Source: an uncultured Chromatiales bacterium (lineage in GTDB: Bacteria; Pseudomonadota; Gammaproteobacteria; Steroidobacterales; BM003). Taken from it: a DNA stretch of 37,977 bases. Within the stretch, counting starts at the first letter, position 1. Each line of letters starts with the position of its first letter. Of this stretch, positions 1 to 37,977 are shown piece after piece. The stretch is from the NCBI GenBank assembly GCA_937128475.1, contig CAKZML010000254.1, positions 1 to 37,977 on the forward strand, given 5' to 3'. The position numbers and the translations under genes are program-made. The notes beneath the pieces are model-generated. The model made no database searches and was not told the origin of the DNA. It worked only from the letters and a program-made list of their open reading frames with translations.

Positions 1-2
1 CT

Positions 3-1883
3 TTAGTCTTCCAGCAAGAAGCTCCGCAGCTGCTCCGAACGGGTCGGATGGCGCAGCTTGCGCAGTGCCTTGGCCTCGATCTGTCGGATGCGCTCCCTGG
101 TGACATCGAACTGTTTGCCGACTTCCTCGAGGGTGTGGTCGGTGTTCATGTCGATGCCAAAACGCATCCGAAGAACCTTGGCTTCCCGGGGTGTCAGTCC
201 AGCCAACACGCCGTGAGTGGCCTCTTTCAGGCCTTCGCCTGTGGCGGCGTCGATGGGTGAGGCCTCATTGACGTTTTCAATGAAATCGCCCAGGTGTGAA
301 TCTTCATCATCACCAATCGGGGTTTCCATGGAAATCGGTTCCTTGGCAATCTTCAGCACCTTGCGAACCTTGTCCTCGGGCATTTCCATGCGCTCGGCCA
401 GTTCTTCGGGCTGGGGCTCACGACCCATTTCCTGAAGCATCTGCCGAGAAATGCGATTCAGCTTGTTGATGGTTTCGATCATGTGCACTGGAATACGGAT
501 GGTGCGGGCCTGGTCAGCGATGGAACGCGTGATGGCCTGCCTGATCCACCAGGTGGCGTAGGTCGAGAACTTGTAGCCGCGACGGTACTCAAACTTGTCG
601 ACAGCCTTCATCAAGCCGATGTTGCCTTCCTGAATCAGGTCCAGGAACTGCAAGCCACGGTTGGTGTATTTCTTGGCGATGGAAATCACCAGGCGAAGGT
701 TGGCTTCCACCATTTCCTTCTTGGCGCGACGTGCCTTGGCTTCGCCAATCGACATCTGCCGGTTGATTTCCTTGATTTCGTTGATCGTCAGCTGGCTATC
801 CAGCTCAATGCGGATCAGCTTTTTCTGCGCGCGAACGATGTCTTCTTTCAGCTTGGCCAGGACCGAGGAATGCTTACGCTTGGCGCGGATGTGCTTTTCC
901 ACCCACTCAAGGTTGGTCTCGTTCTTCGGGAAGCTGGCGATGAAGTCCTTGCGGGGCATACCGGCGGTACGCACGCACAACTGCATCACGGTACGTTCTT
1001 GCTCGCGAATGCTTGCCACGTAGCCGCGAAGGTTGATTATCATCAACTCAAACAGCTTCGGCGACAGCTTGAGCTGCATCAGCTCATCAATCAAAGCTTC
1101 CCGGGCCTTGCGGGTCTTTTCAGACTGGGTGCCGAGAGTTTCAATTGCCGCGGTGGATTTCTTGTACAGGCGCGCGATGGTCTTGAATCGACGCTCGACT
1201 TCCTCCGGATCGGGGCCGGTGTTTGCCGGTGTTTCATCTTCGTCGTCCGAATCATCGTCGTCATCGTCGTCATCGTCGTCGCTGTCTGATTTGCTATCGC
1301 TGCTGTTCTTCTCAGCGACCACCACCGGCGGGGGCGGGGGCGCTTCTTCCTCGTTGGGATCGATGAATCCCACGACCAGGTCGGCCAGGCGGCCTTCGCC
1401 TGCCCTGACCGGGGCATATTCGCCCAGGATCAGGTCAAATGTGGGCGGGAACAGGCCAACGGCACTCTTTACCTGGTTCAGGCCTTCCTCAATGCGCTTG
1501 GCAATGCGGATTTCGCCTTCCCGGGTCAACAACTCCACCGTGCCCATTTCGCGCATGTACATGCGCACGGGGTCGGTGGTGCGTCCGAACTCACTATCAA
1601 CCGTGGCTAGTGCCTCGGCGGCCTCTTCGGCATCGTCGTCGTCATCAGCCACCGCGTTTTCAGACAGGATCAGCGAATCCGTCTCAGGGGCTTTCTCGTA
1701 TACGGTGATGCCCATGTCATTGATCATGTTGACAATATCTTCGATCTGTTCAGGATCGACGATGTCGTTGGGCAAGTGGTCGTTTACTTCGCCATAGGTC
1801 AAATAGCCTTGCTCTTTGCCTTTGGCAATAAGAAGCTTCAGCTGGGACTGGCGGGTATTAGTGCTGGGGTTGTTCTCGCTCAA
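3..1883 (-). CDS. rpoD: RNA polymerase sigma factor RpoD (sigma-70)
   Basis: Conserved sigma70 regions ([85 protein letters not shown]-terminal [23 protein letters not shown]). Track ORF begins at 2036, but a TTG at 1881-1883 preceded by AGAGGA gives the expected N-terminus ([38 protein letters not shown]). Confidence 0.96.
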
Positions 1884-1950
1884 GGTTTCAAATCCTCTGG
1901 AGCCGGACAAAACAATCAGACAGTTTAGCAAAAGATTGCATAAATTTCCA

Positions 1951-3717
1951 TCAATCGGTGACTTGAGTCGAGGTGGATCGCAGGGCCAGCAGCTCCCGTA
2001 GCTCCTGCTTTTCTGCGGGGTCCAGCCCGGTGTCACTCGATTTCTTCAACAGCCAGTCGGTGCGCTGGTCAGGTCCGGACTCTCTGACCAGTTTATCGAT
2101 GCTGTGCTTCAATTCCATCCCGGCCGCTTCCAGGTCAATGAGTAACTCTCCGCTGGCCAGTTTCCCCAGGTGCGGTGCTTCGGGCTCTTCACGCCAGCGC
2201 TCCAAAAGTCCCGCAGTGCTTATATTGGGGTTGTTTTTGCAGTCTTCAAGTAAAGAGCTCAGCAGGGAAATGCCCTTTTTTTCGACCAGCTTAAGTTGTG
2301 GTGACACTTCTATGGTTGCCGCAGCGCTGGGATAGTGCAGCGCCAGTTCAAGCGCCCGACGAACCAAATTGCTTCGCCCCAGGGTTGCCGCCTGTTGTAC
2401 CGGGGTTGCCGATTTAGCCTGGGGCCGGGTTTGTTCGAAAATCAGGCCCGACAGGCGTTCAGGGGCCATGCCCACGTGATTGGCTAATTCGTCCAGCAGC
2501 AGTTCCCGGTAAATACCCATGGGAATGCGGTTGAGCAGGGGGCGTGCAAGCTCTGCCAATTGCGCCCGCCCGTCCACGCTATCCATGGAGTCCACCTGGC
2601 TTTCCAGTTCCTGGACCAGGAACTGGGACAAGGGCAGGGCCTGGGCAAGGCGCTCCTCGAAGGCGGCGGCGCCGATGCTTTGGACCAGGGTGTCCGGATC
2701 CTCGCCCTCGGGCAGGAACATGAAACGGATTTGCCTACCTTCGCGTAACACGCTGAGGCTGTTTTCCAGGGCTCGCCAGGCGGCTCGCAGACCCGCCTTG
2801 TCACCATCGAAGCAGAACACGACCTCGTTGCACACTCGAAAAAGGCGGCGAAGATGGTCAGGCGTGGTGGCGGTTCCCAGGGTGGCAACGGCGTAGCGAA
2901 TGCCTTTCTGGGCAAGGCTGGCCACATCCATATAGCCTTCGACAACCAGCAACCTGGGGATATCCCTCAGGGCCTGGCGCGCCTCATACAGGCCATACAG
3001 TTCCTGCCCCTTGTGGAAAACAGGGGTTTCCGGGGAATTCAGATATTTTGGCTCGCCCTGGTCTAACACTCGTCCGCCGAATGCGATAACCCGGCCTCGG
3101 GAGTCCCTGATGGGGAACATGACCCTGTCCCGGAAACGGTCGTATTCGCGCCCATCGTCCTTGCGGATAATCATGCCGGACTCAAGCAGGCCGTCCCGAT
3201 CACTGCTGGATCGGCCCAGCAGGTTCAGCAAGGTGTCCCAGCCCTGGGGCGCATATCCGATATTGAAGTCCCGGGCGGTTCGCCCGTCCAGACCTCTTTG
3301 CTTCAGGTATTCCTTGGCCCGTTCACTGGTTTTCATCTGCTCCCAGTAAAAGTCCGCGGCCCGGGTCAGCAGGGTGTACAGGTCGGCGTTGCTCTTTTCG
3401 TCCTTGCCGCCTTCTTCCCGGGGAACCTCGATGCCCAGGCTTCCAGCCAGGGCCTCGATGGCATCCACGAACTCCATGTGCTCGTATTCCATGAGGAAGC
3501 CCAGGGCGGTGCCATGGGCGCCGCAACCGAAGCAGTGGAAAAACTGCTTGCCGGGACTGACGGTGAATGAGGGGGTTTTCTCGCCGTGAAAGGGGCACAG
3601 CCCTTTGAACTCCCTGCCTGCCTTTTTTAAAGGCATACGGCTGCTTATCACCTCGACAATGTCTGCCCTGGCGATCAAGTCATCAATAAAATGCTGGGGA
3701 ATTCGGCCGGCCATCAA
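1951..3717 (-). CDS. dnaG: DNA primase DnaG
   Basis: CHC2 zinc finger ([29 protein letters not shown]) and TOPRIM motif ([23 protein letters not shown]). Start could also be the second Met at 3714. Confidence 0.97.
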
Positions 3718-3806
3718 ACTCTCGGGTTAACCTCCCGAAAACTATAGCCCGAAATGGGCCGCCTGCAGCCAGTTTATTTGGGTCTTACGAGCAGACCCCC
3801 GGGGAT

Positions 3807-4256
3807 TTAGACTCCCAGGCTGGCTTTTACCCGGGCGCTAACGGTACTCATGTCAGCACGGCCCTGGGCGCGTGACTTCACGATTGCCATGACCTTGCCC
3901 ATGTCACGCATGGATTCGGCACCGCTTTCGCTGATTGCCTCTGCAATCAAGGCGTCAAGCGCTGCCTCGTCCAGAGGTTCGGGCATGTAGACGCTGATGA
4001 CATCGATTTCTTCCTGTTCCCGATCCGCCAGATCTTTACGACCGGCATCGGTGAACTGGCTTAGCGACTCACGCCGCTGCTTCAGCATCTTTTCCAGTAT
4101 CACCAGCACGGATTCGTCATCCACGCTGATGCGCTCGTCGACTTCTTTTTGTTTGATCGCAGCCAATACCATACGGATAGCGCCCAGGCGGCTTTTATCG
4201 CCGGCGCGCATGGCTGTTTTCATATCTTCTGTTATGCGGTCTTTTAATGACGTCAT
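3807..4256 (-). CDS. GatB/YqeY domain-containing protein
   Basis: 149 aa; SLKDRITEDMKTAMRAGDKSRLGAIRMVLAAIKQKEVDER typical of YqeY; located between rpsU and dnaG. Confidence 0.9.
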   Translation of the reverse strand: MTSLKDRITEDMKTAMRAGDKSRLGAIRMVLAAIKQKEVDERISVDDESVLVILEKMLKQRRESLSQFTDAGRKDLADREQEEIDVISVYMPEPLDEAALDALIAEAISESGAESMRDMGKVMAIVKSRAQGRADMSTVSARVKASLGV

Positions 4257-4314
4257 AGAAGAACAGCTGATCTTTCGATCAGCCGCCTAGAATCGAATCG
4301 AGAAACGACTGGAA

Positions 4315-4530
4315 TTAGTACAGGCGCTTATGCTTGGACGTTTCACGGGACAGGCGCTTGGCATGTCTTTTCACGGCAGCAGCTTTTTTACGCTTGCGTT
4401 CCTGGGTCGGCTTCTCGTAAAACTCACGACGGCGTAATTCCGTCAGAATTCCCGCCTTTTCACAGGCACGTTTGAAGCGACGCAGGGCAGCGTCAAAATA
4501 TTCATTTTCCTTAACACGAACGCTAGGCAT
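4315..4530 (-). CDS. rpsU: 30S ribosomal protein bS21
   Basis: [66 protein letters not shown] at 4528-4530 preceded by GAGGTGAGAAG. Confidence 0.97.
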
Positions 4531-4608
4531 AAGCCTTCTCACCTCACAAAACGGGTTCATAAATTTGTCCGGGCGCGGCGTCCTCTTCCCGGACAGGAAA
4601 GGGCGCGT

Positions 4609-4637
4609 ATACTACCGGCAGGACTGTACAATTGCAA
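4609..4637 (-). promoter_or_regulatory. Predicted rpsU operon promoter, -10 overlapping a plus-strand -10 for tsaD
   Basis: Minus strand TTGCAA (4637-4632), 17-bp spacer, TAGTAT (4614-4609). Plus strand TATACT at 4608-4613. Confidence 0.5.
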
Positions 4638-4684
4638 AGGTTTTGGTCAGACCCGGCCTGTATTACACCCTGGGAGAGGATTTC

Positions 4685-5710
4685 TTGCGAGTATTGGGAA
4701 TAGAAACGTCTTGTGACGAGACCGGCGTGGCGGTGTACGACAGCGAAAAAGGCCTCATGGCACATGAATTGTACAGCCAGGTCCGCTTGCACGCGGATTT
4801 TGGCGGCGTAGTGCCTGAATTGGCCTCCCGTGACCATGTCAGGAAGCTTGTGCCCCTTATCAAGAGAGTGATGGATGGCTCGGGAAGCGCTCGTGAGGAC
4901 ATAGACGGGATTGCCTATACCTCCGGCCCCGGGCTGATTGGCGCCCTGATGGTGGGGTCCAGTGTGGCCACCGGCCTGGCGCGCTCCTGGGGCGTGCCCG
5001 CGCTGGGCGTGCACCATATGGAGGGACACCTGCTGGCCTCCATGCTGGAAGACCCGGCGCCACAAATGCCATTCGTGGCCCTGCTGGTCTCAGGTGGACA
5101 CAGCATGCTGGTGGAAGTGAAGGCCGTTGGCGAGTATCGGATCTTGGGGGAAACCCTGGATGATGCGGCGGGAGAGGCCTTCGACAAGACCGCGAAATTG
5201 CTGGGATTACCCTATCCCGGGGGGCCCGCGCTGGCCAAGCTGGCGGAAAGTGGCCGATCCGGCGTGTTCGTGTTTCCTCGTCCCATGCTAAACAAGCCCG
5301 GACTGGAGTTCAGCTTTAGTGGTCTGAAGACGGCGGTTGTGATTGCCACTCGTGAACTGGAGATGACCGAGCAAACCCGGGCCGACGTGGCCAGGGGGTT
5401 CCAGGATGCCGTGGTAGATACCCTGGTCGGCAAGACCGTGAAAGCCCTGAAGAAGACCGGACTGAACACCGTGGTGGTGGCCGGTGGTGTGGGTGCCAAC
5501 AGGGCGCTGCGGGAACAGCTTAAAAAGAAAGTTACCGCGATGGGCGGACAGGTTTATTACCCGCGACTGGAGTTTTGCACCGACAATGGCGCAATGATCG
5601 CCTTTGCAGGACACTTGCGTCTTGCAGCCGGCCAGGTGGACGATAACCGCATGCAGGCCAGGGCCCGCTGGCCATTGACCGAGTTGCCGCCACTGACGGC
5701 TAACCGCTAA
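4685..5710 (+). CDS. tsaD: tRNA N6-adenosine threonylcarbamoyltransferase TsaD
   Basis: [27 protein letters not shown] and SGGHSML motifs. TTG start at 4685 after GGGAGAGGA; the track start at 4472 would overlap rpsU and is not supported. Confidence 0.95.
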
Positions 5711-5732
5711 TCACCAAAGGAGACGACGCCTT

Positions 5733-6119
5733 ATGCCTGCAACGCAGCAAGCACGAGACATTATTTTTCTCAGCGACCTGAGGGTCCAGACAGTGATCGG
5801 TATCTGGGACTGGGAGCGCGCGATCAAGCAGACGGTCGGTATCGACCTGGAAATGGCCACGGATATTCGCAAGGCTGCCGCATCGGACTCCATCGAGGAC
5901 ACCCTGGATTACAAGAGTGTCGCCAAGCGGATCATTGAATTTGTCGAGCAGTCCAGTTTTCAGCTGGTGGAAACCATGGCCGAGCAGATAGCCGGAATTA
6001 TCATGGATGAATTTGGCGTGCCCTGGGTCAAGGTGAGGCTGAGCAAGCCCGGTGCGATACGAGGCTCCAGGGAAGTCGGAATCCTGATCGAACGAACCCG
6101 GGAGAACGACGATGCCTGA
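5733..6119 (+). CDS. folB: Dihydroneopterin aldolase
   Basis: DIIFLSDLRVQTVIGIWDWERAIKQTVGIDLEM typical FolB; followed by overlapping folK. Confidence 0.92.
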   Translation: MPATQQARDIIFLSDLRVQTVIGIWDWERAIKQTVGIDLEMATDIRKAAASDSIEDTLDYKSVAKRIIEFVEQSSFQLVETMAEQIAGIIMDEFGVPWVKVRLSKPGAIRGSREVGILIERTRENDDA

Positions 6120-6594
6120 AGTCTTTGTTGGAGTCGGCAGTAATGTCGACCCCGAGATGTACTTCGTCAGGGCCATCAGGGAAATGGACAGGCGCTTCGG
6201 ATTGGTGCGTCGGTCAGCAGTGCTGCGAACCGAGGCGGTGGGCTTCGACGGGGATGCCTTTCTGAACATGGTCGTCAGTTGGCGGACCGATCTGGCACTG
6301 GATGAGCTGATGGCAGCCCTGGGGGAAATCGAGGTTCTGTGCGGCCGGAGCCGCAATGACAAGCGCTTTGGTCCCCGGACCATGGACCTGGACCTGCTGC
6401 TGTATGGCGACGAGATTCATGACACGCCGCCCCTGCCGCGCCCCGAAATTATGGAATATGGATTTGTTCTGGGCCCACTGGCGGAACTTTCTCCCATGAG
6501 AAAGCATCCAACACTGGACAAAACCTTTCAGGATTTGTGGCTGGAGAAGCGTGACGAAATGCCTGCAATGGAAACGGTTTCCATGCCATGGTGA
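6112..6594 (+). CDS. folK: 2-amino-4-hydroxy-6-hydroxymethyldihydropteridine diphosphokinase
   Basis: VFVGVGSNV, GPRTMDLDLLLYGD (HPPK signature), LPRPEIMEYGFVLGPLAEL. Confidence 0.94.
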   Translation: MPEVFVGVGSNVDPEMYFVRAIREMDRRFGLVRRSAVLRTEAVGFDGDAFLNMVVSWRTDLALDELMAALGEIEVLCGRSRNDKRFGPRTMDLDLLLYGDEIHDTPPLPRPEIMEYGFVLGPLAELSPMRKHPTLDKTFQDLWLEKRDEMPAMETVSMPW

Positions 6595-6648
6595 GACCCG
6601 AAATCGGTTAAAATAGGCACTTATAGAGATGCCTGGAGTTGGAAGCTT

Positions 6649-8007
6649 ATGAAACGCATAGTTGGCTTGATTTGTACGGTTGGTCTGTTGGCACTCGCAG
6701 GATGCGGTGGCGGCAGTTCAGGCAGCGCTGTAGGGTCCGGGGAGTGCTCTGTCGGCGGACAGAACGCGACCATCAAGGCGACCATGCAGGAATGGTATTT
6801 ATTTGATGATCAGCTCAGGGATTCTGATCCCCTGGCGTTTGATGATATCAATGTGTTTCTTGATGACATGGTCGCGGATGTGATCCCCACCGACCGTTTC
6901 AGTTACGTCTGGTCCCAGCAGGAAGAAGACGAATTTCAATCTGCTTCTTACGCAGGGATGGGATTCAGTTTTCAGGTGCTGCCGGGTAACGATGTGCGCC
7001 TGATGCAGGTATTCGGTGAGTTCCCGGACGAATTGCAGACCCCGGCCTCCACGGCAGGCTTGAAGAGAGGCCTGCGTATTACCGCCATCGACGGCGTATC
7101 CACCGACGATATTATTGCCAACCGCCCTGCCGGAACTACCGAGGTATCGGCGATATCGGATGCCTTCGGTCCCAGGGACCTCGGAGTCACGGTGCAGTTG
7201 GACTATGTGGATCCCCAGGGGGTGACCGGTTCGGCCACCATGACCAAGGAGTACATCCAGTTCTCGACGGTGGCGCTGTACGATGTGTTCAACCTCAATG
7301 GCAGGATCACCGGCTATCTGAATTTCCGGTCTTTTGCCAACCCCTCGTTTGAGGAGTTGAGGCAGGCCTTCCTGGCATTCAATGCCCAGGGCGTCACCAA
7401 CCTGGTAGTGGACGTGCGCTACAACGGTGGCGGTCTTGTCTCGGTGGCGGAATATCTTGGCAACCTGCTGATGGGTGGAGTGGTGCCCGGGAACCTGTTC
7501 TTCCAGGAGGTTTTCAACAGCCAGAATGCCGACCGTGATTTCTCGACTTACTTCAGTGCCCAGACGGATAGCCTGCCAGCCCTGGACAGGGTGGTGTTTA
7601 TCACCACCGGCGGTTCTGCCTCGGCCAGCGAAATGGTGCTCAACGGCATGATTCCCTGGGTGGAGACCGCCTCGGTTGGGTCAACCAGCTACGGCAAGCC
7701 GGTGGGGTCTTACGGGTTTACATTCTGCGACCAGGTCCTCAGGCCGGTGACCTTCAAGGTCGTCAACGGTGAGGGCACCAGCGATTATTTCGATGGCTTC
7801 ACCCCCACCTGCCCGGCTGACGATAATCCGGACTATGCCTTTGGTGATCCCGCAGAAGATTCCCTGGCTGCTGCCCTGACCTGGGTAGAGACCGGTGCCT
7901 GTCCGGTTGCCGGCAAGGGCGTTCCCGCATTGTTGAGCAAGCAGGCTCTAATGCAGGAACAAACTCGCGGTATGAACTACAAGGATGTGGTGCAGAGCTA
8001 CCAGTAG
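6649..8007 (+). CDS. Lipoprotein S41-family (C-terminal-processing-like) peptidase with PDZ domain
   Basis: Lipobox LLALAGC; PDZ-like GLKRGLRITAIDG; S41 core NLVVDVRYNGGG, TTGGSASASEMV and SYGKPVGSYGF. Confidence 0.85.
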   Translation: MKRIVGLICTVGLLALAGCGGGSSGSAVGSGECSVGGQNATIKATMQEWYLFDDQLRDSDPLAFDDINVFLDDMVADVIPTDRFSYVWSQQEEDEFQSASYAGMGFSFQVLPGNDVRLMQVFGEFPDELQTPASTAGLKRGLRITAIDGVSTDDIIANRPAGTTEVSAISDAFGPRDLGVTVQLDYVDPQGVTGSATMTKEYIQFSTVALYDVFNLNGRITGYLNFRSFANPSFEELRQAFLAFNAQGVTNLVVDVRYNGGGLVSVAEYLGNLLMGGVVPGNLFFQEVFNSQNADRDFSTYFSAQTDSLPALDRVVFITTGGSASASEMVLNGMIPWVETASVGSTSYGKPVGSYGFTFCDQVLRPVTFKVVNGEGTSDYFDGFTPTCPADDNPDYAFGDPAEDSLAAALTWVETGACPVAGKGVPALLSKQALMQEQTRGMNYKDVVQSYQ

Positions 8008-8026
8008 TTCTTGAGACTGACGATGG

Positions 8027-8054
8027 AAAGGGGTGCTTCGGCGCCCCTTTTTTT
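8027..8054 (+). terminator. Rho-independent terminator after the S41 peptidase gene
   Basis: AAGGGGTGC-TTCG-GCGCCCCTTTTTTT; ~9-bp stem, UUCG-type loop and T-run. Confidence 0.85.
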
Positions 8055-8065
8055 ATGGGTGACTT

Positions 8066-8815
8066 TTACCAGCCCAGGCTGCGTCCACCGTCCACCGCCA
8101 GGACCTGGCCGGTGATATAGGGGGCGGCAGAAATGTAGAACAACGCGGTTTGGGCGATGTCCTCGGGTGTCCCACTGCGGGCCAGGGGAATTTGCTTGAT
8201 GATTTGCGCTTGGTCTTCCGGATCCATCCGGGCTTCGGGCCAGAGTATGGCGCCGGGGGCAATGGCATTGACCCGGACCTCGGGCCCCAGTTCCTTGGCC
8301 AGGCTCAGGGTGAGCATGGACAGTCCGGCCTTGGCGATGCAGTAAACAGTGTGCTGGCCCAGGGGCCGTCGGCCATGGATATCCGCCATGTTCAGGATCA
8401 TGCCCTGGCTTTTTTTCAGTGCCGGGGCCAGGGCCTGGGCAAGAAAGAACGGCGCCTTGAGATTACTTCCCAGCAAGTCATCCCATTGCTCTTCGGTAAC
8501 CGTGCCCACCGGGGTGGGATAGAAACTGCTGGCGTTGTTAATCAGTACATCCAGTCCACCGAAGGCCTGTTCTGCCTCCCTGGCAACCCGCGCAAGGTCT
8601 TTGGTATCCAGCAGATCGGCCTGCAGCAGTGCCACAGAATCTGGTCGATCCGCTGTCAGTTCTTCCGCCAGCGCCTGTGCCTGTGCTGCGGAATTGCGAT
8701 AGTGCAGGACCAGCCTGGCCCCATTGGCGTGGAAGGTGCGCGCCATGGCGGCGCCTATCCGCTTGGCCCCGCCAGTAATAAATATGGTCTTGTTCTGTAG
8801 TGCCTGGTTAGTCAT
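8066..8815 (-). CDS. Pteridine reductase (FolM-like short-chain dehydrogenase)
   Basis: KTIFITGGAKRIGAAMARTFHANGARLVLHYRNS, NNASSFYPTPVG, YCIAKAGLSMLTLSLAKELGPEVRVNAIAPGAILWPE; ATG at 8813-8815. Confidence 0.85.
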   Translation of the reverse strand: MTNQALQNKTIFITGGAKRIGAAMARTFHANGARLVLHYRNSAAQAQALAEELTADRPDSVALLQADLLDTKDLARVAREAEQAFGGLDVLINNASSFYPTPVGTVTEEQWDDLLGSNLKAPFFLAQALAPALKKSQGMILNMADIHGRRPLGQHTVYCIAKAGLSMLTLSLAKELGPEVRVNAIAPGAILWPEARMDPEDQAQIIKQIPLARSGTPEDIAQTALFYISAAPYITGQVLAVDGGRSLGW

Positions 8816-8981
8816 TGGCCCGTCCTGGACATGGCGATTGATACTGGGCGGGGCAGTCCGAGCCTGTTGCCGACTCACCCCTGGCAACAGGATAGCAGCA
8901 TGGTCGTCCAGGATCGCGAATCTGGAATAAGCCTGTTACAGGCAGTAGAGTACCCAGCCAGTTACCAGTCGATTCAGGCCC

Positions 8982-10187
8982 ATGACCGTGCGCGACAAAT
9001 CAAGCCAGCAGAATTCGAGTCCGGATTTGCCGCCGCCGGATGGCGACGCCCTGGCCCACAGTCAAAAACTCGACGCCCATATCCGCCAGCTGATTGAGCA
9101 ATCAGGGGGGTGGATAAGTTTCGCCCGGTTCATGGAACTGGCCCTGTATGCACCGGGCCTGGGGTATTACAGCGCCGGTGCCGCGAAGTTCGGTAAAGAA
9201 GGAGACTTCGTAACTGCCCCGGAAATTTCCCCGCTGTTTTCCCGTTGTCTCGCGGGCCAGCTCTGCGAGGTCCTGGAGCAAACAGGTGGTGGCGATGTGT
9301 TGGAACTGGGAGCCGGCTCCGGGGTCATGGCTGCGGATATTCTCAGGCAAATGGACACCCGGGACTGTCTTCCCGATGAGTACCTGATCCTGGAGGTCAG
9401 TGCGGATCTGCGGCGGCGCCAGCAGGATTTCTTGTCCGAGGCTGTGCCTGAATTGGTCCAGCGGGTGCGCTGGCTGGATGCGTTGCCGGAAAATTTTGTA
9501 GGGGCGATTGTTGCCAATGAGGTGATGGACGCCTTGCCGGTGGAGCGAATTCGCGCAGCTGCTGAAGGGCTTCAGGTTCAGGGTGTCGTTGCCGCAGACG
9601 AAGGCTTCGCCTGGCAGGACAGGCCAGCAACTGATGAGTTGATCGCAGATTGGGAGGCGGTTTGTGGGGACCTTCCGCAACCGCCGGACCCGGGATTTGA
9701 ATCGGAACTGTGTCGGCAACTTGGCCCCTGGGTCGGAGCACTGGCCGGCGCGTTGCAGCGGGGCGTGATACTGCTGATCGACTATGGTTTGCCCCGGTCC
9801 CAGTACTATCACCCGGAACGCAGTGACGGAACGCTGCTTTGTCATTATCGCCACCGGGCCCACCCGGACCCTTTGCGGTTTGCGGGAATCCAGGACATCA
9901 CCGCCTGGGTGGATTTCACCCGTGCCGCGGAGGCCGCGGTGGATAATGACCTGGAGGTGATGGGCTTTTCGACCCAGGCCCATTTCCTGATGGCCGCAGG
10001 CTTGCAGCAAATCCTTGAGCAGGTGCCCGCCGGTAGCACTCAACGCAGCGTTGAGCTGGCAAGCCAGGTTAGAAAGTTGACCTTGCCAGGTGAGATGGGA
10101 GAGCGATTCAAGGTGATCGGCATGTCTCGTGATGTGGATCACTGCCTGTCAGGATTTGCCCTGCGGGACCTGACCCATACACTGTAA
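8982..10187 (+). CDS. Class I SAM-dependent methyltransferase, MidA/NDUFAF7 (DUF185) family
   Basis: GGWISFARFMELALYAPGLGYYSAGAAKFGKEGDFVTAPEISPLFSRCLA, ELGAGSGVMAADIL, IVANEVMDALPVERI, LLIDYGLPRSQYYHPERSDGTLLCHYRHRAH. Confidence 0.92.
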   Translation: MTVRDKSSQQNSSPDLPPPDGDALAHSQKLDAHIRQLIEQSGGWISFARFMELALYAPGLGYYSAGAAKFGKEGDFVTAPEISPLFSRCLAGQLCEVLEQTGGGDVLELGAGSGVMAADILRQMDTRDCLPDEYLILEVSADLRRRQQDFLSEAVPELVQRVRWLDALPENFVGAIVANEVMDALPVERIRAAAEGLQVQGVVAADEGFAWQDRPATDELIADWEAVCGDLPQPPDPGFESELCRQLGPWVGALAGALQRGVILLIDYGLPRSQYYHPERSDGTLLCHYRHRAHPDPLRFAGIQDITAWVDFTRAAEAAVDNDLEVMGFSTQAHFLMAAGLQQILEQVPAGSTQRSVELASQVRKLTLPGEMGERFKVIGMSRDVDHCLSGFALRDLTHTL

Positions 10188-10289
10188 GAACGAATTGCTG
10201 GACGTGAAGTTGGATATGCTTCGCGTCATTGAGAAGTATTTAGGGTAATCTGCGGCCAAACGCCGCGACCAGGGGAGTACCGACCGCGC

Positions 10290-11084
10290 ATGGATACCTT
10301 ACACGCCGTATTGCTGGCGTTGCTCCAGGGGCTGACTGAGTTCCTGCCTATCTCGAGTTCCGGCCACCTTATCCTGGTGCCCAGGTTCCTGGGTTGGCCG
10401 GACCAGGGACTGGCCTTTGACGTTGCGGTACACGTGGGAACCCTGACTGCGGTTTTGCTGTATTTCAGGCAGGACGTGCAAAAACTTACCCGTTCCTGGC
10501 TGGCTTCCTTGTTTACCCGTCGGCTGGATGAACATTCCCGCCTGGCCTGGGGAGTGTTGCTGGGAACGATCCCGGTCGGCCTGGTTGGACTGGCCATGAG
10601 TGATGTGGTGTCCACCGCCTTGCGTGATCCCAGGGTGATTGCCGCCACAACCATCGGCTTCGGCCTGCTGCTGGGTGCGGCGGATTTCCTGGGCAAGCGT
10701 TCCCGGGACGAGCACAGTCTTACTCTGAAAGATGTCATGTTGATCGGTGTTGCCCAGGCCATGGCCCTGGTGCCGGGAACCTCCCGTTCGGGTATTACTA
10801 TGACCGCAGCATTGTTGCTGGGCCTGACCCGTGAAGCCGCGGCCCGTTTTTCCTTTTTGTTATCCATTCCGGTGATCGTCCTGGCCGGCGGTCTTGAGGG
10901 GCTGGAACTGTTGCACTCCACCTCTGCCGTAGACTGGAATGCGATTTTCCTGGGCACCGCCGTGTCTGCGGTCAGCGCCTACCTGTGCATTCACTTCTTT
11001 CTGAAGTTGATTGGGCGAGCCGGCATGTGGCCATTTGTTATTTACAGGCTACTGTTGGGCGTTGCTATTATCGCTGTCCTCTAG
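10290..11084 (+). CDS. uppP: Undecaprenyl-diphosphate phosphatase
   Basis: ALLQGLTEFLPISSSGHLILVPRFLGWPDQGLAFDVAVHVGTL and PGTSRSGITMTAALLLGLTREAAARFSFLLSIPVI are BacA/UppP signatures. Confidence 0.96.
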   Translation: MDTLHAVLLALLQGLTEFLPISSSGHLILVPRFLGWPDQGLAFDVAVHVGTLTAVLLYFRQDVQKLTRSWLASLFTRRLDEHSRLAWGVLLGTIPVGLVGLAMSDVVSTALRDPRVIAATTIGFGLLLGAADFLGKRSRDEHSLTLKDVMLIGVAQAMALVPGTSRSGITMTAALLLGLTREAAARFSFLLSIPVIVLAGGLEGLELLHSTSAVDWNAIFLGTAVSAVSAYLCIHFFLKLIGRAGMWPFVIYRLLLGVAIIAVL

Positions 11085-11503
11085 CCCGGATTTTTTAGCG
11101 CAAGACGTGGCGTTGGTGATCGTGTTTCAGGGCCTTTCGCTTGGGAGGCTTCTCCTCTGGCGTGTTGGCGAAAATCAGCTTTTTCAGTAACTTGCATGGT
11201 GCTTTCCAAAGCGGCTTCGGCAATTACGAATTGGCCAAAGTGTCAAGATAGCTTATTGATTTGCATAGTTTATTAGAATTGTCTTATATTCTATAACGAG
11301 TCTCAGACTGCGTCTGGATACCGTGTGTTTCGCCAGGCTCCCCACAAGGATGGTGGAGGTGCCCCGGGGTGAAGAGCCCAAAAGATGTAAGTTTATGGCT
11401 GAAATTCTTCCAGTCGTGCCCGCTTGACTGTGGCGGGGACGGGTTGCTTGTATTTGGTGTTAGCGATTTCTACACATCGCCCAGCGTTGGAGAAAAAAGA
11501 AAA

Positions 11504-12829
11504 ATGAAACGCCTGTTCAACCTGGCTACCAGGGCCGATGCTTTGCTCGCCGGTTCCCTGTCCGTGTGTTTGTTTTTGTCGGCCGGTGCCGGTCAGGCAG
11601 AGACCTTGAGTGAAGCATGGCAGATTGCCATGGAGCGGGACCTGACTTTGCTTTCCGCCAATTCCCGGGTTGAGGCCGCAGAGGCTGACCTGGCTGCAGC
11701 GAAGGCCCAGCGTTATCCCATTCTGTCGGCCTCCGGCACTGTCATGACGATGGACGAGACGCCGGCATTTGATTTCGGCGCCGCGGGAATCCCGGTGCAG
11801 CTGCCCTTGTATGAGGGATCCACAGTAGTGACCTCGGATGCACGGGTCACCGTACCGCTGTTTACCTCGGGCGCCCTGAGCCACGGTATCGCCGCGGCAG
11901 AGGGTGGATTGGGGTCCAGCAAGTTCCAGGCGCTTTCGGTGGCCATGGATACCAGGCTGTCGGTGGCCGACGCCTACATCGGCGTGCTGCGAGCGGACAG
12001 CAACCTTCAGATTGCTGACAGCAATCTGCGAAGTCTCACCGCCCATGCGGCAGACGTGAAGGATATGTTCAGTGCGGGACTGGTGCCGCGCAATGACCAC
12101 CTTTCAGCCCAGGTTGCGCTTGCCGATGCCCAGCAGCGTCAACTCCAGGCGACCAACCACCTGGACCTTGCCAGGGCGGCCTACAACCGGGGGCTGGACA
12201 GGCCCCTGGACACGCAAGTCATCCTGGAGAACAAGACGCCGGTGGTGCAAATCGATTTCCCTGCTGCGGACCTGGAGGCGCTGACCGCCATGGCCCTGGA
12301 GCGGCGTCCGGAATTGGGTGGGATGGATGAAGGCGCGGTGGCGCTGCGTGCCCAGGCGGATGCGACCAAGGCGCGGGGCTTGCCCCAGGTTGCCTTGACC
12401 GGCGGCTATACCTATATGGAAAACCAGTTCCTCAACCAGGAGGACTACTGGATGGTCGGCGTGGGTGTGCGCTGGGATTTGTTTGACAGCGGGCGCACCC
12501 GCCATGCTGCAGACGCCCTGTCTCGTCGTGCCCGGGCCCTGAGCCAGAATCGCCGCAACATGGAAGGCGTCGTTGCCCTGCAAGTGCGCCAGTCGTGGCT
12601 GGACCTGTCCGAGTCCCGGCAACGCCTGAAGGTGGTTGCCAGGTCGGTTGAGCAGTCCGAGGAAAACCTGAAAGTTGTGCGGGACCGCTATCGCAATGGT
12701 GAGGGCACCAATACCGATGTGCTGGGCGCCCAGGCCCTGAGCAACCTGAGTAAGCAAAATTATGACAACGCCCGATACGACATTGAACTGTCGCGTATCA
12801 GGTTGGCCCGGGCCGTGGGCCTGCTTTGA
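11504..12829 (+). CDS. TolC-family outer membrane efflux protein
   Basis: Signal peptide, then TLSEAWQIAMERDLTLLSANSRVEAAEADLAAAKAQRYP; OEP repeats. ATG at 11504 after GGAG is preferred over the track start at 11369. Confidence 0.88.
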   Translation: MKRLFNLATRADALLAGSLSVCLFLSAGAGQAETLSEAWQIAMERDLTLLSANSRVEAAEADLAAAKAQRYPILSASGTVMTMDETPAFDFGAAGIPVQLPLYEGSTVVTSDARVTVPLFTSGALSHGIAAAEGGLGSSKFQALSVAMDTRLSVADAYIGVLRADSNLQIADSNLRSLTAHAADVKDMFSAGLVPRNDHLSAQVALADAQQRQLQATNHLDLARAAYNRGLDRPLDTQVILENKTPVVQIDFPAADLEALTAMALERRPELGGMDEGAVALRAQADATKARGLPQVALTGGYTYMENQFLNQEDYWMVGVGVRWDLFDSGRTRHAADALSRRARALSQNRRNMEGVVALQVRQSWLDLSESRQRLKVVARSVEQSEENLKVVRDRYRNGEGTNTDVLGAQALSNLSKQNYDNARYDIELSRIRLARAVGLL

Positions 12830-12843
12830 ACATGGAGAACAAG

Positions 12844-13932
12844 ATGAGTTTGTCATTTAACCACCGCCGCCTCGGCATTAGCCGTCGCCCCCTGAGTTTG
12901 CTCGGAGCGCTGGGTCTGATCCTGGCCAGTGGTGCCGCCTTCGCTGCCGATTACCCCTTCGCGCTGTCCGGCGCGGAATACGAGGTTGCGCCCAGGGAAC
13001 GCATTTGGGACGGAACGGTGGAAGCGGTAAACGAGGCGACCGTCTCTGCCCAGACGGCAGGCCGGGTAACCAGCATCCTGGTGGATGTGAACGATTTCGT
13101 GGAAGCCGGTGAAGTTCTGATTCGATTGACTGACACCGAGCAACGCTCTGCCCTGAAATCTGCCCAGGCGAATCTGCTGGGGGCCGAGGCCAGGGCCGCG
13201 GAAGCTGCCGCGGACTTCGCCAGGATTGAAGATATGTTCAAGAACGAGACGGTCTCACGCGCCCGAATGGACCAGGCCAAGGCGAATAACGAGTCGGCCA
13301 AGGCCAGTGCGGCATCTGCGCGTGCCGGGGTAACTGCGGCTCGTGAGCAATTGGATTACACCGTCATCCGTGCCCCCTACGCCGGGATTGTTTCCAGGCG
13401 CCTGGTGGAAGCCGGGGAGAGTGTTGGACCTGGGCAGCCGCTGATGACCGGGCTTTCACTGCAGCAATTGCGGGTCAATGTAGATGTGCCCCAGGGCATG
13501 ATCGACTCGGTTCGCCAGATCGGCAAGGCAGTGGTGCATTACGGTGACATCGACATCGCCGCCGAGAGCATCACCTTTTTTCCGGTCGCTGATGCGGCGA
13601 GCAACACCTTCCGGGTTCGTGTGAATCTTCCCCAGACCGATGTGGTGTTATACCCGGGCATGTTCGTAAAAGTGGGTTTTGTCGTGGGTGAAACCCAGCG
13701 CCTGCTTATTCCAGTCAGCGCCCTGGTGCGCCGCAGTGAACTGACCGCCGTCTATGTGGCGGATGGCCGCGGAGGCATAGGCCTGCGGCAAGTGCGGCTT
13801 GGACACACTTACGGTGATCGATTGGAAATTCTGGCCGGCCTGGATGAAGGCGAGCAAGTGGCACTGGATCCGGTGCAGGCAGGAATTTACCTGAAGCATA
13901 GTCGGGGCCAGGGAGCCGACCATGAGCAATGA
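12844..13932 (+). CDS. RND efflux periplasmic adaptor (HlyD/MFP) subunit
   Basis: WDGTVEAVNEATVSAQTAGRVTSILVDVNDFVEAGEVLIRL, YTVIRAPYAGIVSRRLVEAGESVGPGQPL. Start chosen from GGAG at 12834-12837 and ATG at 12844. Confidence 0.88.
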   Translation: MSLSFNHRRLGISRRPLSLLGALGLILASGAAFAADYPFALSGAEYEVAPRERIWDGTVEAVNEATVSAQTAGRVTSILVDVNDFVEAGEVLIRLTDTEQRSALKSAQANLLGAEARAAEAAADFARIEDMFKNETVSRARMDQAKANNESAKASAASARAGVTAAREQLDYTVIRAPYAGIVSRRLVEAGESVGPGQPLMTGLSLQQLRVNVDVPQGMIDSVRQIGKAVVHYGDIDIAAESITFFPVADAASNTFRVRVNLPQTDVVLYPGMFVKVGFVVGETQRLLIPVSALVRRSELTAVYVADGRGGIGLRQVRLGHTYGDRLEILAGLDEGEQVALDPVQAGIYLKHSRGQGADHEQ

Positions 13933-16900
13933 TTCGAAGCTCGGTTTTTCCGGTCGCCTTGCGGCAAAGTTTCAGGATTCCCCGATAACGCCGCTGCTGG
14001 CTATTACCGGGTTGTTGCTGGGTCTGTTTGCCTCGGGTGTTACGCCTCGCGAGGAAGAGCCCCAGATTAACGTGACCTTTGCGAATATCTTTGTTCCCTT
14101 CCCTGGCGCCAGCGCGGTAGAGGTGGAGAACCTGGTATCGGGACGGATGGAGCAGATCCTGGCCGAGGTAGAGGGCGTCGAGCACACCTATTCGGTTTCC
14201 AGGCCTGGAATGTCCATCCTCACCGTGCAGTTTGAAGTGGGGCAGCTGCGCACACCTGCCATTGTGCGACTGTACAACGCCGTGCAGTCCAACGATAACT
14301 GGCGGGCCCCGGGGCTGGGAATCATGCAGCCCTTGATCAAGCCCAAGGGCATTGATGATGTGCCTATCGTATCGGTAACCCTGTGGACCGAGGACCAGGA
14401 ATTTGGCGCCCAGGAACTACAGCGGGTGGCGCATAGCATTGAGGCAGAGATCAAGCGTGTCCCCGGCACCCGGGATGTTTACACCATTGGTGGGCCTGAC
14501 GATGTGGTGCACGTGGAACTGGATTCCCAGGCCATGGCTGGCTACAACATGTCTCTGGACGCCTTGCGTGGCGCCCTGGCCATGGGCAACGTGGTGCAGC
14601 ATGCCGGCGCGCTGGTTGCAGACAACCGGCAGATTCCGGTTACTGCAGGAACATTCCTGTCCAGCGCATCGGATATTGCCGAGCTGGTGGTAGGGGTTTT
14701 TGATGGCAAGCCCGTGTACTTGTCGGATGTTGCCCGGATCAGTGCGGGACCAGATCAGCCCGAGCAATTTGTTCGCTTTGGAACCGGCCCCAGTGCCGCT
14801 GAGAAAAACCTGGCCCAGGGCATCCATGCACCGGCAGTCACCCTGGCCATTGCCAAGAAACCCGGCACCAATGCCGTGGATATTGCCCAGCAGGTTATCC
14901 AGCGAGTGGAACAACTCAAGGGCGTGATGATTCCGGATCACGTGATGACCACTATCACCCGGAACTACGGACAGACCGCCGATGACAAGGCCAGCAAGCT
15001 GATACAGAAACTCATCTTTGCCACCGCCTCGGTGGTACTGCTGATCGGCTTCACCCTGGGATGGCGTGAGGCCGTGGTGGTAGGCGCCGCAGTGGTTCTC
15101 ACCCTGGCACTAACCTTGTTCGCGTCCTGGGCGTGGGGATTCACCATTAACCGGGTGTCCTTGTTCGCGTTGATATTTTCCATAGGCATCCTGGTGGACG
15201 ATGCCATCGTGGTGGTGGAGAACACCCACCGGCACATGATGCTCGGCGCCAAGAGCATCCGGGAGGCGATTCCGCCTGCGGTTGATGAGGTGGGTGGGCC
15301 GACCATCCTGGCTACCTTCACCGTGATTGCCGCCTTGCTGCCCATGGCATTTGTGTCAGGCCTGATGGGTCCGTACATGAGTCCTATTCCCATCAACGCC
15401 AGTGCCGGTATGGTCCTGTCGTTGGCGGTGGCGCTGACGGTCACGCCCTGGCTGAGCAATCACTTGCTCGGTGGCGGCCATGCTGGCACCCACGTGGAAG
15501 ACAAGCTGCAGAATAAACTGGATGCCTTGTTCAGAAAGGTGATGGGCCCGCTGCTTCGGGGCAAGGCCGGATCCGCTTCCCGCAAGCGCCTGTTCCTGGG
15601 TGTGCTGGTCGCCATCTTCGTGGCGATTGGCCTGGCCGGGGTCAAGCTGGTGGTGATGAAGATGCTGCCCTTCGACAACAAGTCCGAGTTCCAGGTGGTG
15701 GTGGATATGCCCGAGGGAGTCTCCCTTGAGCAGACCTCACGGGTACTGGACGAACTGGGCAAATATTTGCGCACAGTGCCCGAGGTGACCGACTTCCAGG
15801 TATACGCAGGCACGGCCTCGCCGATTAACTTTAACGGCCTGGTGCGTCAGTACTACCTGCGTGAGGGTGCCAACGTGGGTGACATCCAGGTGAACTTGCA
15901 GGACAAGCACAACCGCAGTCGCTCAAGCCATGAAATTGCCCTGGATGTGCGGGGACCACTGGTGGAAATCGGCACCGCCCTGGGTGCCTCGGTGAAGGTC
16001 GTTGAGGTGCCGCCGGGACCGCCGGTACAGGCGCCACTGGTTGCCGAGGTGTATGGGCCGGATTATGCGGGCCAGCTAAAGGTGGCAGGCGCATTGCGGG
16101 AATTATTTTCCAGCACGCCGGACATTGTGGATGTGGACGATAGCGTTGAAGCGGATGCGCCGAGACTGGTGATCGAGGTGGATCGCAACAAGGCTGCCTT
16201 GCTGGGCGTGAGCCAGGCCCAGGTCGCTGATGTCCTGTCGGTGGCCCTGGGTGGCCAGGACGTGGGCTACGTTCACCAGGGAACAGAGAAATACCCGATA
16301 CCCGTGCGACTTGAGTTGCCGGTGGCGGACAAGGCCCAGCTGGACAGCGTGATGATGTTGCGTGTGGCCTCCAACACTGGACACCTTGTGCCTCTCTCAG
16401 AAGTCGTCACGGTGCGCGAGGGCTTGTGGGAGAAGACCATCTATCACAAGGACCTGTTGCCGGTGGTGTTTGTTACCGGTGATATGGCCGGTGACCTGGA
16501 CAGCCCCCTGTACGGCATGATGGATATTTCCTCAGCCATTGTTGAGCAAAACACCGGTGGTGTGGATCTGGAACAGCGGTACATTACCCAGCCGGAGGAT
16601 CCCTACTATTACAGTGTGAAGTGGGATGGTGAGTGGCAGATTACTTACGAGACATTCCGTGACATGGGACTGGCGTATTCGGTTGGTCTGATACTGATTT
16701 ACCTGCTGGTAGTGGGTCAGTTCCGATCCTATTCGGTGCCCCTGATTATCATGGCGCCGATACCGCTGACCATTATCGGGGTGATGCCGGGGCATGCCTT
16801 GCTGGGCGCCCAGTTCACCGCGACATCCATGATTGGAATGATTGCCCTGGCGGGAATTATCGTCCGGAATTCCATCTTGCTGGTGGACTTTATTGATCAA

Positions 16901-17149
16901 GAATACGCGCGAGGTATCGCCTTCGAGGAGGCCATTATTCGTGCCGGCGCGGTGCGCGCAAAACCGATAGTCCTGACCGGTCTGGCCGCCATGATGGGTG
17001 CTTTCTTTATCCTGGATGATCCGATTTTCAACGGTCTGGCGATTTCCCTGATATTCGGCATCCTGGTGTCCACGGTGTTAACCCTGGTGCTGATACCGGT
17101 GCTGTATTACGCGAGTCGTTACAAGACCCTGGAGAGCACTTCCGGGTAA
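13922..17149 (+). CDS. Efflux RND transporter permease subunit
   Basis: 1075 aa; GLFASGVTPREEEPQINVTFANIFVPFPGASAVEVENLVSGRMEQIL, FSIGILVDDAIVVVENTHRHM, GIIVRNSILLVDFIDQ. Confidence 0.94.
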   Translation: MSNDSKLGFSGRLAAKFQDSPITPLLAITGLLLGLFASGVTPREEEPQINVTFANIFVPFPGASAVEVENLVSGRMEQILAEVEGVEHTYSVSRPGMSILTVQFEVGQLRTPAIVRLYNAVQSNDNWRAPGLGIMQPLIKPKGIDDVPIVSVTLWTEDQEFGAQELQRVAHSIEAEIKRVPGTRDVYTIGGPDDVVHVELDSQAMAGYNMSLDALRGALAMGNVVQHAGALVADNRQIPVTAGTFLSSASDIAELVVGVFDGKPVYLSDVARISAGPDQPEQFVRFGTGPSAAEKNLAQGIHAPAVTLAIAKKPGTNAVDIAQQVIQRVEQLKGVMIPDHVMTTITRNYGQTADDKASKLIQKLIFATASVVLLIGFTLGWREAVVVGAAVVLTLALTLFASWAWGFTINRVSLFALIFSIGILVDDAIVVVENTHRHMMLGAKSIREAIPPAVDEVGGPTILATFTVIAALLPMAFVSGLMGPYMSPIPINASAGMVLSLAVALTVTPWLSNHLLGGGHAGTHVEDKLQNKLDALFRKVMGPLLRGKAGSASRKRLFLGVLVAIFVAIGLAGVKLVVMKMLPFDNKSEFQVVVDMPEGVSLEQTSRVLDELGKYLRTVPEVTDFQVYAGTASPINFNGLVRQYYLREGANVGDIQVNLQDKHNRSRSSHEIALDVRGPLVEIGTALGASVKVVEVPPGPPVQAPLVAEVYGPDYAGQLKVAGALRELFSSTPDIVDVDDSVEADAPRLVIEVDRNKAALLGVSQAQVADVLSVALGGQDVGYVHQGTEKYPIPVRLELPVADKAQLDSVMMLRVASNTGHLVPLSEVVTVREGLWEKTIYHKDLLPVVFVTGDMAGDLDSPLYGMMDISSAIVEQNTGGVDLEQRYITQPEDPYYYSVKWDGEWQITYETFRDMGLAYSVGLILIYLLVVGQFRSYSVPLIIMAPIPLTIIGVMPGHALLGAQFTATSMIGMIALAGIIVRNSILLVDFIDQEYARGIAFEEAIIRAGAVRAKPIVLTGLAAMMGAFFILDDPIFNGLAISLIFGILVSTVLTLVLIPVLYYASRYKTLESTSG

Positions 17150-17164
17150 TCGCTAAGGAAGGGT

Positions 17165-18385
17165 TTAGCTGGAGCGCTGGCGGCCGATGGCCAGTTGGCG
17201 CTCCAGTCTGAGTTTTTCACCAATCTGGCGACCACTCAGGCCTTCCAGATCCAGGTCGGACGCGTTCACTGCGGCGGCGGCCTGATAGGCCTGGCGCAGC
17301 ATATCGGCCTGGGGATAGGGCTGGTCTTCCAGTCCGGTACGGCCCCGGGCGTCTGCTTCACACGCACGTACAAATCCTTCCAGAACCTCGGGACGGCGAA
17401 AGCAGTCCAGGTCCTCAAGCAAACCCAATACCGTGGCATCCTTGAGTTGGCTCATGCGATGGCATTTCCCGTGTAGCTCCGCGACCTTCACTCCCAGGTC
17501 TCTGAACTGATTCGGGATCTTCAGTCGCTGGGACATTTCCCGAACCAGGCGGGCGCCGCGCTGCTCGTGACCCGGGTGACTGGGCCAGCGATCCGGCGGC
17601 GTGGTGGCCTTGCCCAGGTCATGCACCAGGGCGGCAAACCGCACTACCGGGTCTTCGGACAGGCTTGCTGCCTGGGCGAGCACCATCAGTGTGTGAACGC
17701 CGGTGTCGATTTCCGGGTGCCATTTTGCTGGCTGGGGCACCCCATACAGCGCGTCAATTTCGGGGAACAGGACCGCCAGTGCGCCGCAATCCCGCAAGGC
17801 CTGGAAGTACAGTTGCGGCATGGCTTCGCCAAGGGCTCTCTCGGTTTCCTGCCAGACTCGCTCCGGCACCAGGTTGGCCATTTCGCCGCTGGCAGCCAGT
17901 TCCGCCATCAACTGCCGGGTTTCATCCGCAATGTAAAAACCCAGGGGCGCGAACCTGGCCAGGAAGCGGGCCACCCGCAGCACCCGCAGGGGGTCTTCGG
18001 CGAAGGCCGGTGAGACATGGCGCAGCACGCGCTCTTCCAGGTCACGCTGGCCGCCATAGGGATCTACCAGCTGTTGCTGGTCGTCCATTGCCATGGCGTT
18101 GATGGTCAGGTCTCGCCGCAGCAAGTCCTCTTCCAGGGTGACATCCGGCGAGGCATGCACTTCAAACCCGTAATAGCCCGAACCGCTTTTACGCTCGGTG
18201 CGCGCCAGGGCGTACTCTTCCGAGTTCTTTGGATGAAGGAATACCGGGAAATCCTTGCCGACCTTGCGGAAGCCCAGTTCCAGCATCTGTTCCACGCTGC
18301 CGCCCACGACCACCCAGTCGCGCTCCTTGATCGGGAGTTCGAGCAGTTTGTCGCGCACAGCGCCGCCTACAAGGTACGTATCCAT
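17165..18385 (-). CDS. cca: Multifunctional CCA tRNA nucleotidyltransferase / HD phosphohydrolase
   Basis: [49 protein letters not shown]. Confidence 0.96.
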
Positions 18386-18442
18386 GGGGCCATTGTGCCT
18401 CAGGCTCGAATCCTTGTCCCGACCGGGAGAATCCCGGGAGGT

Positions 18443-19408
18443 TTAGTTGCCTCGCCCGGCACCTTTGCGGAATTCATCCAGGTTGGCCTGAAGCTTGTTA
18501 GCGCCAAGATAAGTAGGCGCGATGACGTCCAGCGACCTGGGAGTGATGCCCAGTCGGCCAAGACCGTTTTTGTCACAGATGCTGTTCAGGGTCAGGGACC
18601 GGTAGTTGTCCATGCTGAACGGCTTTCCGGGAAGCAATTCCATCACCCTGGCCTGGGCCCGAGCCAGGTTGTCGGGTAAGCCGACGATCTTGCGCTTCAC
18701 GCCGATCTGCTTGGCCACAAAGGACACCAGTTCTCTCAGGGAATACACCTGGGGGCCGCAAAGCTGGAAGGTCTCGCCATGGGTGCGGGGGTTGTTCAGG
18801 CAGCGACGAAAAGCCTCGCTGACGTCACCGATGTACACCGGTGCGAAACGTGCGTTGGGACGCGCCAGGGGAAAAAACAGCGGGACCGAGCGCAGTAAAT
18901 CCGCGAATCGATTGGTGAAGGAATCTCCCCGGCCAAAAATTACCGAGGGCTGGAAGATTGTCCAATGCAGGTCTGGTCCGGCAGCGCGCACCGCTTTTTC
19001 TGCCTTGCCCTTGGTGCGCAGGTACACGCTGGGGCCTTTTTCGGCATCGGCTTTAAGGGAGCTCATATGCAGCAGACGTTTTACGCCGGCTTTTTCACAG
19101 GCCGCCACAACTTTTTCGGCCAACTCGCTGTGAGCACTGTCGAAGGAATTACCTTGTCCGCGGAACTCGTTGAGGATGCCTACCAGGTTGATGACCACGT
19201 CTACATCCTGGAAAAGGGTCTCCAGGGTCTGTGGGTCATGGATGTCGGCGGTAACTTCGCTGACCGTGGGCAGCACCAGCAGATCGCGATTGCGCTCGCG
19301 GTTCCTGGTAGGCAGCACCAGGCGATGTCCGTCACTGGCGAGTTTGGTTGTCAGGTTGTGTCCGACAAATCCGGTGCCGCCAAGAATGCATATCGAATGC
19401 TTGCTCAT
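18443..19408 (-). CDS. Complex I NDUFA9-like NAD(P)-binding (atypical SDR) protein
   Basis: SICILGGTGFVGHNLTTKLASDGHRLVLPTRNRERNRDLLVLP; FQPSVIFGRGDSFTNRFADLLR; ATG at 19406-19408. Confidence 0.85.
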   Translation of the reverse strand: MSKHSICILGGTGFVGHNLTTKLASDGHRLVLPTRNRERNRDLLVLPTVSEVTADIHDPQTLETLFQDVDVVINLVGILNEFRGQGNSFDSAHSELAEKVVAACEKAGVKRLLHMSSLKADAEKGPSVYLRTKGKAEKAVRAAGPDLHWTIFQPSVIFGRGDSFTNRFADLLRSVPLFFPLARPNARFAPVYIGDVSEAFRRCLNNPRTHGETFQLCGPQVYSLRELVSFVAKQIGVKRKIVGLPDNLARAQARVMELLPGKPFSMDNYRSLTLNSICDKNGLGRLGITPRSLDVIAPTYLGANKLQANLDEFRKGAGRGN

Positions 19409-19521
19409 GTTTTTCCGTTGGTAGGTAGTCGAAAAATCAGTATGCGCCAAAAAAAACGCCGCTAGCTGCAGGTCGTGAATTATAGAGTCAGCGAGCCCGT
19501 ATGTCAGGCTCTGGGGCCGGT

Positions 19522-21519
19522 CTAGTGACTGCCGGATTCACCCCGTGGCTGCACGAGCAGGCGGGCCTGGAGCTGGGCCGCGGAGGGTATGGGGGTCAGC
19601 ACGTCGGACAATCGGGTGCCTTGGCGTTCCAGGCGCCAGGAGAAAATGGCCTGGCTTTCCAGCACACGGCGCACGTAGTTCCTGGTTTCCCTGTAGGGCA
19701 GGGTCTCTATCCAGATATCAGCGGGAACCGACCCGGTGGCGGGCAGCCAACTGCTGACCCGGTTTGGTCCGGCGTTATAGGCAGCGGTGGACAGCACCTG
19801 GTGGCTGCCGAAGCGGGCCTGCATCTTCTCCAGGTAGCGGGTGCCCAGTTGAATGTTGGTGTCCGGGTCCAGCAGGCTTCCGCTGCTGGTATAGCGAATC
19901 TGGAATTCCCTGGCGGTTGCCGCTCCGGTGGCGGGCATCAGCTGCATGAGCCCCAGCGCGCCGGCCCGTGATTTCACGTCCGGCATGAACAGGCTTTCAC
20001 TGCGCGCGATTCCCATGGCCCAGTTCACGCTGATGCCGGCCTGGTCCGAGGATGTCTTGAATAACTCGAAGAACGCCGGTGGATAACGCAGTTCCAGGTC
20101 GTCGTAAAGGCGCTGGCGAGCTGCGGTGGCGATGGCCCGGGAGTGCCACCCCATGCGATGGGCAAGGATGGATGCCTGTATTTGCTCGGTGGGGGAGAGT
20201 TTCCGGATAACCTCATCCCATTCCTGTCGGCCGCGGGTGTATAGCCCTGTGGCGAACAATTCTCCGGCCCGGAACAGTTCCTGTTTCCCGGCCAGTTCTT
20301 CCAGCAAAAGTTCATCGGCAGGCGTGTTCCGGTGAGAGAACGCATAGGGCAGGCCCAGGGTATCGGCTGCCATGAATCCGTAATAACTACGTTGCTGGGC
20401 CAGGGCCATTAGCGCCTGGGTAGCCTGGTCGTTTTTACCCGCGTTCTGCATCGCACGGGCTCCCCAGTATTGCCACACATCCTCACGAGCCAGTTTGTCC
20501 GGCATGGCGGCAATCGCACGGCTTACGCTTGGCCAGTCACCCAGGTACAGGGCGGCCCGCGCCCACCATTCCAGGCTGTCCTCATCATGAAAGTCCACAG
20601 GCAGCCTGGCCATGCGCTGCATGCTGTTGGGCTGCATATTCTGGGCGGACCAGAATGCGATCTTCCTCTCCATCCCGGCGCGTTGAGCATCGCTGAAACT
20701 GAAGTGCTTCCGGTATTTTTTCTTCCAGAGTTTCTGGGCGGCATCCGGGTCGCGTCGTGCGAGGCGCTCAAGGCCGTCCAGGATCAGCGAACGGGCGCGC
20801 TCGGAATTCTTGAAGTGTTGCTTGGCCAGTTCACGCCCGGGGTCGCTGGCGATGCGCTTGTACAGGTCCGCCAGGGCTTGCTCGGACTCGGTCAGGGAGC
20901 CGGCCAGGTAATCGGCTAACTGGAAATTGCGCTCGGCCAGGGCCAGCGACAGTCTTTTCCGGTACCTGGCGCTGTCGAGCACTTTCTCACCGGCCAGCCA
21001 GCGAAATAGCGGATCACATTGCTTGGGTTGGCTGTGGCCCACCGTCCAGAGTTTCAGGGCGGGTTCAATCTGTGTCGTTGACTCTCCGGTTTTCAGTCTT
21101 GCGAGTACCGCCTGGCAGTGCAGGGCAGCGTCACTGCCGTTAGCGTAAAAGCCCTGGTATTGATCAAGGAATTCCGACCAGCGCTGTTCTGTGTACAGAC
21201 GCTGTATCCAGCGCGAGCGCAATCTGGAGGAGGCATAAAGCGAGGGGTGGTGTTCCAGGTAGGCCTCAATCTCCGGGTGGGGCACATCGGCGATGCTCGC
21301 GGCCAACCATGCGCCGCGCAGATCATCGCGCAGGGGATAGCTCTCCAGCACAGGCAGTTCTGGCTCCACCCGGGACCAGTCCCCGCGTTCGGCGGCATGC
21401 AAGGCGCGCACGAATGCCTCCCGCTGGTCCTGCAGGGACGGCGAATCGGCCAATCCCGCGTTGGCGGCGAAACAGGTGGCCAGGCAAAAAAATGTAATCA
21501 GTAAAACGTTGCGCATCAT
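19522..21519 (-). CDS. slt: Soluble lytic murein transglycosylase (Slt70-like)
   Basis: Long helical N-terminal region, then catalytic domain GIARSESLFMPDVKSRAGALGLMQLMPATGAATA ... NIQLGTRYLEKMQARFG ... STAAYNAGPNRVSSWLP. Confidence 0.93.
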   Translation of the reverse strand: MMRNVLLITFFCLATCFAANAGLADSPSLQDQREAFVRALHAAERGDWSRVEPELPVLESYPLRDDLRGAWLAASIADVPHPEIEAYLEHHPSLYASSRLRSRWIQRLYTEQRWSEFLDQYQGFYANGSDAALHCQAVLARLKTGESTTQIEPALKLWTVGHSQPKQCDPLFRWLAGEKVLDSARYRKRLSLALAERNFQLADYLAGSLTESEQALADLYKRIASDPGRELAKQHFKNSERARSLILDGLERLARRDPDAAQKLWKKKYRKHFSFSDAQRAGMERKIAFWSAQNMQPNSMQRMARLPVDFHDEDSLEWWARAALYLGDWPSVSRAIAAMPDKLAREDVWQYWGARAMQNAGKNDQATQALMALAQQRSYYGFMAADTLGLPYAFSHRNTPADELLLEELAGKQELFRAGELFATGLYTRGRQEWDEVIRKLSPTEQIQASILAHRMGWHSRAIATAARQRLYDDLELRYPPAFFELFKTSSDQAGISVNWAMGIARSESLFMPDVKSRAGALGLMQLMPATGAATAREFQIRYTSSGSLLDPDTNIQLGTRYLEKMQARFGSHQVLSTAAYNAGPNRVSSWLPATGSVPADIWIETLPYRETRNYVRRVLESQAIFSWRLERQGTRLSDVLTPIPSAAQLQARLLVQPRGESGSH

Positions 21520-21605
21520 GAGTGAGCTTAAGCCACGACTTGTAAGAGTGCGAGGACCTGCCAGAATACTGGCTTATTGGTCTTGGCCGGGACGAGGAGA
21601 AATCG

Positions 21606-22412
21606 GTGGATTGGATAATGCTCGCGAGCTTCCCCGTCCTGGGTCTATTCGCTGGTGTGCTGGCCGGGATGTTCGGTATTGGTGGCGGGCTGGTTATCGT
21701 TCCCGTCCTGGTGCTGGTTTTCGGCTATTACGACCTGGCCCCTGACCACCGAATGCACCTGGCTATTGGCACTTCGCTGGGGACCATTATATTCACTTCT
21801 GTCTCTTCATTGCTTGCCCATCATCGCAAGCGAGCAGTGTTGTGGCCCACGGTGCGCCGACTGGTGCCGGGAATCCTGGCTGGCGGACTGCTGGGCGCAG
21901 CCATTGCCGATTCGGTCACCAACAGGGCCCTGGGTGGCGTATTCGGTCTGTTTGTGGTGACCATATCCCTTTACATGGTCATCGGTCGGCGACCCGAGGC
22001 TCATGGGCAATTGCCTGGCTGGCCGGGGCATGTCCTGGCCGGATTGCTGATCGGAACGGTCTCCGCCATGACCGGCATCGGCGGTGGTGCGGTGACTAAC
22101 CCGTTCTTGCTCTGGCGGGGCGTGAATATTCGCAATTCTGTTGCCACCTCGGCAGCCTGCACCCTGCCAGTCGCCCTGGCATCCGCCACGGGTTTTTTGT
22201 TCGCCGGACTGGGTGCCGGTGATCTGCCTGCCGGGGCAACCGGTTATATCTACTGGCCCGCGGTGGCGGGTATCACCCTGGGCAGTGTATTGACTGCCCC
22301 CCTGGGCGCCCACTTCGCCCATACCATGCCGGTGGAACAGTTGCGGCGGGGGTTTGCCGTGCTCCTGGTGTTTGTCGGCGCCCGCATGTTGTGGAGAAGC
22401 TTCTTTTATTGA
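21606..22412 (+). CDS. Sulfite exporter TauE/SafE family membrane protein
   Basis: GVLAGMFGIGGGLVIVPVLVLVFGYYDLAPDHRMHLAIGTSLGTIIFTSVSSLLAHHRKRAV; GTVSAMTGIGGGAVTNPFLLWRGV. GTG start. Confidence 0.92.
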   Translation: MDWIMLASFPVLGLFAGVLAGMFGIGGGLVIVPVLVLVFGYYDLAPDHRMHLAIGTSLGTIIFTSVSSLLAHHRKRAVLWPTVRRLVPGILAGGLLGAAIADSVTNRALGGVFGLFVVTISLYMVIGRRPEAHGQLPGWPGHVLAGLLIGTVSAMTGIGGGAVTNPFLLWRGVNIRNSVATSAACTLPVALASATGFLFAGLGAGDLPAGATGYIYWPAVAGITLGSVLTAPLGAHFAHTMPVEQLRRGFAVLLVFVGARMLWRSFFY

Positions 22413-22415
22413 GGC

Positions 22416-22447
22416 AAAAAAAAGCCCGGCCGAAGCCAGGCTTTTTT
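22416..22447. terminator. Bidirectional terminator between the TauE-like and DegP/Q-like genes
   Basis: AAAAAAAAGCC-CGGCCGAAGCCA-GGCTTTTTT between convergent genes. Confidence 0.8.
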
Positions 22448-22462
22448 CCCTGGTGACCCGGT

Positions 22463-23812
22463 TTAGCGAATGACCAGCACGATGCTGCGATTTGCCCGTC
22501 GCAATTGCAGCAACAGGGAGTTTGCATCGCTGGCCGCCTCGGCCAGTTCCTCGGTAGTAGTGACTCGCTGCCGGTTAACTCGCAGGATCAGGTCGTTGGG
22601 CCGCAGGCCGTTGGCGAATGCCGGGCTACCTTGTTCAACAGCACTGACCTGTACGCCCTGTGAGCCATCGTAAGCGGCGCTCTCTGGTGTGACGGTCTCG
22701 AAACTGGCGCCTGCCAGGCCCGGATGAACATCCCCGGCGCTGACCGGTCCGGCAGCTGACTGGCCCAGCTTGGCGGTGACAGTGCGTTGCTTGCCATCAC
22801 GTAGCAAGACGATCTTCACCGATTCCCCGGCACCGTGCATACCAATGCGCAGGCGCAGGGATGCGGCATCGGTGACCGCTTCGCCATTCACTGACAGCAC
22901 CACGTCGCCGGGTTCCAGGCCAGCTTTCTCGGCCGCCGACCCAGGCATGACCTGGGAGACCAGGGCGCCGCCAGAGGTGTTTAGCTTCAGGCTTTTGGCC
23001 AGGTCCGGGTCTATGCTTTGCACGCTCACTCCCAGCAGGCCCCGCCGCACCTCGCCGAACTCCAGGATTTGCTCCAGCACGCTGCGGACCATATTGGAGG
23101 GGATGGCGAAACCGATGCCGACGCTGCCACCTGAGTTGGAAATAATGGCTGAATTGATACCCAGTAGTTGGCCTTTGAGGTCGATCAGCGCGCCACCTGA
23201 GTTACCCATGTTGATGGCTGCGTCTGTCTGGATGAAGTCTTCGTAGTTCTCGTTGTTCAGGCCGGAACGTCCCAGGGCGCTGATGATCCCGGAGGTCACC
23301 GTATGCTGTAGCCCAAACGGGTTGCCGATGGCGACCACAAAATCTCCCACCCGCGCTGCACTGGAGTCCGCGATGGGGATTTCGTGAAGGTTATCGGGAT
23401 CCACTTTCAACACGGCGATGTCGGACAGCGGGTCGCTGCCAATGACTGTGGCATCCAGGGTTCGCTTGTCCAGCAGGGTGATTCGAATTCGGTCTGCCCG
23501 GTCCACAACATGGTGATTGGTCAGGATGTAGCCGTTTTTCGCATCTACGATCACACCTGAACCGCCGCCACGAAATTCCCGGTTCTGGCATTGGGGAAAC
23601 TGGCTGAAAAAAGGATCCGAGCACATTGGGTGCGCCGGTCCGGCCTGGCCCATGACCGCGATATTCACTACGGCGGGTGAAACCCGCTCGACCAGCGGCG
23701 CCAGCGTAGGTAGCGCCTGGCCGTCGACAAAGGCAGGCAGCGTTGCGCTGGCCAGATTGCTGAAACTGGTCAGAACCACGGCGACCAGCAGGCTTCGTAG
23801 GGTAATAGTCAT
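22463..23812 (-). CDS. DegP/DegQ (HtrA/MucD)-like periplasmic serine endoprotease with two PDZ domains
   Basis: Triad motifs TNHHVVD, LSDIAVLKVD, AAINMGNSGGALIDLKGQLLGINSAI; PDZ GSAAEKAGLEPGDVVLSVNG and GSPAFANGLRPNDLILRVN. Confidence 0.95.
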   Translation of the reverse strand: MTITLRSLLVAVVLTSFSNLASATLPAFVDGQALPTLAPLVERVSPAVVNIAVMGQAGPAHPMCSDPFFSQFPQCQNREFRGGGSGVIVDAKNGYILTNHHVVDRADRIRITLLDKRTLDATVIGSDPLSDIAVLKVDPDNLHEIPIADSSAARVGDFVVAIGNPFGLQHTVTSGIISALGRSGLNNENYEDFIQTDAAINMGNSGGALIDLKGQLLGINSAIISNSGGSVGIGFAIPSNMVRSVLEQILEFGEVRRGLLGVSVQSIDPDLAKSLKLNTSGGALVSQVMPGSAAEKAGLEPGDVVLSVNGEAVTDAASLRLRIGMHGAGESVKIVLLRDGKQRTVTAKLGQSAAGPVSAGDVHPGLAGASFETVTPESAAYDGSQGVQVSAVEQGSPAFANGLRPNDLILRVNRQRVTTTEELAEAASDANSLLLQLRRANRSIVLVIR

Positions 23813-23870
23813 CAGGATTTACCGCCTTTGAAAATTTTTTAAAATAGGGTTTTCCATGCAGTGGGTAGTA

Positions 23871-23898
23871 GTAGACCCGACAATTGCCCGCCGGTTCC
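23871..23898 (-). promoter_or_regulatory. Candidate sigma-E-type promoter for the DegP/Q-like gene
   Basis: Minus strand GGAAC-N18-TCTAC about 60-85 bp upstream of the start codon; resembles GGAACTT/TCTGA but with a weak -10. Confidence 0.35.
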
Positions 23899-24003
23899 AC
23901 TTCCGCTACCGCTGACCGTTGCGCTGAATGCGCCAGATTGTCCACCTACTCTGGGGTTGTCGGCGAGATTTTCAAGCACCTGGTGCCCTGTTTTTCGCTG
24001 CCC

Positions 24004-24034
24004 TGTGGACAAATTGTGGGTAATTTGTGGAAAA
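24004..24034 (+). promoter_or_regulatory. Three tandem DnaA-box-like 9-mers at 11-bp pitch
   Basis: TGTGGACAA (24004), TGTGGGTAA (24015), TGTGGAAAA (24026). The third is the complement of TTTTCCACA, matching TTWTNCACA; the other two have one mismatch. Confidence 0.55.
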
Positions 24035-24041
24035 CAGGTGA

Positions 24042-24057
24042 ACACAAGATATTGTGC
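24042..24057. promoter_or_regulatory. Candidate NrdR box 1
   Basis: ACACAAGATATTGTGC, 14/16 match to ACACWATATATWGTGT, upstream of nrdJ. Confidence 0.6.
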
Positions 24058-24166
24058 TGAAGTATCTTTGACTTAAGCCGTGAAAATTCAATGCTGATTT
24101 TAGCTTGATTTTGTAAGTCATTGTTTTATATAGACTAAGTCAATAGCATCTAATTATGTTCAAGTC

Positions 24167-24195
24167 TTGACATCCGAGCGCTCTGGGAATAGTCT
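24167..24195 (+). promoter_or_regulatory. Predicted sigma70 promoter of nrdJ
   Basis: TTGACA (24167-24172), 17-bp spacer, TAGTCT (24190-24195). Confidence 0.65.
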
Positions 24196-24205
24196 TTTCC
24201 CTCGA

Positions 24206-24221
24206 ACACAACATCTTGTGT
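24206..24221. promoter_or_regulatory. Candidate NrdR box 2, just downstream of the predicted +1
   Basis: ACACAACATCTTGTGT, 14/16 match to the NrdR consensus; perfectly symmetric outer ACACAA/TTGTGT arms. Confidence 0.65.
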
Positions 24222-24356
24222 TTCCCGAATCGAGAATCAAAGCACGGGGATCCAAAAGGATCTTTGGTATCCCTTGCGCTAATAAAAATCGAATTCAGGG
24301 GGGCGTGAGAGTCGTATAAATAGCAGTACATGCATTTCTGGGGGCGTCGGGCTGCA

Positions 24357-26507
24357 ATGAAAATCGCTGAAGAATTAGTAAATACGGGGGTGTCTGACAT
24401 CTCTTTTCAAGCTGCATCACTTGATATCTGGGATAAAAAATATCGCCTCAAGGCGAAAGATGGTCAAAACGTCGACGACACCATTGAGGACACCTATGAG
24501 CGTGTCGCCAGGGCGCTTGCCGATGTGGAAGCACCGGAAAAGCGTGAGGAATGGTATGAGCGTTTCGTTTGGGCGCTGAGCCAGGGAGCTATTCCCGCAG
24601 GCCGCATCATGTCCAACGCCGGGGCCCAGGACCACAAGCCTGCGACCTCCACCATTAACTGCACCGTCTCGGGCACTATCCGGGATTCCATGCATGACAT
24701 CCTGGACAAGGTTCATGAGGCTGGACTGACCTTGAAGGCCGGTTGCGGTATTGGTTACGAGTTTTCCACCCTGCGTCCCAAGGGCGCGTACGTATCCGGC
24801 GCCGGAGCCTATACCTCAGGCCCGCTGTCCTTCATGGATATCTACGACAAGATGTGCTTCACCGTGTCATCGGCCGGTGGTCGCAGAGGCGCCCAGATGG
24901 GCACTTTCGACGTGGGCCATCCAGATGCCATCGAGTTTATTCGCGCCAAGCGCGAGGACGGTCGCCTGCGCCAGTTCAACCTGTCGTTGCTGGTGACCGA
25001 TGGCTTTATGAAGGCTGTCAAAGACGACGCCGACTGGCCCCTGGCCTTTCCGGTGAGTCATGAAGAAGTGGATGAGGATAGTCTGAACCTGGCCGATCCC
25101 AGTTCAGTGATCTGGCGAGAATGGCCCAATCATGACAAGTCTTACGTCATCGATGATGCTGGCCTGGTGGCTTGCAAGGTTTACAAGACCCTGCCTGCCC
25201 GTCGCATCTGGGATGTCATCATGTCCTCGACCTACGATTACGCGGAGCCGGGCTTCGTGCTGATCGACAAGGTCAACGAAATGAACAACAACTGGTGGTG
25301 CGAAAATATCCGTGCCACGAATCCTTGCGGCGAACAGCCGCTGCCTCCCTACGGCTCATGTCTGCTGGGTTCAGTGAACCTGACCCGTTTCGTGGTCAAC
25401 CCGTTCACCGAAGAGGCTTACTTTGACTGGGATGAGTACCGCAAGGTCGTGAAGGTATTCACTCGCATGCTGGACAACGTGGTGGAGATCAACGGTCTGC
25501 CCCTGGGTCGTCAGCGCGACGAGATTAACCGCAAGCGCCGTCATGGCATGGGTTTCCTGGGACTGGGTTCTACCGTCACCATGTTGACCATGAAGTACGG
25601 AAGCGCCGGTTCGGTGGAGTTCACTGAGAAGGTCGCCCGTGAAATGGCGCTGGCTGGTTGGGAAGCTTCCCTGGAACTGTCACGTGAGAAGGGTCCTGCG
25701 CCGATTATGACCGAAGAGTTCACGGTCACCGGCGACATGATGCGCAAGCGTCCGGAAATGAAGGATGACGGCATCCAGGTTGGCGACAAGCTGCCCGGCC
25801 GTTTGCTGCACGCCCGTTACAGTCGTTACATGCAGCGGGTAGCCGAGCAGGCTCCCGAGTTGGTGGCTGAACTGTCCGAGGTGGGCGCGCGCTTCACCCA
25901 TCACAGTTCCATTGCACCGACCGGCACGATTTCCCTGTCACTGGCCAATAACGCCAGTAACGGCATCGAGCCCAGCTTCGCTCATCATTATTTCCGTAAT
26001 GTGATTCGTGAGGGACGCAAGACCAAGGAGAAGGTGGACGTATTTTCCTTCGAGTTGCTTGCCTACCGTGAAATGATTAATGAGCAGGCCTCTTCGGACG
26101 CAGGCACTGACGTTAACAGCCTGCCTGAGTATTTCATTACTGCTGATGAGGTCAATCCGACACAGCATGTGGACATCCAGGCCGCAGCCCAGAAGTGGGT
26201 GGATTCCTCGATTTCCAAGACCGCCAATGTACCCACGGCGTTCCCGTACGAGGACTTCAAGAACATCTATATGTATGCCTACGAACAGGGTCTGAAGGGA
26301 TGCACGACATTCCGTTTCAACCCCGAGGCATTCCAGGGCGTGCTGGTTAAGGCTAACGACCTGAAGAACACGACCTATGTGTTCACCCTGGATGACGGTA
26401 CCGAGCTTAAGCTCAAGGGTGACGAAGAAGTCGAATACGATGGTGAGATCCATACAGCGGCGAATTTGTTTGACGCGATTAAAGAGGGTTACTACGGGAA
26501 GTTCTAG
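24357..26507 (+). CDS. nrdJ: Adenosylcobalamin-dependent (class II) ribonucleotide reductase, large fragment NrdJa
   Basis: IPAGRIMSNAGAQDHKPATSTINCTVSGTI, GCGIGYEFSTLRPKGAYV, NPCGEQPLPPYGSCLLGSVNLTRFV, SSIAPTGTISLSLANNASNGIEPSFA. ATG at 24357 preferred (MKIAEELVNTG). Confidence 0.93.
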   Translation: MKIAEELVNTGVSDISFQAASLDIWDKKYRLKAKDGQNVDDTIEDTYERVARALADVEAPEKREEWYERFVWALSQGAIPAGRIMSNAGAQDHKPATSTINCTVSGTIRDSMHDILDKVHEAGLTLKAGCGIGYEFSTLRPKGAYVSGAGAYTSGPLSFMDIYDKMCFTVSSAGGRRGAQMGTFDVGHPDAIEFIRAKREDGRLRQFNLSLLVTDGFMKAVKDDADWPLAFPVSHEEVDEDSLNLADPSSVIWREWPNHDKSYVIDDAGLVACKVYKTLPARRIWDVIMSSTYDYAEPGFVLIDKVNEMNNNWWCENIRATNPCGEQPLPPYGSCLLGSVNLTRFVVNPFTEEAYFDWDEYRKVVKVFTRMLDNVVEINGLPLGRQRDEINRKRRHGMGFLGLGSTVTMLTMKYGSAGSVEFTEKVAREMALAGWEASLELSREKGPAPIMTEEFTVTGDMMRKRPEMKDDGIQVGDKLPGRLLHARYSRYMQRVAEQAPELVAELSEVGARFTHHSSIAPTGTISLSLANNASNGIEPSFAHHYFRNVIREGRKTKEKVDVFSFELLAYREMINEQASSDAGTDVNSLPEYFITADEVNPTQHVDIQAAAQKWVDSSISKTANVPTAFPYEDFKNIYMYAYEQGLKGCTTFRFNPEAFQGVLVKANDLKNTTYVFTLDDGTELKLKGDEEVEYDGEIHTAANLFDAIKEGYYGKF

Positions 26508-26553
26508 GAACGAACCCCAGGTAAGCCCCGGAAAGAGTTAGTCAGGAACAGAC

Positions 26554-26727
26554 ATGTCACCGCTGGAAAAAAAATGGAAGAAACGCGCCGCCGAGGTCAC
26601 CTATGCGGCTGATGATTCCACCACCCGTTGGGCAGGTGCGGTAAGCAACCCGCCCGGCGAGGTGTCCGAACCCAAGGCAGCCCGGCCGAAGAAAATCCAG
26701 TCCGGCAGCCTGAAGCGCATACGGTAA
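26554..26727 (+). CDS. Unlisted 57-aa basic small protein between nrdJa and nrdJb
   Basis: Hand translation: MSPLEKKWKKRAAEVTYAADDSTTRWAGAVSNPPGEVSEPKAARPKKIQSGSLKRIR*. AGGA at 26544-26547, 6-nt spacer. Below the ORF-track length cutoff. Confidence 0.6.
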   Translation: MSPLEKKWKKRAAEVTYAADDSTTRWAGAVSNPPGEVSEPKAARPKKIQSGSLKRIR

Positions 26728-26793
26728 GTACGCCCACGTAGTCACAAACGGGGATGCTTGCTGAAACAGAGCAACGAGAGAGAACATAGAACT

Positions 26794-27489
26794 ATGACAA
26801 TCAAGATCGATCACAAGATCGTCGGGTACAAGGTGGAGAAGCCTGAGGAAGCGGCTCCCAAGGTTGATACCAAGGCGACTTCCACGGACGGCAAAGTCAT
26901 CCGGATGCACGAAAAGCTCGAGCGTCCCGAGATGCTCATCGGTTCAACCTACAAGGTAAAACCCCCGGTAGCTGACCACGCCATGTACGTCACCATTAAC
27001 GATATATTGCTCAATGAGGGTACGCCCCACGAGAATCGTCGTCCCTTCGAGATTTTTATTAACTCGAAAAACCTGGACCACTACCAGTGGATCGTGGCGC
27101 TGACCCGGATTATCTCCGCCGTCTTCCGTAAGGGTGGGGACTCGACCTTCCTGGTGGAAGAGCTCAAGGCCGTGTTCGATCCCCGTGGTGGATACTGGCA
27201 GCCGGGCGGCACGTTCATGCCCTCCATAATTGCTGAACTGGGATACATCATTGAAAAGCACATGATCAGCATTGGCCTGATCAAGGATAATGTGCTGGAC
27301 GAGCACCAGATGAAACTGGTGAATGAAAAGCGGGCCGAATACGAGGCGTCCATGCAGCAAACCGACGCTTTTGCCGACACCCAGTACCCCGAAGGCGCCC
27401 AGTTGTGTGGCAAGTGCTCCACCGCTGCGGTAATCATGCTGGATGGATGCATGACCTGCCTGAGTTGTGGCGACAGCAAGTGCGGCTAG
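26794..27489 (+). CDS. NrdJb-like C-terminal fragment of class II ribonucleotide reductase (TSCPD-type domain plus C-terminal Cys-rich zinc ribbon)
   Basis: SKNLDHYQWIVALTRIISAVFRKGGDSTFLVEELKAVFDPRGGYW; C-terminal CGKC...CMTCLSCGDSKCG; adjacent to nrdJa. ATG at 26794. Confidence 0.85.
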   Translation: MTIKIDHKIVGYKVEKPEEAAPKVDTKATSTDGKVIRMHEKLERPEMLIGSTYKVKPPVADHAMYVTINDILLNEGTPHENRRPFEIFINSKNLDHYQWIVALTRIISAVFRKGGDSTFLVEELKAVFDPRGGYWQPGGTFMPSIIAELGYIIEKHMISIGLIKDNVLDEHQMKLVNEKRAEYEASMQQTDAFADTQYPEGAQLCGKCSTAAVIMLDGCMTCLSCGDSKCG

Positions 27490-27513
27490 CCCGCCAGCTG
27501 ATGGCCTGAAAAG

Positions 27514-27540
27514 ACGCGGCCTGAGGGTCGCGTTTTTTTT
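27514..27540 (+). terminator. Rho-independent terminator of the nrdJ operon
   Basis: ACGCGGCC-TGAG-GGTCGCGTTTTTTTT; 8-bp stem (one G-T) plus T8. Confidence 0.85.
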
Positions 27541-27572
27541 GTCCGCCTTAGTAGTTCCCCGGAGAAACCCTG

Positions 27573-27998
27573 ATGACAGACAAGCCCTCCGCTCCCACCA
27601 CAACAGATGCTTTATTGCTGGCGTTTCACGCCGGTGAGCTGGAGCAATTGCCGTTCCTGGGACAGCTGATGGATCGGGATGTCTGGGTAATACTGGACAG
27701 TCCATGGGATGGCCGTTCGGAACTGCCCGAGGGCGCAAAGATGTTGCTGGTGAACGAGGGGGATGAGTCAGAGCATCGCATGTTGGCGCTGTTTTCCACT
27801 CGCAACCTGGCCCAGGAATTCATGCTGGGGGCAGCCGGTTATGAGCACTTGGCCAAGGTTCCCGCCGCCCTGGGAATACTGGCGGTCACCGAGGAGCAGG
27901 GCGCGGTGGTGAATCCCAATCGCGACAATGGCTGTCGCATACCGCCACCGGTGGCGGCGTATCTGCGGCGCTCTATCCAGCGCCAGTTGCGGCACTAG
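27573..27998 (+). CDS. SseB-family protein
   Basis: 141 aa; ALFSTRNLAQEFMLG ... typical SseB N-terminal-domain pattern (stress/secretion-associated family). Confidence 0.6.
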   Translation: MTDKPSAPTTTDALLLAFHAGELEQLPFLGQLMDRDVWVILDSPWDGRSELPEGAKMLLVNEGDESEHRMLALFSTRNLAQEFMLGAAGYEHLAKVPAALGILAVTEEQGAVVNPNRDNGCRIPPPVAAYLRRSIQRQLRH

Positions 27999-28020
27999 AC
28001 TCCCGCCAGGCGCAGGCTTG

Positions 28021-28692
28021 CTACCAGGGAAGTTCCTCGCCATTGGCGTGATAGAACCGGCCGCTGGCTTCCATCCCCAGTTCATCAATTCTCGCTATCA
28101 GCCCACGGGCGGATTCGTCTGCATCGATCAAGCCGCTATGCCGGGTCATTTCCGTGCGCACGTAACCGGGATGCAGGATCAGCACACAGACATCGTCGCC
28201 GGCCAGGTCCCTGGCAAGAGAAACCGCCGCCGAGTTGGCCGCTGACTTGGACATGCGGTAGCCGTAGCTGCCGCCAGAGGTGTTGTCGGCGATGGAGCCC
28301 ATGCGACTGGTGATGATCGCATAGGTGGAACCCTTTGCCAGGCGCGACCGCAAGGCCTGGGCCAGCAGTACCGGGCCCAGCGCATTGACCTTGAACTGAT
28401 CCATGATCTGATCGATGGCCGTGTGGTCAATCTTGCCGAGACTCTGGTTGCTGAGAATTCCGGCATTGTTAATGACCAGGTCCAGTGCCAGGTCCCCAAG
28501 TCGGTTTTGCAGCAGGGCAAGGTCCTCGGGACGGGTGACATCAATGCCGGACTCTATCCGACAGCCCAACTTCTCAAGCTCTGCCGAGGATTTGCGGACC
28601 ACGGCGATGACCTGATCACCACGTTCTGATAGTTGGCGGCACAGTTCCAATCCGATTCCCCGGTTGGCGCCGTTAACTAGTACATGTTTCAT
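28021..28692 (-). CDS. Short-chain dehydrogenase/reductase
   Basis: MKHVLVNGANRGIGLELCRQLSERGDQVIAVVRK; NNAGILSNQ; YGYRMSKSAAN. ATG at 28690-28692. Confidence 0.9.
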   Translation of the reverse strand: MKHVLVNGANRGIGLELCRQLSERGDQVIAVVRKSSAELEKLGCRIESGIDVTRPEDLALLQNRLGDLALDLVINNAGILSNQSLGKIDHTAIDQIMDQFKVNALGPVLLAQALRSRLAKGSTYAIITSRMGSIADNTSGGSYGYRMSKSAANSAAVSLARDLAGDDVCVLILHPGYVRTEMTRHSGLIDADESARGLIARIDELGMEASGRFYHANGEELPW

Positions 28693-28766
28693 GCGGGAGG
28701 TTCCTGTCTTGATGTCTAGCCCGTTATAGTAGCGCAACGCAGCGCCTGGCTGCGGGAGATAAATCA

Positions 28767-29144
28767 ATGATCCATATTCGATTGGTAGTGATTGCCCTGG
28801 CTTGCGCCATGCTATTGGGCTGTTCGACTCAGCAGGCCTATTCCGGGGCGGCAAGGCCCGCTGAGGAGGTAGCGCTGATCAAGGGTGATCCCAAGTTCCG
28901 TCTCACCCCGGTGGCTGCCTACCTTCGCAGTGTCGATGACCAGGTCATGGGAGATACCCAGTCCTCGGTCCAGGTATTACCCGGTGAACATGAACTGGTT
29001 GTGGATTGTGTGGTCACAACAAGTGGTGACCGGCAACGTGTCCGGCTGCAGATCGTGGTGAAGGCTGGTGAACGGTATCGACTGGAGCCGCAACTCTCAG
29101 GCGCTAACCAGGTTTGTGACACGGTGCGCATGATCAAGGAATAA
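28767..29144 (+). CDS. Small lipoprotein of unknown function
   Basis: Signal peptide with lipobox (MLLGC); 125 aa; start of a co-directional cluster with yccF and cysZ. Confidence 0.7.
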   Translation: MIHIRLVVIALACAMLLGCSTQQAYSGAARPAEEVALIKGDPKFRLTPVAAYLRSVDDQVMGDTQSSVQVLPGEHELVVDCVVTTSGDRQRVRLQIVVKAGERYRLEPQLSGANQVCDTVRMIKE

Positions 29145-29161
29145 GAACAGGGAGACGAAGT

Positions 29162-29569
29162 ATGGGTATTTGGCCAATTCTGGGGAATGTTCTCTGGTTG
29201 GTATGGGGAAGCGGTGTGGCCTGTTTCCTGTTTTGGGGTCTGGCGGGGATTTTGCTGTGTGCAACCGTTATCGGCATTCCGTTTGGCATCGCCGCCTTTC
29301 GTATCGCCATGTTCTCCCTGCTGCCCTTTGGCAATACCCTGGCAGATGCTCAGGAGTTGGGTCAGGAGCGGATTACCGGCACCGGCTTTGCCAACCTGCT
29401 TTGGTTCCTGTTGGCCGGACTGTGGTTGGCGATTTTGCATGTGATCTGGGGCGTGTTTCACTGCCTGACCATCATTGGTATTCCTTTTGGCCTGGCTCAT
29501 TTCAAACTGGCCAGGGTATCCCTCGCCCCCCTGGGTAAGCGCTCGGTGCTGGCCGGAGGGATTGGCTAA
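29162..29569 (+). CDS. YccF-family inner membrane protein
   Basis: ILGNVLWLVWGSGVACFLFWGLAGILLCATVIGIPFGIAAFRIAMFSLLPFG; duplicated TVIGIPFGI/TIIGIPFGL. Confidence 0.88.
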   Translation: MGIWPILGNVLWLVWGSGVACFLFWGLAGILLCATVIGIPFGIAAFRIAMFSLLPFGNTLADAQELGQERITGTGFANLLWFLLAGLWLAILHVIWGVFHCLTIIGIPFGLAHFKLARVSLAPLGKRSVLAGGIG

Positions 29570-30309
29570 TGGTTGGTGATTTTTCCCGGGGCGCCTCCTA
29601 TGCCCTGGGTGGCCTGGGACAGTTGACCAATCCGCTGTTGCGGCGATTTGTCATTATTCCCCTGCTGATCAACTTTCTGCTGTTTGCGGTGGTGATCTGG
29701 GGCGCCAAGGAATTATTCGCGGCCTGGCTGGACAGTATGCTTTCCTGGCTGCCCGACTGGCTTGGCTTTCTGGACTGGCTGCTGTGGCCAATTTTTATCG
29801 TTACGGCAATGTTGATGGTGTTTTACACGTTTACCGTGGTGGCCAATTTGCTGGGTTCCCCCTTCAATGGCCTGCTGTCTGAAAAGGCGGAGCGGGATGT
29901 GTTCAAGGGCGCCGAACTGCCTCACACCGGACCCCTCTGGAAAGAAATACTGCGCGCACCCTGGATCGAAGTCCGCAAGCTGTTGTACGTGGTGTTGTGG
30001 GTGATTCCCTTGCTGCTGCTGTTTTTGATCCCCGGGGTCAATGCTTTTGCTCCGCTGTGCTGGTGGGCATTTGGTGCCTGGATACTGGCGCTGCAATACA
30101 TGGACTATCCCTTGTCCAACCACGGTATTAGTTTGCGGCGGCAGCGGGCCTTGTTGGCCCGGCACCGGCCCCTGGTGCTGGGTTTTGGTTCCGCCGTGCT
30201 GGTGATGACCCTGGTGCCAATCCTGAATTTCGTGGTGATGCCCGCGGCCGTCATCGGCGCCACCTGTATGTGGTCTGAACTGCTTCGTCCCCGGATCGAC
30301 GCAGAGTAG
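29569..30309 (+). CDS. cysZ: CysZ-like sulfate transporter / EI24 family protein
   Basis: DFSRGASYALGGLGQLTNPLLRRFVIIPLLINFLLF; LLGSPFNGLLSEKAE; YMDYPLSNHGISLRRQR. Stop/start overlap TAATG with yccF. Confidence 0.88.
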   Translation: MVGDFSRGASYALGGLGQLTNPLLRRFVIIPLLINFLLFAVVIWGAKELFAAWLDSMLSWLPDWLGFLDWLLWPIFIVTAMLMVFYTFTVVANLLGSPFNGLLSEKAERDVFKGAELPHTGPLWKEILRAPWIEVRKLLYVVLWVIPLLLLFLIPGVNAFAPLCWWAFGAWILALQYMDYPLSNHGISLRRQRALLARHRPLVLGFGSAVLVMTLVPILNFVVMPAAVIGATCMWSELLRPRIDAE

Positions 30310-30389
30310 GCCTCAAGACCCCCAGTATCCGTTACAATCCCGTGCATTCGCGCCCCATCATCCGGGGCGTCATGACACGGGAGATTTTC

Positions 30390-32066
30390 ATGAAAACCAG
30401 ATTGTCCGTACTGTCGGTATCCGCCCTGCTGGTGCTGGGTGCCTGCGGTAAGCAGCCAGCCGATGCGCCTGCCACCTCAGAGGCCCCCGCAGAGGTGACC
30501 CTGACCGAGAGTCAGCAATACGCCGAGCAGCGGGTGGGCATTTACGCTCCCTTCAAGCTGACCACCGACGTGAGCGAATTCAGTCCTGCCAAGCGGGAAA
30601 TGATCACGTTGCTCATCGAAGCTGCCACCATCATGGATGATCTGTTCTGGCGCCAGGCCTGGGGCGACAAGGCTGCCCTGCTGGATAGCCTGGATCATGA
30701 GCCAAGCCGACGCATGGCGGAGATGAACTATGGTCCCTGGGACCGACTGGCCGGCGACCGCCCATTCATTGACGGCGTGGGTGAGAAGCCCCTGGGCGTA
30801 ACCTTCTATCCCGAAGATATGACCAAGGAAGAGTTCGAGGCTGCTGACCTTGAAGGCAAGGACAGCCTGTACACCATCCTCAAGCGTGACGAGAGCGGCG
30901 CCCTGAAAGTCGTGCCCTATTCACAGGCCTTTGCTCCCGAGCTGACCCGTGCGGCGGGATTGCTGAACCAGGCAGCCGAGCTGGCTGAGGATCCGGGTTT
31001 TGCCAACTACCTGCGTCTGCGTTCACAGGCATTGCTCAGCGATGACTACATGGCCAGCGACATGGCCTGGATGGATATGAAGTCCAACACCGTTGACCTG
31101 GTGTACGGCCCCATCGAGTCCTATGAGGACAAGCTGTTCGGTTACAAGGCCAGCTTCGAAGCCTACGTGCTGATCAAGGACGTGGCCTGGAGCGAGCGCC
31201 TGGCCCGCTATGCGTCGTTCCTGCCGGAACTGCAGGCCGGTCTGCCCGTGCCCGATGCGTACAAGGCCGAGGAGCCGGGTACGGATTCTGATCTGAACGC
31301 CTATGACGTGGTGTATTACGCCGGTGATTGCAATGCCGGATCCAAGACCATCGCCATCAATCTGCCCAATGATGAGACCGTGCAGCTGGCCAAGGGTACC
31401 CGTCGTGTTCAGCTGAAAAATGCCATGCGCGCCAAGTTCGACAACATCCTGGCGCCGATTGCCGATGAGCTCATTGCGGCGGACCAGCGTCGGCACGTTG
31501 TCTTCGATGCCTTCTTCGCCAACACCATGTTCCACGAGGTGGCCCATGGCCTGGGTATCAAGAACACCCTGAACGACAAGGGCCTGGTGCGCACCGCATT
31601 GCGTGACCTGGCCAGCGCCATGGAAGAGGGCAAGGCGGATGTGCTTGGCCTGTACATGATCAAGAGCCTGTACGAAAAGGGCGAGATCAAGGAAGGCGAG
31701 TTGATGGACTACTACGTGACTTTTGTCGCCGGTATCTTCCGCTCGGTTCGTTTCGGTGCCTCCAGTGCCCATGGTCGCGCCAACATGGTCCGTTTTAATT
31801 ACTTCCAGGACCGCGGCGCCTTCAAGCGCGATGAGCAGACCGGTCGTTACAGTGTAGACAAGGCTGCCATGGACGAGTCCATCGCCGGCCTGTCCCGCCT
31901 GATCCTGACCCTCCAGGGAGACGGTGATTACGAGGGCGTGACGGCGATGATGAAGGAGATGGAGTTAATCAGGCCATCACTGCAGTCCGACCTGGATCGG
32001 CTTACCGATGCCAATATTCCTGTGGATATCGTTTTTGAGCAGGGTATAGAGGCGCTGGGTCTTTAA
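30390..32066 (+). CDS. Lipoprotein M49-like (dipeptidyl-peptidase III-type) zinc metallopeptidase
   Basis: Lipobox (VLGAC); zinc motif FHEVAHGLG and second motif EEGKADVLGLY. ATG at 30390 after GGGAG. Confidence 0.8.
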   Translation: MKTRLSVLSVSALLVLGACGKQPADAPATSEAPAEVTLTESQQYAEQRVGIYAPFKLTTDVSEFSPAKREMITLLIEAATIMDDLFWRQAWGDKAALLDSLDHEPSRRMAEMNYGPWDRLAGDRPFIDGVGEKPLGVTFYPEDMTKEEFEAADLEGKDSLYTILKRDESGALKVVPYSQAFAPELTRAAGLLNQAAELAEDPGFANYLRLRSQALLSDDYMASDMAWMDMKSNTVDLVYGPIESYEDKLFGYKASFEAYVLIKDVAWSERLARYASFLPELQAGLPVPDAYKAEEPGTDSDLNAYDVVYYAGDCNAGSKTIAINLPNDETVQLAKGTRRVQLKNAMRAKFDNILAPIADELIAADQRRHVVFDAFFANTMFHEVAHGLGIKNTLNDKGLVRTALRDLASAMEEGKADVLGLYMIKSLYEKGEIKEGELMDYYVTFVAGIFRSVRFGASSAHGRANMVRFNYFQDRGAFKRDEQTGRYSVDKAAMDESIAGLSRLILTLQGDGDYEGVTAMMKEMELIRPSLQSDLDRLTDANIPVDIVFEQGIEALGL

Positions 32067-32072
32067 AAAAAT

Positions 32073-32104
32073 GAGGCCTCCGTCCTTGCGGGGACGGAGG
32101 CCTC
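32073..32104. terminator. Perfect 13-bp stem-loop after the M49-like gene
   Basis: GAGGCCTCCGTCC-TTGCGG-GGACGGAGGCCTC; a run of A precedes it on +, i.e. the U-tract is on the minus-strand side. Confidence 0.6.
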
Positions 32105-32168
32105 ACCGGTATATTCTGCCAAGTTGCCTCAAACGGAACGTAGTAAATGAGCCGAAGTTTTTCTGCCT

Positions 32169-32735
32169 GTGCTGGCAGTGTCGAAGGTGAAAGCCGTGGC
32201 TGACAGGAATCCAGCCAAGCCAGCCAATCTGCAGCGCCGCACCCTGCTTAGGGGTATGGCGGCGGGTTTGTTGACTACCGGTCTTATGCCGGTCAAGGCC
32301 TCGGCGGCAGAACGTGCCGACCGGGTGGTGGTGCGCAAGGCTCAACGCAAGGTTGAGCTTTACCGGGGCGAAAGAATTATCCGCAGCTTCAAGTGTTCGC
32401 TGGGATTGTCGCCTACCGGCCCCAAGAAACGGGAAGGGGATTTCCGCACTCCAGAGGGCAATTACTATCTGGATACCCGGAACTTCGATAGCGATTATTT
32501 CCTTTCGATTCGCATTTCCTATCCGAATGAGGACGACCAGGTCTGGGCGCAGCAAAACGGCGTGAGTGCTGGCAATTACATCATGATTCACGGCTTGCCC
32601 AACCAGATGGAAAGGCCTCCGTCCTACTACACGAGTCGCGACTGGACTAACGGCTGTATCGCGGTAAGCAACGCCGATATCGTGGAAGTCTGGATGCTGA
32701 CGGATTACCTGACACCTATAGAAATACTGGCCTGA
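32169..32735 (+). CDS. L,D-transpeptidase (YkuD domain) with Tat-like signal
   Basis: RRTLLRGMAAGLLTTG twin-Arg leader; IMIHG ... DWTNGCIAVSN catalytic motif. The exact start is uncertain. Confidence 0.85.
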   Translation: MLAVSKVKAVADRNPAKPANLQRRTLLRGMAAGLLTTGLMPVKASAAERADRVVVRKAQRKVELYRGERIIRSFKCSLGLSPTGPKKREGDFRTPEGNYYLDTRNFDSDYFLSIRISYPNEDDQVWAQQNGVSAGNYIMIHGLPNQMERPPSYYTSRDWTNGCIAVSNADIVEVWMLTDYLTPIEILA

Positions 32736-32864
32736 TCCGGGCCATTTTCCTTTCGAAAGGCCGATTTTCTCCCCATGCCCCGAGGTTTGCAGGTGTGACC
32801 CAGTTCCTGTGAGTCCTGCACTGTCTTTGCCAGACTAATGTCCAGGTATCAGGAGATAAATCTG

Positions 32865-33080
32865 ATGGAAGGCAAATTTAGCAAGACACTGATCGGCTCC
32901 GGCAGTGGCCCCGTTTCTCCGTCCAATGCTGGCGATAAAGAGGGATGGGAAGCCTATCGACGCTGGCTGGCGCAGGTGTCCACCCCGGGCGCGCGTCCTC
33001 GTAACGAGACTTTATCCCTTTATTCCTGGGCGGGATATCGTGAATGGGTGGCAAAGGTTCGCAAGGAATGGGAAGAATAA
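32865..33080 (+). CDS. Small protein of unknown function (~71 aa) with duplicated WxxYRxWxAxV motif
   Basis: AGGAG at 32851-32855, ATG at 32865: MEGKFSKTLIGSGSGPVSPSNAGDKEGWEAYRRWLAQVSTPGARPRNETLSLYSWAGYREWVAKVRKEWEE. Confidence 0.6.
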   Translation: MEGKFSKTLIGSGSGPVSPSNAGDKEGWEAYRRWLAQVSTPGARPRNETLSLYSWAGYREWVAKVRKEWEE

Positions 33081-33314
33081 CAGCCCCCACGAGGCGGCGT
33101 GTTGTGCAGCCCCATGGTCTTTCTAAAGCGCCTTTTTTCGTCTAATCCCCAGCAGTAATCCGGCCTGGCTTTCATCTGAAAATTCAATCACTTGCAATAT
33201 GTAAAATCCGGCAAAACCGGAACAAGTTTGCTAACCCGTGAACGCGCTCACATTTCTAATCCAGCATGGCGACTATAGTTACAACTCGGTTGTCCAATCT
33301 ACGGAAATCCAAGA

Positions 33315-33506
33315 GTGAATTACAAAACAAATACAGTTGAATGCTTCGAGTACTACGGCAACGACCTGTTTCCGCTGGAGTGGGTAACCCACGCCATTGA
33401 CGCGGCGCGAACGGTTTTTGATCGTCACTCCGAAATGGATCGGCTAGAGGCCGAACGCCTGGCAAAATTGCGTCCCTCCATGGACTGGTTCTCCAAGGAA
33501 AACTAG
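33315..33506 (+). CDS. Possible 63-aa small protein of unknown function (GTG start)
   Basis: MNYKTNTVECFEYYGNDLFPLEWVTHAIDAARTVFDRHSEMDRLEAERLAKLRPSMDWFSKEN. Plausible composition but a weak SD. Confidence 0.4.
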   Translation: MNYKTNTVECFEYYGNDLFPLEWVTHAIDAARTVFDRHSEMDRLEAERLAKLRPSMDWFSKEN

Positions 33507-33672
33507 TTCCGTATTATTCGGCCCCCACTTTCGGTGGGCTGGCCGGCAGAGGACGTCGTTGCCCAGGCCCGCGGCCCGGAATTTCGCCGGTGCTGCCCCG
33601 ACTCCTCCATAAAAAACCCCAACAGTTTTTCAGCAAGCGACTGGCGCGCAGCATCTGCCATGCATGGTGGGT

Positions 33673-33698
33673 CTTGAATTTGTCATTGATGGCCCCAT
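33673..33698 (+). promoter_or_regulatory. Sigma-32 (heat-shock) promoter of htpG
   Basis: CTTGAA-N14-CCCCAT(CT), near-consensus RpoH promoter ~35 bp upstream of htpG. Confidence 0.8.
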
Positions 33699-33734
33699 CT
33701 CTGGCGTTCCGATGTTGATCATTTAACCAAACGG

Positions 33735-35630
33735 ATGACCATGACTGACAAGACCCAGACCCTCGGCTTCCAGGCCGAAGTTAAGCAATTGCTGCACCTG
33801 ATGATTCATTCCTTGTACAGCAACAAGGAAATCTTCCTCAGGGAACTCATCTCCAATGCCTCGGACGCCCTTGATAAGTTGCGTTTCGAAGCCCTTGAGC
33901 GGCCCGAGTTGCTTGGGCAGCAGACCGATCTCGATATCAAGGTTGAATATGATGCCGAGGCTGGCACCCTTACGGTACGCGACAGTGGTATCGGCATGAG
34001 CCGGGAAGAGGTTATTACCAACCTGGGCACTATCGCCAAATCAGGCACCAGTGAATTTCTCCAGGGTCTGACCGGTGATGGCAAGAAAGACGCCCAGCTA
34101 ATTGGCCAGTTCGGAGTCGGGTTCTATTCCGCGTTTATCGTTGCAGACCGTGTCCAGGTCAACACCCGCAGCGCCCTTGCCGGCGCCGACGAGGGCGTCA
34201 GCTGGGAATCGGACGGAGAGGGTGAATTTTCCATCTCCCCCTTGCAGCGTGAACAGCGTGGAACCGAAGTTATCCTGCATCTCAAGGCCGATGAGAAGGA
34301 GTTCGCCAACGGTTTCCGTTTGCGCTCGCTGGTTCGCAAGTACTCGGACCATATTGCGTTCCCGGTGTTGATGCTCAAGGAAAGTGCTGAAAAGACCGAG
34401 GGTGAGGCTGAATACGAAAGCGTTAATTCCGCCACCGCCCTGTGGACTCGTAGTCGAAGCGATATCAAGGACGAGGAATACACCGAGTTTTACAAGCACA
34501 TCTCTCACGATGTGGAAGTGCCACTGACCTGGAGTCACAACCGGGTTGAAGGCAAGCGGGAATACACCAGCCTGTTGTATGCGCCTTCCCATGCGCCCTT
34601 TGACCTGTGGAACAGGGAATCTCCCCGGGGGCTGAAGTTGTATGTGCAGCGGGTGTTCATCATGGACAACGCCGAACAGTTCCTGCCCCTGTACCTGCGT
34701 TTCATACGCGGCGTGCTCGACAGCAGTGACCTGCCGCTGAATGTCTCCCGGGAGTTGCTGCAGAGTAATCCGGCGGTGGAGGCCATGCGTAATGCGGTCA
34801 CCAAGCGCGCGCTGGATATGCTGGCCAAGTTGGCCCGTGACGATCAGGAAAAATACCAGCTGTTCTGGAACGAATTCGGCCAGGTCCTCAAGGAAGGCAC
34901 GGTGGAAGATGCCGCCAACTCGGAGGCAATTGCCGGGCTGCTTAGATTTGCCACCACCCATGGCGTTGACGCTGTGCAGAACCAGTCCCTGGCCGACTAT
35001 GTGTCACGCATGAAGGAAGGGCAGGAGCATATCTATTACGTGGTGGCTGACAGTCATCACGTGGCTCGCAACAGTCCTCAACTGGAAGGTCTGATCAAGC
35101 GGGATGTGGAAGTGCTCTTGCTTAGCGATCGAATCGACGACTGGCTGGTAACCCACCTGGGTGAGTTCGAGGGTAAGAAATTCAAGGACGTCACCCGGGG
35201 CGACCTGGGCCTGGATGCCATGGAAGACGAAGCCGAGAGGCAGACACGGGAAAAGTCTGCGGAAGAACATCGCGGTGTTCTTGATGGCCTGGCCAAGGCG
35301 TTGGAAGGAAAGGTTGAGTCGGTGCGGGCCAGTTCCCGATTGACCGAATCTCCCGCCTGCCTGGTGGTGGATGAGGATGATATGGGCGCCCAAATGCGTC
35401 GCCTGATGCAGATGGCGGGCCAGGAAGCCCCCGAGGCCTTGCCGATTCTCGAAGTGAACCTGGAGCACCCGTTGGTCCAGCGCCTGGAGTCCGAATCGGA
35501 GTCGGCACGCTTTGATGACCTGGCCGGGGTTCTGCTGGACCAGGCCAATCTTGCCGAGGGTGGACGCCTGGAAGATCCCGCCGGTTTTGTGAAACGCCTG
35601 AACCGACTGCTGCTGGAGCTCTCCAGCTAG
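33735..35630 (+). CDS. htpG: Molecular chaperone HtpG (Hsp90)
   Basis: LGFQAEVKQLLHLMIHSLYSNKEIFLRELISNASDALDKLRFEAL; GQFGVGFYSAFIVAD; GVLDSSDLPLNVSRELLQ. Confidence 0.98.
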   Translation: MTMTDKTQTLGFQAEVKQLLHLMIHSLYSNKEIFLRELISNASDALDKLRFEALERPELLGQQTDLDIKVEYDAEAGTLTVRDSGIGMSREEVITNLGTIAKSGTSEFLQGLTGDGKKDAQLIGQFGVGFYSAFIVADRVQVNTRSALAGADEGVSWESDGEGEFSISPLQREQRGTEVILHLKADEKEFANGFRLRSLVRKYSDHIAFPVLMLKESAEKTEGEAEYESVNSATALWTRSRSDIKDEEYTEFYKHISHDVEVPLTWSHNRVEGKREYTSLLYAPSHAPFDLWNRESPRGLKLYVQRVFIMDNAEQFLPLYLRFIRGVLDSSDLPLNVSRELLQSNPAVEAMRNAVTKRALDMLAKLARDDQEKYQLFWNEFGQVLKEGTVEDAANSEAIAGLLRFATTHGVDAVQNQSLADYVSRMKEGQEHIYYVVADSHHVARNSPQLEGLIKRDVEVLLLSDRIDDWLVTHLGEFEGKKFKDVTRGDLGLDAMEDEAERQTREKSAEEHRGVLDGLAKALEGKVESVRASSRLTESPACLVVDEDDMGAQMRRLMQMAGQEAPEALPILEVNLEHPLVQRLESESESARFDDLAGVLLDQANLAEGGRLEDPAGFVKRLNRLLLELSS

Positions 35631-35764
35631 GCTGGTCATTAGTATTGCCATTGGGCTGCAGGGGCGGTGTAGACTTGCCCCTTCAGCCCAGCGGCGGCGC
35701 TTTGATCGAATCAAGGCGCCGCTTACCTGGCGTATATCCTTCTCAAGTGCGACATGGAGTGACC

Positions 35765-36415
35765 GTGACCACCAGCCCTAGAGTCAGCCGGAATATTGTT
35801 CTATTTTTGTTATGCGCCGGGTTGGCAGCCTGCAACCCGATTGCGGTTAAACCTGAGCCGGCAGCAGAGCCAGTGTACGACGCCGGTACCCGACACCCGG
35901 ATGCACCGTTGGAACTGGAACAGTTCGGGCGGCTTGGTGGTCCCTGGGATTGCTCTATCTATTACCTGCAGCAGGATGGCAGTTGGCAGCCTCGCACCGG
36001 CGGCGCACGCTGGACGTTCAGTTACGCCCTGGGCGGCTATGCGATTACCGATATCTGGGAGCCCGAGCCTGATGAGGACTATCCGGGTAGCATCGGCATG
36101 AATATGCGGGTGTTCGACAGCAAGGCCGGATTGTGGCGGATTGCCTGGACCACCGCGGACCAGGCCCGGTTCGACTTGTATGAGGCCAGCGATGAAGATG
36201 GCGACATCATCATGTGGGGCCAGGGTACTGATCACCAGGTCAGGGTGACGTTCTACAACATCAGACCTGAACAGTTCGACTGGAAGTATGAGTTCTCCGC
36301 CTCGGATGACGGAACGTTGTGGACCGAGGTGGCACGAATGAAATGCCTGCGGCCGGGAATGGAACCGGCAGTCCTCAATGGCAGCCCCGCCACGCTAGCT
36401 ACTGGCGAGGAATGA
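35765..36415 (+). CDS. Putative lipoprotein of unknown function (DUF1579-like beta-barrel sequence)
   Basis: [11 protein letters not shown] lipobox; [20 protein letters not shown] pattern. GTG at 35765 after GGAG is the best start. Confidence 0.6.
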
Positions 36416-36453
36416 TCCGGGGATCGAGAGGCGAAAGACCAAAGGGAGTAAGC

Positions 36454-36849
36454 ATGGGCGACGAAAAGGAAAAGCGCCGGGAGAACCTGACCCCGGAGCA
36501 ATACAAGGTGACCCAGGAAGCGGCAACCGAAAGGCCCTTCACAGGGGAATACCTGAATCACAAGGAGCAGGGCACATACACCTGCGTGGTCTGCGATGCG
36601 CCGTTATTTGGTTCCGATACCAAGTACGATTCCGGGTCGGGCTGGCCGAGTTTCTGGGGTACAGTGGCCGGTGAGTCGGTAACGGTGAAGCGGGACATCA
36701 GCCTTGGCATGATTCGCGATGAACTGTTGTGCGCAGGCTGCGACGCCCACCTGGGGCACGTGTTTGAGGATGGACCACAGCCTACCGGTTTGCGATATTG
36801 CATAAACTCGGCGTCGCTGGGTTTTCACAAGAACGAGGATAAAGAATGA
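36454..36849 (+). CDS. msrB: Peptide-methionine (R)-S-oxide reductase
   Basis: [27 protein letters not shown] ... [35 protein letters not shown] at 36454 after AAGGGAG. Confidence 0.96.
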
Positions 36850-37304
36850 AATTTTCTACCATAGCTGCGGTTCTGGTCATCCTGTTGGGCCTTGGTGGTT
36901 TGGCAGGTTGCGGTGAAAAGACCGTGGAAGCAGTTGGGACGCCAGCGCCCCAGGGAGAGCAGACGATGAATATTGACGTTATACAAACCGGCGAAGGCGA
37001 GGCCATCCAGGCTGGGCAAACCGCAGTGGTTCATTACACCGGCTGGTTGCATGATCCCGCGGCGGAAGATAATCGCGGAGAGAAATTCGACAGCTCCCGG
37101 GATCGCGGACAGTCGTTCAGCTTCCCGTTAGGTGCCGGTCGCGTTATTCGAGGCTGGGATGAAGGGGTTGCCGGCATGCTGGTTGGCGAACGCAGGATTC
37201 TTACGATCCCTGCGGAGATGGGCTATGGGGCTCGAGGTGCTGGCGGCGTTATTCCGCCCAACGCGACGTTGATTTTTGACGTGGAATTGTTGGGGATCAA
37301 GTAA
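36846..37304 (+). CDS. FKBP-type peptidyl-prolyl cis-trans isomerase, lipoprotein
   Basis: Lipobox (GLAGC); [83 protein letters not shown] overlap with msrB. Confidence 0.93.
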
Positions 37305-37385
37305 TCGAAAAGACAGGGGGCCGGTTCTGACAGCCGGCCGCCGTTTGCAATATGGGCTTCCGGTTTCGAGACCGGGGTTGCCAGT

Positions 37386-37415
37386 AAAGGCCGGGGTACT
37401 GCCCCGGCCTTTTTT
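37386..37415. terminator. Strong bidirectional terminator between the FKBP and PEBP genes
   Basis: AAAGGCCGGGG-TACTG-CCCCGGCCTTTTTT between convergent genes. Confidence 0.9.
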
Positions 37416-37416
37416 A

Positions 37417-37977
37417 TTATTTCCAGCGCAGTGCCGGATTCAGGGAATACACGCCGGTCAGGCTCGCGGTGGCCAGAACGTGGCCTTCAATCGCTGTCAG
37501 TACGTCCTGGCCAGTGAAGTTTCCCTCGACCGGGCAGCGCTCCAGATCCGTCGCGAACAAAAGAAAATTATAGTGATGAAGAATCTCGTCATTCCATGGC
37601 GGGCAGGGTCCGTCATAGCCCAGGTAGTCACCGCCCATCTCAGGGTCGCCTGCGAACCAGTTGGTGTAGTCATTCAATCCCTGGCGTGATCCGGCAGGGC
37701 CTGCCGGTTCGCGCTTGCCTTTCGGGGTGATGCCCGAGGATGCGGCGCCTGCGGCTATGCCCGCAGTATCCGGGGGAATGTCTACCATGACCCAGTGATA
37801 AAAATCGCAGCGGGGCAGGGATGCCGGGACAGTGCGTCCTTCCTGGTTTACATCGTCGGGTTTGGTCGGTACATCCGGGTCCACGCATATCAATACCAGC
37901 GAGCGCGTGCCTTCGGGGACGTCCGCGAAACCAAGTTGTGGATTGCGGTTCTCGCCCATCTGGACGTGGCCTTGTTT
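37417..37977 (-). CDS. YbhB/YbcL (PEBP, Raf-kinase-inhibitor-like) family protein, 5' end truncated by window
   Basis: GENRNPQLGFADVPEGTRSLVLICVDPD ... DFYHWVMVDIPPDT ... YLGYDGPCPPWNDEILHHYNFLLFATD. The frame stays open to the window edge. Confidence 0.85.
   Translation of the reverse strand, partial: KQGHVQMGENRNPQLGFADVPEGTRSLVLICVDPDVPTKPDDVNQEGRTVPASLPRCDFYHWVMVDIPPDTAGIAAGAASSGITPKGKREPAGPAGSRQGLNDYTNWFAGDPEMGGDYLGYDGPCPPWNDEILHHYNFLLFATDLERCPVEGNFTGQDVLTAIEGHVLATASLTGVYSLNPALRWK

Follow-up and report, generated by a model that had tools for sequence, protein, structure and literature searches.

Does DnaA control the class II ribonucleotide reductase (RNR) gene of a bacterium in which no other RNR has been found? 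The question is raised by three closely spaced DnaA-box-like sequences upstream of nrdJ in a stretch of 37,977 nucleotides from an uncultured Chromatiales bacterium (contig CAKZML010000254.1; this whole stretch is the window in what follows). Among RNR genes, the class Ia nrdAB of E. coli is known to be controlled by DnaA, and DnaA binding has been seen at class III (nrdDG). For a B12-dependent class II RNR, no report of DnaA control was found in the open-access literature searched.

The array and its gene

The gene, nrdJ (24357..26507, plus strand), encodes an adenosylcobalamin-dependent RNR (TIGR02504, 580.9 bits with a cut-off of 399.95; PF02867 and PF00317), and no other RNR was found in this genome, which is 96% complete. 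No class I beta subunit scored above cut-off here, and only one of 59 relatives has one; a search of this genome for a class III enzyme found none. Because the genome has neither of these, nrdJ looks like the housekeeping RNR.

The 9-mers TGTGGACAA, TGTGGGTAA and TGTGGAAAA start at 24004, 24015 and 24026, exactly where the first-pass annotation had placed them and with the 11-bp pitch that it described. On the minus strand they read as three DnaA boxes in the same orientation, TTGTCCACA (24004..24012), TTACCCACA (24015..24023) and TTTTCCACA (24026..24034), with gaps of 2 bp. Each matches TTATCCACA at 8/9 bases, and the six exact-consensus DnaA boxes that surround dnaA in the same genome all have this sequence. 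A multiple DnaA box has at least two same-orientation 9-mers close to this sequence and 2 or 3 bp apart; the array has three. The annotation also had the boxes on one face of the DNA. The exact pitch stands, but the boxes lie nearly rather than exactly on one face, because 11 bp slightly exceeds one helical turn.

The array is located ~320-350 bp before the nrdJ ATG, or ~170-200 bp upstream at promoter scale. Both the AT-rich stretch next to it and the predicted -35 element TTGACA (24167..24172, plus strand) were found as claimed, the latter ~133 bp downstream of the array. The -35 is followed, after a 17-bp spacer, by a predicted -10 element TAGTCT (24190..24195, plus strand), which was read from the sequence. 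A strict sigma-70 consensus scan did not list this promoter because the -10 is weak. Neither the leader nor the window as a whole gave a credible match to a riboswitch or structured RNA in Rfam.

How unusual is such an array? Single strict boxes (TTWTNCACA) are unremarkable in the window, with 3 observed against 1.5 expected. The 3.06-Mb genome contains a single copy of the pattern TGTGN7TGTGN7TGTG and none of its reversed-pattern control. However, base-composition arithmetic gives a genome-wide expectation of ~0.4 for the bare triple, so that a lone triple at one promoter is suggestive and no proof.

NrdR boxes and an IHF-like site

Two NrdR palindromes, unmentioned in the first-pass annotation, flank the AT-rich stretch. 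The distal box (24042..24057; ACACAAGATATTGTGC, 14/16 to ACACWATATATWGTGT) begins 7 bp past the array and is kept in relatives, and the proximal box (24206..24221; ACACAACATCTTGTGT) follows the TTGACA-17-TAGTCT promoter, which places it at or just after the predicted transcription start. A TTGACA-like hexamer recurs in most relatives 39-42 bp before the proximal box. Palindromic boxes at the promoter coexist with an nrdR gene in the genome, as expected of an NrdR-controlled promoter.

The spacing of these boxes differs from that of published NrdR sites, which are pairs ~31-32 bp apart (PMC2892513). In the window the boxes are 164 bp apart and no tandem pair at ~31-32 bp is found at nrdJ; at the loci of the relatives, a companion box at this canonical distance from either box (30-33 bp) shows no enrichment. 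Instead, a pair 150-200 bp apart is present in 97 of 131 nrdJ upstream regions (85 non-redundant), with a spacing of 159-193 bp in these 85 loci and a mode of 176-179. The spacing does not strictly correspond to whole helical turns, as the 164 bp of the window illustrates, and its periodicity signal is dominated by shared ancestry. Outside the order, the nrdJ loci of Xanthomonadales and Methylococcales lack the distant pair, with one weak exception in Methylococcaceae (L128, 189 bp).

Support for the assignment of the boxes comes from genomes that have lost the regulator. A gene for nrdR was found in 54 of the 59 genomes, and four of the remaining five belong to a single family, f12, whose nrdJ promoters have no recognised NrdR box: regulator and boxes appear to have been lost together. 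In the fifth, G050 (85% complete), both boxes persist, and G012 has nrdR without a recognised box.

Between the two NrdR boxes lies an IHF-like site (24114..24126, minus strand; TAAGTCATTGTTT, 8/9 of YAANNNNTTGATW), which leaves arms of 72 and 92 bp. The IHF consensus is degenerate, and matches to it carry little weight by themselves. A match of at least 8/9 in one orientation falls between the boxes in 56 of 85 promoters against 5.6 expected from shuffling. In relatives the match is mostly 83-87 bp from the start of the distal box and 92-96 bp from the proximal one. The distal arms cluster at 72-74 and 83-87 bp, about one helical turn apart (shared ancestry included), and these two clusters fit a loop. 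One nearby relative, L003, has no IHF-like match at the expected place. The genome encodes IHF-alpha (ihfA).

Conservation of the array in relatives

Is the array maintained in other genomes? To answer this, the sequence upstream of nrdJ was taken from 59 whole genomes of the order, supplemented by public GTDB genome records, with relatives that include Woeseiaceae, Steroidobacteraceae, Povalibacter and Peristeroidobacter. Of the 131 regions, the 97 with an NrdR pair were reduced to 85 by removal of near-identical sequences (80% identity filter). The loci were then treated as independent, so that the counts below are somewhat inflated by shared ancestry. A four-genome promoter alignment contributed three usable rows, the same-family row G003 being excluded because it does not align and probably came from the wrong strand.

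When 9-mers with at least 6/9 matches to TGTGGATAA were paired in the 85 promoters, a lag of 11 bp appeared in 31 loci and one of 22 bp in 25. Smaller peaks were seen at 12 and 23 bp (10 loci each), the remaining lags between 5 and 24 bp occurred in at most 4 loci each, and the reverse strand gave at most 2. Orientation is also marked: in the 100 bp that precede the distal NrdR box, 94 DnaA-like 9-mers (at least 7/9) have the window's orientation and 7 the opposite one, and the following 100 bp upstream hold 10 of each. Among pitches of 8-15 bp, only 11 stands out, and it does so only on the array strand and only in this region; the reverse strand and the upstream control are flat. Judged against shuffled versions of the 75-bp stretch before the distal box, 43 of 84 loci have a triple at p<0.01, versus 3 of 84 on the reverse strand. 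Up to four in-register box slots can be recognised in relatives.

A stricter measure is the double DnaA box, defined by a score sum of at least 14/18 with one box at 8/9 or better. Such a box was found at 22 of the 50 order-level loci, spread over 8 of 15 families; the shuffled rate of 0.7% per locus corresponds to 0.35 expected among the 50. A double box with a 2-bp gap also occurs in family f16 (L025 and L036), here in the opposite orientation and between the NrdR boxes, ~65 bp past the distal one (TTTTCCACAagTTATCCACA in L025), as would fit a separate gain of such a site. The array is absent in f6, f11 and other families that keep the NrdR pair, and the NrdR mechanism consequently does not depend on it. 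The nrdJ loci of Xanthomonadales and Methylococcales have no double DnaA box, with one marginal exception (L129).

Conservation of the 11-bp array above background in orthologous nrdJ promoters was the test proposed for the original idea, and the array has survived it. DnaA-linked control of nrdJ is the best reading of the sequences: the array is conserved, it stays beside the distal NrdR box, the gene is the sole RNR found, and f16 has its own double box. We consider it likely that DnaA and NrdR jointly control nrdJ, as at E. coli nrdAB, with the array as one part of a wider NrdR and IHF-like arrangement that the first-pass annotation did not describe.

Other roles for the array

Could the array serve another purpose? 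One alternative is that it mainly titrates or recycles DnaA, in the manner of datA or DARS, so that its location at nrdJ is incidental to transcription. The datA and DARS2 loci of E. coli combine DnaA boxes with IHF (PMC13036160), and the window has an IHF-like site near the array. However, this site is ~80 bp off the array and centred between the NrdR boxes, not beside the DnaA boxes. Moreover, a titration site need not track one gene, whereas the place of the array is fixed beside the distal NrdR box and the f16 double box is found elsewhere in the same promoter. Titration as the main role is, for these reasons, unlikely.

A second candidate target is the divergent gene for a Do-family (DegP/DegQ) serine protease (22463..23812, minus strand), since the array occupies the intergenic region that this neighbour shares with nrdJ and is ~190 bp from the protease start. 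In relatives with a detected protease gene, the distance from its start to nrdJ ranges over 0.36-1.3 kb, but the array remains with the NrdR box on the nrdJ side, and at five loci with a double DnaA box no protease was detected upstream. Because the array tracks nrdJ, control of the protease instead is very improbable.

As for chance, an AT- and TGTG-rich stretch might be periodic by accident and be bound by nothing, or by another regulator. The genome-wide expectation for the bare triple and the ordinary frequency of single boxes leave room for this at any one promoter. Against it are the strand- and pitch-specific conservation over many families and the near identity of the boxes with those of oriC. 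For the array as a class, accident is ruled out by conservation, though not by the single occurrence, and for the window we give this explanation very little credence.

That the array is a cryptic replication origin, or a site for DnaA loading or unwinding, as the first-pass annotation had offered as an alternative, is barely credible: same-orientation boxes with 2-bp gaps beside AT-rich DNA do resemble oriC arrays, but the DnaA-box cluster of the genome, with its six copies of TTATCCACA, surrounds dnaA on another contig, which is where oriC lies, the array is neither at dnaA/dnaN nor at a GC-skew switch (the skew keeps its sign there), and the AT-rich DNA is accounted for by the promoter and the IHF-like region conserved between the NrdR boxes.

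Comparison with known systems

Joint control of nrdJ by DnaA and NrdR would have a close precedent. In vivo, E. coli DnaA is found chiefly at pairs of same-direction boxes 2 or 3 bp apart, including those at nrdA and nrdD, and the addition of one base to a 3-bp gap strongly reduces binding (PMC11317965); the pitch of the window array, with its 2-bp gap, falls within this preference. The double boxes of nrdD, purH, polA, DARS2 and datA are likewise same-direction, with a gap of 2 or 3 bp and one or both boxes imperfect (PMC11317965). The window differs from them in having three in-register boxes, with up to four slots in relatives, and in the class II RNR that they accompany.

At the E. coli nrdA promoter, a double DnaA box (3-bp gap) precedes the NrdR boxes (PMC11317965; PMC12176259). 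In both systems, then, the main RNR gene has closely spaced DnaA boxes immediately before an NrdR box. The details diverge: E. coli nrdAB is class Ia, with two plus-strand boxes 142-162 bp before the ATG and NrdR boxes ~31 bp apart, whereas the window has a class II gene, three minus-strand boxes with 2-bp gaps ~320-350 bp before the ATG, and an IHF-like site between NrdR boxes 164 bp apart.

For nrdRJ of Streptomyces and nrdJ of Pseudomonas aeruginosa, too, a pair of NrdR palindromes precedes or overlaps the promoter (PMC9110341, PMC4409342); the P. aeruginosa nrdJ paper was not found to mention DnaA. The Streptomyces boxes are ~3 helix turns apart and bridged by an NrdR tetramer (PMC9110341), in contrast to the ~15-17 turns that separate boxes of the window type.

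A possible mechanism

How might the two regulators act together? The sequences establish the sites, their conservation and their fixed placement relative to NrdR boxes and promoter; that DnaA, NrdR and IHF bind there, that a loop forms and which sign the DnaA effect has are what we infer. DnaA would occupy the three same-orientation boxes as a short oligomer, while NrdR, a dNTP-sensing repressor, would sit on one box beside the array and on one at the transcription start. An IHF-type bend between these boxes would probably let a single NrdR tetramer bridge both, giving a repression loop at the promoter, and the assembly of DnaA beside the distal box might then alter the stability of this loop. 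In such a scheme, the most economical one, the output of nrdJ would track both the dATP/ATP state, through NrdR, and the state of replication initiation, through ATP-DnaA. Would DnaA help or hinder? The sequence cannot tell, and our guess, preferred because the array abuts the distal NrdR box, is that high ATP-DnaA relieves NrdR repression.

The most specific form of this proposal is also the most tentative. It is possible, if rather less than probable, that nrdJ carries a replication-licensed loop, in which NrdR bridges two boxes, each single and 160-190 bp from the other, around an IHF bend, and in which the loop is switched by a DnaA oligomer that grows toward the distal box in 11-bp steps. 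Bridging over such a distance would be a long-range mode of NrdR for which the literature examined offers no description; an open-access search on looping by NrdR yielded nothing but looping papers on other subjects. The widely spaced boxes challenge the picture of NrdR always bridging about three turns, and they provide a direct test case for DNA looping by this repressor.

From an evolutionary point of view, the coupling of replication initiation to dNTP supply appears to have been rebuilt here around another enzyme and in another geometry, in a lineage where class II is the only RNR found. This suggests that the link between DnaA and RNR is under selection in its own right and is no quirk of nrdAB.

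Other features of nrdJ and its surroundings

Some observations fall outside this argument. In family f12 (G014, G027, G038 and G049; loci L044, L045, L041 and L042), nrdJ is kept, and the DnaA array is apparently missing along with nrdR and both NrdR boxes. The one relative of the 59 with a clear class I beta subunit (G025:C6; locus L051) has a divergent alpha-like match just upstream on the same contig.

TSCPD domains are often linked with class II RNRs. In the window, an ORF with such a domain (26758-27489, plus strand; PF12637) begins ~250 bp downstream of nrdJ and is possibly its operon partner.

Finally, in one genus (g3) and an f14 relative, nrdJ contains an in-frame insert of ~340-355 aa at about residue 325 (L048 (G004:C11), L049 and L050; also G019, G029 and G053). 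The L048 insert has no Pfam match; it does have N- and C-terminal intein splicing motifs above the NCBIfam cut-offs (TIGR01445, 28.9 with a cut-off of 24.5; TIGR01443, 16.5 with a cut-off of 15.6).
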